Part shown: positions 1-64,000 of the stretch, in pieces | Layout of the letters: every line of letters starts with the position of its first letter | Numbering within the stretch: position 1 is the first letter of the stretch | Source: Methanoculleus sp. 7T | GTDB lineage: Archaea; Halobacteriota; Methanomicrobia; Methanomicrobiales; Methanoculleaceae | Direction of reading: 5' to 3' | Length of the DNA: 64,000 nt | Assembly: GCF_023195915.1 (NCBI RefSeq) | Contig: NZ_JALPRP010000001.1 | Coordinates: 1,736,001-1,800,000 of the forward strand | Made by a program: the position numbers and the translations under genes | The notes under the pieces: generated by a model | What the model was told of the DNA's origin: nothing | What the model saw: the letters and a program-made list of their open reading frames with translations, nothing else | Database searches by the model: none

Positions 1-1
1 G

Positions 2-79
2 GCGATCTTCCTCGACCTTCTCCGGTCGGGCTACGAGTTCAGGAAAGGGGAGCCTGACCGGTGCGAAAGGCCGGGGTGA
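2..79 (+). CDS. 3' end of a gene that begins before the window
   Basis: Frame 2 is open from the window edge and ends at TGA 77-79, giving a 25-residue tail (starts AIFLDLLRSGYEF, ends CERPG). Its composition looks like normal high-GC coding sequence. No family can be recognised from so little, and the frame could be open by chance. Confidence 0.45.
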   Translation, partial: AIFLDLLRSGYEFRKGEPDRCERPG

Positions 80-386
80 GTCGCCGAACCGGCCGGCCGG
101 GGGACAGTGCACAACTTAAGAAAATACAAACCAGCCCCATGATAACGCGTTGCAACATCTTGCGGGGAAGTCGGATCTCGTTATCCAACGCCATGGCCGG
201 GCATTCGCCCCTCTCCACACCGATCACATATCCATCACATACACGGACAACACCAATTCTGTCGGATCATAGGTCTTTCTTGAATTAAGGTGCAGATATT
301 GGAGATCCCTCGTCAGCGTACATACCCGGATCACATGCCTGTCACAAAAGTGATATATAGTAGACAATGGTTGTCCGTCTGACGCC
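80..386. other. intergenic space, no gene seen
   Basis: About 300 bases between two convergent gene ends. It turns from GC-rich to AT-rich near position 120. The only structure I see is a small hairpin (GACAA-TGG-TTGTC, 363-375) just beyond the stop of the minus-strand gene at 387, which could mark its 3' end. Confidence 0.5.
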
Positions 387-1847
387 TCAAGCCCAGAAGG
401 GGATATACTTCCTATCCCTAGGAGACTTATTGTCCGGATCTGACACCTTGATCAGAGTAGCATCGATCGTATCCTTGATGATACGCGAGGCTATCGAGTA
501 GTTCTTGTCCTCGATACCCAGGCGTTTCCTCAAGGACGTGTTCGTCATATACTCACGACAGACATAGCGCAGGCAACAGTGCTGGTAGCAGGCCCGGACC
601 CGATCCTTCCGATCCATACTGCTCAACGTTCGATGCGAAAACAATGTCACACGCATAAAATCGTTCTCAGCCTGAAACTCAGGAGCGGGGAGTTGATACA
701 CCTCAATCTCCCCTATTGCGCGATCAATACCGGAACCCCGTTCCTCGCAAATACTCATTCGGCGCATTAAAGAAGCCAATTTCTCGTTTCGGGATTGTGG
801 GGGATGATCGATGAATCTAATCGGCTCGATTAGCGGTCTTCCGGGATTAGTAATCTCCATGCGGCAGGAAAAGATCTCGATCAGCGGCCCTGCTCCACGT
901 ACAAAGAAATCCTGATGTATCAAGGCGTTGGCAACGAGTTCCCGAATGGCCAGTTTTGGATACATCTTTTCCTCAACACGGAGGGCATCTTTAATGACCT
1001 CGTTTGCGGGTAACTGATCCCAGATGCGATCGATAAGCGCCTCGAATACAACAGCGTATCCTTCATAGGAGACATCTTCTTTGAGGGCCTGAAGGCGATC
1101 TTTACCCTTGTAATGTATAATCCGCACACCTTTTCGCTCAAGCGAAGGGAACACGCGGAGATCCTTCGCGAACAGTATCGCTCCAAGATTTGTAATGGCA
1201 TATGTAGGCCCATGCCGTTCGATTACCTTCTCATTTTCAAGAAAACCAAGAATCCCAACTCGGTTATCTGGCAAGGGATGCTTTAGGAGATCAAAGACGG
1301 CAGGATAGTTGATCTTCGTGAGGACATCATCAGAAGATTGATTGGACAACGCAATATCTTCTTCAAAGGGCATGTTCCTACTCATGTGCCAGATTCTTCT
1401 TTCCTTCTCAGGGAATTTTGACAGAGGGTGCGTTGTCGAGCCGATTCGGATATAAGATTTCGAATAAAACCGAACCGGTTGATCCCGTGTTGCCGCTATC
1501 TGAAAAACGATGACCCGCCCCTCGGGATAGTCCACTTCTTTGATACCGACCTCTATTGCCGGATTTAGACCTCGCAGAAGCCATGGCTCCAGATCCTCGT
1601 TGCCTTTCCCTTTACAGTTTTTCGGTCTGAAATTCGTTCCGACGATCTCATGAGTGTTGTTGTCTATTCCCCAGATAATATAGCCGGCTTTCTGTTCATT
1701 TAGGCACGCAGAATTGCTTATAGCAGAAATATATTCCCCGATTTTTTGCGGATCTGAAAAACTCACCTTGAACTCGATCCATTCTGTCTCGGCAGGCATT
1801 GCCCTCGCTTTATCGATTAAATCGTGCCAAAAAGCATCATCCGGCAT
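387..1847 (-). CDS. AlbA_2 (Schlafen-like) ATP-binding protein, putative regulator
   Basis: A 486-residue protein of the family formerly called AAA_4, in which an N-terminal AlbA_2 domain is followed by a GHKL-type ATP-binding region. Seen: the AlbA_2 signature around residues 21-70 (TEWIEFKVSF, then YIIWGIDN), a histidine-kinase-like N box near residue 305 (ELVANALIHQDF), a GSGI turn near 380, and a basic C-terminal tail that may hold a winged helix. Such proteins are often linked to stress or phage defence, but no function is proven for this one. ATG 1847 was chosen because the longer reading at 1886 would need TTG; no clear ribosome site is seen. The gene is visibly AT-richer than its neighbours and stands alone, suggesting transfer. 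Confidence 0.8.
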   Translation of the reverse strand: MPDDAFWHDLIDKARAMPAETEWIEFKVSFSDPQKIGEYISAISNSACLNEQKAGYIIWGIDNNTHEIVGTNFRPKNCKGKGNEDLEPWLLRGLNPAIEVGIKEVDYPEGRVIVFQIAATRDQPVRFYSKSYIRIGSTTHPLSKFPEKERRIWHMSRNMPFEEDIALSNQSSDDVLTKINYPAVFDLLKHPLPDNRVGILGFLENEKVIERHGPTYAITNLGAILFAKDLRVFPSLERKGVRIIHYKGKDRLQALKEDVSYEGYAVVFEALIDRIWDQLPANEVIKDALRVEEKMYPKLAIRELVANALIHQDFFVRGAGPLIEIFSCRMEITNPGRPLIEPIRFIDHPPQSRNEKLASLMRRMSICEERGSGIDRAIGEIEVYQLPAPEFQAENDFMRVTLFSHRTLSSMDRKDRVRACYQHCCLRYVCREYMTNTSLRKRLGIEDKNYSIASRIIKDTIDATLIKVSDPDNKSPRDRKYIPFWA

Positions 1848-1957
1848 TAGAGCACTATTGTCATGAAAAACTAAAAACTTATGCAAGCGTTTTCCACGCC
1901 AGCGAGACAGTCTCCCCTGATGCCGATCTCACTTGGATAAATGTTATCGATAAGGGG

Positions 1958-1988
1958 TGGGATGCCCAGTAACTGCATGGGCATCCCA
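1958..1988. repeat. perfect 11-bp inverted repeat
   Basis: TGGGATGCCCA (1958-1968) and TGGGCATCCCA (1978-1988) are exact reverse complements separated by nine bases. The repeat lies in the 247-base space between the AlbA_2 gene (start 1847) and the end of the cbi operon (2095). It is about 110 bases from either gene, so it could be a hairpin in the cbi 3' tail or an operator for the AlbA_2 gene. Nothing else recognisable lies in this space. Confidence 0.6.
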
Positions 1989-2094
1989 ACTGTATTTCTG
2001 CCGACCTCCCGAGATAAACCGCCCCAGAACATCCGAGTGACCCGCGAACGGTTCACTTTCAGAATCGTTCATCAGAAACTCGTGTCGGGGAGTC

Positions 2095-2667
2095 CTAAAA
2101 CTCCCCGGTCACCACCACAAAAAGGTCGCCCCGGGCCGCCGGGGGCTCTGCCCCCGTCCCGAGAGCGATTCGCTCCTCCGGGTAACCGAGGTCCTCGCAG
2201 ACGGCTACCTTGGTCTCCGGCGGGAGGGCGGCCGCAAGCGCCCCGACGTCGAAGGCCGGGTCTGCAATAAGGAAGACGACCCGGCCCCGAAGGATCTCCT
2301 CTCGTGCTTCGGCGATCGCCCGGGCATGGTCCTTCCCGTGGGCCGAGACGACCGCCGCCCGCGTCATCGGGACCTTCAGCCGGGCAAAGGCGACCTGGAG
2401 GGACGATATCCCGGGGACCACGTCGCCCGGGAGGTAGCCGAGCCCTGCAAGCATCGGGTCGCCCGTCGAGAGGACGACAGCGTGGGCCGGGAGGGACCGG
2501 AGACCCCGGTAATCTGAGATCTCATGCACCTCGCACCCCGGCGGGACGGCGGTCCCGGCAAGCGCGATTGCCCGGGGAGAACCGTAGATGAGCGTCGCCC
2601 CCGCGATGACCCCGACCGCCTCTGCAGTCAGCATGCCCGGGCCGCAGCCAACGCCCACGATCTTCAC
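2095..2667 (-). CDS. cbiE: cobalt-precorrin-7 (C5)-methyltransferase CbiE
   Basis: Transfers a methyl group from S-adenosylmethionine to C5 of the corrin ring during anaerobic cobalamin synthesis. The 190-residue product has the SAM-binding glycine turn of the uroporphyrinogen-III/precorrin methylase fold at the N terminus (VGVGCGPGML, residues 4-13), then YGSPRA, LSTGDPML and GISSLQ. The start is GTG 2667: its GTGA overlaps the TGA of cbiD by four bases, so the two are translationally coupled, and the longer open frame only reads cbiD out of frame. CbiT is not fused to it, as it is in bacterial CobL, but is encoded at the head of the operon. Last gene of the cbi run. Confidence 0.93.
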   Translation of the reverse strand: MKIVGVGCGPGMLTAEAVGVIAGATLIYGSPRAIALAGTAVPPGCEVHEISDYRGLRSLPAHAVVLSTGDPMLAGLGYLPGDVVPGISSLQVAFARLKVPMTRAAVVSAHGKDHARAIAEAREEILRGRVVFLIADPAFDVGALAAALPPETKVAVCEDLGYPEERIALGTGAEPPAARGDLFVVVTGEF

Positions 2668-3677
2668 GGCGATTCCCCGATGACCTTCCCGTCGCGGCTG
2701 ACGATCACGACCCTGACGTTGGGGTAGCGCTCCCGGAACGCCGCAAGTTCCCGGCCGGCCACCTCCTCCCACTGCGGGGTCGCCGAGAGCTCCTCGACCG
2801 TCGCACACCCGGTCCCGGCGAGGACGTCCGGGTTCATGAACTTCAGGATCAGGCCGGGGAGCCCGCAGATCACCGTATCGCCGTCGGCCGCCCGGAGCGC
2901 CTCGGCGAGTTTGCTCCCCACGAGGACCACCTCCCGCTCCGGGAAGAGAAGCCGGGAGTAGCGGAGCCCGAGCCGTCCGGTCGTCAGCACGACCCCCCTC
3001 GGAGCCCGGACGATCCGGTCGAGCACCCCCTCCGTGAGATGGTCGTCCCAGGGCTCCACGAGCCCGGTCGTCCCGAGGACCGATATCCCGGCGTGCACCC
3101 CGATCTTCGGGTTCAGCGTCTTCTGCGCCACCTCGGCGCCCCGGGGGATCGTCAGGATGACGGTTACGCCCGAGAGGTCCGCCTCCTTCACCCCCTCCTC
3201 GATCGAGCGCCTGATACAGTCGAGCGCCGGATCGCTGATCGCCGGCGTCCCCTGGCGGTGGCGGTGGGTGTCCCGGGCGAAACTCCCGATCCCCTCGCCG
3301 GGGACGAACTGCACCGACCCCGAGAGCGAGGGGACGGCGGTCGCGACGAACTCAAGCCCCGCGGTCACGTCCGAGGGGTAGTCGCCGGCGTCCTTCCAGC
3401 ACGACGCGGTCCCCCGGTAGGCGTCCACAGGAATCCTGACCGCGATCCCGCAGGGGAGGGTGATCCCGACCCCTTTGACCTCGTCCTCCGCAAGCGAGAG
3501 GACCGCCGCCTTACAGGCCGCGGCCGCCGTCGTCCCGGTCGTGAACCCCCGGCGGAGCACCGTTCCCGACGAAGTCAGGACCGCAAGACCCCGCCTGACG
3601 TCCGGGAGGAGGTCGGGGGACCGGCACGCCGCCACCCACTCTTCAGGATACTCGAAATCAGTAACCGGGTCCCTCAT
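2664..3677 (-). CDS. cbiD: cobalt-precorrin-5B (C1)-methyltransferase CbiD
   Basis: SAM-dependent C1 methylation in anaerobic corrin ring synthesis. The 337-residue product carries the family's hallmark GFTTGTTAAAACKAA (residues 44-58). Other CbiD features are the IPRGAEVAQKTLNPKIG stretch, which contains the conserved asparagine region, and IVVEPWD-like text after GTTGL. Start ATG 3677 lies 20 bases inside the end of cbiC; the open frame further upstream is only the shadow of cbiC. It overlaps cbiE by GTGA. Length is normal for the family (about 350). Confidence 0.93.
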   Translation of the reverse strand: MRDPVTDFEYPEEWVAACRSPDLLPDVRRGLAVLTSSGTVLRRGFTTGTTAAAACKAAVLSLAEDEVKGVGITLPCGIAVRIPVDAYRGTASCWKDAGDYPSDVTAGLEFVATAVPSLSGSVQFVPGEGIGSFARDTHRHRQGTPAISDPALDCIRRSIEEGVKEADLSGVTVILTIPRGAEVAQKTLNPKIGVHAGISVLGTTGLVEPWDDHLTEGVLDRIVRAPRGVVLTTGRLGLRYSRLLFPEREVVLVGSKLAEALRAADGDTVICGLPGLILKFMNPDVLAGTGCATVEELSATPQWEEVAGRELAAFRERYPNVRVVIVSRDGKVIGESP

Positions 3678-4338
3678 AGCCTGCACGCTCGGCAAGAATC
3701 GTGATAATCTCGTTGATCGCCGCCACCGCCACAGGCGTGCCGCCCCGGGTGCCGACGTTGGATACCGACGGCACGTCGAGGGCACGAAGCGCCTCCTTCG
3801 ACTCCGCCGCGTTCACAAACCCGACCGGGGTCCCGACGACCAGCGCCGGGCGGACCCCTTCCCGGACCATGTCGCAGACGACAAGGAGCGCCGAGGGGGC
3901 GTTCCCGATGACCACGATTGCGCCCCCTATCCGGTCCCGCAGGGCGACGAACCCAGCCGAAGTCCGGGTGATCCCGCGCTCGCGGGCGATATCCTCCCCG
4001 AAGTCGAGGGCGCAGAGGACCTCGCTTCCGTGCCCGCGTTTCAGGATGCCGGTCTGCACCATCCTGATGTCGGTGATGACCGGCGCCTGCCGGGCGAGCG
4101 CGGAGAGCCCCGCCCCGACCGGGTCGCCGGCAAACCGCATCAGGTCGGCCATCGCAAAGTCGCCGACCGCTATCGAGCACCGCTGCCGGATCCGGTCCTC
4201 GGGGGTGGCGTTCCCCACTCGCTCCCGGGCAAGGTTCCGGCTCGTGCTCGCTATCGCGTAAGCCTCCGGGGTGACCGCCGCAAGGTCAGTATACGTATTT
4301 CCGGTGGTATCCCCGGGGCGTGATGATTCCTCTCTCAT
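3658..4338 (-). CDS. cbiC: cobalt-precorrin-8 methylmutase CbiC
   Basis: Moves the C11 methyl group to C12 to give cobyrinic acid. The 226-residue product has the CobH/CbiC signatures VIGNAPSALL and GTPVGFVNAAESKEAL in the C-terminal half. Two in-frame ATGs exist; ATG 4338 is favoured because GGAGGG lies nine bases before it, while the same box abuts ATG 4347 directly. Oddity: in CobH, from memory, the catalytic histidine lies in a stretch reading RMVHACGS. The aligned stretch here is RCSIAVGD (residues 53-60), with isoleucine in the histidine position. The gene overlaps both cbiH and cbiD. Confidence 0.9.
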   Translation of the reverse strand: MREESSRPGDTTGNTYTDLAAVTPEAYAIASTSRNLARERVGNATPEDRIRQRCSIAVGDFAMADLMRFAGDPVGAGLSALARQAPVITDIRMVQTGILKRGHGSEVLCALDFGEDIARERGITRTSAGFVALRDRIGGAIVVIGNAPSALLVVCDMVREGVRPALVVGTPVGFVNAAESKEALRALDVPSVSNVGTRGGTPVAVAAINEIITILAERAGYEGPGY

Positions 4339-5080
4339 CTCCCTCATCCCTCCAGATTCTCGTCTCTTCTCCGCCCACAAAAACGATCGAGTGCATATCC
4401 ACAAAGGCGAAGTGGTCTTCAAACTCACCGAGCGTCGTGATCAGCCGCTCCTCCCCTTCCCGGTAGGCGTTCTTGACCACCCCGACCGGTGTCGCGTCCG
4501 GGAGGTGGCGGCGGGCGATCCCGACCGCGACGTCCAAGTTGTGCGGCCTCCCTCGGCTCCTCGGGTTGTAGAGGACGACCGGCACGCCCATCCGGAACGC
4601 GAGGTCGAGCCTTCGCTCGATCTCCTCCCAGGGCGTCAGAAGGTCGGAGAGGCTCATCGTGACGTAGTCCCCCGAGAGCGGCGATCCGAGGAGCGCCGCC
4701 GCCGAGACCGCGGCCGTGATGCCGGGGACGACCTCGACCGGGACCTGCGTCCCCGAGCGTTCCGCCACCTCGAGCACGATGCTCGCCATCCCGTAGACCC
4801 CGGCGTCGCCGCCGCTCACCATCGCGACGATGCGGTCCTCGGCAAGGGCGAGCGCCTTCTTCGCCCGGTCGACCTCCCGGCCCATGCTGCTCCGGACAAC
4901 CTCCTTCCCGGCCAGCATCGGCATAACCAGGTCGAGGTAGAACCCGTTGCCGACGACGCATTCGGCCTCGCCGAGGGCTCTCAGCGCCCGGGGCGTCATC
5001 TGCAGCAGGTTGCCGGGGCCGGTCCCGACGATGTACAGTTTTCCTCCATTATCGTGCGATTGCAACGGTAACACTCCCAT
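4286..5080 (-). CDS. cbiH: cobalt-precorrin-3B C17-methyltransferase CbiH
   Basis: Ring-contracting C17 methyltransferase of the anaerobic B12 pathway. SAM-fold signature KLYIVGTGPGNLLQMTP near the N terminus, followed by VSGGDAGVYGMA (GGDxGxYGMA is typical of CbiH/CobJ), GITAAVSAAALLG, and YNPRSRGRP. About 264 residues from ATG 5080. The start is uncertain: the family normally begins two or three residues before LYIVG, and GGAGG sits four bases before an in-frame CTG at 5038, while ATG 5080 overlaps the end of cbiG by 32 bases. ATG is taken by default. Confidence 0.9.
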   Translation of the reverse strand: MGVLPLQSHDNGGKLYIVGTGPGNLLQMTPRALRALGEAECVVGNGFYLDLVMPMLAGKEVVRSSMGREVDRAKKALALAEDRIVAMVSGGDAGVYGMASIVLEVAERSGTQVPVEVVPGITAAVSAAALLGSPLSGDYVTMSLSDLLTPWEEIERRLDLAFRMGVPVVLYNPRSRGRPHNLDVAVGIARRHLPDATPVGVVKNAYREGEERLITTLGEFEDHFAFVDMHSIVFVGGEETRIWRDEGDERGIITPRGYHRKYVY

Positions 5081-5921
5081 AGGTCTGCTTGGCAAGAACC
5101 AGTTCTTTCCGCTTCGAGACCGCGAGGGCCGCTGGTTCCGCGACCCCGGCAAGCCCGATCAGGGAGGCCCTTGAGGGTGATGGGGCCTCCTCTGCGTTCA
5201 ACGTTTCGTCGTCCAGGAAGACGAGGTTGCCGCCGAGGTCCGCAACGGCGCCGATGAGGCCCGCCTCTCCGCGCTTCTTTACGGTCGTCGCATAGACGAG
5301 GACCTCGGCGGGGGCAACCCCCGCCTCCCGGAGGGCCTCTCCGACGGCCTCGGCCACATCGACGGCCGCAACACCCTTCCGGCACCCGACGCCGACGACG
5401 TAGTCCCCCTTCCTGACAAGGAGGGAGACCCCCGGTCCCGCGACGACGATCCCGGGGCCGGTGACCGCGTAGAGCGGCACATCGCCGTCCAGCACCGCGG
5501 CGTTCACGGCCCGGGTGGAGTCGCGGTTCACGACGTCGCACCCGGTTCGGGCGGCGATCCCCTCCACCGACTCCCGGCCGCGGGTCTCGGTCGCGGTCGT
5601 GATCACCGGCTCGATCCCGAGGCCGGCAAGTTCCCGGGCAAGGTCGTTTGCGCCGTGGTGGCCGCCGACGACCGGGACTGCGTAGCGCAGGTCCGGGCCG
5701 ACCACAACGACCGCCGGGTCCCGCCACTTGTCGACGAGGAGCGGGGCCACGCCCCGGACAGCGATCCCGGCCGACATCAGGGCGACGATCCGGTCGTACG
5801 CGGCAAACGCCTCCCGGAAGGCCTCCGGGCCGTAGGGGACGACCTCTGCGCCGAGGGCGCCCGCTATCCGGCGGGCGTCGGGGAGAAACCGCTCAAGCGC
5901 TATCACGGCCGTCTTCGTCAT
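5049..5921 (-). CDS. cbiG: cobalt-precorrin-5A hydrolase CbiG
   Basis: Opens the delta-lactone of cobalt-precorrin-5A and releases acetaldehyde. The 290-residue product shows the three-part CbiG layout: N-terminal domain (SAGIAVRGVAPLL, then VVGGHHGAN), a variable middle, and the C-terminal CbiG_C domain with VGVGCRKGV and the VYATTVKKR region. ATG 5921 overlaps the stop of cbiF by ATGA, and everything in the frame before it is cbiF shadow. Not fused to CbiH or CbiJ, as happens in some archaea and bacteria. Confidence 0.92.
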   Translation of the reverse strand: MTKTAVIALERFLPDARRIAGALGAEVVPYGPEAFREAFAAYDRIVALMSAGIAVRGVAPLLVDKWRDPAVVVVGPDLRYAVPVVGGHHGANDLARELAGLGIEPVITTATETRGRESVEGIAARTGCDVVNRDSTRAVNAAVLDGDVPLYAVTGPGIVVAGPGVSLLVRKGDYVVGVGCRKGVAAVDVAEAVGEALREAGVAPAEVLVYATTVKKRGEAGLIGAVADLGGNLVFLDDETLNAEEAPSPSRASLIGLAGVAEPAALAVSKRKELVLAKQTYGSVTVAIAR

Positions 5922-6634
5922 GAGTAGAGGACCGACCTCCCGAACCCCGACGTCGCCGGGTCCACCACCTTGCCGATGATGATCAGCGCCGTCCGCTCGA
6001 TCCCGGCCGCCCGCGCCTTCGCCGCGATATCGGCGACCGTCCCCAAAACGACCTTCTGGTCCGGCCACGAGGCGTGGTAGACGACCGCGGCCGGGGTCTC
6101 GGGGGGGCACTCCACCCGGGCGAGGACCTCCTCCATCCGCTCGGTCCCGAGGAAGACCACCATCGTCTGCCCGAGCCGGGAGAACTCGGCGATCCGGTCC
6201 TCGGCAAGCGTCGCCCCAGCCGGGCGGGTGACGATCAGGCTCTCCGAGACGTCGCGGAGGGTGAACTGGGTCTTGAGGGCCGCCGCCGCCGCAAAGAGCG
6301 ACGAGACCCCAGGCACGATCTCGGCCTCGATCCCGCGCCGCTCAAGCGCCGCCATCTGCTCGACGATCGCCCCGTAGAGGGCCGGGTCGCCCGAATGGAG
6401 CCTGACGACAAGTTCCCCGGCCCGGACGTGCTCCTCAATGGCGTCGACGATCTCAGGAAGCGTCATCCCCCAACTGTCGAGTTTCACCGTCGCGCCCGAC
6501 TCTTCCACGAGCGCCGGGTTCACGAGCGAGCCCGCGTAGATGAGGACGTCGGCACGCCGGAGGAGGTCCATGCCCCGGACCGTGATGAGGTCGGGCGCCC
6601 CCGGTCCGGCACCCACGATGTAGACCTTACTCAT
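5918..6634 (-). CDS. cbiF: cobalt-precorrin-4 C11-methyltransferase CbiF
   Basis: SAM-dependent C11 methylation of cobalt-precorrin-4. The 238-residue product begins MSKVYIVGAGPGAPDLITVRG-like, the standard CbiF/CobM N terminus, and contains VRLHSGDPALYGAI, PGVSSLFAAAA and VVYHASWPDQ, all diagnostic of this member of the methylase family. ATG 6634 lies in ATGAGTAA, sharing eight bases with the end of cbiL. Another ATG five codons earlier is less consistent with family length. Confidence 0.93.
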   Translation of the reverse strand: MSKVYIVGAGPGAPDLITVRGMDLLRRADVLIYAGSLVNPALVEESGATVKLDSWGMTLPEIVDAIEEHVRAGELVVRLHSGDPALYGAIVEQMAALERRGIEAEIVPGVSSLFAAAAALKTQFTLRDVSESLIVTRPAGATLAEDRIAEFSRLGQTMVVFLGTERMEEVLARVECPPETPAAVVYHASWPDQKVVLGTVADIAAKARAAGIERTALIIIGKVVDPATSGFGRSVLYS

Positions 6635-7244
6635 GCGGCCGCCTCGCAAAGAGGATCGAGAAGTAGTCGCTCTCCTCGGGAAGGTCGTCCCCCCGGTAGA
6701 CCTGCTGCTCGGGGAGGAACATCCGCTCCACGAGGACGAACTCCGAGTAGCCTCGTTCCTTCAGATCGGCCGCGAGCGCCGCCGGTCTCCTGACCTTCAT
6801 GAAGATCCGGGACTCAAGCCCGCTCCCGTCCGAGACGAGGAACCCGCCCGCCACCGGGACGTTCGCCACGGAGGCGAACGCGGTGATCGAACTGATCCCG
6901 GGCTCGGTCGCGAACGAGATCTCCGGGTAGTGCTCGCCGATGACCTCGCAGAGCCGGGAGAAGGTCGAGTAGAAATTCGGGTCCCCGATGATCCCAAAGA
7001 CCACAAGCCCATCCAATGCCTGCGGGGCGATCCGGTCGGCGTTCTCTTCGAGGCATCTCCGGATATAGTCCTCGTCGCTCGTCATCGGGAACTTGAGGAC
7101 GACGGCGTCGGGGCGGTAGGGCTGCACCAGGTCGTAAGCAAGTTTTCCGGGCACAAAGACCGCCGCCGCTTCACGGAGGAGGCGGACCGCCCGCAGCGTC
7201 AGGAGTTCCGGGTCGCCGGGCCCGAGCCCCACGCCTACGAGCAT
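6627..7244 (-). CDS. cbiL: cobalt-factor II / precorrin-2 C20-methyltransferase CbiL
   Basis: First dedicated methylation of the corrin branch, at C20. The 205-residue product starts directly with the SAM-fold (MLVGVGLGPGDPELLTLRAV) and has GDPNFYSTF and EPGISSITAFA, typical CbiL positions. Slightly shorter than the bacterial enzyme (about 230). It overlaps cbiT by ten bases and cbiF by eight. Confidence 0.92.
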   Translation of the reverse strand: MLVGVGLGPGDPELLTLRAVRLLREAAAVFVPGKLAYDLVQPYRPDAVVLKFPMTSDEDYIRRCLEENADRIAPQALDGLVVFGIIGDPNFYSTFSRLCEVIGEHYPEISFATEPGISSITAFASVANVPVAGGFLVSDGSGLESRIFMKVRRPAALAADLKERGYSEFVLVERMFLPEQQVYRGDDLPEESDYFSILFARRPHE

Positions 7245-7765
7245 TCGGCACCCCCGACGACGACGTAGACCGGGTTTAGGGGTTTGAACATCAATCCGTC
7301 GGCGATCCCGGCGGACCGAGAGACCTGCAGGTGGACGGCCTCGACGAATATCCCGAGGCGCTGCATGCTCGTGATAGCCTCGTGGAGCGTCCCGACCATG
7401 ACCGCGTTCACGACGATCCTCCCCCGCACTTTTGCGGCAAGGATGTCGAGCACCTCGGGGAGGCGGCGGGACCCTCCGACGAAGGCGGCGTCGAGCCGGT
7501 CGATGCCGGCAAGCACATCCACCGCGTCGCCCTCGAAGAAATCGATATTCTCGGCGCCGGCCTCGGCCGCTTCCCGCCGGGCATAGGCGATCGCTTCCGG
7601 TCTTTTGTCAATCGCGTAGACGCGCTCCGCCACCCTCGATGCGGCGATGGAGACCTTCCCGGTCCCGCACCCGACATCGACCACCCGGTCGCCCGGGCGG
7701 ATGCCGAGTTTTGCGAGCGAGACGGCCATGACTTCGTCCTGCGTAGGTCCACCCTTCAGTCCCAT
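7235..7765 (-). CDS. cbiT: cobalt-precorrin-6B C15-methyltransferase (decarboxylating) CbiT
   Basis: Methylates C15 and decarboxylates the C12 acetate chain. The 176-residue product is a class I SAM methyltransferase, not of the SAM-fold shared by the other cbi enzymes: GGPTQDEVMA (residues 5-14) is the CbiT substrate loop and VVDVGCGTGKVSIA (28-41) is motif I. First gene of the minus-strand operon cbiT-L-F-G-H-C-D-E; ATG 7765 is preceded by GGGGATC. No gene for precorrin-6A reductase (cbiJ), a chelatase or the amidases lies here, so these must be elsewhere. Confidence 0.94.
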   Translation of the reverse strand: MGLKGGPTQDEVMAVSLAKLGIRPGDRVVDVGCGTGKVSIAASRVAERVYAIDKRPEAIAYARREAAEAGAENIDFFEGDAVDVLAGIDRLDAAFVGGSRRLPEVLDILAAKVRGRIVVNAVMVGTLHEAITSMQRLGIFVEAVHLQVSRSAGIADGLMFKPLNPVYVVVGGAECS

Positions 7766-7798
7766 AAGATCCCCAGTTACCAGATAAATTTGTGTTAA

Positions 7799-7810
7799 CT
7801 TTTAATAAAT
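7799..7810 (-). promoter_or_regulatory. candidate box A of the cbi operon
   Basis: Read on the minus strand, ATTTATTAAAAG lies about 36 bases before the cbiT start, which would place transcription start near 7780 and leave a short leader holding the GGGGAT ribosome site. A leader this short leaves no room for a cobalamin riboswitch. Confidence 0.5.
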
Positions 7811-7988
7811 TGACCAGTGAGCCGCTCTTGAAAATGCAGAAGTACCGTTGGCGGTTCGGGCAATAATAGGTGGCGGTACGGGGCAAGGGCCATTCCGGAG
7901 AAGTGGATCCGGGAAGTCCCGGGAAAACCTGTTCTATCACCGGGTAGTCCCCATCGCGGCGGCGGGAGGCCGATGCCGCCGGGCTGCA
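7811..7988. other. intergenic space with several inverted repeats
   Basis: Lies between the two divergent promoters. Visible dyads: GTACCG with CGGTAC around 7830-7876, TCCGGGA-AG-TCCCGGGA near 7904-7922, and GGCGGC with GCCGCC around 7953-7980. They lie outside both inferred transcripts, so they may be protein binding sites or remnants of a repeat; no gene is seen. Confidence 0.4.
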
Positions 7989-7999
7989 ACATAAAACTT
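7989..7999 (+). promoter_or_regulatory. candidate box A of the ferredoxin-reductase operon
   Basis: ACATAAAACTT is centred about 27 bases before ATG 8021, which predicts a nearly leaderless mRNA. No ribosome site precedes the ATG, in agreement. Confidence 0.5.
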
Positions 8000-8020
8000 T
8001 TTGCGACACCAGCAACAAAC

Positions 8021-8206
8021 ATGAGTACAATGCTCAGGATTAACCGAGACAAGTGTGGATACTGCGGCACCTGCGTCGCAGTCTGTCCCGAAGATGCGCT
8101 CGAGCTGATCGACGCCTATCTCAGTCTGGAGCGGGAGTGCATCGCCTGCGGCATCTGCGCACGGGCATGCCCGCTCGGAGCACTGGAGGTCGTCCATGAA
8201 GAGTAA
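8021..8206 (+). CDS. 2[4Fe-4S] ferredoxin, partner of the lipid reductase
   Basis: Small electron carrier of 61 residues with two clusters: [12 protein letters not shown] and [12 protein letters not shown], each with CxxCxxCxxxCP spacing. The gene ends 11 bases inside the following geranylgeranyl reductase gene. In Methanosarcina acetivorans a ferredoxin encoded next to the reductase supplies electrons for lipid saturation (established there, inferred here). ATG 8021 is preferred because box A lies 27 bases upstream; ATG 8030 is an alternative. Confidence 0.9.
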
Positions 8207-9392
8207 GTATGACATGCTCGTCGTCGGGGGCGGTCCCGCCGGTGCCCTTGCGGCAAAGACGGCAGCGGAAGCAGGAAACACGGTCTGCCTCATCGAGAAA
8301 CGCCCTGCCATCGGCACGCCGATCCGGTGTGCTGAAGGTATCGGCAAAGAGCTCTTGAAGGAGTTCATCAAGCCCGACCCCCGCTGGGTATCTGCGGAGA
8401 TCGAACGTGCCAGGATCATCGCCCCGAACGGGACCACCGTCCGTCTCGAGCAGGATAAGGCCGGCAACGAGGTCGGCTACGTCCTCGACCGGAAGGTCTT
8501 CGACCGGGAACTCGTCTGGCAGGCGGCCGAGGCCGGGGCCGATGTGATCGTCAAGACCCGGGCGACCGCGCCGATCATGGAGAACGGAGCGGTCCGGGGC
8601 GCAAAGGTGCTCTCGGTCGGAACGCCGGCCGAGATCCGGGCCGACGTGGTCCTTGCCGCCGACGGCACCGAGGCGCAGTTCGCCCGCTGGGCCGGGCTCG
8701 ACACCACCGTGCCCCTCCGGGAGATGATGAGCTGCGCCCAGTACCTGATGACCGACATCGACATCGACTCGGGCAGCACGGACTTCTACCTCGGCAACGA
8801 CGTCGCGCCCGAAGGCTACCTCTGGGTCTTCCCGAAGGGCGAGCGGACGGCGAACGTCGGGATCGGCATCTCGGGCCGGAAGAGCCGGGACGGTTCACGG
8901 GCGAAGGATTACCTCGACCGGTTCGTCGCGAAGAACTTCCCGGGCGGGAAGGCGATCGAGTGTATCGCAGGCGGCGTCCCGGTCTGTCGGCCGCTCCCGT
9001 GCACGGCCGCCGACGGCCTCATGGTCATCGGCGACGCGGCGAGGGTCGTGGACCCGCTCACCGGCGGCGGGATAGGGAACGCCATGTTCACCGGGAGGCT
9101 GGCCGCGCGGGTCGCCTCCGAGTGCATATCAAAGGGCGACTGCTCGAAAGAGGCGCTGATGCCCTATGACGTGGAGTGGCGCGCGTCCCGCATGGGCAAG
9201 TTCCTCGAGCGGAACTACAAGGTCAAGGAGTATTTCGTAACCCTCGACGATAAGAAACTCAACGCCCTCGCGGACTCGATCGCGAGCATCAGCCTCAAGG
9301 AATTCTCGGTCTCGGCGCTCATCAAGGAACTGATCAAGCGGAACCCGATGATGCTCTTCGAACTCAAAGCGCTCAAAGACGCGTTAGACTGA
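8196..9392 (+). CDS. digeranylgeranylglycerophospholipid reductase (geranylgeranyl reductase)
   Basis: FAD enzyme that saturates the isoprenoid chains of archaeal membrane lipids. The 398-residue protein has the N-terminal dinucleotide fold [12 protein letters not shown] (residues 9-20), the family's RCAEG with conserved Cys45, and the second FAD motif [15 protein letters not shown] near residue 278. It acts at the membrane face with reduced ferredoxin as donor; the ferredoxin gene overlaps its start. Its 3' end overlaps the convergent TrkA-like gene by nine bases. Confidence 0.93.
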
Positions 9393-10049
9393 TCGTTTCA
9401 GCTGTTTGCTGAGGATCTTCACCGTCTCCCCTTCCGCTTCTTTTTTCGTGAAGACCGTGATGACGTCTCCGGGCCGGATCTTGACGGTGCCGCTCGGGAT
9501 GATGAGATCGCCCCCGGCACGCCGTATGGCGATGAAGACGAAGTCCCGGACGTCGAGTTCTCTGATCTCGTGGTCGACGATGGGCGCACCCGCCTCGGCG
9601 ACGATCTCGAAGATGGTGCCGCCGGGGATCGAGGCGACCTGCTGGAGGTTCGGGCTCTTCGCCCAGTAGTAAAGCCGGGTCGCCACCAGTTCGTCGGGGT
9701 TCTCGCTGATCTTCACCCCGACCTCGTTGAAGAGGTCGGAGTGTTCCTTCTGGTTGACGATCGAGACGACGTTCCTGACGTTGTAGCGTTTCGCGAGCCA
9801 GCAGGTCATCAGGTTCACCGAATCGTCGCTCGTGGTGGCGACCAGAGCGTCGGCCCGGTCGATCCCGGCGTCTTGGAGAACCGATTTGTCGGTCGCGTTC
9901 CCGGTGATGGCGAGGACGTCGTAGTGCTCCAGGATGTCGCTCGCACGCGCCTCGTCCTGGTCGATCACTACCACGGAATCGCCGGCGTTTACGGCAATCG
10001 CAGTCAGGTTCCGGCCGATTCCGCCAAGGCCGACGATGATGGTGTACAT
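9384..10049 (-). CDS. TrkA-type K+ uptake regulatory protein (RCK_N + RCK_C)
   Basis: Cytosolic NAD-binding regulator of a potassium channel or transporter. The 221-residue product has a Rossmann fold from residue 1 ([12 protein letters not shown], acidic Asp in VVVIDQDEA), TrkA_N to about residue 118, and TrkA_C from about 140 (GGTIFEIV, then GDVITVF near the end). No membrane partner lies next to it. ATG 10049 starts the Rossmann strand exactly; longer reading frames are shadows of rnhB. Divergent from rnhB with only 40 bases between them. Confidence 0.9.
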
Positions 10050-10089
10050 TCCATCTGGATTCAACCGTTGCCATTGAAATACCTTGCGA

Positions 10090-10734
10090 ATGAAACAGAT
10101 GGGTGTGATCTGCGGGGTGGATGAGGCGGGGAAGGGCTCGGTCCTCGGCCCGATGGTGGTTGCCGCCGTCGGATGCCGGGCGACCGGGGACCTCGCGCCC
10201 CTCCCCATCCGGGACTCGAAGGTCCTCCGGCCGAAGCAGCGCGAAGCCCTCTACGAGGTCATCCTCCGCGACTTTGCGATATCGATCGTCACCATCGATG
10301 CCGCCGGGATCGACGACGCCCGGAGCAGGATGAGCATGAACGAGTGCGTGGCCGAGCTCCACGCCGAGGCGCTCACGGGGCTCCGGCCGGAATCGGCATA
10401 CCTCGACGCCTGCGACGTGAACGCGGAACGCTACGGCCGGGCGGTCGCGGCCCGCCTCGTTTTTCCCTGTGATATCGTCGCCGAACACCGGGCCGACGCC
10501 CGCTACAAGATCGTCGGTGCGGCGAGCGTCGTCGCGAAGGTCACCCGTGACCGGGCGATCAGGGACCTTGCAGAGCAGTATGGGGAGATCGGGAGCGGCT
10601 ACCCCTCCGACCCGACGACGATCGAGTTCCTCAAGGGCTACATCCGGGACTACGGGAACCCGCCGCCCTGCGCCCGCAGGAGTTGGAAGACGGTGGCGAA
10701 CCTCTACCAGACGACGATCCGGGATTTTCTATAA
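10090..10734 (+). CDS. rnhB: ribonuclease HII
   Basis: Removes RNA from RNA-DNA hybrids and single ribonucleotides from DNA. The 214-residue protein has the RNase HII signature GVDEAGKGSVLGPMVV (residues 9-24; acidic pair D11/E12), the later catalytic YLDACD region and the KIVGAASVVAKVTRD block, and ends with the usual SWKTVANL segment. Start ATG 10090; a second ATG at 10099 would also keep the active site. Confidence 0.93.
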   Translation: MKQMGVICGVDEAGKGSVLGPMVVAAVGCRATGDLAPLPIRDSKVLRPKQREALYEVILRDFAISIVTIDAAGIDDARSRMSMNECVAELHAEALTGLRPESAYLDACDVNAERYGRAVAARLVFPCDIVAEHRADARYKIVGAASVVAKVTRDRAIRDLAEQYGEIGSGYPSDPTTIEFLKGYIRDYGNPPPCARRSWKTVANLYQTTIRDFL

Positions 10735-10771
10735 CCCCGCCGGCTCGAGGTCCGTCGCGCTCCCCCCCGGG
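10735..10771. other. short spacer before repeat copy A
   Basis: GC-rich spacer after rnhB. It contains one CTCGAG (10744-10749), the expected target of the XhoI-like enzyme at 12.7 kb. No other feature is seen. Confidence 0.4.
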
Positions 10772-10971
10772 CACGGCTTCCCACTGGGCTATCGGCATAA
10801 CTGCCCCTCAAGGGTGGGAAATCGACGTTCCGGTAGGAGCGTCGTTCGAGCATCGTCAGATGCGCAGTGCGAGCGAAAGCGAGCTTGAGGAACTCGAAGA
10901 GTTTCGAGTGCGACTGGCCGAAGGGCAGGAGCTCGAGCACCGGAGGTGCGCAGTCCACCACGGTCCACTGC
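10772..10971. repeat. modular hairpin repeat, copy A
   Basis: Left end CACGGCTTCCCACTGGG, right end CCACGGTCCACTG (10958-10970). Inside are four hairpins: GACGTTCC-GGTA-GGAGCGTC (10824-10843), GCATC-GTCA-GATGC (10850-10863), AACTC-GAA-GAGTT (10891-10903) and GCACC-GGA-GGTGC (10937-10949). The same end sequence and hairpin types recur at 25.9, 32.5, 61.5 and 61.9 kb. It contains no credible gene and carries a CTCGAG at 10932-10937. Confidence 0.8.
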
Positions 10972-11185
10972 ACAGGGACAAGTCCGGGGAAACCCAACAT
11001 CTACCGCTCGTGTTTTCGTTCGTGCAGCATGATTGATGCTATGCCTCAGGGGTTTTGATTAAGGATGCCCAGTTGGAGTTCGAGCACTAAAGATGCACCC
11101 TCCCGGCCCGTGCCGCCGGCTACAGGGACCGGCAGAATACCCCGCCGTCGGGCGGGAGATCTCAACCCCGTCCCGAAACCCGGAA
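10972..11185. other. intergenic space upstream of the site-2 protease
   Basis: No gene seen. A small hairpin AGCAT-GATTG-ATGCT lies near 11028-11042, and a degenerate piece of the repeat family (TTCGAGCACTAAAGATGCACC) near 11078-11098. Confidence 0.4.
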
Positions 11186-11195
11186 GAATTTATGC
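11186..11195 (+). promoter_or_regulatory. candidate box A of the M50 protease gene
   Basis: GAATTTATGC is centred about 28 bases before ATG 11219, predicting a leaderless or nearly leaderless message. Confidence 0.4.
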
Positions 11196-11218
11196 CTTGT
11201 GCGCGCCAACCGTGAGTG

Positions 11219-12550
11219 ATGAACTGGCTCCAGATACTTCTCCTTCTCGTTCTCGCATACGCCCTGATCGCCTTCTATATCCGCGACCGTGGGCTGTTTT
11301 CCGATCGTATCATGTTCTTTGGGCCCATCATGGCGATCAAGACCGAACGAGTCGGGTTCTTTGACTGGTTCCGGAAGTTCAAGACAGTTCTCCGGGCCTA
11401 CGCGACGCTCGGGGTCATCGTGGTCGTGGTGGTCTCGGTCTTCATGACGCTGGCCCTGATCCTCGCGGTCCCTCAACTCCTCGTGCATACCCCGGAGCCG
11501 ACCGGGATCTACGACCCCCGAAACATCCTCGCCATCCCGGGGGTCAACCAGGCGATACCGATCACCGGAGCCGTCTTTGCCGGCCTCCTGCTCACGATCA
11601 TCGTCCACGAATTCGGCCACGCAATCCTTGCCAGGGTTGAGGATATGCGGGTGCGGAGCATGGGCCTCCTCATCGCCGTCATCCCGATTGGGGCGTTCGT
11701 CGAGCCCGACGAAGAGGACGTCGAGGCGGCGAAAGGAATGCCGAAGATACGGATGTTCGGCGCCGGAATCACCAACAACATCGTCGTCGGCCTCGCCTGC
11801 TTCGTCGTGATGTTCCTCCTCATGGGGATGGCGACGCCTCTTGCCGTCCCGCTCGTCCAGGGGGTCTACAAGGACTTCCCGGCTGCCGACGCGGGGCTTC
11901 CGGGCTACTCGGTCATCACGAGCATAAACGGCGTCCCGGTGGCGAGCCAAGAAGAGATATCGGCGATCATGGCCGGGACCCAGCCCGGGGAGACGGTCAC
12001 CCTGACGGCCGAGAAGGACGGGGTCGAGAAGACGTATACGCTCACCCTCGCCGAATGGCCGGAGGCGCTCGGCGATGAGCGGGACTCCGGGTTCATGGGG
12101 GTCTACTACTACAACGCGCCGATGGTGAAAGAGCACCTCGGAAACGTCGCGGACCTCGGCCTGCTCGCGCCGCTCTACCTGACGATAGCCCCGATCGACG
12201 CCTTCATCCAGGGCAACACCCAGCAGCTTGCGATCCTGCTTGCGGACACCCCCGAGCAGATCGCCTGGAAGGAGCCGTTCCCCTTCTTCTGGGGCACGGT
12301 CCACCTTGCCTTCTGGCTCGGGTGGTTCAACCTCCTGGTCGGGATGTTCAACGCCATCCCGATCGTGCCGCTCGACGGCGGCTACATCATGAAAGAGGGG
12401 GTCGAGCGGTTCTTCGACCGGTTGGGCTGGTCCCGCTACGCACAGCGGGTCGTCGCCTCGATCAGCGGGTTCGTCACGATGATGCTGATCCTCCTCATCA
12501 CGATGCCGATGCTCGTCGCGGCGATGCGGTTCGTGATGACGCTGGGATAA
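11219..12550 (+). CDS. site-2 protease family (M50) membrane metalloprotease with PDZ domain
   Basis: Intramembrane zinc protease of 443 residues. Seen: N-terminal membrane helix, the zinc motif HEFGH at about residues 130-134 inside a hydrophobic segment, a PDZ-like domain around 215-290 (GYSVITSINGVPVAS, then PGETVTLTAEKDG), and the second catalytic motif LDGGY near residue 385 in a C-terminal helix. By family it cuts membrane-anchored proteins, often regulators; the substrate is unknown. A GTG one codon upstream is also possible. Confidence 0.9.
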   Translation: MNWLQILLLLVLAYALIAFYIRDRGLFSDRIMFFGPIMAIKTERVGFFDWFRKFKTVLRAYATLGVIVVVVVSVFMTLALILAVPQLLVHTPEPTGIYDPRNILAIPGVNQAIPITGAVFAGLLLTIIVHEFGHAILARVEDMRVRSMGLLIAVIPIGAFVEPDEEDVEAAKGMPKIRMFGAGITNNIVVGLACFVVMFLLMGMATPLAVPLVQGVYKDFPAADAGLPGYSVITSINGVPVASQEEISAIMAGTQPGETVTLTAEKDGVEKTYTLTLAEWPEALGDERDSGFMGVYYYNAPMVKEHLGNVADLGLLAPLYLTIAPIDAFIQGNTQQLAILLADTPEQIAWKEPFPFFWGTVHLAFWLGWFNLLVGMFNAIPIVPLDGGYIMKEGVERFFDRLGWSRYAQRVVASISGFVTMMLILLITMPMLVAAMRFVMTLG

Positions 12551-12565
12551 AGCCTCTTCTTTTCT

Positions 12566-12579
12566 TGCGCGATAGCGCA
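12566..12579 (+). terminator. candidate transcription end after the M50 protease
   Basis: A pyrimidine-rich run (CTTCTTTTCT) follows the stop, then a short hairpin TGCGC-GATA-GCGCA. It sits between convergent genes, so it could serve either. Confidence 0.35.
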
Positions 12580-12673
12580 CTGGAAACACTATCTTCAGGT
12601 TCTCAATGGGCAACCCCACATGAACCTCAGGCAGGCGAGGAGATGCAGGCCCACCCAGGGAGCAAGGGCTACG

Positions 12674-13435
12674 TTATTCATAAAAATTGCCCAGATGCGA
12701 ACACAGGGACCGCAAAAACCGGTAACCCGAGAGAGCCTCATCCGGCTCAGAATAGTTTTGGGGTTTCGCCTTATCCTCTTCCTTCGCAAGCAGGTAACAG
12801 ACCTCTGAATAGACCCGCTCCCGCACCAGCCTTAAACAGGTTTGGTGATAGCGCTCGACATAAGAAGCGCCCTTAAATTCAGGGAACACTTCAAAGTGCG
12901 GCTCGTTATTCCGCACGCTCTTTCGGGACTTTTCACAGTCTTCAAGCAGAAGCATATACCCCAACCAGGGAGATGGGGACGTCTTGAAAGCCCCCTCCCG
13001 ATAGGCAGTCCAGAGGTCGTATGCGCTCCCTAAGACTTCCTCGGTCCGATTGTTGATGTTATTTCCGAATGATGGCCCTTTCTGGGACTTCAGTTCAAGG
13101 ACAGCAACCAGTTCCTTCTTTCCATCAGGATGGTGCTTAACAACAATAAGATCCCATTGCTTCTCCGCCCGGAAATACCCTGGAAGGTCAAGAGATCTCT
13201 TCTGTGTGCAGATATCGCTCTCAGGTACCCCGACATTCAGGAGTAGATCCCGAATGAGCAGAAAGAACCCGTCCATATGCTTTCCGCCCGTCGCTTCCGA
13301 ACGAAAACCCTGGTCTTTCACGCCCCGACTGTTCTGATCTTCCGCCTGCGACGCCCTTTTATCCCAGAAATATCGCACCGCACGAGAAAAATAGTCATCC
13401 CGTGAGATTTCCCGGAGTATCCTGTCACTCACCAT
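12674..13435 (-). CDS. type II restriction endonuclease, XhoI/PaeR7I family (predicted CTCGAG)
   Basis: The 253-residue product closely follows the XhoI sequence as I remember it: GGKHMDGF (50-57), LPGYFRAEKQWDL (84-96), ELKSQKGPSFGNN (114-126), then EDCEKSRKSVRNNEPHFEVF and FKGASYVERY. Asp95 and Glu114-x-Lys116 form a PD-(D/E)xK catalytic set. By family it cleaves C^TCGAG. ATG 13435 is preceded by GAGGTGG; the reading frame upstream is methylase shadow. It follows the methylase by 13 bases in one operon, so the protective enzyme is made first. Lower GC than its surroundings suggests acquisition by transfer. Confidence 0.88.
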   Translation of the reverse strand: MVSDRILREISRDDYFSRAVRYFWDKRASQAEDQNSRGVKDQGFRSEATGGKHMDGFFLLIRDLLLNVGVPESDICTQKRSLDLPGYFRAEKQWDLIVVKHHPDGKKELVAVLELKSQKGPSFGNNINNRTEEVLGSAYDLWTAYREGAFKTSPSPWLGYMLLLEDCEKSRKSVRNNEPHFEVFPEFKGASYVERYHQTCLRLVRERVYSEVCYLLAKEEDKAKPQNYSEPDEALSGYRFLRSLCSHLGNFYE

Positions 13436-13448
13436 GAATCCACCTCTA

Positions 13449-14465
13449 TTAGAATAATCGGGACTGTTTCGCCTGACGAGCAAACCGTTCAACCTCCATG
13501 AGGAAATATTTTTCTTCGATCTCGATGCTGATGCTGTTTCGGCCCCGTCGTGCGGCAGCAAGGCCAGTCGTCCCCGTGCCGCCGAAGGGGTCAAGGACGG
13601 TGTCACCCACGAAAGAAAACATCCGTATGAGCCTTTCTGCCAGTTCCAGAGGATAAGGTGCGGGGTGCTCTCTGGTCGATGCCCCTTTAAGATCCCAGAT
13701 CTGGCGGAACCATGCTTTCTGGTTCTCCTCAGAGATAACCGAGAGCAACCGTGCTTCAAGAGTAGGCTTCCGGTACCCCCCGGATTTTCTCTGGAAGAGG
13801 ATGTATTCTATATCATTTTTGACGATCCCATTGGGCTCGTAGGGTTTTCCCAGAAATGATCCTGGAGAATTCGCTTCAAAGCAAGCGTTCGCGATTTTGT
13901 ACCAGATGATCGGCGCCAGGTTGTCAAAACCGATCTTCCGGCAGTGTTCCTGAATACTGGCGTGGAGAGGCATGACGACATGACGTCCGGCTTCTCGCCT
14001 GGGCAGGCAGACATCGCCGACAACAATGACAAGGCGGCCCCCAGGGACAAGAACCCTGTAGATATGCCTCCAGACCTTGTCGAGTTCCTCTAAAAAGACT
14101 TCATAGTCCTCAATCTGCCCGAGTTGTTCTTCCTTCTCAGGGTATTTCTTGAGGGTCCAGTACGGAGGCGACGTCACAACCAGGTGGACGCTCTCATCAG
14201 GAAGGAATGCAAGGTTTCGGCTATCAGCATTTATGAAACGGTGTTGTGTCGGCAAACTGCTAGATATGGCTTCAATCTCTTTCATCAGTGAAAGGTTCTT
14301 CGCTATCCTCGGTATGGCACGTTGCCCCTCGGCTTCCGCCATTTCTAGGATCTCAGCCGGTACAAAGTTTTCCAGCGGTTGCTCCCGTCCGATTTCATTG
14401 ATGAAAAAGGATCTCTCGGCAAAAACAGGAGTCGTTTCCGTCATACGAAATGGTTTTGAGATCAT
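13449..14465 (-). CDS. DNA methyltransferase, N4/N6 beta class, partner of the XhoI-like enzyme
   Basis: The 338-residue product has catalytic motif IV TSPPYW (residues 98-103) before the SAM motif I DPFGGTGTT (292-300), the order of beta-class amino-methyltransferases. SPPY is most often seen in N4-cytosine enzymes, though N6-adenine is not excluded. Expected to protect CTCGAG. Start ATG 14465 has GGTGG just before it, like the endonuclease; ATG 14444 lacks a ribosome site. N-terminal 75 residues are specific to this protein and may contact the recognition site. Confidence 0.87.
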   Translation of the reverse strand: MISKPFRMTETTPVFAERSFFINEIGREQPLENFVPAEILEMAEAEGQRAIPRIAKNLSLMKEIEAISSSLPTQHRFINADSRNLAFLPDESVHLVVTSPPYWTLKKYPEKEEQLGQIEDYEVFLEELDKVWRHIYRVLVPGGRLVIVVGDVCLPRREAGRHVVMPLHASIQEHCRKIGFDNLAPIIWYKIANACFEANSPGSFLGKPYEPNGIVKNDIEYILFQRKSGGYRKPTLEARLLSVISEENQKAWFRQIWDLKGASTREHPAPYPLELAERLIRMFSFVGDTVLDPFGGTGTTGLAAARRGRNSISIEIEEKYFLMEVERFARQAKQSRLF

Positions 14466-14573
14466 GCCACCGTTTCTATGATTGATACCCCTGATTACAT
14501 AACTGTACCGGAGTTCTCTCCCTTGCAGACTTGGGTTCCGCCCCCTCAAAATCCCAAGGACGAGGAAAGGAGC

Positions 14574-15662
14574 CTACAGCCCCTCTTCCCCTTCCTTCGC
14601 CAGTTCCTGAGGTTTCGCCCGCGTCTCCTTCTCGACGTCGATCTCAGGGACCTTTGCCGCCTCTTCAGCGGCCCGGAGTTCATCCCGACTCGGGATCTCG
14701 CCGAGGATATCCTCGGGGGGCACCTCGGTGCCTTCGGGAACCTCCGGGGCCTCGACCGTGGCCCCAAGGTACTCGGCGGCCTGCTTGACGATGGTCGAGA
14801 GCTCGAACGGGAATATGATCTTCGTCGCCTGGCCGTCGGCCATCTGCTTCAGGGCGTTGAGCGAGAGGACCGTGATCGCCCGCCGGTCCAGCGGCCGGGA
14901 GCCGACCGAGAGGATACGCAGGCCCTGCGCCTCGCCTTGAGCCTGCAGGATCCGGGACGTCCGCTCACCCTCGGCCCTGAGGATCTTGCTCTGCCGCTCA
15001 CCCTCAGCCTCCAAGATGATGCTCTGCCGGTTGCCTTCAGCTCTGAGGATCGCAGCCCGCTTCTCACCGTCTGCCCGGAGGATCGCGGCACGCCGCTCCC
15101 GCTCGGCCGCAGTCTGCTCGGTCATCGCCTGCTTGACTGGCCCGACCGGGTCGACCTCCTTGATCTCCACCCGCTCGACCTTCACGCCCCAAGCATCAGT
15201 CTCGCGGTCGAGGATATCTCGGAGACGGGCGTTGATGACATCCCGGTTGTAGAGGACCTCATCGAGCTCCATGTCGCCGATGATCCCTCGCAGACTCGTC
15301 TGTGCGAGCGCCACCGTCGCCGACCGGTAGTTCATCACCTCAAAGTAAGCCTTCTCAGGGTCGATCACCCGGACGTAGACGATCGCGTCGACGTTCGTCG
15401 GGGAGTTATCCTTCGTGATAACCTCCTGCCGCGGGACGTCCATCACTTCCGTCCGGAGATCGAGTTTCACGACCCTCGTGATCAGTGGGACCACCCACCG
15501 GAACCCGGGGTTCATTCTCCCGATGTACTGCCCCAGGCGAACCTGAAGCCCCTGTTCGTATGGCTGCACGATCACCACGCCGCTGGCGAAGATGATGACG
15601 ATAGCAATGATAAGAAAGACCGTAATCAGTCCGGTCCATGGAATAGCCTCAACTGGAAGCAT
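14574..15662 (-). CDS. stomatin/prohibitin-family (SPFH) membrane protein
   Basis: The 362-residue protein is anchored by one N-terminal helix (about residues 8-30), followed by the SPFH domain (VQPYEQGLQVRLG, then NVDAIVYVRV), and a long coiled-coil region around 195-270 with repeated ILRAEGERQ-like 8-9 residue units. Its C-terminal 60 residues are acidic and proline-rich. SPFH proteins form large membrane-organising rings. It follows nfeD by one base, the classic pairing, and has an AAGGAG ribosome site inside nfeD. Confidence 0.92.
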   Translation of the reverse strand: MLPVEAIPWTGLITVFLIIAIVIIFASGVVIVQPYEQGLQVRLGQYIGRMNPGFRWVVPLITRVVKLDLRTEVMDVPRQEVITKDNSPTNVDAIVYVRVIDPEKAYFEVMNYRSATVALAQTSLRGIIGDMELDEVLYNRDVINARLRDILDRETDAWGVKVERVEIKEVDPVGPVKQAMTEQTAAERERRAAILRADGEKRAAILRAEGNRQSIILEAEGERQSKILRAEGERTSRILQAQGEAQGLRILSVGSRPLDRRAITVLSLNALKQMADGQATKIIFPFELSTIVKQAAEYLGATVEAPEVPEGTEVPPEDILGEIPSRDELRAAEEAAKVPEIDVEKETRAKPQELAKEGEEGL

Positions 15663-15663
15663 T

Positions 15664-16122
15664 TTACACAATCTCCTTCACAACGATATGCACTCCTTCG
15701 GAGCGGATGACAATAACCTTCCTCCCGGCCGGGATGCTCCCGGACTCGGAACGCGCGCTCCACTCCATGCCCCCGATCCGCACCTTCCCCGCGAGCGTCT
15801 CCGGATCGACCTCCTTGACCACCAGCCCCTCGAGGCCGACGAGCGAGTCCCGGGAGAGGGTCTCCGGCGGCTTTTTTCCGGGCGTGAGACGGCTGTAGAG
15901 CCAGACCGTGACCAAAGCCGCCCCAATCGCCGCGAGAACTCCGACGATGAGGCCGGTGGGAGAACTGAGGATGTCGACGCCGAGGAGGAGGAGAACCCCG
16001 AGGATGATCAGGACCGTGGCGGGAACGGCGATGAAGAACCCGGGCTGGTAGACCTCGATCAGGAGCAGGACTGCTCCGAGCACGATCAGCACCCAGCCGA
16101 GAGCTATCCCCTCTACAAGCAT
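15664..16122 (-). CDS. NfeD-like membrane protein (short form)
   Basis: The 152-residue product has three or four hydrophobic segments (roughly residues 5-28, 30-50, 55-80) and a C-terminal OB-like NfeD domain (LVGLEGLVVKEV, AGKVRIGGMEWSA). The short form lacks the ClpP-like protease domain. Partner of the adjacent stomatin; such pairs are thought to control membrane protein quality or raft-like domains. Confidence 0.9.
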   Translation of the reverse strand: MLVEGIALGWVLIVLGAVLLLIEVYQPGFFIAVPATVLIILGVLLLLGVDILSSPTGLIVGVLAAIGAALVTVWLYSRLTPGKKPPETLSRDSLVGLEGLVVKEVDPETLAGKVRIGGMEWSARSESGSIPAGRKVIVIRSEGVHIVVKEIV

Positions 16123-16167
16123 AAGAGAGAATGGTCCCGGAGGGGTTAAAAGTGTATGGAGTGGCCC

Positions 16168-17145
16168 TTACACACGTCTACCCATCAAATTTGCGCGGGC
16201 AAAGACCATCGGGGCGCCATATGAGACCCATGCGGCAACGGCGGCGGCCCTGAGGTATTGAGCGACGTAAACCGCGATGACGGGGTCAGGCGGGACCAGG
16301 AGTCCAAGCCCGAACCAGATCGCCCCTGCCACGGAGATACCGAAGCCATAGCGGAGTAGATGGTCGGATCCCTTCCCGACGATGCACATACTCCCCCGGC
16401 GAGGCCAAGCGGCCGCCGCCCCGGCCGCAAACCCGAAGAAAAATCCCGCCGCCGTCATGACATTCTGGAGGTCGAGCGGGTGGATCGGCTGACCCGACCG
16501 CTCAAGCGCTCCCGCAGCCCAGGATGCCGGGATCTGCCAGTCCCCGAGAGCCGCGAGGGCGGCAACCGAGGCCAGCGCCAGAGCAAGAGAGCCGGCAAAC
16601 GCAACGAGAATCTGGCGTGAAAGCGGGAGGGCGGCGACCCTGCGGCCCACCGGCTCCTCGAAGGCAAGAAAAGCGAGGAGGATGACGACGCCGAACGCAA
16701 CGCCTGCGATGACGTCGGTCGGGAAGTGGACGCCGAGATAGATGCGGGACCCGCCGATGAGGAAGACCAAGGCGGTCACGGCAACCCAGACCCACCTGCG
16801 CCGGGCAGCCACGGCGATCAGCCCCCAGAACGTCGTCGCTTCCATGGCGTGCCCCGACGGCAGGCCAAACGACGGGTGACTCCCGAGCGCCTGAACGTCC
16901 GGGCTGACCCAATAGGGGCGGGGGAGGTGGAACGCAATCTTCAGCGCTATGGTGAGCCCCCCCGATATTCCCATGATCAGACCCAAACGGAGCCCGAGAC
17001 GCGGGTCCAGGCACCAGTAGAGGAGCGGGATAATGAGTAGGTAGAACTCAGGCTGCCCGAGGAACGAAAAGAACAACATCGGGGCGACAAGCAACGCCGC
17101 CCGCGACTGGAGCACCTGAATGAGTACAATCTGAATATCGGTCAT
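16168..17145 (-). CDS. PAP2-superfamily membrane phosphatase
   Basis: The 325-residue protein has about eight hydrophobic segments and the three PAP2 phosphatase motifs: K69 to R76-P77, PSGH (96-99), and SRxxxxxH to D (S133-R134, H140, D144). It probably dephosphorylates an isoprenoid or lipid phosphate outside the membrane; the substrate cannot be told. The C-terminal 150 residues are extra membrane segments not required for the fold. Overlaps marC by ATGA. Confidence 0.88.
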   Translation of the reverse strand: MTDIQIVLIQVLQSRAALLVAPMLFFSFLGQPEFYLLIIPLLYWCLDPRLGLRLGLIMGISGGLTIALKIAFHLPRPYWVSPDVQALGSHPSFGLPSGHAMEATTFWGLIAVAARRRWVWVAVTALVFLIGGSRIYLGVHFPTDVIAGVAFGVVILLAFLAFEEPVGRRVAALPLSRQILVAFAGSLALALASVAALAALGDWQIPASWAAGALERSGQPIHPLDLQNVMTAAGFFFGFAAGAAAAWPRRGSMCIVGKGSDHLLRYGFGISVAGAIWFGLGLLVPPDPVIAVYVAQYLRAAAVAAWVSYGAPMVFARANLMGRRV

Positions 17146-17798
17146 ATCAGCCCGCTCAGGTCGATGCCGCCGAGGATCTGAGGCATCGCTGCCGCGACCC
17201 CATTGATGATAAACTGGATGGCGATGGCAAGGACGATGACCGCCAGCAGTTTCGGGACGACCCGCAACCCTTCCTCACCGAGGTAGGCAAAGACCTTGGG
17301 CCCGTAGAGCATCCCGACATAGGAGACGGCGAGTGCGACAATAATCCCCGCGAAGACCGCGACGAGGCCAAGCACGCCCTCCGGGCCCGATGCAAGCAGG
17401 ATCACCGTCGTGATCGTCCCGGGGCCGCACGAGAGCGGGAAGGCCAGCGGGACGACGGCGATGTTCTCGAGTTCCTCGGGCGAGTACGACTCGCTTTTTG
17501 CGCCGAGCATCCCGGTCGCCACGCTGACCAGCAGGATGCCGCCGGCGATCTGGAACGCCGGGACGGTGATATTGAAGATCGAGAAGATCAGTTGCCCGGT
17601 GAGGGCAAAGAAGGCAAGTACGATGAAGGCGATTTTCATCGAGGAATGAATGACCTTCCTGCGTTCGCTCCCGCTCATGCCCTCGGTGAGCGCCGTGTAG
17701 ACTGCAACCGTGGAGGCCGGGTTCATCACCGCGATGATCGACGCGATTGCAACCAGGCTGAACGCTGTGAAATCAGCAAACCCCGTCACCAAGTCCAT
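17142..17798 (-). CDS. MarC-family integral membrane protein
   Basis: The 218-residue protein with six predicted membrane segments and MarC landmarks (VMNPASTVAVYTALT near the N terminus, PLAFPLSCGPGTITTVILLA in the middle). The family's role is unsettled; an early link to multiple antibiotic resistance was withdrawn. Co-transcribed with the PAP2 protein (four-base overlap). Confidence 0.88.
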   Translation of the reverse strand: MDLVTGFADFTAFSLVAIASIIAVMNPASTVAVYTALTEGMSGSERRKVIHSSMKIAFIVLAFFALTGQLIFSIFNITVPAFQIAGGILLVSVATGMLGAKSESYSPEELENIAVVPLAFPLSCGPGTITTVILLASGPEGVLGLVAVFAGIIVALAVSYVGMLYGPKVFAYLGEEGLRVVPKLLAVIVLAIAIQFIINGVAAAMPQILGGIDLSGLI

Positions 17799-17862
17799 GG
17801 ATCACCCCTCCTCGACATCATGGGCAGGTATGCGTCCCGGCTCCATAGGTACCTTGCGGTTT

Positions 17863-19038
17863 TCAGGTCGCCGTCGTCGCTTCGGGGGCATGGACCGCGG
17901 CGAATGTATCGAGGAGTTCCCGTGTCAGCTCGGCCCCGAGCGCCGGCCGGACCGACTCCAGCCAGAGGAAGAACCCCGCCATATGGGGCGTCCGCCGGCT
18001 CTCGAACTTAAACCCGCCCGACCGGTTGTTGGGCACCATCTTGAGGTACTCCTTCTTGTTCCGTGTCCGGAGGTAGATGATCGGCCGGTAATCCGGGAGG
18101 TTCACGGCCAGGATGACCTTTGAGAACTGCTTCTGGATCGCCTCCGGGTCGTAGGTCTTTCCTTTGATGCGGATGGGATACCGGGAATCGAGCATCCGGA
18201 CGGCGGAGGGGTAGAGTCCGCCGAAGAGGACCTTCTTTACGATCGGCGGGATCTCGTCCGGCGTGCCCAGCCGCTGGACGCCCCGATCGGAGGTGACGGA
18301 GGTGATGATGCTCTGCATCCGCTCGTCGTGGAGTTTCTTATAGTCGAACGGCCGCCTGGGGGCGATATCCGAGATCGATATCAGTTTCTCGTGCCGGATC
18401 TGGCGGGGCGGACTCCGTTTCAGGTCCCTCGGTCGGATCAGGGTCTTTAAGTCCTCGCAGGTGGGGGTGGTGAGGAGGACGTTGTCGGGCTCCTTGAGGA
18501 GGCGGCGGACAACGGCCGTCCGGGAGATGTCCACCGAGGAGATGAGGAGAAACGGCACGGTCGGTTGCCCGTAGAGGTAGCCGAGGAGCTGTTTCTTGTA
18601 ATGGATCTCCTCCTCGAACTCTTTGAGGTCGGCGGGCGAGGTGATGATCTCCCCGAACGTCAACGCTCCCGTATGGTCGACGAGCATCAGGTCGACCTCG
18701 GCAAGGTCCTGACCGTTTCCCCGGACCTTGATGTCCCCGATGTTCGAGTAGAAGAGGCCGTTCTGGCCCAGTTGCGCACGCCGGACCTTCGCAGGCCCGT
18801 CGGCCCCCCGCGCCACGACGGAGAGGATGAGGTCGGTCTTAAGCGAGAGGTCGAGGATCATCTCGTAGACGATCGCCTCGAACCATCGTCCTTCCGCGGT
18901 TCGCATCTCGGGAATATCTTCGGAGAAGAGTTTTTTTCGGTCTGCGGGGCGCATGTGGCGCAGCGCCCTCATAATGATCGCCCGCGTCGGCTGAAGCGAG
19001 CTGAAGTTCTTGTCGAGCCACGTAATCATCTGTAACAT
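17863..19038 (-). CDS. conserved hypothetical protein, possible nuclease-like fold
   Basis: I do not recognise this 391-residue protein. It is soluble, rich in charged residues, without signal or membrane segment. Around residues 130-160 it has EVDLMLVDHTGALTFGEI followed by an aspartate/glutamate-rich helix, a spacing loosely like PD-(D/E)xK nucleases, but the final lysine is missing, so this is weak. ATG 19038 and ATG 19029 are both possible starts. It stands alone downstream of a 280-base space. Confidence 0.65.
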   Translation of the reverse strand: MLQMITWLDKNFSSLQPTRAIIMRALRHMRPADRKKLFSEDIPEMRTAEGRWFEAIVYEMILDLSLKTDLILSVVARGADGPAKVRRAQLGQNGLFYSNIGDIKVRGNGQDLAEVDLMLVDHTGALTFGEIITSPADLKEFEEEIHYKKQLLGYLYGQPTVPFLLISSVDISRTAVVRRLLKEPDNVLLTTPTCEDLKTLIRPRDLKRSPPRQIRHEKLISISDIAPRRPFDYKKLHDERMQSIITSVTSDRGVQRLGTPDEIPPIVKKVLFGGLYPSAVRMLDSRYPIRIKGKTYDPEAIQKQFSKVILAVNLPDYRPIIYLRTRNKKEYLKMVPNNRSGGFKFESRRTPHMAGFFLWLESVRPALGAELTRELLDTFAAVHAPEATTAT

Positions 19039-19373
19039 TCGCTTCACACACAGAGTATTGCTATCGTATTGAGGGCCGGGTGAGGGCCGGAGCACTTCCT
19101 GATGCGGAGTGTATCACCCTATAAGTGCTCATAGAGTTTCCGGTCTCCAGTACTATGAAATTACGCAAAGACTCCGGCGGCGAGGGGGCGGGGGCCGTGT
19201 CCCGTATCGTGCGCGAGCGTTAGGTTTGGGGGAAACGGCAACGTTTCGGGGGTTCCCGGTCACGCCAAAGAGACAGGCCCCCTCTCCGGGCGGGGGCGGG
19301 GAACCGCACCCAGGCGTGGACCGCGCAGGGCGAATGGAAAAGTGAGGTGTTGGTGTCGTGCAGGCGCTTCCGG
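19039..19373. other. intergenic space, no gene seen
   Basis: Contains AT-rich sequence near 19110-19170 and two G-rich tracts (near 19180-19200 and 19280-19300). I find no credible open frame and no copy of the repeat family. Confidence 0.4.
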
Positions 19374-19628
19374 TCAGACCGCCTTGATCGCCTCTTCAAG
19401 CGACATCGCCGGCGCGACGTGCGCAACCCCGTAGGAGCTGAACGGCGCGGTGATCTTCAGGATGGAGCGCTCGTCAGGCGCTTCGAAGATGGCGACCGAC
19501 ATGTGCCGCCCGATGAGGAGGTAGCGGTGGTGGACCTTCACATCGGAGGGAAACTGGAAGTACTTCCAGAGTTCCAGAACATGGTGGGTGTGCTCCGGCT
19601 CGAATTTATACCACAGGACAAAGAGCAT
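19374..19628 (-). CDS. small conserved protein, possible dimeric ferredoxin-like (DUF3303-type) fold
   Basis: An 84-residue protein starting MLFVLWYKFEPEHTHHV, with alternating strands and helices typical of dimeric alpha-beta barrel proteins (ending in SLEEAIKA). It resembles DUF3303-like proteins in opening strand and length, from memory only. No catalytic residues can be assigned. Confidence 0.6.
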   Translation of the reverse strand: MLFVLWYKFEPEHTHHVLELWKYFQFPSDVKVHHRYLLIGRHMSVAIFEAPDERSILKITAPFSSYGVAHVAPAMSLEEAIKAV

Positions 19629-19718
19629 TCGTCTTCACCGGATTTCCCATGCCGCCTCTGGTATAAAAAGCCCGCACTCGTGGTCCGGAAGAGCGGCCCT
19701 CTTGCCCCCGATAGGCCG

Positions 19719-20909
19719 TCACTCGTAGCGGAGAGCCTCGATCGGGTTTACGCGCGCCGCCTTCCATGCCGGGTAGAGCCCGGCGACGACGCTTGCGGCA
19801 ACGCCGAACGCCATCCCGAAGGCGATGTAGCCGGCGACCGCCGGGCCGGCGGCCCCCGCTCCCCCCGGAGCGACGAACTCCCCGAGAAGCCCCGAAGCGG
19901 CGGCGCTCGCGTAGTAGCCCACGAGAGAACTGAGGAACCCGCCGACGATGCTGCCTGCGACGCCGAGGACCAAGGCCTCGATGAGGAACATGACGAGCAC
20001 CTCGCGCCGCTCTGCCCCGATGCTCCGCATCAGCCCGATCTCGCGTCGCCGCTCCGTCACGGAGATGACCATGACGTTGAGGATCGAGACGCTCGCGACG
20101 AAGAGCGATACCGCGCCGATGCCGAGCAGGAAGAGGGAGATGGCGTCCATCGTCTCGTAGTAGAGTTGGAGCACCTCGCGCGAGTCGAGGACGTCCACCT
20201 TCTCCTTCCTGCGGTTGACCTGGCTCTCGATGGCGGCCTTCACCTCGCCGATATCGGCGGGGTCCGCGACCTTCACCACCACCATGTTCGGGTCCTCGTC
20301 AGGGTAGCGGGCGTCCGTGACGATGACGGCGTAATCGGGGTTGATATCGATCCCCATGCCCCGCTCGGCGGCAATTCCGACGACCCGGACGCTCTCGTTC
20401 GCAAACTCGATCCTGCTCCCCACGGCGAGATCGAGGTCGTCGGCGAGGAGCGAGCCCACCATCACCCCTGGCGACGCCGACTCAGGGTAGCGCCCCGCCT
20501 CCGCATCAAGCAGCAACGGTATGTCGTCGGGGTGGAGCGCGTAGACGGCGACGTAGCCGGAGGTATCCCCCGAAGTGAGCCGTTCGGCCGTACGGATCAT
20601 CGGGATCACGCGGTTCTGCCCGGCGGCCTTCTCGATGAGCGCCGCGTCCCGGTCGGATATCCGGGACGCGAGCGTGTTCCGGGGGTCAAAGGGATCGCCG
20701 CTGGATACCGCCACGTGAGGGGTGATGAGGATGGTGTCGCTCACGTCCGATACCAGACCCCCGACGAGCGCCGAGAGGCTGGCGCCGAGGATCCCGAGCG
20801 ATGCTATGGCAAGGACCCCGATGACGATCCCGACTGTGGCGAGGACCGACCTGACCGCATGCCGCCTGAGGTTCCGGACCGCGAGGTCGACGAGGATCCT
20901 ATCGCGCAT
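19719..20909 (-). CDS. MacB/FtsX-like ABC transporter permease (second of a pair)
   Basis: The 396-residue protein has the MacB arrangement: one N-terminal helix (VRSVLATVGIVIGVLAIASLG), a large extracytoplasmic MacB_PCD domain (about 45-265), then three FtsX helices ending in PAWKAARVNPIEALRYE. It overlaps the preceding permease by 11 bases. The two permeases differ in sequence, so the transporter is probably a heterodimer. Confidence 0.9.
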   Translation of the reverse strand: MRDRILVDLAVRNLRRHAVRSVLATVGIVIGVLAIASLGILGASLSALVGGLVSDVSDTILITPHVAVSSGDPFDPRNTLASRISDRDAALIEKAAGQNRVIPMIRTAERLTSGDTSGYVAVYALHPDDIPLLLDAEAGRYPESASPGVMVGSLLADDLDLAVGSRIEFANESVRVVGIAAERGMGIDINPDYAVIVTDARYPDEDPNMVVVKVADPADIGEVKAAIESQVNRRKEKVDVLDSREVLQLYYETMDAISLFLLGIGAVSLFVASVSILNVMVISVTERRREIGLMRSIGAERREVLVMFLIEALVLGVAGSIVGGFLSSLVGYYASAAASGLLGEFVAPGGAGAAGPAVAGYIAFGMAFGVAASVVAGLYPAWKAARVNPIEALRYE

Positions 20910-22104
20910 GCCGCATCGCCTCCACCGGGAGGAGGCGGGACGCCTTCCATGCCGGGTAGAACCCGGCGAGGATGCTTGTCCCGACCCCGAACGCCATGCC
21001 GAAGACGATGAACCCGACGGCGGTCGGGTTGAAGACTGCGAACCCCTCGCCGAACGTGGTCCCCGCCGTGAAGACCGCGACGGCGGCGACGCTGACGGCG
21101 TAGCCGACGACCGCGCTCAAGACCCCGCCGACGGCGCTCCCGACGGCCCCGAGGACCAGGGCCTCGTAGAGGAAGATCCGCAAGACCTCGCGCCGGCGGA
21201 CCCCGATACTCCGCATCACCCCGATCTCGGAGACCCGTTCGGTCACTGCGATGTACATGACGTTGAAGATGTTGACGGCGGCGACGAGGAGGGAGATCCC
21301 CCCGATTCCGAGGAGGAAGGCCGTGATCTGGTCGTAGATCGCCTCATACTGCCCGAGTATCTCCCGGGAATCGACGATGTCGACCACATCCTCGCGCCGG
21401 TTGAGCCGGCTGTCCACCGCCTCCTTCACCTCGTCGATCGCGGCGACATCCCCGACCCTGACGATGACCGTCGCGTAACCGTCCCGGGTATCGAAATGGC
21501 CGGTATACCAGCCTTCCGGGACGACGACGGCGTAGTCGGGGTTGATGTCGACGGCAAACCCCCGCTCCGCAAGCACCCCCGCCACCCGCAGGTCCTCTCC
21601 GCCGACGGTGATCCTCGAGCCGGGGGAGAGGTCGTACTCCCTGGCAAGGTAGGTCCCGACGAGCGCGCCCGGCTGGTTCTGCCGGGGGTAGCGCCCGTCC
21701 TCGAGTTTGAGCAGGACGGGGATATCCTCCGGGTCAAGCCCGATGACCTGGGCATATCCGCTCTCGCCGCGGCCGAACTCCACCTCGTCCGCCTCCTGCA
21801 GCACCGGGATCACCAGGTAGGGGCTTGCCGCCCGCCGGATATCGTCCACCTGCCGGGATGAGAGGGTCGCCTCCACGGCCGTCCGGGGGTCGCCGGCGAA
21901 CGTGCCGCCGACGGCGGTATGCGGGGTGATCACGATGGTGTCCCCGACATCGCTGATGAGGTTCGCGACGAGGAGGTTGATGCTCCCCCCGAGGATCCCG
22001 AGCGATGCGATGGCGGCGACGCCGACGACGATCCCGATGACCGAGAGGAGCGACCGGAACCAGTGGCGCCGGAGGTTCCGCGCCGCAAAAGAGAAGAAGA
22101 TCAC
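20899..22104 (-). CDS. MacB/FtsX-like ABC transporter permease (first of a pair)
   Basis: The 401-residue paralogue of the downstream permease, with the same layout: N-terminal helix with VGVAAIASLGILGG, an extracytoplasmic domain to about residue 270, three C-terminal helices and PAWKASRLLPVEAMRH. GTG 22104 is the start: it forms GTGA with the stop of the ATPase gene. The longer open frame upstream is a shadow of the ATPase. Confidence 0.9.
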   Translation of the reverse strand: MIFFSFAARNLRRHWFRSLLSVIGIVVGVAAIASLGILGGSINLLVANLISDVGDTIVITPHTAVGGTFAGDPRTAVEATLSSRQVDDIRRAASPYLVIPVLQEADEVEFGRGESGYAQVIGLDPEDIPVLLKLEDGRYPRQNQPGALVGTYLAREYDLSPGSRITVGGEDLRVAGVLAERGFAVDINPDYAVVVPEGWYTGHFDTRDGYATVIVRVGDVAAIDEVKEAVDSRLNRREDVVDIVDSREILGQYEAIYDQITAFLLGIGGISLLVAAVNIFNVMYIAVTERVSEIGVMRSIGVRRREVLRIFLYEALVLGAVGSAVGGVLSAVVGYAVSVAAVAVFTAGTTFGEGFAVFNPTAVGFIVFGMAFGVGTSILAGFYPAWKASRLLPVEAMRHAR

Positions 22105-22775
22105 ACCAGCCTCCCGTCGACGATCTGGATCCGGCGGCGGGCGTAGCCGGCGACCCGGGGGTCGTGGGTGACCATGACGATCGTCTTTCCCCGGCGGTTC
22201 TCGGCCGCGAGGATATCCATGATGGCGGTCCCGGTCTTTGTGTCCAGGTTCCCGGTCGGTTCGTCGCAGAGGAGGAGGTCGGGGTCGTTTACGAGCGCCC
22301 GGGCGATCGCCACCCGCTGCTGCTCGCCCCCGGAGAGTTCGCCCGGCCTGTGGGAGAAGAGGGCGTCGTCGAGGTGCATCGCCCGCAGGACCTCGGTCGC
22401 CCGCCGCCGGCTCTCCTCCCTGCCGGTGGTGAGGACGACGGGAAACTCGACGTTCTCGACCGCCGAGAGGAGCGGGATGAGGTTGAACTGCTGGAAGATG
22501 AACCCGATGTGGTCCCGCCGGAGCCGGGTGAGGTCGTCGTCGCTCAACGTGGAGATATCCTGCCCGGAGAGGTAGACCTTCCCGGTGGTCGGCACGTCGA
22601 GGCACCCCATCAGGTTCAGAAGCGTCGATTTCCCGGAACCGGAGGGTCCCATCACGGCGATGAACTCGCCGGGCTCGACCGTGAGGGAGACGTGGTCGAG
22701 CGCCACGACCGCCCCTGCCGGGAGCGAGTAGACTTTGGTGACGTCCTCGAACCTGACGACGGGCTCGCCGCTCAT
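22101..22775 (-). CDS. LolD/MacB-type ABC transporter ATPase
   Basis: The 224-residue ATPase with Walker A GPSGSGKSTLL, Q loop in FIFQQFNLIPLL, signature LSGGEQQRVAIARAL, Walker B LLLCDEPTGNLD and H loop VTHD. The LSGGEQQR/GNLD pattern places it with lipoprotein or macrolide exporters rather than importers. Coupled to the surface protein gene before it (ATGA) and the permease after it (GTGA). Confidence 0.93.
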   Translation of the reverse strand: MSGEPVVRFEDVTKVYSLPAGAVVALDHVSLTVEPGEFIAVMGPSGSGKSTLLNLMGCLDVPTTGKVYLSGQDISTLSDDDLTRLRRDHIGFIFQQFNLIPLLSAVENVEFPVVLTTGREESRRRATEVLRAMHLDDALFSHRPGELSGGEQQRVAIARALVNDPDLLLCDEPTGNLDTKTGTAIMDILAAENRRGKTIVMVTHDPRVAGYARRRIQIVDGRLV

Positions 22776-23908
22776 CGCCGCCGTCTCCGGAGATACCAGA
22801 GGGCCGCCAGGGCCGCGGCGGCCGCCAGCACGCCCGCGACGGCGACGGGGACCAGCACGCCGGCAGCCGTTTCGCCCTCCGCAGTCCGGTTCTCGATCGA
22901 GATGGGTACGGTCACCGTGGAGGGGTTCCCGTCGCTGTCCCGGTACTCGATGATGAGCGGGACCTCAGTCACGTTCGCCCCGGCCCGGAACGTCACCTCG
23001 AACGGTGCGACGTCGTCGGGGTCGAGGGTGCCGACGACGTAGACCCGGTAGGGGTCGGTGGGGGCCGCGGGCGGGCCGACGGTGACGATGACCGAGCGTG
23101 CGGACTCAAGGCCCGCGTTGGCGATATCCCCCGTCGCCCGGTAGATATTCCCTTCCGGGGCGACCTCGACGTTGCTTGCGACCGGGTCCGCCCGCCGTTT
23201 ATCCTCGCCGAAGGAGACCGGCAGGGTGAGGTTTGCGGCATGGCTGTTCTGCCCGTTCCGCCAGGTCACCGCAAACGTGACGTTCGTCTCGCTTGCCGGG
23301 GTCAGGTTGAAGGGGACGGCGCGAGCCCCGTCGGGCGCGAGGTTGCCGATGAACGCTCCCGTAGGGGTGACCGCGAACCCCGTCCCCAGCGGGGTCACCT
23401 GGACGCCGGAGGCGGCGTTCGGGCGAGGATTCCCCACCAAGACGGTGATGGCAGCCTCCCTCCCGGGGGAGAAGGTATCGGGTCGTTCGGCGATCGTCGC
23501 ACGGAGCGGGGTGTCGTCGACCCGGACCGGGACCGGGTAGCGGAGGGTCCCGTTCTCCCGGAAGTCCAGAGAGAACTCAGGGTAGTAGACCCCGTCGGGG
23601 ACGTCCGCCCGGAGAGTGAAGGAGAACGTCCTCCCGGTGCCGGCCCCGATATCCCCGACCGAGGGGTAGGGCTCGCTCACCGGGACGACGCTGTCGCCGT
23701 AGAGCCTGGCCCGGCCGACCGAGACGGTCGAGGGACCGGTGTTCTGCACGACGACCGTGAGGGTTCCTATGTCGCCCCGCATCAGGACCGGAGGGTCGAC
23801 CGCAACAGAGGTCACCGTCACGTCCGCAGGGCCCGCGGCGGCGGGGGCGGCGAGGAGGCAGGCCGCGACGAAGAGGGCCGGGACAAGCGCAGGGTGATCG
23901 GCTCCCAC
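22772..23908 (-). CDS. secreted CARDB-like surface protein of the exporter operon
   Basis: The 378-residue protein starts at GTG 23908 with a hydrophobic signal sequence (ALFVAACLLAAPAAAG), then two or three beta-rich NEW1/CARDB-like repeats (TLTVVVQNTGPSTV, AITVLVGNPRPNAA), several NxT/S sites, and one C-terminal membrane helix followed by an arginine tail (LRRRRR). It is first in the operon with the ATPase and two permeases, so it may be the extracytoplasmic partner of that exporter, much as MacA works with MacB; this is inference. Confidence 0.8.
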   Translation of the reverse strand: MGADHPALVPALFVAACLLAAPAAAGPADVTVTSVAVDPPVLMRGDIGTLTVVVQNTGPSTVSVGRARLYGDSVVPVSEPYPSVGDIGAGTGRTFSFTLRADVPDGVYYPEFSLDFRENGTLRYPVPVRVDDTPLRATIAERPDTFSPGREAAITVLVGNPRPNAASGVQVTPLGTGFAVTPTGAFIGNLAPDGARAVPFNLTPASETNVTFAVTWRNGQNSHAANLTLPVSFGEDKRRADPVASNVEVAPEGNIYRATGDIANAGLESARSVIVTVGPPAAPTDPYRVYVVGTLDPDDVAPFEVTFRAGANVTEVPLIIEYRDSDGNPSTVTVPISIENRTAEGETAAGVLVPVAVAGVLAAAAALAALWYLRRRRR

Positions 23909-24074
23909 GCACGGGAATGGATGGAACCCCTACTTCAACATTGCCCCCGCACAGCCCACGGTCCGGCATAAGACCTTTGACGGCAGAGAGCGATACCCCT
24001 GGAGACAACCGCCGCCCCGCCGGGGGCACCCGCGGCGGGTGGGAACGCCGCTCGTCCGGGAATCCGAGGAGGGA
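23909..24074. other. divergent intergenic region, no gene seen
   Basis: Lies between the divergent surface-protein and pyrophosphatase genes. GC-rich, with no clear box A for either gene. Confidence 0.35.
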
Positions 24075-25697
24075 ATGGGACTGAACAACATCTATATCAT
24101 CGGCCACAGACAGCCCGATACCGACAGCATCTGCAGCGTCATCGGCTACGCTGAACTCCGCAACCACGCCGAGCCGGGACGGTACATCCCCGCCCGGTGC
24201 GGGGAGGTGAGCGCGGAGACGGAGTTTGCGCTCACGAAATTCAACGCCAAAGCGCCGGTCTACATAGCGAGCGTCGAGCCCACCGTATCCGACATACCGC
24301 TCGATACCCGGAGCGTCAGGCAGGACGTCCCGACGGTCGACGTCGCCGACCTGATGGATACCTACGACATGCGGAACATGCCCATCACTGACGAGAAGGA
24401 TACCCTGGTCGGGCTCGTCAGCGAGTACGGCCTCGCCCGGGCCTATGTCCGGAAGAACCCCCGGGAACAGCTCTCGCTCATCCCAATGCCGCTTGAGACC
24501 CTCGCCCGCATCCTCGACGCCCGGACGGTCGTGCCGGCCCACGAGACGCTCGGCGAGGGCCGGGTCTACACCGTCATCGACGCCCTGCACGTCACCCTCT
24601 CGCGGATGACGCCTGACGATATCGCGATCGTCGGGGACAACGAGCCGGCGCAACTCGCCCTGATATCGGCGGGGGTCGCCGCGCTCATCATCGCCGAAGG
24701 GGCGCCGGTGGGCGAGCGGGTGATCGCCGCCGCACGGACACGGGGAGCCTCGGTGCTCGCGACGACGCTCGACGCATTCAGCGTCGGCAAGATGATCAGC
24801 CTCTCCCTGCCGGCGAGCATGATCATGGAGACCGATGTCCCCACGGTGCGGCTCGAAGACTCGCTCGAATACGCAAAGAGCGTCGTCTCGAACTCCAAGT
24901 TCAGGACGGCCTGCGTCGTCGGCGAAGGGCGGCAGCATATCGGGCTCGTATCCCGGACGACGCTGATGCAGGACGTCCAGAAAGCGGTGATCCTGCTCGA
25001 CCACAACGAATACTCCCAGGCCGTGGATGGGATCGAGCGGGCCGATATCCTTGAGATCATCGACCACCACCGCCTCGGCGCGATATCCACCCTCAAGCCG
25101 GTGAAGTTCCTCAACGACCCGGTGGGGTCGACCTCGACGATCGTCACGAACAAGTTCATCGAGGCCTGCATTGAGCCCTCGCCGTCGACCGCCGGGCTCC
25201 TCCTTGCGGGAATCCTCTCGGACACGATGGTGATGAAGCTCTCGACGACCACGCCCGCGGACATCAAGGCGGCCGACTACCTTGCGGAGATCACCGGGGT
25301 CGACCCGGCCGAGTTCGGGCCGGAGTTGATCCAGAAGGGCATGGACCTCGACGCCCTCCCGAAGGAGGAGCTCCTCACCCGGGACATGAAGCGCTACAAC
25401 CTCTTTGGGCGGAGCATCATGGTCTCGCAGGTGATGGCGTCGTCGTTTGAGTTCGCAGAAACCCATGCCGACGAGATCCGCGCCGAACTCGAACACCTGC
25501 GGGCGACAATGGGGGTCGACTGCTTCTTTGCTCTCTTCACGAACGTCTTTGCGAACGCAAGCGACCTCTTTGCCGCAGGGGACGAGGCCTGCATCACCAA
25601 ACTGGACCTGCGGGACCAGCCCGTCCGGCTCGAGGGGGTCATGTCCCGGAAGAAAGATTTTATCCCGAAGTTCGGGCAGATGTTCCGGCAGCTCTAG
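24075..25697 (+). CDS. ppaC: manganese-dependent inorganic pyrophosphatase (family II) with CBS and DRTGG domains
   Basis: Hydrolyses pyrophosphate in the cytosol. The 540-residue protein has the DHH-family active site: GHRQPDTDS at residues 10-18, a DHH triplet near 331, and the C-terminal SRKKDFIPKFG substrate loop. Inserted into the catalytic domain (about residues 70-310) are a CBS pair split by a DRTGG domain, the arrangement in which adenine nucleotides regulate the enzyme. ATG 24075 has a strong GAGGAGGG ribosome site; the extra 12 codons upstream are unlikely. Confidence 0.93.
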   Translation: MGLNNIYIIGHRQPDTDSICSVIGYAELRNHAEPGRYIPARCGEVSAETEFALTKFNAKAPVYIASVEPTVSDIPLDTRSVRQDVPTVDVADLMDTYDMRNMPITDEKDTLVGLVSEYGLARAYVRKNPREQLSLIPMPLETLARILDARTVVPAHETLGEGRVYTVIDALHVTLSRMTPDDIAIVGDNEPAQLALISAGVAALIIAEGAPVGERVIAAARTRGASVLATTLDAFSVGKMISLSLPASMIMETDVPTVRLEDSLEYAKSVVSNSKFRTACVVGEGRQHIGLVSRTTLMQDVQKAVILLDHNEYSQAVDGIERADILEIIDHHRLGAISTLKPVKFLNDPVGSTSTIVTNKFIEACIEPSPSTAGLLLAGILSDTMVMKLSTTTPADIKAADYLAEITGVDPAEFGPELIQKGMDLDALPKEELLTRDMKRYNLFGRSIMVSQVMASSFEFAETHADEIRAELEHLRATMGVDCFFALFTNVFANASDLFAAGDEACITKLDLRDQPVRLEGVMSRKKDFIPKFGQMFRQL

Positions 25698-25930
25698 CCG
25701 CCGGGACATCGTTGAGGGTTTTTGGTGCACCGCCTGTTGCGGTCTTCTGCGTGGAGCGACGGTGTGGGGATGGCGACGGGGCCTTACGCGAAGGCGCGAA
25801 AGGGCAATCCTTGATGTTTGGAATATAACCGCCACGGAGTAGTCGAGTTCCGTTTCTCATGATACGATCCCGAGGCTATGCTACAGGGTGTATGGGTGAA
25901 AACGATCTTTCTCCGCGTCATCCCTGACAG
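25698..25930. other. intergenic space before repeat copy B
   Basis: No gene seen. A GGGTTTTTGG tract just after ppaC may contribute to termination. The rest is unstructured to the eye. Confidence 0.35.
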
Positions 25931-26201
25931 TGGACCGTGGTGGGTATCGCCACGCACTGCCCCCGCCCCCGGGGGCGGGGAATCGACGCTCCGGTAGGAG
26001 CGGAGTTTGAGCACCGGAGGTGCGAGTCGTCGACCGGCCGAAGGGCGGGAGCGTGAGAAACCCGAAGGGTTTCGAGTGAGGAGGCCGGAAGCCGGGAGGG
26101 GTGGGGTTACGAGTATCGCTGCCTGGTGAGACAGGGGAGGGGGACCGAGCCCCCCCCTCCCCGTCGGCCCCTCCCCCAGGCGCGATACCCACCACGGTCC
26201 A
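25931..26201. repeat. modular hairpin repeat, copy B, with 20-bp terminal inverted repeats
   Basis: 25931-25950 and 26182-26201 are exact 20-base inverted repeats (left reads TGGACCGTGGTGGGTATCGC). The interior has hairpins GCTCC-GGTA-GGAGC (25988-26001), GCACC-GGA-GGTGC (26011-26023), AACCC-GAA-GGGTT (26059-26071), a CCGGC-rich pair near 26085, and a long G/C stem near 26137-26165. No open frame of note. It lies between convergent gene ends, like an inserted non-autonomous element. Confidence 0.85.
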
Positions 26202-26239
26202 GTTTATCGGGCTTTTCTTCGCGCCTTCACGTAAAAAAC

Positions 26240-27565
26240 TCACTCGTTCTCCTTCCGGAGCACATCGGCAGCGTAGCGGGCGAGCCCGTAGACGCCGTCG
26301 GTTGAGGGGTGGACCTCGACGATATCGTCGAAGTCGCCGACGGTGATGCCCCGCTTCATCAGGTAGCCGAGGTAGGAGAGGAGAGTCGACGCGCCCGGGA
26401 CCCCGGCGGCGGCTCCGACGAGCCTCCCGGTCTCGGGATCGACCCGGACCTGCGCAAGCCCCGCCCAGCCTCCCGCCACGTCCCAGAACGAGCCGGGGCC
26501 GGCGGGAGCCGGGGCCGAGAGGGTGACGCACTCTCCGTCCGCTCCGGCCGTGGCGAAAGCGTAGTCGTAGCGGAGGCTCATCGCCTGCGGGATGCCCGTA
26601 TAGTCCATGACGGTATGGCGCCCGAGGATGTTCTCGGCCGCCACCACGCCTTCCCGGCGGGCCGCGGGCGTGAGGTAGGGCGGGCCGATGACGTCGCCGG
26701 CGGCGTAGACACCCTCCACACTCGTGCGCATCTGCCGGTCGACGACGACCGCGCCGTCCGGCCTCTTGCGGAGTCCCTCAAGCGATTCGGACCTGGGGAC
26801 GAGCCCGGTGGCGAGGAGGACGGCGTCGGCCTCGATCTCTTCGCCGCCGGCGAGCATGACCGAGCGGACCCGGCCGCCGCCCTCGATGCTTGCAACAGGC
26901 GTCTCTTCACGGACCCCGACGCCCGCAAGGTCGCGCATCGCGGCGGAGCGCACCTTCGGATCGAGGTCGCCGAGCAGCCCGTGCCTGGCGACGATCTCGA
27001 CGTCGGACCCGAAGGCCCGGAATATGTGAGCGAACTCCGCCGCCACCACCCCGCCGCCGATGACGACCATGCGCTGCGGGAGGTCGTCCATTGCGTGGAG
27101 CGTCTGATAGGTGTAGACGCCGGCGAGATCGGTCCCGGGGATATCTGGGATTGCCGCCCGCGACCCGGTGGCCGCGAGGACCGCGTCGGCTCCGACCTCC
27201 TCGTCGTCGATAAAGACCCGGTCCCCTTCCAGACGGCCTTCGGCGCCGTAGACGACCTCGACCCCGGCCCGGCGGGTCTCGGTGTCGAGGACCGTGGAGA
27301 GTTTCTCCTGGATCTCGCGCATCCTCCGTTTGACCGCCGGGTAGGAGACAGCCGGGACCGAGTCGAGGACCCCGAGGTCCTTCATGGTTCGGGCGTACTC
27401 GACGAGCCGGGCGACGTCGTTTAAGGCACAGACCGTCATGCACCGGTCGTGCAGGCACTGCCCGCCGATCTTGCGCTTCTCGACGAGCCGGACCTCCGCT
27501 CCGGCCTGCGCAAGGCGCATCGCCCCGATCCTTCCCGCGGGCCCGCCGCCGATGACGATGATCAT
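26240..27565 (-). CDS. FAD-dependent pyridine nucleotide-disulfide oxidoreductase (dihydrolipoamide dehydrogenase-like)
   Basis: The 441-residue flavoprotein has FAD motif VIGGGPAG (4-11), a redox-active disulfide C37-x4-C42 in GGQCLHDRC, the NAD(P) motif VVIGGGVVAAEFA near 170, a second FAD motif YAAGDVIG, and a C-terminal dimerisation domain. The catalytic His-Pro is in EVHPSTDGVYG. The substrate is unclear: no lipoyl-protein complex genes are here. Its only neighbour is an unknown gene six bases upstream, with which it forms an operon. Confidence 0.88.
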   Translation of the reverse strand: MIIVIGGGPAGRIGAMRLAQAGAEVRLVEKRKIGGQCLHDRCMTVCALNDVARLVEYARTMKDLGVLDSVPAVSYPAVKRRMREIQEKLSTVLDTETRRAGVEVVYGAEGRLEGDRVFIDDEEVGADAVLAATGSRAAIPDIPGTDLAGVYTYQTLHAMDDLPQRMVVIGGGVVAAEFAHIFRAFGSDVEIVARHGLLGDLDPKVRSAAMRDLAGVGVREETPVASIEGGGRVRSVMLAGGEEIEADAVLLATGLVPRSESLEGLRKRPDGAVVVDRQMRTSVEGVYAAGDVIGPPYLTPAARREGVVAAENILGRHTVMDYTGIPQAMSLRYDYAFATAGADGECVTLSAPAPAGPGSFWDVAGGWAGLAQVRVDPETGRLVGAAAGVPGASTLLSYLGYLMKRGITVGDFDDIVEVHPSTDGVYGLARYAADVLRKENE

Positions 27566-27571
27566 GGTAGC

Positions 27572-28537
27572 CTACAGCAGTTCGACACCCTCGTCCATCG
27601 GCATCGAGAGGATCTCGCCGGTGAACCCGTTGACCTCAATGATCTTGCTCCCGCCGCGCACCTGCCAGACCGGCACGTAGACGACTTCGAGATCCACTGT
27701 GATGTTGTTCCGGTCCGGCTTGAGGATCTTCTCCTCGTAGAAGATGGCTTCGCCCTTCTCGTAGCGGAACCGCACCCGCTGGGTGAGCCGGTCGACGACG
27801 TCCCGCACGAGCTGCCCCTCGACGTCCTCACGCACGAGCCGGGCCGGCACGATCTCCGAACCGAACGGGACCGCTCCCTGCTCGACGGTTTTGGGGTCGA
27901 GGTCCATCTTCATCCCGTTGATGGCGTTGATGGCCCCGGCGCCTTCGGCGTCGAAGGAGACCAGCCGGTCCTTCACCTCACGCTCGCCGCTGCTCACGTA
28001 GTGGTAGCACCAGTACGGGATGAACCGGCATTTTGCCGACCCGTGCAGCCCGGCGATGCCGCAGGCACGCTTCTCGGTGACCTGCACGGGGAGATGGGGC
28101 AACTCCGGCCCCTCTTCCGGTTCCTCTTCCTCCACCGCGGGGGCCGCCTCCGTCGGTTCGCTCACGATCACCCGAGCCGGCTGGCCCATGTCCAGGATCA
28201 GGGTCTGCCCGAGCACCTCCGCAAGCGTAGCCCTCCCCGCATAGAGGACGAACTCATCCGCGCCCCACCGGATGCAGTCCTCCGTCTGCACGGCGGGGTC
28301 GAGAGCAAAGAGCAACTTCCTGCAGACCATCTCGTCGTCGCCCGTGCGCAGGCGGTAAGTCATCGAATCAAAATACCTGATCGTCTCCGGGTCGTCAGAG
28401 CAGAGCACCAAGAGGGCGGTCTCGCCTCTGATTGCGGAGAGATCCAGCGGGTCGCCGACCTCTTCGACGTCGTAGGAGGCCGCTTCGAGGATCCGCTTCA
28501 GCACGTTCCGGGATTTTTCCCGAGTCCCACTCTCCAT
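27572..28537 (-). CDS. conserved hypothetical protein co-transcribed with the disulfide reductase
   Basis: I do not recognise this 321-residue soluble protein. Its first 115 residues look like a Rossmann-like or restriction-fold domain (ALLVLCSDDPETI, DEFVLYAGRATLAEV). An acidic linker follows (about 125-150), then a C-terminal domain with three cysteines and aromatic residues (GSAKCRFIPYWCYHYV) and strands near the end (VYVPVWQVRGGSKIIEVN). The six-base gap to the flavoprotein gene implies linked function, perhaps as redox substrate. Confidence 0.7.
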   Translation of the reverse strand: MESGTREKSRNVLKRILEAASYDVEEVGDPLDLSAIRGETALLVLCSDDPETIRYFDSMTYRLRTGDDEMVCRKLLFALDPAVQTEDCIRWGADEFVLYAGRATLAEVLGQTLILDMGQPARVIVSEPTEAAPAVEEEEPEEGPELPHLPVQVTEKRACGIAGLHGSAKCRFIPYWCYHYVSSGEREVKDRLVSFDAEGAGAINAINGMKMDLDPKTVEQGAVPFGSEIVPARLVREDVEGQLVRDVVDRLTQRVRFRYEKGEAIFYEEKILKPDRNNITVDLEVVYVPVWQVRGGSKIIEVNGFTGEILSMPMDEGVELL

Positions 28538-28815
28538 TCACCGTACAATACCACAGTAGGGTAGAACAAGTTTTCCCTCCGGGGTCGGACGATTGGAGAA
28601 CTGGTTCCCGAGAGTCTGCCGGAGATGGGCGGGACCGCGCGCTAGTTGGGGTTCAAAGTTGGGGTTCAAGGGTGAACAGAGATCGGCGGCAAGTAAACGG
28701 CCAATCTGCGAAGCGACACCCATAACCGTGATCCCGCACCGGCGAATCCGGCGAGTACCCCCGGACCTCACTCCCGAAAGCAACCCTTTTCCCCTGCCGC
28801 ATACGAGATCTGATA
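28538..28815. other. divergent intergenic region with a 13-bp tandem repeat
   Basis: AGTTGGGGTTCAA occurs twice without gap (28644-28656 and 28657-28669), between the divergent hypothetical and NrpR-domain genes. It is placed like an operator for either. I see no GGAA-N6-TTCC sequence, the usual NrpR site. Confidence 0.5.
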
Positions 28816-29562
28816 ATGAATGTCCCCCTGAAATTTACCAACCACCGGATCGAGGAGTACGCACTCAGGGTGACCTACCGCCCGGAGGAGAACGCCGGGA
28901 CAATCATCTACAACCTCTCGCTCATCGAGAGCCGCGACCTCGAGTTCGCGCTCTCCATCATAAAAGAGGCCCACCGAGCGGGCATCACCATCAGCGACCG
29001 GATCAGGGTCGCCGGCCCTGGGGAGCGCGTCGGGGATTACACCGTCCCGGAGAACCGGCACGCCGTCTGCACCATGTGCAGCATCACCCTCGACGCCCTC
29101 CTCCTCCGGCGCGGCATCCCGCTCAACCCGATCGGCGGCGGGGTCGTCGAGGTCGAGGGACGGGTGCCGCGGCGGTTCACGAGCATGATCCTCTACCGCG
29201 ACACCACGCTCGACCCCCTCGAGGTCCTGATATCGCAGGAGACCACGTCGATCCTCGACGTCATGCGCCACGGAAGCGGCAACATCCTTGCCAACATCCG
29301 AGAGTGCCATATGGAGGCGGAACCGCTCATGGGGGCGGTGCTCGACGAACTCTCGGCCATCGGGTTCTCAGGCATCCTCGACGTCGGCGCCCCGAACGTC
29401 CCCCTGCTCGGGGTCCCGGTGAGCCCGCAGTATGTGGGCGTGGCCATCGTCGGGGGCACGAACGCGGTGGCCGCCGTCAGAGAGGCGGGGCGCCCGGTGA
29501 CGACCCGGGCGCTCAAGGGGTTGATCGATATCCGAGAGATGGGCTACCTCGAGGACTACTGA
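28816..29562 (+). CDS. stand-alone NrpR regulatory domain protein (DUF128)
   Basis: The 248-residue protein matches the NrpR effector domain, which in methanogens senses 2-oxoglutarate and controls nitrogen genes. Recognisable text: RHAVCTMCSITLDALLL, NPIGGGVVEVEG, and the C-terminal VGVAIVGGTNAVAAVREAG. The winged-helix domain that normally precedes it is absent. In some methanogens DNA-binding and effector parts are split over two proteins (NrpRI and NrpRII), so this may be an NrpRII-type partner. Its end overlaps the convergent TrmB-like gene by seven bases. Confidence 0.85.
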   Translation: MNVPLKFTNHRIEEYALRVTYRPEENAGTIIYNLSLIESRDLEFALSIIKEAHRAGITISDRIRVAGPGERVGDYTVPENRHAVCTMCSITLDALLLRRGIPLNPIGGGVVEVEGRVPRRFTSMILYRDTTLDPLEVLISQETTSILDVMRHGSGNILANIRECHMEAEPLMGAVLDELSAIGFSGILDVGAPNVPLLGVPVSPQYVGVAIVGGTNAVAAVREAGRPVTTRALKGLIDIREMGYLEDY

Positions 29563-30344
29563 TCGGCCCCTACCCACTCCGTGACGCTGGAGAGGTAGCG
29601 CCTGACGAACTGGACAAGCCCGGCCGACTCGGAGTAGAGGGCCGACGGCTGTTCGCCGGCCGACCCCATCCAGAGCAGGGCTCGGGCGTCGTCCACGAGG
29701 AAGACGCCGGAACTCTCATACCGCAGGGCTTTCCCCGACGGCGCGCGCCCCTCGTAGAGGGTGCCGAGGGGGTGGACATGGACCCCGAACCGCGAGGGCT
29801 GCTCGCCCTTCCAGCAGTCGGTGACGATATCGACCTGCACGGAATCGGGGAGAGGTTCGAGGAGCGCGAGCACGGCCCCTTCGAGGAGGTTCCACGACAC
29901 CAGCATCTCCACGCTCTGCTCCGCGCTCCGGATCATATCGGCAAGGCGGGTCTTGATGTTCTCCTCCCCGTAGACGGTCCAGATCAGTTCCTGGTTGCCC
30001 CGGCCTTCCGAGTCCTTCTCCCGGTAAAATACGTCGAGGGCCACCCGAGCGTTCTCCGCATCATCCTCGATCCGGCGCATCAGGTTCTCGATGCCCCGGT
30101 CGGGCGGGATCGCGTCAAAGCGTTTAGGCGTCGTGTGAGAGACGCTGACCAGTTCTTTCTGGACAAGCCGGTCGAGAACCGGGTAGACGGATGCGCGCGG
30201 CACACCGGAGATCTCGTGGATCTCGGTCGCGGTCGCGCCGGCCACCCTGAGCAGTCCGATATACACGAGGGCTTCGTACTTCGTAAGTCCCAGCGATTTG
30301 AGAGATTCGATGGTTGTGTTTGGTATGTCCCGGGAAGCCTTCAT
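29556..30344 (-). CDS. TrmB-family transcriptional regulator
   Basis: The 262-residue protein has an N-terminal winged helix (LGLTKYEALVYIGLL, then ATEIHEISGVPRASVYPVLDRL, about residues 18-70), a short coiled coil, and a C-terminal phospholipase-D-like sugar-sensing domain (about 120-245). TrmB regulators control sugar transport or metabolism in archaea. It is divergent from a surface protein and a cupin phosphoglucose isomerase across 63 bases containing a dyad, so it may regulate those genes and itself. Confidence 0.88.
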   Translation of the reverse strand: MKASRDIPNTTIESLKSLGLTKYEALVYIGLLRVAGATATEIHEISGVPRASVYPVLDRLVQKELVSVSHTTPKRFDAIPPDRGIENLMRRIEDDAENARVALDVFYREKDSEGRGNQELIWTVYGEENIKTRLADMIRSAEQSVEMLVSWNLLEGAVLALLEPLPDSVQVDIVTDCWKGEQPSRFGVHVHPLGTLYEGRAPSGKALRYESSGVFLVDDARALLWMGSAGEQPSALYSESAGLVQFVRRYLSSVTEWVGADQ

Positions 30345-30351
30345 CCATCAC

Positions 30352-30360
30352 ATATATATA
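30352..30360 (+). promoter_or_regulatory. box A (TATA) of the surface protein-isomerase operon
   Basis: ATATATATA lies about 50 bases before ATG 30408 and predicts transcription start near 30382, inside the dyad at 30375-30398. Confidence 0.6.
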
Positions 30361-30374
30361 CGGTTCAGCAATAA

Positions 30375-30398
30375 ATGTTGTTGTTAAAAAAACAACAT
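30375..30398. promoter_or_regulatory. candidate operator dyad (TrmB regulator)
   Basis: ATGTTGTT (30375-30382) and AACAACAT (30391-30398) are exact inverted repeats with an eight-base A/T-rich spacer. The dyad covers the inferred start point downstream of box A, a position where an archaeal repressor blocks RNA polymerase, and lies beside the divergent TrmB gene. Confidence 0.5.
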
Positions 30399-30407
30399 GG
30401 TGATCAG

Positions 30408-31691
30408 ATGCGTTGGCAGCACGTACCGGTAATGATTCTCCTGCTGGCACTCTTGGCTGTGCCCGGAGCGGCAGCAGGGGCCAAATACCTCTATGGAAGT
30501 CCAGAACTCTCAGCAACGATTGCCGGCACCAATGAATTCGCACCGGGTGCCGACACCAGCCTGACCGTAATCATATCCAACAGCGGCCTGAATACTCACA
30601 AGATCGTAGGCTCGGATATCGTCAACCGCGACGACCTGCCGAACACCGCGAAACTTGCTACGGCAGCGCTCAAGAGCGAGAACACGCCGTTCACCGTCAA
30701 GACGGACCCCCAGTTCGTAAGCGACATTGCGGGCGGCGCCTCAAAGACCGCCACATTCAACGTGAAGGTGGCCGATTCTGCGAAGCCGGGCACGTACGTG
30801 CTGCCGCTTGAGGTGACCTACACCTACCTGCAGGAGGCGGAAGAATACGGGCCCGACACCCTCCGCTACTACTACCAGAAGAAGACCGAGACCCTGCCGC
30901 TCTCGGTGCGGGTCACGCCCGACCTCCGCGTCGAGGTTCTGGGCGTGCGGTCCGAGTCGCTGAACGTCGGCACGGAAGGCTACGTCTACCTGACCCTGAA
31001 GAACGTCGGGCACGACACGGCAAACAAGGCCGTCGCCAAGGTTGTCAGGAACGGCGCGAGCCCGCTCATCCCCACCGACGGCAGCGCCTACATCGGGACG
31101 TTCGAGCCCGGAGAGACGGTTGACGTAAAGTTCAAGGTCTCCGTCTCAGACAACGCCGAGCCCCAGTCGTACCCGCTGGATGTCGTGGTCACCTACGAGG
31201 ATTACGAGGAGAAGACGGCGACCTCCAAAGTAGTGACGATCGGCCTCCCGGTCGGCGGGAAGATTGACTTTAAGGTCGCCTCCCCGACTGTAACGCTCAA
31301 CCCAGGCGGAAAGAGCATCCTTGAGGTCGTGTATAAGAACACCGGAGCGGCGAAGGTCTACAACGCTCAGGCGCGGATCAGCGCCGTCGACCCCTTCACC
31401 AGCAACGATGATACCGCCTATCTCGGCGACCTTGCCCCCGGCGAGACCGCTACGGCGAGGTTCGAGGTGAGCATCGACGCCGACGCGACCTTGAAGGAGT
31501 ACGGAATCGACTCCGAGATCCGCTACCGCGACGACCTCGACAACAGCAAGATATCGGACACCATGAAGGTGAGGGTGGCTCTTGAGAAGAAATCAGGCGC
31601 TATCTTTACCAACCCGGTCTTCCTCGCTGTTATTGCGGCTGTCATCATCGGAGCAGGGTATTATATATTCGTGTACCGTAAGAAGAGGTGA
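30408..31691 (+). CDS. secreted beta-sandwich surface protein (COG1361, S-layer-like)
   Basis: The 427-residue protein has a signal peptide (VMILLLALLAVPGAAAG), three CARDB/NEW3-like repeats (LTVIISNSGLNTH, VYLTLKNVGHDTANK, LEVVYKNTGAAKVYN) each closing with a PGET-type turn, and one C-terminal membrane helix with a short basic tail (YRKKR). It is probably displayed outside the cell. ATG 30408 has GGTGAT before it and begins the signal peptide correctly; an ATG at 30375 lies inside the operator. Its stop overlaps the start of the next gene (TGATG). Confidence 0.85.
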   Translation: MRWQHVPVMILLLALLAVPGAAAGAKYLYGSPELSATIAGTNEFAPGADTSLTVIISNSGLNTHKIVGSDIVNRDDLPNTAKLATAALKSENTPFTVKTDPQFVSDIAGGASKTATFNVKVADSAKPGTYVLPLEVTYTYLQEAEEYGPDTLRYYYQKKTETLPLSVRVTPDLRVEVLGVRSESLNVGTEGYVYLTLKNVGHDTANKAVAKVVRNGASPLIPTDGSAYIGTFEPGETVDVKFKVSVSDNAEPQSYPLDVVVTYEDYEEKTATSKVVTIGLPVGGKIDFKVASPTVTLNPGGKSILEVVYKNTGAAKVYNAQARISAVDPFTSNDDTAYLGDLAPGETATARFEVSIDADATLKEYGIDSEIRYRDDLDNSKISDTMKVRVALEKKSGAIFTNPVFLAVIAAVIIGAGYYIFVYRKKR

Positions 31692-32413
31692 TGAACGGTT
31701 ACTGGGACGGGCCTAAACCGGAGGCGCAGGTAAGGACGATCGAGGAGATGCGAGAAGTTCTCGCAGATCCCGGCTGTACCTCCGATCGACCCCTCTATTT
31801 TATGTACCGAGACTTGGCGAGGAGCGAGGACGACCGGCAATGGCTCCGGCAGCACCAAGTCCGGTACGACATCACCGTTATTCCTCCCCTGACTCTCTGC
31901 GGAGAGTACATCAAGACGAAGGGGCACTACCATACCGTCAACCCGGCAGGGGTGCTCTATCCCGAGATCTACGAGGTGCTCTCAGGGACGGGGCACTACC
32001 TCCTCCAGACCGAAGACGCCGGCGACGTGGTGATGGTCGAGGGCTCCGTCGGCGACAAGATCCTGATCCCGCCGGGGTACGGCCATGTGACCATCAACCC
32101 GGGGCGGGAGGACCTCGTGATGGCAAACCTCGTATCGACGGAGTTCTCCAGCAACTACGGACCCTATGCGGAGAGGCAGGGCGCCGCCTACTACGAGATG
32201 GAGGGCGGGGCGCTGGTGAAGAACCCGCGATACCCCGACGCGGCGCCGGTGCGCTACTGCGACCCGGTGGAGGTCCCGGAACTCGGGATCGAGAAGGGCG
32301 TCGGGCTCTACGACCTGATCGGGCGGCCCCGATCCGTCGCATTCCTCAACCGCCCCGAGCAGTTCATGGGGATCTTCGCCGACGTGCTCGGCGGGTGCCT
32401 GCTGGCACGGTGA
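31691..32413 (+). CDS. glucose-6-phosphate isomerase, archaeal cupin type
   Basis: Interconverts glucose-6-phosphate and fructose-6-phosphate with a metal in a cupin barrel. The 240-residue protein has the cPGI signature TKGHYHTVNPAGVLYPEIYE beginning at residue 76 (ligands H79, H81, then the EIYE glutamates) and PPGYGHVTINPG. Unusually, it is coupled to a surface-protein gene (TGATG) and lies under a TrmB-type regulator, which suggests sugar-responsive control. Confidence 0.92.
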   Translation: MNGYWDGPKPEAQVRTIEEMREVLADPGCTSDRPLYFMYRDLARSEDDRQWLRQHQVRYDITVIPPLTLCGEYIKTKGHYHTVNPAGVLYPEIYEVLSGTGHYLLQTEDAGDVVMVEGSVGDKILIPPGYGHVTINPGREDLVMANLVSTEFSSNYGPYAERQGAAYYEMEGGALVKNPRYPDAAPVRYCDPVEVPELGIEKGVGLYDLIGRPRSVAFLNRPEQFMGIFADVLGGCLLAR

Positions 32414-32523
32414 GGGGCGGGGTCCTGACAGGTGCGTCCGCACGTTCCCCAACTCCAAAAGACATCACAAGCCGCGCCCGTGGGGCAAAAATACCGACTC
32501 GCTAGTTTATCTCAGCACTTTTC
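32414..32523. other. short intergenic space, no gene seen
   Basis: Spacer between the isomerase stop and repeat copy C; nothing recognisable. Confidence 0.35.
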
Positions 32524-32664
32524 CACGGATTTTCACCGGGTATCGCACCTGGGGCGGGGCTGACGGGGAGAGGGTCTCCCCCTCGCACCTAGCGGTGCTC
32601 GAGCTCGCTTTCGCTCGCACTCCCCGGTCCCCACCCCCGACGCGATATCCCCCACGGTCCAGTG
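32524..32664. repeat. modular hairpin repeat, copy C (short)
   Basis: Left end CACGGATTTTCACCGGGTAT closely matches copy E; right end CCACGGTCCAGTG (32652-32664). The interior holds GCACC-TAGC-GGTGC (32585-32598) in inverted orientation relative to copies A and E, next to CTCGAG (32598-32603) and the GCTTTCGC tract that also occurs in copy A. It lies between convergent genes. Confidence 0.78.
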
Positions 32665-32753
32665 TACGGGTAATTTCCCCTGCCCAGGCCTGTCCTTCAG
32701 CCATGATTGTGCGGTTTGGCCACCATAGGCCAAACCCTCAGGTCCCGCCCCCT
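32665..32753. other. spacer with a hairpin after the ncsA-like gene
   Basis: GTTTGGCC-ACCATA-GGCCAAAC (about 32713-32734) is an eight-base perfect inverted repeat just beyond the stop of the minus-strand thiolase gene; it could end its transcript. Confidence 0.45.
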
Positions 32754-33644
32754 TCACAACCCCCGGACCTCGTCGAGGACCTGGCAGGCCCGGCAAGTCT
32801 TCCCGCACGGCTCCCCGCACCGCTCGCAGACCCGGAGCCCCTCTTCCTGCGGCTTTGCCGGGTTCCGGAGGGCCTCGCCGAGGTTGACGACCGAGTACTT
32901 CGTCGCCGGGTGGTGGTAGGTGTAGTCGTCGAGGAGCCCCCGGACGTCTCCCCGCAGGGCGCCGACCGCGTAGGGGCATCCCGCAAGGTCGAACCCCTCG
33001 ACATGGAGGAAGGCGTAGAGCGCCACCTCGCGCTCGGGTATGTACATGAACGGCTTGATCCGGGGGACCAATCCCGAGACCTCCCGCATCGGGCGGGTCA
33101 GCCGGTAGGGGTCGCCCCGGAGGACGTTCATCAGCACCGACTGGGCCTCGTCGTCCAGGTTGAACCCGTAGGCGAACTTCGTAACCCCTTCCTCGCGGGC
33201 GATCCGGTTCATCAGCGCCCGCCGGAGCACGCCGCAGTAGGAACAGGAGAGCCGGGTCCCCTTCCGGCCCACGATCTCGTCGAGCGTGACCCCGTATTCC
33301 TCGCGGAACGAGGCCGTCACCCAAGGAACCCCTATCGCGTCGGCGATTCTCCGGGCTTGGCTTGGGTCGCGGTAGCCCGAGATCCCCTCGTCCACGGTTA
33401 TCGCCATCAGCCGGACGTCCCGGCGCTCACGGAGGAGCCGGTTGAGGAAGTAGAGGACGGCGCTTGAGTCCTTGCCCCCCGAGAGCGCCACCGCCACGGT
33501 ATCCCCCGACCTGATCCAGCGGTGCTCGCGGATCGCCCGCTTCGCTTTCGCCTCAAAATCAAGGTTGAAATGCTGCTCGCAGAGGTGCAACCCCGAGTAT
33601 CGCTGGAAGATGACCGCGTCGCGGCGGCACTTGCTGCACTGCAT
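32754..33644 (-). CDS. ncsA: tRNA 2-thiolation protein, NcsA/Ctu1 family
   Basis: Adenylates and thiolates uridine 34 of certain tRNAs. The 296-residue protein has the family's layout: N-terminal zinc finger (C3, C6, C22, H25), PP-loop ATP site SGGKDS (55-60), the active-site cysteine region LSCSYCGVLRR (a [4Fe-4S] site in studied members), YGFNLDDEAQ, and a C-terminal zinc finger (CERCGEPCGKTCRAC). The gene name rests on family; Ncs6 or TtuA-type enzymes share this layout. Confidence 0.9.
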   Translation of the reverse strand: MQCSKCRRDAVIFQRYSGLHLCEQHFNLDFEAKAKRAIREHRWIRSGDTVAVALSGGKDSSAVLYFLNRLLRERRDVRLMAITVDEGISGYRDPSQARRIADAIGVPWVTASFREEYGVTLDEIVGRKGTRLSCSYCGVLRRALMNRIAREEGVTKFAYGFNLDDEAQSVLMNVLRGDPYRLTRPMREVSGLVPRIKPFMYIPEREVALYAFLHVEGFDLAGCPYAVGALRGDVRGLLDDYTYHHPATKYSVVNLGEALRNPAKPQEEGLRVCERCGEPCGKTCRACQVLDEVRGL

Positions 33645-33693
33645 GCTCTCTCGATCATTCTTTTATCACCGTGGCACATAAATGGTGTAGAAG

Positions 33694-34551
33694 ATGCCTG
33701 TTCCTGCAGAATACGTGCGATCCCTGCACGCCTACGAACTTCGGATCCTGCTCGCCCTCGAACGCCTCATGCGCCGCTACCAGTGGGTGCCGCTCGAGGA
33801 GCTCAAGTCGGCGACAAAGTTCTCGGAGTCTGAACTCTCCTACCGGCTGGGCAGGCTGCTGGCTATGGATATGGTCAGGTACGAGAAAGTCCCCTACGAG
33901 GGCTACGCCCTCGTCTTCAACGGCTACGACACCCTGGCCCTCCACACCCTCACCCGCCGGGGGACCGTCCAGGCGCTCGGGACCCTGATCGGCGTCGGCA
34001 AAGAGTCGGAGGTCTACGAAGCGATGGGGCTTGGGCCTGTGGTCCTGAAGTTCCACCGGGTCGGGCAGCGGTCGTTCCAGTCGGCCCGGCTGAAACGCGG
34101 TTACATGCCGGAAGGCGGGCACTGCCCGTGGATATTCGCCTCCAGCAACTCGGCGAAGATGGAGTACGACGCCTTAAAGACCCTCCACCCCGCCGTCTCG
34201 GTGCCCCTCCCCATCGACCAGAACCGGCACGTCGTGGCGATGTCGCTCATCCCCGGGGTCAACCTCTCGCGGGCGGCCCTTGCGGAACCGGAGGCGGTCC
34301 TCGACGAGGTCATCAGGAATGTCCGCGAGGCCTACCGTCTCGGCATCGTCCACGGCGACTTGAGCGAGTTCAATGTCATGGTCGACGAGGGGCAGTGCTG
34401 GCTGATCGACTGGCCCCAGTGGGTGGAGACCAGCCACCCGAACGCAGGCGAGATCCTCGCACGGGACATCGCAAACATCCTCCAGTACTTCAAACGGAAA
34501 TACGGCATCGAGTACGCCTTCGACGAAGCACTGGCACGGGTGGTGGAGTGA
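33694..34551 (+). CDS. rio2: RIO2-type serine kinase/ATPase, ribosome maturation
   Basis: Atypical kinase needed for small ribosomal subunit maturation. The 285-residue protein has the RIO2-specific N-terminal winged helix (about 1-85), a flexible ATP loop (GVGKESEVYEA), the catalytic HGDLSEFNVMV (His near 220) and metal-binding LIDWPQ (Asp near 238). First gene of a tight operon with DUF460 and thiL (GTGA overlap at 34548). Confidence 0.93.
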   Translation: MPVPAEYVRSLHAYELRILLALERLMRRYQWVPLEELKSATKFSESELSYRLGRLLAMDMVRYEKVPYEGYALVFNGYDTLALHTLTRRGTVQALGTLIGVGKESEVYEAMGLGPVVLKFHRVGQRSFQSARLKRGYMPEGGHCPWIFASSNSAKMEYDALKTLHPAVSVPLPIDQNRHVVAMSLIPGVNLSRAALAEPEAVLDEVIRNVREAYRLGIVHGDLSEFNVMVDEGQCWLIDWPQWVETSHPNAGEILARDIANILQYFKRKYGIEYAFDEALARVVE

Positions 34552-36497
34552 AGGTCTTCGGGATCGACATCATCAAAGGCTCGGTTCGTTCACGTACCCG
34601 CCGGCCCGTCTACGCTCTCTGCAGGATGGAGGACGGCGAAGTCCGGGGCGTCGAGGAGGTCACCGGGTTCCGTCTCCAGCGCATCCTCGCGCGGGAAGAG
34701 CCCGACATTCTCGCGGTAGACAGCCTCCAAGAGATCGCAGCCGACCAGCGCGAACTCCACGCCTTTCTGCAGGCGCTTCCGCCCTCGACGAAACTCGTCC
34801 AGGTGACCGGGGGGGAACGGAAAGAGAGCCTCGGGAAGGTCGCCGCCCGCTACAACATCAGTTTCAACAAGTTCGACCCCTACGCCGAGGCCCGGACCAC
34901 CGCGCAGGTGGCCTCCCTCGGGGCGGGCGTCGAGGTGATCGCGTTTGAGAACACCACCGACATCGTGGTGAGCAGGCACCGCTCGCCGGGCCGGGGCGGG
35001 TGGAGCCAGAACCGCTACGCGAGGAAGATCCACGGCGGCGTGATGCAGAAGGCCCGGGAGATCGAGGGACGGCTCCGGGGGGCCGGCCTCGACTACGAGA
35101 AGAAGGAGACGAAGGCCTTCGGCGGGTATTCAAGGGTCGCCTTCCGGGTCGTCGCGCCCCGGGACATGGTCTCGGTCCACTCCTCGCGGGGCGCCGACGT
35201 GCAGGTCCGGGTGACGGGCAAGGAACTCGACCGGATACGGTTCGAACCGCTCTCCAGCCGCCCCCGCTACCTGATCGTCGGGCTCGACCCCGGGACGACC
35301 ACCGGGATCGCCGCCGTGGACCTCGACGGCAACCTGGTCCTCCTCTCGAGTTCCCGCCAGATGACGATGTCCGATATCGTCGAGGAACTCTACCGCGCCG
35401 GGAAACCGCTCATCGTCGCATCGGACGTCCAGCAGATGCCCTACTCGGTCGAGAAGATCCGCCGGGCGTTCAACGCCATCCCCTACACCCCGAAGCAGTC
35501 GCTCTCGGTGGAGGCGAAGTACGACCTGACCGCCCGGTTCTCGTACACGAACGACCACGAGCGCGATGCCCTCTCGGCGGCGCTGGATGCCTACCGGAGC
35601 CTCCAGAACAAGTTCCGGAACCTCGCAAAGCGGGTGCGGCCGGGGGTCGACCTCGACGAGGTGCGGGCGCGGGTGCTCCGGGGCCAGTCGCTCGATACGG
35701 TCCTCGCGGACCTGCAGGGGGTTCCTGCGGCGGAGAAACCGGCTGTGCCGGAGGAAGCCGTCCCGGAGCGGCCGGTCGAGGACGAGCGGGTGATGGCGCT
35801 CGACGGCATGGTGAAGCGGCTCCGGAGCTACGTGCAGGAACTCCAGGAAGACCTTCGGGAGCGCGACCGGGAGGTGGAGCAACTGCAGCAGGCCGTGCGG
35901 CGGGCACGCTCCGCGACCGAGCGGAAGGTCCGGCGGGATGCGGAACTGGCGACGAAGGATGCGACCATCGAGAGCCTGCGCGAGCAGCTCCGGGACGAAC
36001 GGCGGCGGTCCCGGCGGCTGAAGAAGCGCCTGGAACGGATGCGGGCCGTCGCGAAGATCGAGGTCTCCGAGGACTACACCCCGCTCAAGGTGCTCGACTC
36101 CCTCACTCGGGACGGGGTGCGGAGCCTCCAGGAGGAGGTCGGCATATCGGCGGGCGACATCCTCTACGTCCGGCAAGCCCACGGCTGGGGCCGGGGCGTG
36201 GTGAAGGACCTCTCGGGGACCGGGGTGCGGGCGCTGGTCGTCGGCGGGGAGCCTCCCGACCCGCACCTTGTCAAGGTCGCCCGGGAGGCGGGCCTCCCCC
36301 TCCTCCCCGCCGACGCGGTCAGGCCGGAGATCCGGGGCAGGACCGGGGCGGCAAAGACCGAGGCCGTCGAGGAGGCCGTCGGGGAGTGGGAGGAGGAGCA
36401 GAAGGAGTTCTTGCGGGAGAAGGAGGCCGAGCGGGTCGAGTACCTCTTCAAGGAGTACCGGAGCGAGCGGGAGAAGGAGGTGCGCCGCGGTGGATGA
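34548..36497 (+). CDS. DUF460 protein with RNase H-like fold and coiled coil (COG2433)
   Basis: Archaeal protein of unknown function, 649 residues. An N-terminal domain (about 1-235) precedes a RuvC/RNase H-like core starting LIVGLDPGTTTGIAAVD near residue 241, with further acidic positions in VASDVQQ and NDHERDALSAA. Residues about 420-505 are a long basic coiled coil, followed by a C-terminal domain and an acidic tail. GTG 34548 overlaps the RIO2 stop (GTGA); the longer frame upstream reads RIO2 out of phase. Its position between RIO2 and thiL suggests an RNA-related role, which is inference. Confidence 0.88.
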   Translation: MKVFGIDIIKGSVRSRTRRPVYALCRMEDGEVRGVEEVTGFRLQRILAREEPDILAVDSLQEIAADQRELHAFLQALPPSTKLVQVTGGERKESLGKVAARYNISFNKFDPYAEARTTAQVASLGAGVEVIAFENTTDIVVSRHRSPGRGGWSQNRYARKIHGGVMQKAREIEGRLRGAGLDYEKKETKAFGGYSRVAFRVVAPRDMVSVHSSRGADVQVRVTGKELDRIRFEPLSSRPRYLIVGLDPGTTTGIAAVDLDGNLVLLSSSRQMTMSDIVEELYRAGKPLIVASDVQQMPYSVEKIRRAFNAIPYTPKQSLSVEAKYDLTARFSYTNDHERDALSAALDAYRSLQNKFRNLAKRVRPGVDLDEVRARVLRGQSLDTVLADLQGVPAAEKPAVPEEAVPERPVEDERVMALDGMVKRLRSYVQELQEDLRERDREVEQLQQAVRRARSATERKVRRDAELATKDATIESLREQLRDERRRSRRLKKRLERMRAVAKIEVSEDYTPLKVLDSLTRDGVRSLQEEVGISAGDILYVRQAHGWGRGVVKDLSGTGVRALVVGGEPPDPHLVKVAREAGLPLLPADAVRPEIRGRTGAAKTEAVEEAVGEWEEEQKEFLREKEAERVEYLFKEYRSEREKEVRRGG

Positions 36498-37356
36498 GCG
36501 GGGCCTGCACCGGCTGATCGGGACGATCATCGACCCTGAGCGGCTTGCCGACGACTGCGCCGTCATTCCTTGCGGCGACCTTCTGATGGTCGCGAGCACC
36601 GATATGCTCCATGAGACCACCGACTTCCCGGCCGGGATGACCGATTGGCAGGTGGGCTGGATGGCGGTGGCGGTCACGCTCTCCGACATCGCGAGCATGG
36701 GGGCGGCGCCGGGGCAGGTGCTCCTCGCGGTCGGCCTCGACCGGCCGGAACGGCTCTCCGGGATCATGGAAGGCGCCCGGGACTGCTGCACGGCGTTCGG
36801 CGCCGAGCTCGTGGGCGGGGACCTCGACGCCCACCGGGAACTCACACTCGTGAGCACTGGCCTCGGGACCGTCGCCCCGGAGCATATCGTCCGGCGGCGG
36901 GGAGCGCGGCCGGGAGACGTCATCGCGGTCACCGGGCCGCTCGGGGAGGCAGAGGCCGCTCTCGCCGGCTACAAACAGCACTGGAAGGAACTCCTTGAGC
37001 CGCAGCCCCGGGTAGCGGAGGGCAAGATCCTCGGCCGTGCCGGGGCCTCGGCGATGATGGATATCTCAGACGGGCTCGCGCTCTCGCTCTACGACCTTCT
37101 CGCGGTGAACGACTGCGGGTTTTCGGTCGATACCTCCCGCCTCCCGCTCCCGGCCGGCGTCCCGGAGGACGAGGCCCGGGAACTCGCGCTCTACGGCGGG
37201 GGGGACTTCGAACTCCTCTTCTCTGCACCCCCCGCCCTTCTCCCGATTCCGGGGGTCGCGGCGCACGTCGTCGGCGAGGTCATCCCGGAGCGGGTGGTCC
37301 TTGCGGACGGAAAGCCGCTCGAGCGCCGGGGATACCTGCACGAGTGGAGCGGTTAG
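36490..37356 (+). CDS. thiL: thiamine-monophosphate kinase
   Basis: Phosphorylates thiamine monophosphate to thiamine pyrophosphate. The 288-residue AIR-synthase-fold protein shows DDCAVI near the N terminus, STDMLHETTDFPA, VTLSDIASMGAAP, GGDLDAH, and MMDISDGLALSL with GGGDFELLF later, all ThiL landmarks. GTG 36490 overlaps the DUF460 stop by eight bases. Third gene of the RIO2 operon. Confidence 0.92.
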   Translation: MDERGLHRLIGTIIDPERLADDCAVIPCGDLLMVASTDMLHETTDFPAGMTDWQVGWMAVAVTLSDIASMGAAPGQVLLAVGLDRPERLSGIMEGARDCCTAFGAELVGGDLDAHRELTLVSTGLGTVAPEHIVRRRGARPGDVIAVTGPLGEAEAALAGYKQHWKELLEPQPRVAEGKILGRAGASAMMDISDGLALSLYDLLAVNDCGFSVDTSRLPLPAGVPEDEARELALYGGGDFELLFSAPPALLPIPGVAAHVVGEVIPERVVLADGKPLERRGYLHEWSG

Positions 37357-37406
37357 CGCTCCGGGGTCCGTGGAATCTTGATGCCGTTATGCCTCGGCGA
37401 TCGAGG

Positions 37407-37417
37407 GTATTATAATA
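37407..37417 (+). promoter_or_regulatory. box A of the candidate structured RNA
   Basis: GTATTATAATA is the strongest box A in this 945-base gene-poor stretch. It lies 28 bases before the closing helix of the RNA at 37445, so transcription should start almost at the helix. Confidence 0.55.
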
Positions 37418-37439
37418 AGGAAGGACCGCACAAGGTACA

Positions 37440-37735
37440 CCCCTTAGGCGCCCGGGGGTTCGGTCATGCCCCCGAATTCCTGTATATTCATCGGCGGTGT
37501 GCTTCTCCGGAGTACCTCCAACGCGGAGATCTCGACTTCTTCAACGCAAAAGAAAGCAACCGCCGGGCGTAGGCCGATCCTAGGTGCTGCCGGTATGGCT
37601 ACGAGGGATGGGGTCGGTCTGGGTAGGCAATCTACCGTCCCCCGGATACCGATCCGCCGTTCTCGTACGAGTTTCGTCGGGACGGCGGCGGGCGCCTATA
37701 TGAACGAGCCCTGAGGAGGTTTCCTGAATCCCGGA
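37440..37735 (+). ncRNA. candidate structured non-coding RNA
   Basis: No credible protein frame covers this stretch, but it folds on inspection. A perfect 10-bp closing helix pairs TAGGCGCCCG (37445-37454) with CGGGCGCCTA (37689-37698). Inside are a GGGG/CCCC hairpin (37455-37472), CGGCGG (37492-37497) with CCGCCG (37560-37565), GGTAG-GCAAT-CTACC flanked by GTCGGT and ACCGAT (about 37612-37653), and CCGCCGT with ACGGCGG around CTCGTACGAG (about 37654-37688). It has its own box A. I checked for SRP and RNase P core motifs and do not find them. It could instead be a long leader of the zinc-ribbon gene at 37764. Confidence 0.5.
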
Positions 37736-37763
37736 CCTCTCTCCCGGGTTTGAGTGATACTAC

Positions 37764-37934
37764 ATGACAGCAGAAACTACAGAAACTACAGAAAACCAAG
37801 TCATCTTCTATTGTGGCAGGTGCCACAATCGATGGACCGAAAAATTTACCAATAAGCCGATCGGGTGTCCGATCTGCCGAAACTATAGCACAATCGGGCG
37901 CATCGAGCCGAGACGTAGGCGGAGGGAGCGGTGA
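37764..37934 (+). CDS. 56-residue zinc-ribbon protein
   Basis: A short frame encoding a protein with two CxxC knuckles, C17-GR-C20 and C35-PI-C38, separated by 14 residues (TEKFTNKPIG between), an acidic threonine-rich N terminus and a C-terminal run of arginines (RRRRRER). This is a typical rubredoxin-like or zinc-ribbon nucleic-acid binder. No strong ribosome site precedes the ATG. It lies 30 bases after the candidate RNA and may share its transcript. Confidence 0.65.
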   Translation: MTAETTETTENQVIFYCGRCHNRWTEKFTNKPIGCPICRNYSTIGRIEPRRRRRER

Positions 37935-38233
37935 CAGGGGTTCCCTTGGGCCCAAGACGGCGAGACGTCGAAGAACAACCAAGACGCCTGTAGAACCGGT
38001 GGTCCGGAGAAGAGGCGCAGTCACCCGCCATCATGGGTTACCCAGGTAGCCGGACGGGAGGCTCTGCTCGATCCGGGTCGCGAAGGTTGCATGGGTCACA
38101 ACTCTCACCACCCCTTTTGAACATCGTTATCGCCCCGCCGCCTCTCGCTCGCGGTAGGCCGAAAAATCCGGCCGCAGAGGATTGTTTTTCCGATTACCGC
38201 GTTCAAACGCCGCCAAAGACTGCCTTACAAAAG
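37935..38233. other. intergenic space, no gene seen
   Basis: Contains the perfect palindrome CTTGGGCCCAAG (about 37944-37955) and several GC-rich stretches, but no credible frame. I looked for tRNA-like TTCGA loops and found none. Confidence 0.35.
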
Positions 38234-38241
38234 TTATTATA
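38234..38241 (+). promoter_or_regulatory. box A of the HEAT-repeat gene
   Basis: TTATTATA lies about 65 bases before ATG 38302, predicting a leader of roughly 36 bases. Confidence 0.45.
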
Positions 38242-38301
38242 CCGACCGTTCGCTATACACCGGGCCTGGAGGCGAAAAGATTGCAGAGGGAGAGTATTCT
38301 C

Positions 38302-39228
38302 ATGGAAGAACAGCAGAGCGAGAGGCGGCCGAACATCGATCTCTTGAGGGCGGAAGAGGATATCGACGGCCTGATCGGGGCGCTCGCAAGCGAGGACGGC
38401 CTGACCCGCCAGCGGGCCGCCCTGGCGCTCGGTGACTTCGGCGATGCGAAGGCGGCGAGACCGCTCATCCGGGCGCTCGGCGACCCGCTGACGGCGGTGC
38501 GGGAGGCGGCGGCCGACTCGCTCGCCATGCTCGGCACCGCGGCGGTCGGGCCGCTGGTCGAACTCATCGAGCGCCCCGAGGCCTCGGAGGGCTACGAGGA
38601 ACCCGGGGCCGTAGAGGGCGCAAAGGCCGTGACCGGGCCCGGCGGCCAGGCCTGGGAGATAGCGACCAGACGGGACCTCCGGCGGGTCTATGCGGCCGCC
38701 ATCCTCGGCGAGATAGGCGATGCTTCGGCGGCCGAGCCCCTCGCCCGGGCGCTCCGCGACGCAAACGACGATCTCAGGTGCCAGGCGTCCGGGGCACTCG
38801 CGAAGTTCGGCCGCGAGGCGGTGGAGCCGCTTCGCGCGGCGCTCGCCGACCCAGACCCCGACGTCAGGATCGTTGCGGCCGGCGTCCTCGGGGATATCGG
38901 CGATGCTTCGGCGGTGGAGCCCCTCATCGGCGCGCTCCGCGACGAGGACGACGATGTCCGGGGGGCGGCGGCGGGCGCCCTCATCAGGACCGGGAGTGCC
39001 GCGGTCGACCGGCTCATCGAGGCGACGAAGGATGCCGACCGGAACGTCAGGCTCTACGCGGCTGGCGCCCTCAAGTATATCGGCGATCCGGGGGCTATCG
39101 ATGCCCTCCAAGCCCTCGCCCGGAGCGGCGATGCGGAGGAGAGAAGCGTCGCTGAGGATGCGATCGAGAAGATCCGGATGGTCGGCGGGGAGGCCGCCCC
39201 GGAGCCTTCGGCGCCGACGTCGCGGTGA
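38302..39228 (+). CDS. HEAT-repeat (PBS lyase-like) protein
   Basis: The 308-residue protein is built of about seven to eight 31-residue HEAT units, with recurring text such as ALGDFGDAKAARPLIRALGD, LGEIGDASAAEPLARALRD and LGDIGDASAVEPLIGALRD. A non-repeat stretch (about residues 95-125) interrupts the array. Such proteins form curved scaffolds for protein contacts. Binding partners are not evident. Start ATG 38302 with GAGGGAG upstream. Confidence 0.87.
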   Translation: MEEQQSERRPNIDLLRAEEDIDGLIGALASEDGLTRQRAALALGDFGDAKAARPLIRALGDPLTAVREAAADSLAMLGTAAVGPLVELIERPEASEGYEEPGAVEGAKAVTGPGGQAWEIATRRDLRRVYAAAILGEIGDASAAEPLARALRDANDDLRCQASGALAKFGREAVEPLRAALADPDPDVRIVAAGVLGDIGDASAVEPLIGALRDEDDDVRGAAAGALIRTGSAAVDRLIEATKDADRNVRLYAAGALKYIGDPGAIDALQALARSGDAEERSVAEDAIEKIRMVGGEAAPEPSAPTSR

Positions 39229-39250
39229 TTTTTGACCCTCTTACTTTTTT
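39229..39250 (+). terminator. oligo-T terminator of the HEAT-repeat gene
   Basis: Runs of five and six T (39229-39233 and 39245-39250) immediately follow the stop codon, the usual archaeal termination signal. Confidence 0.5.
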
Positions 39251-39368
39251 GCCCGGGAACGGCCGGGGCGTGGGCGCCGACGGAACAACTGCGACTGTGA
39301 AATGGCGGCCTATGCTCTCGACCCCCTATAACCGGAGGGTTTCATTGCAGGAAGGCGTTCTCTACCCA

Positions 39369-39376
39369 AAAAAAAG
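39369..39376 (-). terminator. oligo-T terminator of hisD
   Basis: Eight consecutive A on the plus strand give eight U in the hisD transcript seven bases after its stop. Confidence 0.55.
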
Positions 39377-39383
39377 TGTGTTC

Positions 39384-40634
39384 TTATCCCCTGCGCCGGA
39401 CCCTGACCGATTCCGCGTGGGCGTGGAGCCCTTCCGCGTCGGCGATCGTCTCCACCGCGTCGCCGATGGCCTCGAGCCCCTCGCGCGTGATCATCTGGAC
39501 CGTCGAGCGCCGGCAGAAGTGGTTCACGTCGAGCCCTGAGTAGAGGCGGGCATAGCCTGCAGTCGGGAGGACGTGGTTCGTCCCCGATGCATAGTCGCCG
39601 CAGGCCACCGCCGAGTAGGGGCCGACGAATATCGACCCGGCGCTCCGGATCCGGTTGAGGATGGCGAGCGGGTCGGCCACCTGCACCGAGAGGTGCTCGG
39701 GAGCGATGCCGTCGACCGTCGCCGCCGCTTCGTCGAGGTCGGAGGCCACGATGTAGCCCGAGTGGTCGAGCGCTTTTGCAATGATCTCCCGCCGCTCTGC
39801 ACCCTCAGCCATCCGCTTCACCTCGGCCCCGACCGCATCGGCGAGGGCCGCATCGGTCGTGACCAGAACGCAGGCGGCGTTCGGGTCGTGCTCGGCCTGG
39901 GCGAGGATGTCGGCCGCGATGAACCTCGGATTCGCCGTCCCATCGGCGAGGATCGCAATCTCGCTCGGGCCTGCCGGGAAATCGATCTCGGCCTCGTCCC
40001 GGAGGAGCATCTTCGCGGCGGTGACGAAGACGTTCCCGGGCCCGACGATCTTCTCCACCCTCGGGATCGTCTCGGTCCCGAGCGCCATGGCCGCGATCGC
40101 CTGCGCACCGCCGACCCGGTAGATCTCGTCGACGCCGGCGATATCGAGCGCCACAAGCGTGATCGGGCTCGTCGGCGGCGGGGTGCAGCAGCAGATCTCC
40201 CGGACTCCGGCGACTTTTGCGGGGATCGTGCACATCAGCGCCGTCGAGGGGTATGCCGCCCGCCCGCCGGGGACGTAGGCTCCGACCCGGGCAAGCGGCG
40301 TCGTCTTGACGCCGAGGGTGATCCCGGGCTCCATCTCCTGCAGCCAGAGGTCGCGCCCGCGCTGCAACTCATGGAACCGGCTGATCCGCACCTCCGCCTG
40401 CACGAGGCTATCGACCAGTTGCGCGTCCACCTGGTCGTAAGCCGCCTCCCGCTCCTCGTCGGAGACGGCGATCTCGGCCAGATCGATGCCGTCGAACTTC
40501 TTCGTCAGGTCGATCAGGGCGTCATCGCCCTCTGCCCGCACCCTCCCGACGATCTCAGAGACCGAGCCTTTTACCCGGTCGAGGTCCGACCGCCGTCCGG
40601 CAATCCAGGTCTCGATATCCAGCGCCTTCCACAT
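39384..40634 (-). CDS. hisD: histidinol dehydrogenase
   Basis: Final two oxidation steps of histidine synthesis, NAD- and zinc-dependent. The 416-residue protein has [14 protein letters not shown], the [14 protein letters not shown] segment, [13 protein letters not shown], the AEHDPNA zinc/substrate site, PEHLSVQ and [13 protein letters not shown], all standard HisD motifs. It stands alone, without other his genes. ATG 40634 is close to the normal family start. Confidence 0.95.
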
Positions 40635-40777
40635 GAGGAAAAGAGTCGGCGGGTTGAATCGTTAAGGTTTCGGCACTCTGCTCCCGGGAGCGGACTCTTC
40701 CTCTCGGCGCCGGGGGGAACGGCTCTCCTCCGGGGTGGGGGTTTATGAAAATGGCTTGATATTTTGTATTTGTTAAT

Positions 40778-40800
40778 TTTTATAATAAAGATTATATATA
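40778..40800 (+). promoter_or_regulatory. AT-rich promoter of the first tupA
   Basis: TTTTTATAATAAAG followed by TATATATA. The inferred start point about 25 bases downstream falls at about 40818, so ATG 40824 rather than the ATG at 40800 begins the protein. Confidence 0.6.
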
Positions 40801-40823
40801 TGGTCCGCCGATTGCCCGCCCGT

Positions 40824-41771
40824 ATGACTCCGAGATCATGGGTGCCCCTGGTGGGCATCATGGTAGTATTGCTTGCCGCATGTGCCGTCGCCGTCCCGGC
40901 ACAGGAGGCGGCAAACCCTGACGTGCTCCGGATAGCGACGACGACAAGCCTCTACGATACCGGCCTTCTCGATGAACTCGAACTGATGTACGAGAACACC
41001 TCCGACGTGGACGTGCAGATCACCGCACAGGGGACGGGCCAGTCGCTTGATACCGCGCGACGCGGCGATGTCGACCTCGTCCTCGTCCATTCGCCGTCGC
41101 TTGAGCAGCAGTTCATCGACGAAGGCTACGGCATCAACGAGCGGTGCTTTGCCTACAACAACTTCCTCATCGTCGGGCCTGAGGCCGACCCGGCGGGCAT
41201 CAAGAACATGACCCCTGAGGAAGCGTTCAAGGCAATCTACATCGCCGGCACGAACAACACGGCCGGCGTGGCCTTTGTCTCCCGCGGCGACGACTCCGGC
41301 ACGCACAACCGGGAGCAGCAGATCTGGGCGGCGGCCGGCTACAACTACACCGAGGATATCCAGGACTCCGGGGACTGGTATCTTGAGACCGGGAGCGGCA
41401 TGGGCGAGACCCTGACCGTCGCCAACCAGAAGAACGCCTACACGCTCTCCGACATCGGGACGTACCTCGCCTTCAAGGACCAACTGAACCTTGTAGAACT
41501 CGTCACCGAGGGCGACCAGCTCCTCAACCGCTACAGCGCGATCGCGGTCAACCCTGATAAGGTGTCGGGCGTCAACATCGACGAGGCCGACAATTTCATC
41601 GACTGGATAACATCAAACGAGACCAAGGAGTTCATCGGGAACTTCGGCGTCGAGGAGTACGGCCAACCGCTCTTTGTGCCGCTCTACCCACCCGAATGCA
41701 CTGAGGCGCCGTTCAACTGCACCACCTGCTCAGGACCGGAGAACATGACGGCCGGAAACGCGACAGCGTGA
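40824..41771 (+). CDS. tupA: tungstate ABC transporter substrate-binding protein TupA (copy 1)
   Basis: Captures tungstate outside the membrane. The 315-residue protein has a signal region with a possible lipobox (LLAAC), then the TupA anion motif IATTTSLYDTGLL, GQSLDTARRGDVDLVLVH, FVSRGDDSGTH, and the NRYSAIAVNP block. It lies upstream of a second TupA, and both precede one permease/ATPase pair. Both TupA proteins carry a short C-terminal extension with the motif AP/PP-FNCT and cysteines, unusual for the family. Confidence 0.92.
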   Translation: MTPRSWVPLVGIMVVLLAACAVAVPAQEAANPDVLRIATTTSLYDTGLLDELELMYENTSDVDVQITAQGTGQSLDTARRGDVDLVLVHSPSLEQQFIDEGYGINERCFAYNNFLIVGPEADPAGIKNMTPEEAFKAIYIAGTNNTAGVAFVSRGDDSGTHNREQQIWAAAGYNYTEDIQDSGDWYLETGSGMGETLTVANQKNAYTLSDIGTYLAFKDQLNLVELVTEGDQLLNRYSAIAVNPDKVSGVNIDEADNFIDWITSNETKEFIGNFGVEEYGQPLFVPLYPPECTEAPFNCTTCSGPENMTAGNATA

Positions 41772-41935
41772 ACCTGGACCGTTCGTACCGTATTGCAGAG
41801 TCCGGGGCGCGAGACCTCTGCCGCCTGCCGAAAGACTTGGGTGGGCGGCCAAAACGCCCCGTTCTTCCGGGTATGCAAAACACCTCTCCCCGCCCGGGCC
41901 GCTACGGGCCCGGAGACGCGCCGGGTGAGAGGATA
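41772..41935. other. intergenic space between the two tupA genes
   Basis: Contains a strong hairpin CCGGGCC-GCTACG-GGCCCGG (41894-41913), probably the 3' end of the first transcript. No gene seen. Confidence 0.5.
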
Positions 41936-41945
41936 ATTATTTATG
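41936..41945 (+). promoter_or_regulatory. box A of the second tupA
   Basis: AATTATTTAT lies about 30 bases before ATG 41972, showing that copy 2 has its own promoter. Confidence 0.55.
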
Positions 41946-41971
41946 ATTGGTGGTCGTGCTAACGGGCTGAT

Positions 41972-42943
41972 ATGAAGACGAACGTTGCCATTCTATCGGC
42001 CGGTGCCATCTCGATCCTTCTCATCCTCGCTCTCGCTGCTGGATGCACAGGGACGGCGCCGGGTGGAAACGAGACACCGAACGCCACGACGGCTCCCGCA
42101 GCCGGGGCGAACATTCTCCGGATCGCCACCACGACGAGCCTTGAGAACACCGGGCTGCTTGCGGAACTCGAGCGGGTCTACGAGAACGAGACGGGGATGG
42201 ACCTCCAGTTCATCGCGCAGGGCACGGGGCAGTCCATCGATACCGCCAAGCGCGGCGATGTGGACCTCGTGCTCGTCCACGCCCCGGCGCTTGAAGAACA
42301 GTTTGTGAACGACGGCTACGGCATCAACCCGCGGTGCATCGCCTACAACTACTTCATCATCGTCGGGCCTGAGGCCGATCCGGCGGGCATCAAGAACATG
42401 AGCCCCGTGGAAGCGTTCAAGGCGATCTACATCGCCGGCACGAACAACACGCCAGGCGTGGTCTTCGTCTCCCGCGGCGACAACTCCGGCACCCATGCCC
42501 AGGAGAAGGCGCTCTGGAAGGAGGCGGGCTACGACTACGAGAAGGATATCCTGGACTCCGGGGCCTGGTACGTCGAGGCCGGCAAGGGTATGGGGGACAC
42601 CCTGATCCTCACGAACGAGAAGAAAGCCTACACGCTCTCCGACGAAGGAACCTACCTCTCGTTTAAGGACCGGCTTGCCCTGGTGCCGGTCATCGAGCAG
42701 GGAACGGAACTCATGAACCGCTACAGCGCGATCGCGGTCAACCCCGAGAAGTACCCGGGCGTGAATGCTGAAGGGGCCGCGGACTTCATCAACTGGCTCA
42801 TCTCCGATGAAGCAAAGCAGCTCATCGGCGACTTCGGGAAGGCCGAGTTCGGGAAACCGCTCTTCGTGCCGCTCAACGCCCCCGAGTGCACGAAGCCGCC
42901 GTTCAACTGCACCTGTGGAGAGCCGGTGCCCACGCCCGCGTAG
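41972..42943 (+). CDS. tupA: tungstate ABC transporter substrate-binding protein TupA (copy 2)
   Basis: The 323-residue lipoprotein (lipobox LAAGC, lipid Cys25) with IATTTSLENTGLL, GQSIDTAKRGDVDLVLVH, FVSRGDNSGTH and NRYSAIAVNPEK. Very similar to copy 1 along its length, so the pair arose by tandem duplication. It ends with a cysteine-containing extension (FNCTCGEP). It has its own promoter and directly precedes tupB and tupC. Confidence 0.92.
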   Translation: MKTNVAILSAGAISILLILALAAGCTGTAPGGNETPNATTAPAAGANILRIATTTSLENTGLLAELERVYENETGMDLQFIAQGTGQSIDTAKRGDVDLVLVHAPALEEQFVNDGYGINPRCIAYNYFIIVGPEADPAGIKNMSPVEAFKAIYIAGTNNTPGVVFVSRGDNSGTHAQEKALWKEAGYDYEKDILDSGAWYVEAGKGMGDTLILTNEKKAYTLSDEGTYLSFKDRLALVPVIEQGTELMNRYSAIAVNPEKYPGVNAEGAADFINWLISDEAKQLIGDFGKAEFGKPLFVPLNAPECTKPPFNCTCGEPVPTPA

Positions 42944-43006
42944 GCGGGTGTCAGGAGATGAGAGGGGAGATGTGAACGAGGTGATCGGCAGGGGGGGTGA
43001 GTCTGC

Positions 43007-43702
43007 ATGGTGAACGGGAGCCCGATCGTGGAGGGGTTCATCGAGGCCATCAACCTCATCATCACCCTCAATCCGCAGGTGGTCGAGATCACCATCCGGT
43101 CGCTCTACATCTCCCTCACCGCCACCTTCTTCGCGTCGCTAGTCGCCCTGCCGCTCGGGGCGCTCATCTACTTCTACGACTTCAGGGGGAAGCATGCGGT
43201 CGTCTCCACGCTGCAGACGCTCTATGCGCTCCCGACCGTCATCGTGGGCCTGATCATGTTCCTCCTCCTCTCGAACATCGGCCCCTTCGGGTTCCTCCGC
43301 CTCCTCTACACGCCCGGCGGCATGATCGTCACCCAGACGGTGCTCATCATCCCGCTCCTGATGGGGCTGACAGTCTCGGCGCTCTCGGGGATCGATCGGG
43401 ACAAGCGCTACACGATCATAGCCCTCGGCGCAAGCAAGTTCCAGACGGTCACGACCATCATCGCGGAGGCCCGGTTCGCGGTCATGGCCGGCGTCCTCCT
43501 CGGGTTCGGACGGGCGATCGCCGAGGTGGGGACGGTGATGATCGTCGGCGGCAACATCCGCGGCGCCACCCGCGTCCTCACCACCGCGATCGCGCTCAAC
43601 ACATCGATGGCGAACTACTCCATGTCGATTGCACTCGGGATCATCCTCCTCTCGGTTGCGCTCGGGGTGAACATCGCTCTCTCCCTCGTGCAGCGGCGGT
43701 GA
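43007..43702 (+). CDS. tupB: tungstate ABC transporter permease TupB (system 1)
   Basis: The 231-residue membrane protein with five to six segments. The EAA loop for contact with the ATPase is in the ALGASKFQTVTTIIAEAR region near residue 150, followed by GFGRAIAEVGTVMIVGGNI, a stretch typical of TupB/ModB-like permeases. A GGGGGGTGA tract serves as ribosome site. Followed by tupC after four bases. Confidence 0.92.
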   Translation: MVNGSPIVEGFIEAINLIITLNPQVVEITIRSLYISLTATFFASLVALPLGALIYFYDFRGKHAVVSTLQTLYALPTVIVGLIMFLLLSNIGPFGFLRLLYTPGGMIVTQTVLIIPLLMGLTVSALSGIDRDKRYTIIALGASKFQTVTTIIAEARFAVMAGVLLGFGRAIAEVGTVMIVGGNIRGATRVLTTAIALNTSMANYSMSIALGIILLSVALGVNIALSLVQRR

Positions 43703-43706
43703 TGTC

Positions 43707-44789
43707 ATGGCGATCATTGAAGCACACAACATCAGGAAATCGTACGGCGACTTAGAGGTCCTGCACGACATCGACCTCTCGGTGCAGGAGGGAGAGATCC
43801 TCGGGCTCATCGGCCCGAGCGGCTCCGGGAAGAGCACGCTTCTCCGGATCCTCGACCTGATTGAGCCGCCGAGCGGCGGAGAACTCTCCGTCTTCGGCAT
43901 CGACACGGTCGAGGAGCGCGGTCGCTGGCTCGACCTCCGCCGCCGGATGGGGATGCTCTTCCAGAGGCCGATCGTCTTCAATGCATCGGTCTACGACAAC
44001 ATCGCGATGGGGCTGCGCTATCGGGGGGCTTCCGGCGACGAGATCGACCGGAGGGTGAAGGAGGCCCTCGAAGCCGTCGGGCTCTCCCGCTACATCAAGA
44101 GCAGGGCGACCGATCTCTCGGGCGGTGAGCAGCAGCGGGTGGCGTTATCGAGGGTGCTCGTGACCGACCCTGAGATCCTCTTCCTCGACGAGCCGACGGC
44201 GAACCTGGACCCGACGTCGACCGCTACCATCGAGGCGATCGTGGCGCGCCTGAACCGCGAGAAAGGGATAACCGTCCTGATCAGCACCCACGACCTTATG
44301 CAGGGGCAGCGGCTCGCCCACCGCGTCGCGGTGATGATCGAGGGGACGGTCGCCCAGGCTGGCTCGTCCCGTGAGGTCTTCCATGAGCCGAAAGACCCGA
44401 AGATCGCCCGGTTCGTGGGCGTCCAGAACATCATCCCCGGCCGGGTCGTCTCCCGGGAAGGAGGCCTCACCACGGTGGAGATGAAGGGGAGGCGGATGGT
44501 CTCGGCGACCCCGCCCCCGGCCGAGGAGGTGGCGGTGGTCATCCGGGGCGAGGACATCTCCCTGCACCGGAGGGAGCCCGGCTACGAGGAGGCGGAGAAT
44601 CTTTTTTCCGCTAGCATTACCAGTATCGAGCCTATGGCGCCGTTCGTGAACGTGACCGTGGACTGCGGGTGCGAACTGACCGCACTGGTGACCGCGAGGA
44701 GGGCGGAGAGCCTCGAACTTGAGATCGGTATGCAAGTCTGGGTCTCTCTCCCGGCGAGGGTGGTCCACCTGGTCCCTTGGGAGGTGTAA
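43707..44789 (+). CDS. tupC: tungstate ABC transporter ATPase TupC (system 1)
   Basis: The 360-residue ATPase with Walker A GPSGSGKSTLL (about 35-45), signature LSGGEQQRVALSR, Walker B FLDEPTANLD and H loop STHD. Residues about 240-360 form a C-terminal regulatory region ending in a TOBE/Mop-like domain (VTVDCGCELTALVTARRAE), which in related importers binds the oxyanion and inhibits transport. Confidence 0.92.
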   Translation: MAIIEAHNIRKSYGDLEVLHDIDLSVQEGEILGLIGPSGSGKSTLLRILDLIEPPSGGELSVFGIDTVEERGRWLDLRRRMGMLFQRPIVFNASVYDNIAMGLRYRGASGDEIDRRVKEALEAVGLSRYIKSRATDLSGGEQQRVALSRVLVTDPEILFLDEPTANLDPTSTATIEAIVARLNREKGITVLISTHDLMQGQRLAHRVAVMIEGTVAQAGSSREVFHEPKDPKIARFVGVQNIIPGRVVSREGGLTTVEMKGRRMVSATPPPAEEVAVVIRGEDISLHRREPGYEEAENLFSASITSIEPMAPFVNVTVDCGCELTALVTARRAESLELEIGMQVWVSLPARVVHLVPWEV

Positions 44790-44898
44790 CCCTCATCGAG
44801 GGGCTTGCCCGTTTTTCGGCGATCTCTACAGTAGACTGTCTTTAGACCCGTATGGGCGCTTAGAGTAAATCAATAGGCATTAACTTGTACCGGAATGG

Positions 44899-44908
44899 AT
44901 ATATTTAA
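44899..44908 (+). promoter_or_regulatory. box A of wtpA
   Basis: ATATATTTAA lies about 33 bases before ATG 44936, so wtpA is transcribed separately from tupC. Confidence 0.55.
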
Positions 44909-44935
44909 CCCTCGACCCCTCTCAAAAGTTATTTC

Positions 44936-46024
44936 ATGAAATCGTCTCGCATATGCATGTTGATCTCCCTCCTCGTCGCTGTCGTTCTGATCTGCGGCTG
45001 CACGGGGACGACAAACACCGATTCCGTGCCCGGTTCGGAGAACCTGACGTCGACTCCTGCCGCGACGGCGACCCCTGCCGAGGGCGTCCAAGTCAAGGTC
45101 TTCCACGCCGGAAGCCTGACCGGGCCGTTTGAGAAGGTAAAGGCGGCGTTTGAAGCGGAACACCCCGGCGTCACCGTGACCCTTGAACGCGGGGGCAGCG
45201 TCGATATCATCAAGAGGATTACCGGGAGCGGCGACTCTGCCGACGTTCTCGCCTCCGCCGACTACGCCCTCATCCCGAAGATGATGGTGCCGGAGCATGC
45301 CGACTGGTATCTCACGTTCGCGAAGAACCGGATGGTGCTCACCTACACGAACGAGAGCAAGTATGCCGGCGAGATCACCGCCGAGAACTGGTATGAGGTC
45401 CTCGGTCGCGACGGTGTCAGGTGGGGCTTCTCGGACCCGAACTCAGACCCCTGCGGCTACCGCACCCCGATGGTGATCCAACTCGCCGAGGGCTACTACG
45501 GGAACGACCGGATCTTTGAGGATCTCGTCGCGGCCCACAGCAACATCACCGCAACCGAAGAGAACGGCACCGTCACGATCCATGCCACCAATGCGGGCTC
45601 CGACGACACCGTACTCTTCATCAGGCCGAAGGCCGACGACCTCGTCAAGATGGTCCGGTCCGGCGACCTTGACTACGCCTGGGAGTACCGGAGCGTTGCG
45701 GTGCAGAACGACCTCAAGTTCATCGAACTCCCCGAAGCGATCGACCTCTCGTCGGTAGACTTCGCTGAGAACTACGCGACCGTCCAGACCGAGGCGAAGA
45801 AGGGCGACGGCACCACGCTCTACGCGGGCGCCCCGATCGTCTACGGCGTGACCGTCCCGAAGATCGCAGAGCACCCCGACCTTGGCGTCGAGTTCGTGGA
45901 GATGCTGGTCGGTGCCACCGGTCAGGAGATCCTCAACGCCGACGGCCAGCCCCCGATCGTGCCTGCGGGCGGCTACGGCAACGTTCCTGCCAGCCTGCAG
46001 CCGCTTGTTGCGGTAAAAGCCTGA
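44936..46024 (+). CDS. wtpA: molybdate/tungstate-binding protein WtpA, without its own permease
   Basis: The 362-residue lipoprotein (lipobox LICGC) carrying the WtpA opening KVFHAGSLTGPFEKV and the RGGSVDIIKRITG, SDPNSDPCGYR and YEWRSVAV-like (YAWEYRSVAV) blocks that set WtpA apart from ModA. WtpA proteins bind Mo or W in octahedral geometry with very high affinity. No wtpB or wtpC follows; the nearest unpaired candidates are the ModB/ModC proteins at 49-51 kb. It ends in a T7 run. Confidence 0.92.
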   Translation: MKSSRICMLISLLVAVVLICGCTGTTNTDSVPGSENLTSTPAATATPAEGVQVKVFHAGSLTGPFEKVKAAFEAEHPGVTVTLERGGSVDIIKRITGSGDSADVLASADYALIPKMMVPEHADWYLTFAKNRMVLTYTNESKYAGEITAENWYEVLGRDGVRWGFSDPNSDPCGYRTPMVIQLAEGYYGNDRIFEDLVAAHSNITATEENGTVTIHATNAGSDDTVLFIRPKADDLVKMVRSGDLDYAWEYRSVAVQNDLKFIELPEAIDLSSVDFAENYATVQTEAKKGDGTTLYAGAPIVYGVTVPKIAEHPDLGVEFVEMLVGATGQEILNADGQPPIVPAGGYGNVPASLQPLVAVKA

Positions 46025-46031
46025 AAAACCC

Positions 46032-46038
46032 TTTTTTT
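46032..46038 (+). terminator. oligo-T terminator of wtpA
   Basis: Seven T residues directly after the wtpA stop codon. Confidence 0.5.
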
Positions 46039-46058
46039 GTAGGATGAGAGCGGCCGTC

Positions 46059-46331
46059 TCACCCGTGCTTCGCCTTTATCGAGAGTATCAGGCCGATAAG
46101 AACTGCGGTGACGGCGTTCGCTGCGATGATGGCGAGATCCTCTTTTACCACCCCGTAGGCGAGCCAGAGCAGGATCCCGGCGAGGAAGATGATGAGCATC
46201 GCAAGAGAGAGGTCGGCGGTCGACCTCGTACGCCATGCTCTCGCGACCTGCGGTGCGAACGAGAGCGTTGTGAGCGTTCCGGCGATGAGGCCGAGTGCGG
46301 TGACGGAGTCCATGAGCAATCCTGTTTTCAT
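46059..46331 (-). CDS. SemiSWEET-type (PQ-loop) small membrane transporter
   Basis: A 90-residue protein with three membrane helices and the PQ motif in TLSFAPQVARAWRTRS, characteristic of SemiSWEETs, which work as dimers and usually move sugars. It follows the MOT1-type permease gene by about 50 bases on the same strand, so they may be co-transcribed; a sugar role is not assured here. GGGAGAG precedes ATG 46331; ATG 46313 is an alternative. Confidence 0.8.
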   Translation of the reverse strand: MKTGLLMDSVTALGLIAGTLTTLSFAPQVARAWRTRSTADLSLAMLIIFLAGILLWLAYGVVKEDLAIIAANAVTAVLIGLILSIKAKHG

Positions 46332-46383
46332 CTCTCCCGTCCGATCTCATGAACATTGGGGCCGGCGGCCTCGTTGAGTATCT

Positions 46384-47529
46384 CTAGGATACGGGTTTCT
46401 GCCCGCTCCTCTGCCTCTGTTCCCACCACTCGCGGGCGTAGGCGAGGATCATCCCGATGATGAACGCGAAGGTAAGGCCGATCGCAAGCGTGAGGACGGC
46501 GATGACCCCTGTGACCAGATACGACTCGGTCTTCGCGCTGTGTTTCCCGAGTTCGATCGCCACGAAGACGAGGAGCGCGCCGAAGACCCCGAACGGGATG
46601 AGGGTCAGCACCTCCGGCGGGGCGAAGGCGACGGCGAAAGTGAGGACGAAGAGGCCGGCAACGATGTTCGCCCCGCCGGTCCTCGCACCGAACCGGTACA
46701 TGGCGGCAAGCCCCCCGGCGCCGTGGCACATCGGGAACCCCCCGAGCGGCGTGGAGAGGAGGTTCATCGCGCCGATGGTCCGGGAGAGTTTGTCCGGGTC
46801 CACGCCCTTCTTCGGGAAGAGGTCGTAGGTGAGGAGCGATGTGGCGAGGATGGCGTTTGTCAGGGTGAGCGGTATCTGCGGGAGCGCGAGGTCCCAGGAA
46901 CCGGCGATGAAGTCGGCCGGTGCGGGGATGATGAGGGCGGGGAGAGGCATCAGGCGGAACGGCGGCATCCCCTGCGTCGCGATACCGGCGGCAAGCCCGA
47001 TTGCGAGGACGATCAGAGCGGAGATGTCCGGGACCCGGGTTCGCTGCGATGCGATGAAGAAGGCGACGATGATCCCGACGGAGACCGCCGCAAAGAGGGC
47101 GTCGGAGACGATATAGCCGAGCGACGTCTTCAGGAGGAGGAGCGCGAGCCCCGCCTGCACGCCCCGGACGACGCTTCTTGGTATCCGCTCCCCGATCCAG
47201 GTCATGCCGCCGACGAGCCCGAGCAGGAGGAAGAGCACGCCGACGACGATCCCGGAGGCCACGATCTCGCCGCCGGAGAGGCCTTCGGCGATGACGATGG
47301 CGCCGATCGCCTTCATCGGCTCGATGGGGATGGGAAGGCGGTAGTAGAACCCGGCGATGATGTACCACGCGGCGAGGAAGAGGAAGAAGTGGCTGACGTT
47401 CACATCCGGGCAGACGATGGCGACGCCGAGCAGGATGGGGAAGATGGTGCCGAAGTCGCCGACTGCTCCGGCGATCTCTTCGAGGTTAATCCTGATGCCG
47501 TTCCCCTTCTCCTCGGTGCTCTCAGCCAT
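46384..47529 (-). CDS. MOT1-family molybdate (sulfate) permease
   Basis: The 381-residue protein with about ten membrane segments. It has the MOT1 motifs GDFGTIFPILLG (residues 24-35), PIPIEPMKAIGA, and PMCHGAGGLAAMYRFGAR, which distinguish molybdate transporters of the SulP-related MOT1 group. It lies divergent from modA and within the Mo/W island, which supports molybdate over sulfate. ATG 47529 has GAGAGGA before it. Confidence 0.88.
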   Translation of the reverse strand: MAESTEEKGNGIRINLEEIAGAVGDFGTIFPILLGVAIVCPDVNVSHFFLFLAAWYIIAGFYYRLPIPIEPMKAIGAIVIAEGLSGGEIVASGIVVGVLFLLLGLVGGMTWIGERIPRSVVRGVQAGLALLLLKTSLGYIVSDALFAAVSVGIIVAFFIASQRTRVPDISALIVLAIGLAAGIATQGMPPFRLMPLPALIIPAPADFIAGSWDLALPQIPLTLTNAILATSLLTYDLFPKKGVDPDKLSRTIGAMNLLSTPLGGFPMCHGAGGLAAMYRFGARTGGANIVAGLFVLTFAVAFAPPEVLTLIPFGVFGALLVFVAIELGKHSAKTESYLVTGVIAVLTLAIGLTFAFIIGMILAYAREWWEQRQRSGQKPVS

Positions 47530-47642
47530 AGTTCCTCTCTGTCTTATGTCCCCTCTGCTTTTTGGAGGTTCTGGATGGGGCATCTCGGGGGTTGCCTCAT
47601 CTGGAAACGATATTCAATTAATTTATCCTGAATCTATATTGG

Positions 47643-47661
47643 GTTAATTTATGTGAGTTAA
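47643..47661. promoter_or_regulatory. candidate oxyanion operator GTTAA-N9-GTTAA
   Basis: Two GTTAA half-sites 14 bases apart, 10 bases before the modA box A and in the space shared with the divergent MOT1 gene. The same pair with the same spacing lies before tupA copy 3 (55298-55316). Confidence 0.35.
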
Positions 47662-47670
47662 ATCGAGGGG

Positions 47671-47679
47671 ATATATAAA
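47671..47679 (+). promoter_or_regulatory. box A of modA
   Basis: ATATATAAA about 36 bases before ATG 47712. Confidence 0.6.
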
Positions 47680-47711
47680 CGCTTATTTTACCCTCTTGAG
47701 TAATAATTCAT

Positions 47712-48530
47712 ATGAAAGCGCATCTGCTTCTCATTATTGCACTGCTTGTTGCGGCAACCGCCGCTTTTACATGCGGATGTACCGGAACCACGGCCGATAC
47801 GCCAGAGGTTTCCGATACGGCAAAGCCCGAACTGCTCGTCTACTGCGGCGCGGGCATGCGGGAACCGATGGACGAGATCGCGACGGCCTTCACGAACGAG
47901 ACCGGCATCTCGATCAATTACATCTTCGGCGGGTCGAACACCCTCCTTACCCAGATGAACCTGACAAAGATGGGCGATGTCTACATGCCTGGCGCGACCG
48001 CCTACTTTGATGCGGCCCGTGACATGGGGCTGGTCGGAGAGGAGTCTCTTGTCGTCTACCATGTCCCGGTCATCGCCGTCCCGAAGGGCAATCCTGCCGG
48101 TATCGCGTCTCTCCAGGACCTGGCAAAACCTGGTGTGCGGGTGGCGCTCGGTGATAACCCCGGTGCTGCCATCGGGCAGCTGACCGATAAAGTCCTGGCG
48201 AAGAACAACCTCCTCGAGGACGTGGAGAAGAACGTCGTGACCCGCACCGGCACAGTGAACGAACTGCTGGTCTACATCTCCATGGGACAGGCTGACGCCG
48301 GCATCATCTGGGAGGACCTCTATGTGCCTGAGAAGATGGACCTCATCTACATCCCGAACACGGACAACCTGGTGAAGATCGTCCCCATCGGCGTGCTGAC
48401 ATCTTCCGAGCACCCCACTGAGGCTGAACAGTTCACCGCGTTCGTCGTCTCCGACGAAGGGAAGGCGATCTTTGCCCGGCACGGCTTCACCACCTATCCA
48501 AGTGACACCTACGCAAATGTCAGGCCCTGA
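47712..48530 (+). CDS. modA: molybdate ABC transporter substrate-binding protein ModA
   Basis: The 272-residue lipoprotein (lipobox FTCGC) with the ModA pattern LLVYCGAGMREPMDEIATAF, a GGSNTLLTQM oxyanion loop, LGDNPGAAIGQLT and MGQADAGIIWED. Distinct from WtpA and TupA in the island. First gene of modA-(trmO-like)-modB-modC. Confidence 0.9.
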   Translation: MKAHLLLIIALLVAATAAFTCGCTGTTADTPEVSDTAKPELLVYCGAGMREPMDEIATAFTNETGISINYIFGGSNTLLTQMNLTKMGDVYMPGATAYFDAARDMGLVGEESLVVYHVPVIAVPKGNPAGIASLQDLAKPGVRVALGDNPGAAIGQLTDKVLAKNNLLEDVEKNVVTRTGTVNELLVYISMGQADAGIIWEDLYVPEKMDLIYIPNTDNLVKIVPIGVLTSSEHPTEAEQFTAFVVSDEGKAIFARHGFTTYPSDTYANVRP

Positions 48531-48554
48531 TAGGGCCTGAGAGGGGGAAGTCAC

Positions 48555-49058
48555 ATGGAGACCACCTATCGTATAATCGGGACCATCCGCTCACCGTTCA
48601 CTGACCAGGATACTACCCCCGTCCAGAGCATCTTCTCTCCGGCGGAGGGGACAGTCGAGGTCTTTCCCGAGTACGCGGAAGGGTTGCAGGGGGTCGAGGG
48701 ATTCTCCCACATTATCCTCCTCTACCATTTCCACCAGGCAGACGGGTTCCGCCTGCTCGAGCGCCCGTTCGTCGACGGCAGCAGGGAGCGGGGGATCTTT
48801 GCCATACGGCATTTCAACCGCCCAAACCCGATTGGGATCTCCCTCGTCGAAGTCGCTTCCGTTGAGGGGAACACCGTCCGGGTCCGCGGGGTGGACGTGC
48901 TGGATGGCACACCGCTTCTTGACATCAAACCCTACGTCCGCCAGTTCGACCACCGTGATGACGTCAGAAGCGGTTGGGTCGACGCACGGCATATTGAGGA
49001 GGTGAAGATCCGGAGTTTCTCGCCAAAGGGTCTCCGGGATCATGAGGAATCTTCATGA
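48555..49058 (+). CDS. TrmO/TsaA-like (UPF0066) methyltransferase inside the mod operon
   Basis: The 167-residue protein of the YaeB/TrmO family, a beta-barrel SAM enzyme that in E. coli methylates t6A37 of tRNA-Thr. Seen: IGTIRSPF at the start, GFSHIILLYHFH, RHFNRPNPIGISLVEV and VLDGTPLLDIKPY, the family's conserved core. It is placed between modA and modB and coupled to modB by ATGA, suggesting a function tied to molybdate, perhaps in cofactor chemistry or regulation; that is inference. Confidence 0.88.
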   Translation: METTYRIIGTIRSPFTDQDTTPVQSIFSPAEGTVEVFPEYAEGLQGVEGFSHIILLYHFHQADGFRLLERPFVDGSRERGIFAIRHFNRPNPIGISLVEVASVEGNTVRVRGVDVLDGTPLLDIKPYVRQFDHRDDVRSGWVDARHIEEVKIRSFSPKGLRDHEESS

Positions 49059-49852
49059 AGCGGCGTAGTACTTCCCGTTTCCGGGTGGCGACCGTAACGG
49101 TCTCCCTTCTCATCACCGCCTTCATCGTGCTGGTCCTTCTCGGGGTGGTCACCCACTCCCCCCTCAATGTCCTCATCGAGTGTCTTCTCTCTGAAGAGAT
49201 CCGGTTTGCTGTCAGGCTCTCGATCCTTACCTCCGTTATCTCCACACTCCTCTGCATCCTCGTCGCTGTGCCGGTGGCGTATGCACTCGCCCGCTACACG
49301 TTCCCGGGAAAATCCCTGATGAACATGGTGATGGATATCCCGATGGCGCTCCCGCCGCTCGTGGCGGGTGTGGGGCTCCTCCTCTTCTTCGGCGTATCCC
49401 CGGTAGGAAAATCACTTGCTGCGGTGGGGCTCACCTTCGTCTTCACGCCGCTTGGGATCATCATGGCCCAGTTCTTCGTGAACCTGCCCTACATGCTCCG
49501 GGTGACCCGCTCGACGTTCCAGAGCGTCAATCCCCGCTACGAGTATGTGGCAAAGACGCTTGGGTGTACCGATGCGCAGGCCTTCTGGCGTGTCACGCTC
49601 CCCATGTCCTGGAACGGGCTCCTTGCCGGAGCGGTGATCACCTGGTCAAAGGGAATCGGGGAGTTCGGCGCTGCGCTGATGCTTGCCGGCGCAACCCGGA
49701 TGAAGACCGAGACGCTTCCGCTCTCGCTCTTCCTGAACATGTCCACCGGAAAACTCGAGGTCGGCATCTCTGCGGCGACGATACTCATCCTGATCTCGGT
49801 CATCTCGCTCTACGTCTTTGAGCGCTACGGCGGAGCCACACACGCCTACTAA
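49055..49852 (+). CDS. modB: molybdate ABC transporter permease ModB
   Basis: The 265-residue protein with about six membrane segments. The permease signature is KTLGCTDAQAFWRVTLPMSW near residue 170, followed by SKGIGEFGAALMLAG, strongly conserved in ModB/WtpB. ATGA overlap with the TrmO-like gene and an 11-base gap to modC. Confidence 0.92.
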   Translation: MKRRSTSRFRVATVTVSLLITAFIVLVLLGVVTHSPLNVLIECLLSEEIRFAVRLSILTSVISTLLCILVAVPVAYALARYTFPGKSLMNMVMDIPMALPPLVAGVGLLLFFGVSPVGKSLAAVGLTFVFTPLGIIMAQFFVNLPYMLRVTRSTFQSVNPRYEYVAKTLGCTDAQAFWRVTLPMSWNGLLAGAVITWSKGIGEFGAALMLAGATRMKTETLPLSLFLNMSTGKLEVGISAATILILISVISLYVFERYGGATHAY

Positions 49853-49863
49853 AGGGTATACCC

Positions 49864-50922
49864 ATGCTTATCATTGACTCTGTATCAAAAAATCTCGGGG
49901 AATTTGCGCTGACGGATGTCTCGCTCTCGGTTGGAGACGGTGAGTATTTCATCATCCTCGGCCCCACTGGAGCGGGAAAGACGATCCTCCTTGAGACAAT
50001 TGCGGGGATTTACAGCCCAGATGCGGGCAGGATCGTCCTGAATGACCGGGATATCACGGATGTGCCGGCTAAGGACCGGAACATCGGCATGGTCTACCAG
50101 GACTACATGCTCTTCCCGCACCTGACCGTTGAGGAGAACATCAGTTTCGGGCTGAAGTCCCGGCGGGCCGATTCTGACTTCATCCGCAGGAAAGTGCAGG
50201 AGAGCGCGGAACTCTTAAACATCGGCCACCTGCTCCACCGCTACCCGGGGACCCTCTCCGGCGGCGAGCAGCAGCGCACGGCGATTGCACGGGCGCTGGT
50301 GATGGAACCGGACGCATTGCTGCTGGATGAGCCGCTCTCGGCGCTGGACGTAAAGACACGCGAGAGTCTGCGTGGGGAACTCGCACGGATCCACGAGGCC
50401 ACCGGGACGACGATCATCCATATCACCCACAACTTCGAGGAGGTCTTCGACCTTGCCGACCGGGTGGCGGTCATGTACCAGGGCGGCGTTGTCCAGGTGG
50501 GGACACCGGAGGAGATCTTCAGAAAACCGAACTCTGATTTTGTGGCTGACTTTGTCGGGATGGAGAACCTCTTCTGCGGGGAGGGATCCCCTGACGGGAT
50601 TGTCACGGTGGAGGGCCTCCGGATACAGGTTGAGAACGGCATGTCCGGTCCGGTCTCCCTTGCAGTCCGGCCCGAGGATATCCACCTCTCGAAGACGGCG
50701 CTGCCGCAGAACGGGAAGAACATCCTCTCCGGCTGTATCCGGACGGTGCGGCAGACCGGGGGGCTGGTCCGCATCTGCGTCGATGCCGGGATCCCGGTCA
50801 TGGTGGTACTGACCCGGCAGGGGTTCGAGGAGGCCGGGGTAGGCTCTGGTGATGCTGTCTATCTTGCTTTCCGGCCATCAGCGGCCCATGTCTACCCTTC
50901 CGGTGCATCGGAAGGGGACTGA
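49864..50922 (+). CDS. modC: molybdate/tungstate ABC transporter ATPase ModC
   Basis: The 352-residue ATPase with Walker A GPTGAGKTILLE, signature LSGGEQQRTAIARAL, Walker B LLLDEPLSALD and H loop ITHN. The C-terminal part (about 230-352) is a TOBE/Mop-type regulatory domain. It could equally energise import from WtpA, since the lone wtpA lies 5 kb upstream and WtpC and ModC are close relatives. Confidence 0.92.
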   Translation: MLIIDSVSKNLGEFALTDVSLSVGDGEYFIILGPTGAGKTILLETIAGIYSPDAGRIVLNDRDITDVPAKDRNIGMVYQDYMLFPHLTVEENISFGLKSRRADSDFIRRKVQESAELLNIGHLLHRYPGTLSGGEQQRTAIARALVMEPDALLLDEPLSALDVKTRESLRGELARIHEATGTTIIHITHNFEEVFDLADRVAVMYQGGVVQVGTPEEIFRKPNSDFVADFVGMENLFCGEGSPDGIVTVEGLRIQVENGMSGPVSLAVRPEDIHLSKTALPQNGKNILSGCIRTVRQTGGLVRICVDAGIPVMVVLTRQGFEEAGVGSGDAVYLAFRPSAAHVYPSGASEGD

Positions 50923-50928
50923 CCTCTC

Positions 50929-51846
50929 TTATGCCGGGTTCTCCGGTGCGGGCTCACCCTCCCATTCCTTCTTCTCAAGGAGTTCCTCGGCCTTCAGCCG
51001 CTCGATGACCGTATCCAAGTAATCCGAGACGATCTCGTCTCTTCTCGGGATCTGCCGGATCCAGACCCGCACCGTCAGCCTGACCCATTCCTCTTTGACC
51101 GATGCGATCTGCACTTTGGGCTCGAACAACGCAAGGCCGGGGCGGGGAAGGTCGGACGAGAGGCGCCCGATGTAGGGGAGGTCGAAGAGGCTCTGGACGG
51201 CGGACCGCTCGGCCGGCTCGACGTGCGGGAGGATCAGGGGATGGTCGTGTGCGGCTCGGAGTGCGATCTCCTGCACCCGTTCGAGGTTCGTCGTAACCGG
51301 GACGGCGATCGGGATCACGACCTCAAGCAGCCCGGCCCGGGAGTAGTTGATGACCTTCGAGGATATGATGCTCGAGTTCGGCGTGAGGACGAGGCCGCCG
51401 TCGAGCCCCTGGAGGATCGTTGTCGTGAAGGAGATGTCCTGCACCTTGGAGATCCCCGTCTCGGGCCTTCCGCTGGCGATCACCCATTCCTCGAGTTGGA
51501 CCGGGCGGTTGACCGTGATCAGGACGCCGGCGATGACGTTCTGGATGATCTGGCGCGACGAGAACGCTACGACGATACCGAGGATACCGAGCGATGCGAC
51601 GAAGGCGGTCAGGTCGAAGGCGAGGAGGTATCTGGCGCTCGCGTAGACCCCGCCGATGGTGATGCCGTACTGCAGGATGGCCGCCGTCCACTTGGCTGTC
51701 CCGCGGGAGACGTGCCCGTCCAGTGCCCGCCTGATGAGGAGGTAGGCGAGGTTGCCGAGGAAGAGGAACCCGATAAAGGCGAAGATGAACGCGAGGACCG
51801 CATCAAAGGATATCCCGGTAACGGGGACAGAAACGCTCTCCTGCAT
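50929..51846 (-). CDS. MscS-family mechanosensitive channel (copy 1)
   Basis: The 305-residue protein with three to four membrane segments; the pore helix region reads ASLGILGIVVAFSSRQIIQN, then the beta domain (VQLEEWVIASGR, FTTTILQGLDGGLVLTPNS) and C-terminal alpha-beta domain. Protects against osmotic downshock. Its protein and DNA are strongly similar to the next gene, a tandem duplication. Confidence 0.9.
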   Translation of the reverse strand: MQESVSVPVTGISFDAVLAFIFAFIGFLFLGNLAYLLIRRALDGHVSRGTAKWTAAILQYGITIGGVYASARYLLAFDLTAFVASLGILGIVVAFSSRQIIQNVIAGVLITVNRPVQLEEWVIASGRPETGISKVQDISFTTTILQGLDGGLVLTPNSSIISSKVINYSRAGLLEVVIPIAVPVTTNLERVQEIALRAAHDHPLILPHVEPAERSAVQSLFDLPYIGRLSSDLPRPGLALFEPKVQIASVKEEWVRLTVRVWIRQIPRRDEIVSDYLDTVIERLKAEELLEKKEWEGEPAPENPA

Positions 51847-51885
51847 ATAAAGAGAAGTGAGAGAGAAGAGGATTAATCACTTCCG

Positions 51886-52770
51886 TCATGCGATCTCGGC
51901 TTTGACCGAGATCTCCTCGGCCTGAAGGCGGGTGAGGGCCTCCTTGAGATACTGGGAGGCGATCTCGTCTTTTCGGGGGATTTTGCTGGTCCAGACCCGC
52001 ACCGTCAGTTTGATCCAGCCGTCGCTGACCGATGAGGTGAGGACGGAGGGTTCGAAGTGCGCAAGGTCGGGGCGGTCGGCACGGAGGCGCCTGATGTAGG
52101 GAAGGTCGAAGAGGCTCTGGGCTCCGCTCCGCCCGGCCGTGCCGAGGTTGGGGAGGATCAGGGGATGGTCGTGCGCGGCCGCGAGTGCGATCTCGCGCAC
52201 CCGCGCAAGGTCCGTTGCGGTCGGGACCGAGATCGATACCCGGATCTCCAGAAGCCCGCTCCGGGAGTAGTTGACGACCTTTGAGGATATGATGCTCGAG
52301 TTCGGCATGAGGATGAGGCCGCCGTCGAGCCCTTGGAGGATCGTCGTCGTGAAGGAGATGTCGCGCACCTTGCAGAGCCCCGTCGTCGGCCTCTCCCCGA
52401 CGATTATCCAGTCTTCGAGTTGGACCGGGCGGTTGATCGTGATCAGGATGCCGGCGAGGATGTTCTGGATGATCTGGCTCGATGAGACGGCTACGACGAT
52501 ACCGAGGATACCGAGCGACGCGGCAACGGCTCTCAGGTCGAAAGCGAGGAGATATTTGGCGCTCGCGTAGACCCCGCCGATGATGATGGCGTACTGGAGG
52601 ATGGCCGCCGCCCACTTGGCCGTACCTTGGGAGACCCGTCCGTCGAGAACCTGCCGAAGGAGCATGTAGGCGAGGTTGCCGAGGAAGAGGAACCCAAGAA
52701 GGGTGAAGAGGAACGCGAGGAACGCGTCGAGAGACACCCCGCCGATGAGAGTCGGATCGCTCGCCAGCAT
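51886..52770 (-). CDS. MscS-family mechanosensitive channel (copy 2)
   Basis: The 294-residue paralogue of the downstream gene, with SLGILGIVVAVSSSQIIQN in the pore region and TTTILQGLDGGLILMPNSS. The differences are concentrated at the C terminus and the spacing loops. Both genes are on the minus strand, 39 bases apart. Their place among Mo/W genes may be accidental. Confidence 0.9.
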   Translation of the reverse strand: MLASDPTLIGGVSLDAFLAFLFTLLGFLFLGNLAYMLLRQVLDGRVSQGTAKWAAAILQYAIIIGGVYASAKYLLAFDLRAVAASLGILGIVVAVSSSQIIQNILAGILITINRPVQLEDWIIVGERPTTGLCKVRDISFTTTILQGLDGGLILMPNSSIISSKVVNYSRSGLLEIRVSISVPTATDLARVREIALAAAHDHPLILPNLGTAGRSGAQSLFDLPYIRRLRADRPDLAHFEPSVLTSSVSDGWIKLTVRVWTSKIPRKDEIASQYLKEALTRLQAEEISVKAEIA

Positions 52771-52886
52771 GTAGGAAGAGGTGGGTGAGGGAGAGAGTTA
52801 ACCTCTTCTCTACCGGTCGGGCCGGCGGGCCCGGGAGGCGGCTCGATGCACTCTGCGTGCCGACCCTTATGGCCCCGTATTCCCGC

Positions 52887-53249
52887 TTACCTTTCCCCGC
52901 CCGGCGCACTCCTGCGTGCCTGCAGTGCCCGGAGGACCTCTGCGCCCAAGACCTCTTCCGCGCGCTCCCTGTAGCGCTCCGCCATGACCGCGAGGAGTTG
53001 CTCCGTCCCTGCCGCCGTGGTGGAGATGCCGACCCGCTCCTCCCGGTGGATCAGTCCGTCCCGTTCCATCGCCCCGAACCGGGGGAGGACGTAGTAGTGG
53101 GGGATACTGAGGTATTCTGCGAGTTTTCGGGTTGTAGGGAAACGTATGGAGATGCCGTCCGGAGAAAAACTGATGGTTACGCACCGGTCCTCCTCGAGGA
53201 GGATCCGGACTGCCGCCTCAAAGATATCGTCGTGCTCGTGTATGGACAT
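52887..53249 (-). CDS. small winged-helix DNA-binding protein
   Basis: The 120-residue protein with a helix-turn-helix at about residues 38-70 (TTRKLAEYLSIPHYYVLPRF), then the wing ERDGLIHREERVGISTT and a C-terminal helix. A natural candidate for regulator of surrounding Mo/W genes or of the MscS pair, but nothing in the sequence shows the target. Confidence 0.75.
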   Translation of the reverse strand: MSIHEHDDIFEAAVRILLEEDRCVTISFSPDGISIRFPTTRKLAEYLSIPHYYVLPRFGAMERDGLIHREERVGISTTAAGTEQLLAVMAERYRERAEEVLGAEVLRALQARRSAPGGER

Positions 53250-53298
53250 CAGATCGTAGAAGTACTGGCTCTTGGGGGAAAAAAGAGGGTCGGTTTGG

Positions 53299-53532
53299 TT
53301 ACGCCTCTTCTTTCTTCATCTCGCCCCGCTCTTCTTCGGGCATCTCCTCGAGGTAGACGATCTCCGCCCCGACGTCCTTCGCAATCTGCTCGAGTTCGAC
53401 CTTCCTGAAGTGGGTGCTCTCCACCTTCACGTGCTTATTCTCGCCCTTCTCTTCAACGACTGCGACGACACGGAACCGCGGCTGTTTCACGCCTGTTCCT
53501 ACTTTTTGGCGCTCTCGCGCATAGATCTTCAT
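53299..53532 (-). CDS. small conserved hypothetical protein divergent from the Mo-storage gene
   Basis: A 77-residue basic-then-acidic protein (MKIYARERQKVGTG at the start, VVAVVEEKGENKHVKVES in the middle, ending EERGEMKKEEA). Family unknown to me. It has a near-ideal AGGAGGTGAT ribosome site eight bases before ATG 53532. It shares the 95-base divergent promoter region, with its two dyads, with the storage-protein gene, so the two are probably regulated together. Confidence 0.7.
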   Translation of the reverse strand: MKIYARERQKVGTGVKQPRFRVVAVVEEKGENKHVKVESTHFRKVELEQIAKDVGAEIVYLEEMPEEERGEMKKEEA

Positions 53533-53555
53533 CGGTTCATCACCTCCTAACCAAC

Positions 53556-53577
53556 TGGTATACCTGCTGATATACCA
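53556..53577. promoter_or_regulatory. candidate operator dyad in the storage-protein divergent promoter
   Basis: TGGTATA (53556-53562) and TATACCA (53571-53577) are exact inverted repeats with eight bases between. The dyad lies midway between divergent genes. Confidence 0.5.
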
Positions 53578-53601
53578 CGAAGTTACTTAATACTTTCCTT
53601 G

Positions 53602-53617
53602 CCTATAGAGGTATAGG
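53602..53617. promoter_or_regulatory. second dyad at the inferred start of the storage-protein mRNA
   Basis: CCTATA-GAGG-TATAGG, 10 bases before ATG 53628 and about 25 after the box A-like CTTAATACTT (53586-53595). The half-site TATA(C/G)C resembles the first dyad, so one regulator may bind both. Confidence 0.45.
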
Positions 53618-53627
53618 AATACTTACC

Positions 53628-54434
53628 ATGACTGATCGAATCGAGTTAGGATCGAAACTGCGCGGCGAGAGCCTGGTCCGGCGGGGCCTGCTGCGAGAGA
53701 CTGCAAGCGTCCGGCAGATCAGGATCATGCCTGACCTGAACGTGGTCAAGATCGGCGGCCACGGCGTCATCGATTACGGCCGGAAGGTGATTTATCCGCT
53801 GGTCGAGGAGATCGGCGAGCTCTCCCGGGACCACAAGATCCTGGTCGCCACCGGCGGCGGCGCTCGGGTGCGGCACATCCTCGATGTCGGGATCGACCTC
53901 GGCATGCCGACCGGGGTGCTTGCGGAACTGGCGGGCAAGATCAGCGAGCAGAACGCGATCATGATGTCCCTCCTCTTCTCGAAGTACAACGGCGTCCGGA
54001 TCCACTCCGGGGATCTCCTGAACCTCCCGTCTCTCATATCGCTCGGGATGCTGCCGGTCGTGCAGGGCACCCCGCCCTACGGGCTCTACGAGCACCCGCC
54101 GAAACTCGGCAGCATCCCCCCGCACCGGACCGATACCGGCGCATTCCTGATGGCCGAAGTGGTGGGGGGGAAGAACTGCATCCTCGGAAAGAACGTGAAC
54201 GGCCTCTACACCGAAGACCCGTTCGCGAATCCCGACGCCGAGTTCATCGAGGAGATCACGGCCGACGAACTCCTCGAGATGAACATGGAGGATATGGTGC
54301 TTGAGCCCATGGCGGTCGAGCTGCTCCGGGACGCCGTCCACGTCAAAGAGATCAAGGTCGTGAACGCTCACGTGCCCGGGAACATCGCGAAAGCCGTCAA
54401 CGGCGAACGGGTAGGCACCCTGATCCGGGCCTGA
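53628..54434 (+). CDS. molybdenum storage protein (Mos)-like, amino acid kinase fold
   Basis: The 268-residue protein of the UMP-kinase-like fold. From memory it matches the MosA/MosB subunits of Azotobacter vinelandii, which pack polyoxomolybdate or tungstate clusters in a protein shell using ATP: PDLNVVKIGGHGVIDYGRK, VATGGGARVRHILDVG, GTPPYGL, IPPHRTDTGAFLMAEV, NVNGLYTEDP, and HVKEIKVVNAHVPGNIAKAVNG followed by ERVGTLI. A true UMP kinase would lack the IPPHRTDTGAF segment. Only one subunit gene is present, so a homo-oligomer is likely. Its placement among four Mo/W importers supports storage of Mo or W. Confidence 0.85.
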   Translation: MTDRIELGSKLRGESLVRRGLLRETASVRQIRIMPDLNVVKIGGHGVIDYGRKVIYPLVEEIGELSRDHKILVATGGGARVRHILDVGIDLGMPTGVLAELAGKISEQNAIMMSLLFSKYNGVRIHSGDLLNLPSLISLGMLPVVQGTPPYGLYEHPPKLGSIPPHRTDTGAFLMAEVVGGKNCILGKNVNGLYTEDPFANPDAEFIEEITADELLEMNMEDMVLEPMAVELLRDAVHVKEIKVVNAHVPGNIAKAVNGERVGTLIRA

Positions 54435-54515
54435 ACCCCCGGATCAACTATTTTTCATTAACCCGAGAGATGCCTTCATAAATTTTGTGTGCGGATCAGT
54501 ACAGCAAGCGATCCT

Positions 54516-55214
54516 ATGACCCTCTACCTTGGCATCGACGATACCGACACCCGCGAGTCCCGGGGAACCGGACGGCTCGCCCGCACGATTGCAGCAGAAC
54601 TTGCCCGGTCATATACGGTGACGGGAGTGACCCGACACCAACTCTTTGTCCACCCCTCCATACCGTACACCTCCCACAACAGCTGCGCGGTCATCCATAT
54701 CCGTGATGCTGGGAACGGGGCCGCGGCCGATGTTTTTGCGACGGCAAAGGAACTGATGCTCTCCGACTTCATCGAGGGGAGCGATCCCGGGATCTGCGTC
54801 GCCGCCGACCGGGAGATCGGAAGCGACCTCCGCCTCTTTGGGTCGAACGCGAAGAAGAGCGTCGTGACGCAGGAGCAGGCGCGCTCGCTCGCCCGGCAGG
54901 CGGGCATCCGCCTCGAAGGGCTCGGCGGCACCGAAGACGGCGTCATCGGCGCGCTCGCCGGTGTTGGGCTGGCCTCCTCCGGGAACGACGGCCGGTTCGT
55001 CCAGAAAGGAACGACCCGGGACCTCCGCGGCACCCAGACGGTCGCCGCAATCCTTTCCGCCGGCGTCGACCAGGTCATGACCCTCGACGGGACGGCGGTC
55101 GGCGAGGGCGCCGTGGCGCTGAAGAAGTTCCCAAAGCCTGCCTTCATCGGGGGAAAGGCGGTTCTCTTCATCGAGCCCGACGGCGAGATGTACCGCGATA
55201 TCGTGGTCGGGTGA
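54516..55214 (+). CDS. truncated TiaS-like protein (DDTD domain)
   Basis: The 232-residue protein starts LYLGIDDTDTRES, the N-terminal domain of archaeal tRNA-Ile2 agmatinylcytidine synthase, and later has IPYTSHNSCAVIHI and GTEDGVIGALAGVGLASSGN, in the same order as TiaS. The C-terminal OB and zinc-ribbon domains that hold the tRNA are absent (TiaS is about 420 residues). Such short paralogues occur in methanogens with unknown role; methylation of a small substrate is a guess. Start ATG 54516 lies 35 bases after a CATAAATT box. Confidence 0.75.
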   Translation: MTLYLGIDDTDTRESRGTGRLARTIAAELARSYTVTGVTRHQLFVHPSIPYTSHNSCAVIHIRDAGNGAAADVFATAKELMLSDFIEGSDPGICVAADREIGSDLRLFGSNAKKSVVTQEQARSLARQAGIRLEGLGGTEDGVIGALAGVGLASSGNDGRFVQKGTTRDLRGTQTVAAILSAGVDQVMTLDGTAVGEGAVALKKFPKPAFIGGKAVLFIEPDGEMYRDIVVG

Positions 55215-55297
55215 CGCCGTCGGGCCCCTGAGCGGCGCTTGCCCTGCCGGGGCCGATCGGCCCGTCATCAAGACCTGTCATTTAAATTTTTGAAAAA
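55215..55297. other. short intergenic space before the tupA copy 3 control region
   Basis: GC-rich stretch switching to AT-rich at 55278; nothing recognisable besides the downstream promoter. Confidence 0.3.
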
Positions 55298-55325
55298 GTT
55301 AACCATATCACGTTAATTGCTTAAC
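55298..55325. promoter_or_regulatory. candidate oxyanion operator before tupA copy 3
   Basis: GTTAA at 55298-55302 and 55312-55316 (14-base spacing, as before modA), followed by TTAAC (55321-55325) which makes an inverted pair GTTAA-TTGC-TTAAC with the second. It lies just before the box A at 55331. Confidence 0.4.
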
Positions 55326-55330
55326 TGTCG

Positions 55331-55338
55331 ATATAAAA
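55331..55338 (+). promoter_or_regulatory. box A of tupA copy 3
   Basis: ATATAAAA about 50 bases before ATG 55385; a second AT-rich box lies at 55346-55355. Confidence 0.5.
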
Positions 55339-55384
55339 CTATCACATTTAATTATCTGAAGTCCGATACTTTCACGTGAGAGTT

Positions 55385-56317
55385 ATGAGCAAGCGAACCC
55401 TTTTCGCCGTTGCGACCGTCATGGTCGCTCTCCTGCTTATCTGCGGCTGTACCGGGACGACATCCGACCCAGGTACCGTCAGCACGGAGAAACAGCAGTT
55501 GCGTATCGCTACAACGACTAGTCTTGACGACACCAAACTTCTCGATCATCTCCGGACGATCTTTGAGGATAAGTACAACGCCGAAGTGCTGGTCGTCTCC
55601 GCCGGTACCGGCAAGGCGCTTGAGTACGGGCAGCGGGGCGACGTGGACGTCCTGATGGTGCACGACCGTGCACGCGAGGATACGTTCATCGCCGACGGCT
55701 ACGGGACCAACCGGCGTGTCTTTGCCTACAACTACTTCGTCCTCGTCGGACCCGAGTCCGACCCGGCAGGCGTCAAGGATATGAAGCCCGAAGAGGCATT
55801 CGCCACCATCCGGGAGAAAGGTATGGCCGGTGAGTCGAGCGTAGTCTTCGTCTCGCGCGGCGACGCCTCGGGCACGCACTCCAAGGAGAAGGCTATCTGG
55901 AAGGGAGCCGGATTCAACTACTCTGCCGACGTGCAGGGCTCCGGCGACTGGTACCTCGAAGCCGGGAAGGGCATGGGTGCTACCCTGATGATGGCCAATG
56001 AGAAACAGGCCTACACCCTCTCCGACATCGGGACGTTCCTCGCCTACAAGGGCGACCTGCAGCTCGTGCCGGTCGTGAGCGAGGGCGACATCCTGCTCAA
56101 CGTCTACTGCGCCATGCAGATCAACCCCGAGAAGTACCCCGACATCAACAGCACGATCGCCAAGGACTGGATCAACTTCATGATCTCCGACGATGTGCAG
56201 AAGGAGATCGCCTCCTTCGGTGTCGACAAGTACGGCCAGCCGCTCTTCTACGCCGCCCAGAACGACTGGGAGAAGATTGGCGTGACCAAGGCTGAAGTGA
56301 CGGACCCGATTCAGTGA
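55385..56317 (+). CDS. tupA: tungstate ABC transporter substrate-binding protein TupA (copy 3)
   Basis: The 310-residue lipoprotein (lipobox LICGC, as in WtpA) with IATTTSLDDTKLLD, GKALEYGQRGDVDVLMVH and FVSRGDASGTHSKEK. It is more distant from copies 1 and 2: the motif aspartate lies in GQRGDVDVL and the cysteine tail is missing. It begins the second complete system tupA-tupB-tupC. Confidence 0.92.
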   Translation: MSKRTLFAVATVMVALLLICGCTGTTSDPGTVSTEKQQLRIATTTSLDDTKLLDHLRTIFEDKYNAEVLVVSAGTGKALEYGQRGDVDVLMVHDRAREDTFIADGYGTNRRVFAYNYFVLVGPESDPAGVKDMKPEEAFATIREKGMAGESSVVFVSRGDASGTHSKEKAIWKGAGFNYSADVQGSGDWYLEAGKGMGATLMMANEKQAYTLSDIGTFLAYKGDLQLVPVVSEGDILLNVYCAMQINPEKYPDINSTIAKDWINFMISDDVQKEIASFGVDKYGQPLFYAAQNDWEKIGVTKAEVTDPIQ

Positions 56318-56381
56318 TCCGGCCTCTTCAACCTCTATTCCCACCCTTTTTTGCCCCCGGCGACCCACGATAGGAGAGAGC

Positions 56382-57083
56382 ATGTACGAGATCATCGAGG
56401 GCTTCATGGAGGCGGTCGAGCTCATCATCACGCTCGACCCCGATGTGATGGCCATCTCAGCGAGAAGCATCATCATCTCATTCACCTCTACGGTGTTTGC
56501 CACCCTGATCGCCGTCCCGCTCGGCGCCGCGATCAACTTCGGCAGGTTCCCCGGAAGGAAGAGCCTTATCAACCTGATCCAGACCCTCTACGCGCTGCCG
56601 ACGGTCATCGTCGGGCTCCTCCTCTTCCTGCTCTTATCCCGCGTCGGGCCGTTCGGATTCTTGCGGCTGCTCTTCACCCCGACCGCGATGATCATCGCGC
56701 AGACGGTCCTCATCCTGCCGATCATGACCGGCCTGACGATATCGGCGCTCTCGGGGGTCGACCCGGTCATCAGGGATACCCTCCACTCGCTCGGGGCGAC
56801 GCGCCTTCAGTTTCTCATAAACATCATGAGAGAGGCAAGGTTCGCGATCCTCGCGACCGTCGCGGTCGGATTCGGGCGGGCGATATCAGAGGTCGGGGCG
56901 GCGATCCTCGTCGGCGGCAACATCATGGCGTCGTCGTTCATGAGTTCGACCCGGGTGCTGACGACGGCGATATCCCTCGAGACCTCGATGGGGAACATCC
57001 CCAAGTCCATCGCGCTCGGTATCATCCTTCTCGCAATCGCCCTCGGCGTCAATCTCGCAATAACCGCGGTGCAGCACAGGTAG
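56382..57083 (+). CDS. tupB: tungstate ABC transporter permease TupB (system 2)
   Basis: The 233-residue permease with five to six membrane segments; ATPase-contact loop in LGATRLQFLINIMREAR, then VGFGRAISEVGAAILVGGNI. Similar along its full length to system 1. Ribosome site AGGAGAG. tupC follows by five bases. Confidence 0.92.
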   Translation: MYEIIEGFMEAVELIITLDPDVMAISARSIIISFTSTVFATLIAVPLGAAINFGRFPGRKSLINLIQTLYALPTVIVGLLLFLLLSRVGPFGFLRLLFTPTAMIIAQTVLILPIMTGLTISALSGVDPVIRDTLHSLGATRLQFLINIMREARFAILATVAVGFGRAISEVGAAILVGGNIMASSFMSSTRVLTTAISLETSMGNIPKSIALGIILLAIALGVNLAITAVQHR

Positions 57084-57088
57084 AACCC

Positions 57089-58234
57089 ATGATTGAACTA
57101 GATAGCGTCTCAAAACGGTTCGGCGATACGGTGGTCCTCGCCGGCGTCACCGCGCGGATCAAAGCGGGAGAGATCTTTGCGATCATCGGGCCGAGCGGGG
57201 CCGGGAAGTCGACCCTGCTGCGCCTCATCGACCTTCTCGACACCCCGACGGGGGGAGCGATCCGGGTCAGCGGCATCGACATCCACGCAGAGAAGGAGCG
57301 GAGCCTCCGGGTCCGCCGGAAGATGGGGATGGTCTTCCAGAAACCCGCCGTCTTCAACACGACGGTCTCCGAGAACATCGCCGTCGGTCTCCGGTTCAGG
57401 GGGGCGGATGAGCGGATGATCCGGGAGAGGGTCGAGGACGCCCTCGAGATGGTCGGTCTTGCCGGCTACGGGGAGCGGAGGGCGCGGACGCTCTCGGGAG
57501 GGGAGATGCAACGGGTGGCTCTCGCGCGGACGATGGTGACCGAGCCTCTGGTCCTGCTGATGGACGAGCCGACCGCAAACCTCGACCCGGTCTCGGTGGA
57601 GAAGATCGAGGAGTTGGTGCTCCGGATCAACCGCGACCTCGGCACGACGATCGTGATCTCGACCCACGACATGTATCAGGGGCAGCGGCTCGCCCACCGG
57701 ATCGGCGTTCTGATGAACGGAGCGTTTACGCAGGTGGGAACGCCGCGAGAGGTCTTCACCCTGCCCGCAACCTGGGAGGTCGCCCGGTTCGTCGGGATCG
57801 AGAACATCATCGAGGGTGTCGTCGTGGCCGGGCGGAACGGCACCTCGTCCGTCGATGCCGGCGGCGTTCTGGTCAGGGCCGCGTCATCGTTCGGCCGGGG
57901 CGAAGAAGTCTGTCTCTGTATCAGGTCTGAGGACATGCGGATCGCCCCGGCGGCCGGAGGAAAGGCCGCGCTCAACGGGAACACCCTTGCCGGGACCGTG
58001 GCCGCCATCACGCCGCGCGGCCCGTACAGCAAGGTGACGGTCGACTGCGGGTTTATGCTCTCGTCGGTCCTCTCGTGGAAGGCGGTGGACGAACTGGGCA
58101 TCCGGGAAGGGAGCCGGGTCTCGGTCTCGTTCGCGCCGGAGTCGGTCCACGTCGTCAGGGCGGGAGTGACGGCCGTCAACCCAGCCGCCCCCCGGCGTGA
58201 GAGGGGGAAAAATACTCCTTTTTTGCCAGAGTGA
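57089..58234 (+). CDS. tupC: tungstate ABC transporter ATPase TupC (system 2)
   Basis: The 381-residue ATPase with GPSGAGKSTLLR, LSGGEMQRVALAR, LMDEPTANLD and STHD, and a C-terminal TOBE/Mop domain (VTVDCGFMLSSVL). The signature Q is M-shifted (GGEMQR), unlike system 1. The start is ATG 57089: the longer open frame in this phase runs through tupB out of frame. Confidence 0.92.
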   Translation: MIELDSVSKRFGDTVVLAGVTARIKAGEIFAIIGPSGAGKSTLLRLIDLLDTPTGGAIRVSGIDIHAEKERSLRVRRKMGMVFQKPAVFNTTVSENIAVGLRFRGADERMIRERVEDALEMVGLAGYGERRARTLSGGEMQRVALARTMVTEPLVLLMDEPTANLDPVSVEKIEELVLRINRDLGTTIVISTHDMYQGQRLAHRIGVLMNGAFTQVGTPREVFTLPATWEVARFVGIENIIEGVVVAGRNGTSSVDAGGVLVRAASSFGRGEEVCLCIRSEDMRIAPAAGGKAALNGNTLAGTVAAITPRGPYSKVTVDCGFMLSSVLSWKAVDELGIREGSRVSVSFAPESVHVVRAGVTAVNPAAPRRERGKNTPFLPE

Positions 58235-58350
58235 GCCTATTCTGTCAGGCTTGCTTCCAACCCTATCGGCTGTTATATGCCCGGCATCAGCGGGTGATGT
58301 GAGCGGCTGCCCCGGTTATCCGGTCAGCGGCCAGAGGGAGGGAAGATGTG
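58235..58350. other. short intergenic space after the Mo/W island
   Basis: No gene seen. It ends with GAGGGAGGGAAG, a strong ribosome-site-like sequence before the short frame at 58351. Confidence 0.35.
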
Positions 58351-58437
58351 ATGATTCTCAAAGCGTGCGTAAACTGCTCCCGCTTAGCCGCACAAGATCG
58401 CCGTGAAGAAGGACAAACGTTATTAACGCAGGAATAG
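58351..58437 (+). CDS. possible 28-residue microprotein with a CxxC motif
   Basis: A frame of 28 codons beginning MILKACVNCSRLAA, preceded at a proper distance by GAGGGAGGGAAG. The strong ribosome site is the only reason to list it; there is no recognisable family and it could be chance. Confidence 0.25.
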   Translation: MILKACVNCSRLAAQDRREEGQTLLTQE

Positions 58438-58459
58438 ATCCCTCAAAGAAGCCATAATT

Positions 58460-59143
58460 ATGAACGGTCGCGTGATTCCGCCGCTTGCATCAGTAGCGCT
58501 CATCGTGGTCTGTGGTATTACGTGTGGCTGTATAGCGGCTGATGAACAGAGTATAGCCGTCAATACAACCGTTCCTTTAGAGCGCGGGTGGGAACAGGCG
58601 ACAGTGGCAATCCTTGAACAATACATGCTTATCAGAGCCAACCCGGAGACATACAATAAATTCAACGGTTCGGTGGTGTCCCCGGAACCCGCAATCCTGC
58701 TCGATTCCAACGGGCATCCCCTATATTACCGATATTATGTTCAGAAAAATGGCGAAAATATCTGCGCTGTTCAGGTGAGCGCGAACAAACTGCTCGGCAC
58801 AACGGTGATTAGGATTGGAGATTTCGGTTTCAGAGGGGGAGACGAATCGATGAATATCACCATAACTGGAAGCGACCCCGGCGGTGCAGAGACCGAATTC
58901 GCGTGCGCTACCCCCATTCCCTTGTATGGTGATAAATATGCTCGATTAATGCTCGATTGCTGGGAGGCTGAGGACGCATATGCGCAGAATGTCATGCGAG
59001 ATGCGGAGAACACCGGGATCGATCTCTCAACACCCCTTTCCGAAGAAGATCAGGAGGTCATAAGAGAGATCCTGTGGGAAGAGATCAAGCAACGAGAACA
59101 GAGGATACGAGAGATCGAGGGGAAGTATCGGGTGAACCTTTAA
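58460..59143 (+). CDS. lipoprotein of unknown function
   Basis: The 227-residue protein has a signal sequence with lipobox ITCGC, several NxT sites, and a soluble extracytoplasmic domain ending in a charged helix (EEIKQREQRIREIEGKY). I recognise no family. GC content is clearly lower than in the neighbouring island, hinting at a separate origin. Confidence 0.7.
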   Translation: MNGRVIPPLASVALIVVCGITCGCIAADEQSIAVNTTVPLERGWEQATVAILEQYMLIRANPETYNKFNGSVVSPEPAILLDSNGHPLYYRYYVQKNGENICAVQVSANKLLGTTVIRIGDFGFRGGDESMNITITGSDPGGAETEFACATPIPLYGDKYARLMLDCWEAEDAYAQNVMRDAENTGIDLSTPLSEEDQEVIREILWEEIKQREQRIREIEGKYRVNL

Positions 59144-59256
59144 TAATCGACTGTTCCCATGTGCCCGCCGCCTGCACCTCCGCGGCCGCTCTTTTTGGTG
59201 AATATCGGGCTTGTAGGGTTTCAACAAAGTTGAATATCGGAGTTCGGGGTGGGCTT
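59144..59256. other. short intergenic space, no gene seen
   Basis: Lies between convergent gene ends; nothing recognisable. Confidence 0.3.
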
Positions 59257-59922
59257 TTAGACCTGGATGCCAGCCCTGGCAAGGGCGCCCTTGATGGCGG
59301 CAAGCTCCTTTTTGATCTCTTTGAATTCGTCGTCAAGGTACTTCCCGGTATCACTTCGGAGCCCTGCAATCTCCTCTTTCGTCTCAATCCCAACTTGGAG
59401 CAGTTGGTCCTGCTTATCCAACATCTGGTCCTGCTTATCCAGCATCTGGTCTTGCTTATCCAGCATCTGGTCCTGCTTATCCAGCATCTGGTCTTGCTTA
59501 TCCAGCATCTGGTCTTGCTTATCCAGCATCTGGTCTTGCTTATCCAGCATCTGGTCCTGCTTCTTCAAACTCCGTTCAGAATTCTCCAGCGTCTGGTACA
59601 TGATCGTGCCGGCAAAATCAACCCGCTCAAACAATTCCTCCTGAAGATCTCCGCGGATGATCTCAAAGGTCGTGAACTCTCCGGTTGCCTCCTGCCATTC
59701 GACGGTGAATGATTTGACCGCGATTGGATAGCGGACGATATTGATTGCGTTGATAAGTGCGCGAAGATCCTCCTCGCTCCCCTCTGCGACGATCTCGACC
59801 TCTCCGGTGTCGAGGTTCTTCACGTATCCGGAGATATCCTTGTTAAACGTCTCTCTGTAGACGTGCTCCCGGAACCCGACCCTCTGGACCCGCCCTGTTG
59901 CAACGGCAGAAAATCGTTTCAT
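59257..59922 (-). CDS. acylphosphatase domain fused to a repeat-built coiled coil
   Basis: The first 90 residues are an acylphosphatase with its catalytic pair, R18 (in GRVQRVGFREHV) and N36 (in GYVKNLDTGE). Residues about 90-115 link to seven exact heptads KQDQMLD plus one altered copy (KQDQLLQ), about residues 120-176, then a short helical tail (IKKELAAIKGALARAG). The heptads would form a parallel coiled coil with M/L at core positions, giving an oligomeric enzyme. Free acylphosphatases are only about 90 residues. The fusion is unusual; the enzyme part appears intact. Confidence 0.88.
   Translation of the reverse strand: MKRFSAVATGRVQRVGFREHVYRETFNKDISGYVKNLDTGEVEIVAEGSEEDLRALINAINIVRYPIAVKSFTVEWQEATGEFTTFEIIRGDLQEELFERVDFAGTIMYQTLENSERSLKKQDQMLDKQDQMLDKQDQMLDKQDQMLDKQDQMLDKQDQMLDKQDQMLDKQDQLLQVGIETKEEIAGLRSDTGKYLDDEFKEIKKELAAIKGALARAGIQV
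59401..59562. repeat. 21-bp tandem repeat coding for heptads
   Basis: Seven full 21-base units (59416-59562) plus one partial, reading ATCCAGCATCTGGTCYTGCTT on the plus strand. Units differ only at one silent C/T site and at one position in the unit nearest 59416, so expansion is recent. Unit number may vary between strains. Confidence 0.92.
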
Positions 59923-60033
59923 CAGGGGTTAGTATGAACGGAAGGGATAAATAGTTTCTTTCGGGCCGCGTATCGCCCGGCAGACGGTGTTCCGGTCCCT
60001 CTCCTCCCCGGCCCGACAGCCTGCCTGCAACCT

Positions 60034-61413
60034 CTACACGTATTTCCGCACCGCTAGATGCTCCCGCACCTCGGCGAGGTGTCGGTCAAGCCGCCGCCTG
60101 AACTCCTCCGGGTCGATTGCCCGCGCTTCGTGGCCGGAGAGGTGCAGGATCCGGTCGGCCTGCGCGATGAGGATATCGAGCGCCGAGGCGGCGAAGAGGA
60201 CCGTCGTCTCTCCGAGCGCCTCGCGCCGCGTGGCAAGCAGGGTTGAAAGCGGCGTCACCTCGCCGCTCTGGAGGCAACCCGGCACCAAGAGGTTGGTCGC
60301 GGCACGGTCTTCGTCGAGGATGAGGAGCGGCGCCGCGGCCGAGAGCGCTGTCCGGATCTCGTGCGCCATCACGAGCGACCCGCTCCCCTGGCCGAAGGCC
60401 GCCCGCGGCTCGCCGCCGATACCGGGCGGGAGGCTGCGGAAGAAGAGGCTGACGTCCGCCCCCGCAAGGTAGCGCTCGCCCGCCTCGGCCCGGGCGATCC
60501 CGTTCACGCTGACGAGGTCTTCCCGCCCGTCTCCTGCCGCGTGGTCGTCCTGCCCGGCGATGATTGCGTGGAGGAAGGTGCTCTTCCCCTCGGCGTTCGA
60601 GCCTGCGACCGCGAAGACCTCCCGGCGCCGGAGCCCAAGCCCGGTCACGACCCTGCCGCTCCCGGCGAGTTCGACCTCGACCGGGTCGAGTTCCTGCGGG
60701 CAGCGGAAGGGGATGTGCACCCCATCCTTCGGCCCGGCGATCCGGTGGTGGCACCGGAGCCGGGTGAACCGGCGGGCCGGCCGCGTGCCGTCGGCGATGA
60801 ACGCGACGAGCCCCATGCCGGGAAGGGCGTTCCGGAGCGCCTTCTGGTCGAGGGAGATATCCCGGCTCCGCGCGAGGGTCCGGTCCGGCACCCGGCGCAC
60901 GACGCTGTCCAAGGCCTGAAGAAGCGCCTCCAGACGTTCCGCGACCTCCCCGACCGCGCTCGGCGTGGGCGGGCCGGGGTAGGGGAGAGCGCCCCTGACC
61001 ACGAGGTGGACCCCGTCCCCGTCGATACGGTTCTCCGCATCCGGCCGCCAGAGGTCGGTGCCGATGGCGCTCCTCGATGCAATCAGCGTGACCGGTTCTA
61101 TGTTCGGCAGGCAGTGGCCGGGGTGCTCGGTCCCGATCCCGGCTATCGGCCCGAGGTCGCGCTCGGTGCCGACCGCCGCCTTGACGGCCTCGATGAGCGC
61201 CCCGGTCGCCCCGTCTGCGCCGTGACCGCCCGGCACCGGCGCCGTGAGCAGGACGGGGATGCTGAAACGGAGCGCCGTCCTGTCGAGCGACCGGACGAGG
61301 TAGGTGTTGACGAGGTCCCTCGCCGCCGGCAGGTCGATGCGTGCCCGGCCGTCCCCGAGGTCCGCGACGATCCGGTGAACCTGACTCTGCCACGAGTCGC
61401 CCGTTCCGCTCAT
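60034..61413 (-). CDS. ABC-class ATPase (COG3044 type)
   Basis: The 459-residue soluble protein matches the predicted ABC-class ATPase family: N-terminal domain of about 240 residues, then an ABC-like core with P-loop GSNAEGKSTFL, a Walker B-like LLILDEDRAATNLL and FAASALDILIAQADRILHL. No membrane domain is linked. The family's role is unknown. ATG 61413 is preceded by AGAAGG; the longer frame runs through repeat copy D. Confidence 0.85.
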   Translation of the reverse strand: MSGTGDSWQSQVHRIVADLGDGRARIDLPAARDLVNTYLVRSLDRTALRFSIPVLLTAPVPGGHGADGATGALIEAVKAAVGTERDLGPIAGIGTEHPGHCLPNIEPVTLIASRSAIGTDLWRPDAENRIDGDGVHLVVRGALPYPGPPTPSAVGEVAERLEALLQALDSVVRRVPDRTLARSRDISLDQKALRNALPGMGLVAFIADGTRPARRFTRLRCHHRIAGPKDGVHIPFRCPQELDPVEVELAGSGRVVTGLGLRRREVFAVAGSNAEGKSTFLHAIIAGQDDHAAGDGREDLVSVNGIARAEAGERYLAGADVSLFFRSLPPGIGGEPRAAFGQGSGSLVMAHEIRTALSAAAPLLILDEDRAATNLLVPGCLQSGEVTPLSTLLATRREALGETTVLFAASALDILIAQADRILHLSGHEARAIDPEEFRRRLDRHLAEVREHLAVRKYV

Positions 61414-61500
61414 GCCTTCTCGATCAGGTAATGGTGTCCCGGGCCTCATGGCTCTTTCCGCATGATATTTTCCTTGAGCGGTTTTGTTCCTCGATCGGTA
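61414..61500. other. short spacer before repeat copy D
   Basis: Upstream region of the ABC-class ATPase; no clear box A is visible for that gene. Confidence 0.3.
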
Positions 61501-61767
61501 TGGAACACTCCGGTGCACGACTTTCCCTCGAACTGCGCACCTTCGGTGCTTGAGTTCCTGCCCTTTGGCCAGTCGCATATCCCCATGGCTGCCCCTGCCT
61601 CGCAAGGGGCGGGGAATCGACTGCCGGAACGGCAGGAGTTCGAGAAGACCGAAGGTCTTCGAGTGGGGGTTTGAGGGTATCCCCTTGTGAGAGACAGGGG
61701 AGGGGGGCTTGCCCCCCCTCCCCGTCGGCCCCACCCCCAAGGGCGAGAGCACCACGGTCCAGTGTCC
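61501..61767. repeat. modular hairpin repeat, copy D
   Basis: Right end CCACGGTCCAGTGTCCGGG (61752-61770); the left boundary GGAACACTCCGGTGCAC is a diverged inverted version. Hairpins: GCACC-TTC-GGTGC (61537-61549, inverted relative to copy A), CTGCCG-GAA-CGGCAG (61621-61635), AGACC-GAA-GGTCT (61646-61658) and GGGGGGCTTGCCCCCC near 61703-61720. The TTTGGCCAGTCGCATATCC part is the reverse of a piece of copy A. Confidence 0.78.
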
Positions 61768-61858
61768 GGGAGCAGTCAGGAAAATCAGGGTCCTGCATAC
61801 CCTTGTAACTCTCCTGCATCCAACACCCGATCTTTTACCAGTTCAGCGCATCCCCGAG
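61768..61858. other. spacer between two repeat copies
   Basis: No gene or structure seen. Confidence 0.3.
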
Positions 61859-62152
61859 CACGGATTTTGACTGGGTATCGGATCCGGGGGTGGGGACCGG
61901 TGAGTGCGATGCTCCGGAGGAGCGGAGCTCGAGCACCGCTAGGTGCGCAGTGCGACCGAAGGGAGCATGAGAAACTCGAAGAGTTTCGATTGGGGGTGGG
62001 CCCCCCTCCCGCAAACCGCCTCTCCCCAGGCGCGATAAACGCCCGGGCGTGCAGGCGGGCGTTCGAGTACCGTCAGGTGCGCAGTAGGGCGCTCCCTCAG
62101 GAGCGTCGTTCGAACACCGAAGGTGTGCAGGCTACTACGGTCCAGTGTCCGG
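61859..62152. repeat. modular hairpin repeat, copy E (enlarged)
   Basis: Left end CACGGATTTTGACTGGGTAT, as in copy C; right end CTACGGTCCAGTGTCCGG (62135-62152). Hairpins: GCTCC-GGA-GGAGC (61911-61923), GCACC-GCTA-GGTGC (61933-61946), AACTC-GAA-GAGTT (61973-61985), GTACC-GTCA-GGTGC (62067-62080), GCTCC-CTCA-GGAGC (62091-62104) and ACACC-GAA-GGTGT (62114-62126). It looks like a normal copy with a second set of modules inserted before the right end. Confidence 0.78.
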
Positions 62153-62251
62153 GGATAAACCTGAGGACAGAACGGGGGAGGAACCGGGTCCGGCACCCCT
62201 CTCACCGGGGCAGGGAAAGACCGGAACAGGGTTTCAACCGAGCCCCTTGAT
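62153..62251. other. spacer upstream of the MBL-fold gene
   Basis: GC-rich, no gene seen. Confidence 0.3.
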
Positions 62252-62260
62252 CTTAAATAT
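62252..62260 (+). promoter_or_regulatory. box A of the MBL-fold gene
   Basis: CTTAAATAT lies about 27 bases before ATG 62283, predicting a leaderless message; no ribosome site is present. Confidence 0.5.
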
Positions 62261-62282
62261 CCAAAAAGACCACAATTCTAGC

Positions 62283-63068
62283 ATGGAACTGACGGTCCTC
62301 GCCAGCGGGAGCAAGGGAAACTGCACCTATCTGAGGGGGCAGCGGGGTGCACTGCTCATCGACGCCGGGCTCTCCGCCCGCGAGACCCTTCGCCGCCTCT
62401 CGAACGCCGGCGGGGATGCATCGATCATCGAAGCGATCCTCGTCACGCACGAGCATATCGACCACATCAGGGGGGTCGACGTGCTGGCAAGGAGGCTCGG
62501 CGTGCCCGTCTATGCCACCGGCGGCACGCTTGAGGAGTTTTGCAAGAAATGCGGCCCGACGTCGACGGAGGTCCGGCGGTGCAGATACGGCGAGCCGTTC
62601 CTTGTCGGCGACTTCTCGGTCGAGCCCTTCGCCGCCTCCCATGACGCCAAAGAACCCTGCGGGTTCTCCGTCACCGAAGGCGACCTCCGCATCGGGTGCT
62701 GCACCGACACCGGCACCGTCACCGACCCAATGTTCGAGCGGTTCGCATCCTGCGACGCCGTCCTCCTGGAGAGCAACCACTGTCCCGAGATGCTCGAAAA
62801 CGGCCCCTACCCTGCATTCTTAAAGAGCCGGATACGGTCGAAGCACGGGCATCTCTCGAACCCGGACGCCGCCCGGTGCCTGCAGAGGCTCGCCGACCAC
62901 ATCCACATGGCGATGCTCGCTCACCTAAGCGAGATCAACAACACACAAGAGAGAGCGCTCCTCTCCGCGTTTGAGGGGCTCGGGTTCTACTCCGACCAGG
63001 TCGCGGTCACCGTGGCGGAGCAGAACCCCGGGCCGGAGCACCCGGAGTCCTGCGGGTTCCGGCTCTGA
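62283..63068 (+). CDS. metallo-beta-lactamase-fold hydrolase, YycJ/WalJ-like
   Basis: The 261-residue protein has the metal motif THEHIDH (H56, H58, D60, H61), the opening VLASGSKGNCTYL seen in YycJ/WalJ-like proteins, CTDTGTV, LLESNH and AHLSEINN, which complete the metal site. YycJ-like enzymes act on DNA or RNA ends, but activity here is not proven. ATG 62283 gives the family's normal N terminus. Confidence 0.88.
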   Translation: MELTVLASGSKGNCTYLRGQRGALLIDAGLSARETLRRLSNAGGDASIIEAILVTHEHIDHIRGVDVLARRLGVPVYATGGTLEEFCKKCGPTSTEVRRCRYGEPFLVGDFSVEPFAASHDAKEPCGFSVTEGDLRIGCCTDTGTVTDPMFERFASCDAVLLESNHCPEMLENGPYPAFLKSRIRSKHGHLSNPDAARCLQRLADHIHMAMLAHLSEINNTQERALLSAFEGLGFYSDQVAVTVAEQNPGPEHPESCGFRL

Positions 63069-63145
63069 CCTCCCGTTGGGGGAATTCTCCTCGGTTCGGT
63101 GCGGATAGCGATGCGGCTTCACGCGAAGGGCGGCCAAACCCGGCC
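63069..63145. other. short convergent intergenic space
   Basis: No feature seen. Confidence 0.3.
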
Positions 63146-64000
63146 TTATATCTTCCGAAACGTGCAGACCATCCCGATCACGGCGCCTGCGGCGTCGACG
63201 ATCGGGTCTCCCGAGATGCAGACCGGCTGCTGTGAGCCGTCGTTTCTCATAAGGACCATCCCTTCGATGTGTTTCACGGTCCCGCCCCGCTCCAGCACCT
63301 CCGAGGAGAGGACCTCACGGGCATCGTTGCCCGTCCCGGCGGTCGAGAGCAGGGTCCATACCGATCTCCCGGTCAGGTCCCCTCCGGCGTAGCCGGTCAT
63401 GTGCTCGACCGCCCGGTTGGCGATGATGACCGTCCCGGCGGCATCGGTGGTGATCCTCCCTTCTTCGGGCTCGACTGCTTCCAAGGTGCCCTGCTCGACC
63501 GAGAGGTCCAGCCACTCCTCCGCAGCTCTCCGCTCGGTCATCTCGATGTAGTAGAGGAGGCGCTGGAGCTGCTGGTTTGCACGCTCAAGTTCGGCGGTCC
63601 GCTCGGCAACGAGGTCTTCCAAGTGCTCGCGGTGGCGGTGCAGTTCCTGCTCGGCTTCCTTCCGCTCCGTGATGTCCCTGATGACGGCCATCACGTGCGT
63701 CTCGTGCAGCGGCACGATGCGGGCTTCGTAGTGCCGCACCTCCCCGTCCTCAATGTGGGCAAACTCCAGCGGCGCGGCCGGGGCGTCGGTCCGGACGACC
63801 TGCTTGAGTGCGTCCCCAACCATCCGTGCGGCATCAGGAGGGAGCAGGTCCTGCACCCGCCGCCCGAGCAGCGTCCGGGGCACGAGCGGCACCTCCGCGA
63901 GCCTCCCGGCCCTGGAGTCGATGATCGTGCCGTCGGCGTTCAACCGGAGGAAGAGGTCGGGAAAAGCCTCGATCACCGCAGTCAGCTCCGATGTGGCCTG
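63146..64000 (-). CDS. PAS-domain sensor protein, 5' part outside the window
   Basis: The frame is open to the window edge, so 284 residues are visible and the N terminus is missing. There are two PAS domains: one near the visible start (FPDLFLRLNADGTIIDS, with PAC block VMAVIRDITERKEAE) and one near the C terminus (ITTDAAGTVIIANRAVEHMT). A coiled coil lies between them (HRHREHLEDLVAERTAELER). It ends after the second PAS with no histidine-kinase domain, so it is a signal input or partner protein rather than a complete kinase. Confidence 0.85.
   Translation of the reverse strand, partial: QATSELTAVIEAFPDLFLRLNADGTIIDSRAGRLAEVPLVPRTLLGRRVQDLLPPDAARMVGDALKQVVRTDAPAAPLEFAHIEDGEVRHYEARIVPLHETHVMAVIRDITERKEAEQELHRHREHLEDLVAERTAELERANQQLQRLLYYIEMTERRAAEEWLDLSVEQGTLEAVEPEEGRITTDAAGTVIIANRAVEHMTGYAGGDLTGRSVWTLLSTAGTGNDAREVLSSEVLERGGTVKHIEGMVLMRNDGSQQPVCISGDPIVDAAGAVIGMVCTFRKI

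Follow-up and report, generated by a model that had tools for sequence, protein, structure and literature searches.

A One-Gene Relative of the Molybdenum Storage Protein and a Small Partner Protein in Methanoculleus and Other Anaerobes: A Putative Store of Tungstate or Molybdate

A stretch of 64,000 nucleotides from the genome of Methanoculleus sp. 7T (the window) contains a gene whose product is a full-length relative of MosB and MosA, the two subunits of the molybdenum storage protein (MoSto) of Azotobacter vinelandii, and is closer to them than to any kinase. It is the sole MoSto copy of this 2.6-Mb genome and lies next to the gene of a 77-residue protein, whose family was previously unrecognized and is new in the present analysis. 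The homology and the structure of the module are firm. We consider it fairly probable (about 60%) that the MoSto relative forms a homo-oligomeric, ATP-using cage that stores molybdenum (Mo) or tungsten (W), is accompanied by the small partner and a regulator and serves molybdopterin enzymes. No account of an archaeal MoSto was found in the literature searched. The features of the locus are listed in Table 1.

Table 1. Features of the MoSto locus and its surroundings, in window positions.
Feature	Position	Strand	Basis or remark
WtpC-like ABC ATPase with TOBE domain	43707..44789	+	Profile matches
WtpA tungstate/molybdate-binding protein	44936..46024	+	Over cut-off with two models
MOT1-type molybdate transporter	46384..47583	-	PF16983, 5.8e-53
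ModA-like molybdate-binding protein	47712..48530	+	TIGR01256 over cut-off
Molybdate-type ABC permease (ModB)	49055..49852	+	TIGR01581 over cut-off
ModC/WtpC-like ABC ATPase	49864..50922	+	428.6 bits (cut-off 440)
Winged-helix DNA-binding protein of 120 aa; probably a regulator	52887..53249	-	Predicted model, locus conservation
Partner protein, 77 aa, divergent from the MoSto gene	53299..53532 (with stop)	-	Family without known match
Two overlapping operator-like palindromes, TATACCANNTGGTATA type	53547..53574	+	Upstream of the MoSto gene
One-subunit MoSto relative	53628..54434	+	268 aa, amino-acid-kinase fold
Stand-alone TiaS-TCKD-like protein of 241 aa with a DDTD motif	54489..55214	+	Profile matches
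TupA-like tungstate-binding protein	55376..56317	+	NF041772, 188 bits (equivalog cut-off, 400, not reached)
TupB-like permease	56382..57083	+	Profile match
TupC-like ABC ATPase with TOBE domain	57089..58234	+	Profile matches

In a phmmer search of the PDB, the window protein matched MosB at 3.7e-63 across residues 7-268 and MosA at 1e-47 over nearly the full length, whereas the best UMP kinase matched at 2.7e-10 and only in the C-terminal part (residues 163-266). The Pfam label was AA_kinase and nothing finer, and no NCBIfam model reached its cut-off. The scores of the UMP kinase models TIGR02076 and TIGR02075 were 64.6 and 50.1 bits against cut-offs of 158.05 and 243.9, respectively. The AlphaFold model of the window protein (pLDDT 81.6, pTM 0.81) possesses the MoSto subunit fold. 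It was nearer to the MoSto chains (Z 32-34) than to the UMP kinases (Z of about 25 or less), and Foldseek gave 1e-27 for MoSto versus 2e-14 for the UMP kinases. Identity as a UMP kinase was rejected on the basis of the profile scores, the fold and the tree described below. The same evidence, together with the single copy in the whole genome, bears out the sequence-only reading, which had taken the gene for an archaeal homolog of MoSto made of one kind of subunit. That reading had also named three segments as specific to MosA/MosB, of which two stood: IPPHRTDTGAF resembles IPPHRADTGAF of MosA, and the C-terminal tail VVNAHVPGNIAKA resembles VVNGLVPGNLTRA of MosB. The third, NVNGLYTEDP, is generic to the amino-acid-kinase fold, and its counterpart in UMP kinase is TKVDGVYTADP.

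The window protein and MosA/MosB (PDB 2OGX, 4F6T, 6GU5) share full-length homology, the amino-acid-kinase fold, an N-terminal arm, an insertion loop and the ATP-site lysine. The lysine, K41 in the window protein, corresponds to K42 of MosB and K45 of MosA and was kept in 102 of 102 sequences. R80, R82, H83 and D169 were kept in the archaeal group. The insertion loop, PPY..P..IPPHR.D, was present in all MoSto sequences and in the archaeal group and absent from the UMP kinases (PyrH). Although UMP kinases share the fold and the general ATP-binding residues, the conserved Asp of their ADxMG/ADELG motif is replaced in the window protein, which is also set apart from PyrH by the MoSto-only loop and the N-terminal arm. 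In two genomes with two MoSto genes, G460 and G933 (loci L156, L159, L162, and L163), one subunit has no ATP-site lysine: the position is Gly or Ser, in VGIGG and VSIGG. The loss of the lysine from one subunit suggests a possible division of labor between subunits.

The MosA cluster ligands were all absent from the window protein: a gap, Leu136 and Gly152 are found at the positions of Glu129, His140 (presumably the residue of the three-histidine tungsten site on the three-fold axis) and His156, respectively. In the MosA literature, His156 and Glu129 are covalent ligands of octamolybdate, and a three-histidine tungsten site is also described. Thus, the expectation that the protein would fall outside the UMP kinases and keep its cluster pocket was upheld in the former part and failed in the latter for these three ligands. 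MosB is likewise without equivalents of Glu129, His140 and His156, so that their absence does not rule out storage. Within the loop, E155 was invariant (102/102) and H156 was found in 73/102 sequences; that this pair might substitute for the MosA ligands is a guess. Given that neither a second subunit nor the MosA ligands were found, the window protein is a one-subunit, MoSto-related variant rather than MosAB itself.

The maximum-likelihood tree (70 rows) placed every MoSto row, including that of the window protein, beyond one branch with a length of 2.92 and a support of 93/97, and the UMP kinases were grouped apart (99/80), as the sequence-only reading would predict. An AU test of the window protein and the UMP kinases as one clade gave a p of 0.054; this constraint can be satisfied by kinases placed on the end branch of the window protein, and the value therefore speaks to the root and not to membership. 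The two-gene sequences, including MosA and MosB, formed one group (95/91) that was nested among the one-gene forms. With a root on the kinase side, this suggests that the one-gene state may be older than the two-gene state.

The family, most of whose carriers have a single gene, is common in Methanomicrobiales and also occurs in certain Asgard archaea and in Geobacter-type and other Desulfobacterota. A MoSto relative was carried by 67 of 393 genomes of the phylum, most of them Methanomicrobiales, and the closest locus, from Methanoculleus UBA303, was 94% identical. One family of Methanomicrobiales possessed two tandem copies, which were 82-85% identical within a genome. Relatives with identities of 64-69% were found in Methanocellales, Sifarchaeum/Borrarchaeum, Geobacter, Geomonas, Pelobacter and Anaeromyxobacter, with one copy per genome wherever the genome was scanned. 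The Desulfobacterota also contained more distant one-gene forms, with identities of 39-47%, and two genes in three genomes. The two-gene form was further found in one genome of the Anaeromyxobacter phylum and on Azospirillum plasmids.

The partner gene, which the sequence-only reading had overlooked, sits between the winged-helix gene and the MoSto gene. Its 77 codons are fewer than the length cut of the first list of open reading frames, and it surfaced as a conserved minus-strand reading frame when the regions upstream of the MoSto genes were aligned. In an alignment of 35 family members, R6, R8, K10, P18, H41 and E46 were invariant, and residues 1-63 form a basic core with a pI of 9. Profile scans of the family against Pfam, NCBIfam and the PDB gave chance matches only. 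At the locus level, where the counts include some genes fetched twice, the partner was near MoSto in 119/125 archaeal-type loci and 18/18 distant one-gene loci of Desulfobacterota versus 0/14 two-gene and 0/36 control loci; no partner was found on plasmids. Whole-genome scans, with a single count per genome, placed the partner in all 58 MoSto-positive and none of the 20 MoSto-negative genomes of Methanomicrobiales. Elsewhere, all 24 one-gene carriers had it, and it was absent from the 6 two-gene records and the 35 non-carriers. Combined, 82 of 82 genomes with one-gene MoSto contained the partner, versus 0 of 6 two-gene records and 0 of 55 MoSto-negative genomes. The two genes were 31-274 bp from each other in 54 of the 58 Methanomicrobiales carriers and apart in four, and the genomes with tandem MoSto genes (loci L034, L035, L036, and L037, all of one family of Methanomicrobiales) had two partner copies. 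The small protein probably has a structural or a loading role for the one-gene MoSto. At G332:C1:954012-954649, the MoSto match is shortened and contains an in-frame TGA, yet the partner gene is intact.

The module of MoSto and partner is completed by the winged-helix gene, the palindrome and the TiaS-TCKD-like gene. The winged-helix gene was found in 89/125 archaeal-type MoSto loci; the distant bacterial loci had none. Its predicted model (pLDDT 89) has DtxR/IdeR as the closest folds; the fold search returned nothing under an E of 1e-3, and no named family fitted the protein in sequence and fold searches. The TATACCANNTGGTATA-type palindrome occurs at two sites in the window versus 0.20 expected. 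Of 70 archaeal loci, 46 had a ACCANNTGGT palindrome in the 150 bp upstream of MoSto, versus 0 of 10 bacterial loci; the chance expectation is 0.002 per locus. The winged-helix protein probably acts via the TATACCANNTGGTATA-type site. A genome-wide regulon of this palindrome was rejected: at up to two mismatches, the genome contained three sites versus five for the reversed control. The TiaS-TCKD-like gene lay beside MoSto in 51 archaeal-type loci and in 8/13 and 2/5 of distant bacterial loci; no two-gene locus had it. The TiaS-TCKD-like proteins of the window (54489-55214, plus strand) and of L147:229-984, L136:2598-3317 and L110:5227-5970 showed a weak likeness to methanogenesis marker 11.

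The Mo/W transport setting that the sequence-only reading had described was confirmed, with WtpA, ModA, ModB/ModC, TupA/TupB, WtpC-like ATPases and MOT1 around the gene (Table 1). A TrmO tRNA methyltransferase gene (48555-49058) lies between those of ModA and ModB, and likewise in many related loci. Further downstream, the minus strand encodes an acylphosphatase-domain protein (59257-59922) with about eight copies of the seven-residue repeat MLDKQDQ. In the fetched flanks of 80 loci, relatives of TupA and TupB were found in 44 and 45 loci, respectively, and gene order and strand varied between lineages. In a locus of a Geobacter MAG (L082), the genes are arranged as TupABC-MoeA-MoaC-MogA-MoSto; another Geobacter MAG locus (L064) shows this arrangement too, although the contig end cuts off its beginning.

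No NifD over the cut-off was found in the window genome, and a link to nitrogenase was rejected for it. Among Methanomicrobiales, NifD was found in 8/58 MoSto carriers versus 8/20 non-carriers (Fisher p 0.022, which ignores relatedness). The window genome encodes three strong molybdopterin oxidoreductases. Given that this genome and most carriers are without NifD, and given the TupABC-MoeA-MoaC-MogA-MoSto run of Geobacter, tungsten/pterin enzymes rather than nitrogenase are indicated, and pterin enzymes are the likely customers of any stored metal. The linkage to Tup is an uptake context and does not identify the cargo; judged only by the gene neighborhood, tungstate is the more likely cargo here.

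Different from the neighboring mosA and mosB genes of A. vinelandii, the window form is a single gene, as it is in most carriers, and its linkage is with tungstate uptake genes rather than with nif. The one-gene form is also accompanied by the small partner family, which the two-gene genomes lack. Another possible comparison is Tub of Eubacterium limosum, a tungsten-binding TOBE protein that holds eight tungstate oxyanions per hexamer (PMC11980592). Tub is similar in being an intracellular tungstate store of an anaerobe with Tup uptake, a role that the window protein may share; however, Tub is a single TOBE domain (PMC11980592), and the window protein has the amino-acid-kinase fold.

The amino-acid-kinase fold, the kept ATP-site residues and a Pfam assignment to AA_kinase only would also be expected of a UMP kinase-type enzyme acting on a nucleotide or another small molecule and located near Mo/W genes by chance. 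This explanation is very improbable, as the score with the UMP kinase model is far under its cut-off, the MosB match is strong, the genome has another kinase (L004) that groups with the UMP kinases, and the linkage to Tup and the partner is too consistent for chance. A relative of MoSto that has lost storage and now, in an ATP-dependent way, either senses Mo/W or hands the metal on, with the partner as its output or delivery component, would account for the missing MosA ligands and for a conserved regulator, partner and TiaS-TCKD-like gene that exceed the needs of a passive store. We regard it as unlikely, however, given the strong conservation of the insertion loop, the ATP site and E155/H156.

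The small protein could also be an integral subunit of a mixed cage, in which case the archaeal form would be a new hetero-complex and not a homo-oligomer. The exact co-occurrence, the matched copy number in genomes with tandem duplications, the short distance between the genes in most genomes and the lack of the partner in two-gene systems are consistent with such a complex. Co-occurrence is not contact, however, and the genes are apart in four genomes; we consider a mixed cage somewhat unlikely.

In the preferred reading, the window protein would assemble with itself into an ATP-binding cage that would use ATP to load and retain oxide clusters, of tungstate more likely than of molybdate in this setting. 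The stored metal would then buffer between uptake by the Tup, Wtp and Mod ABC transporters and insertion into molybdopterin enzymes, for example formate and formylmethanofuran dehydrogenases, and not nitrogenase. The protein of about 70 residues would be a dedicated structural or loading partner, and the winged-helix regulator would control the module from the upstream palindrome. A wider reading, which we put forward tentatively as a possibility, is that anaerobic archaea and bacteria possess an unrecognized W/Mo storage particle, in which a single MoSto-type subunit has an obligatory partner of the new family and, in archaea, the winged-helix regulator, and which serves pterin enzymes. The two-subunit MoSto of Azotobacter would then be derived and would have dropped the partner.

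If storage is true, it would account for a reserve of scarce W/Mo in organisms that need both for CO2 reduction. The results also suggest that metal storage in the MoSto fold may predate its use in nitrogen fixation. The one-to-one match with an uncharacterized small protein is exact and offers an immediate testable lead, and the pairing of a one-gene MoSto with this partner suggests an overlooked metal-storage module in anaerobes.
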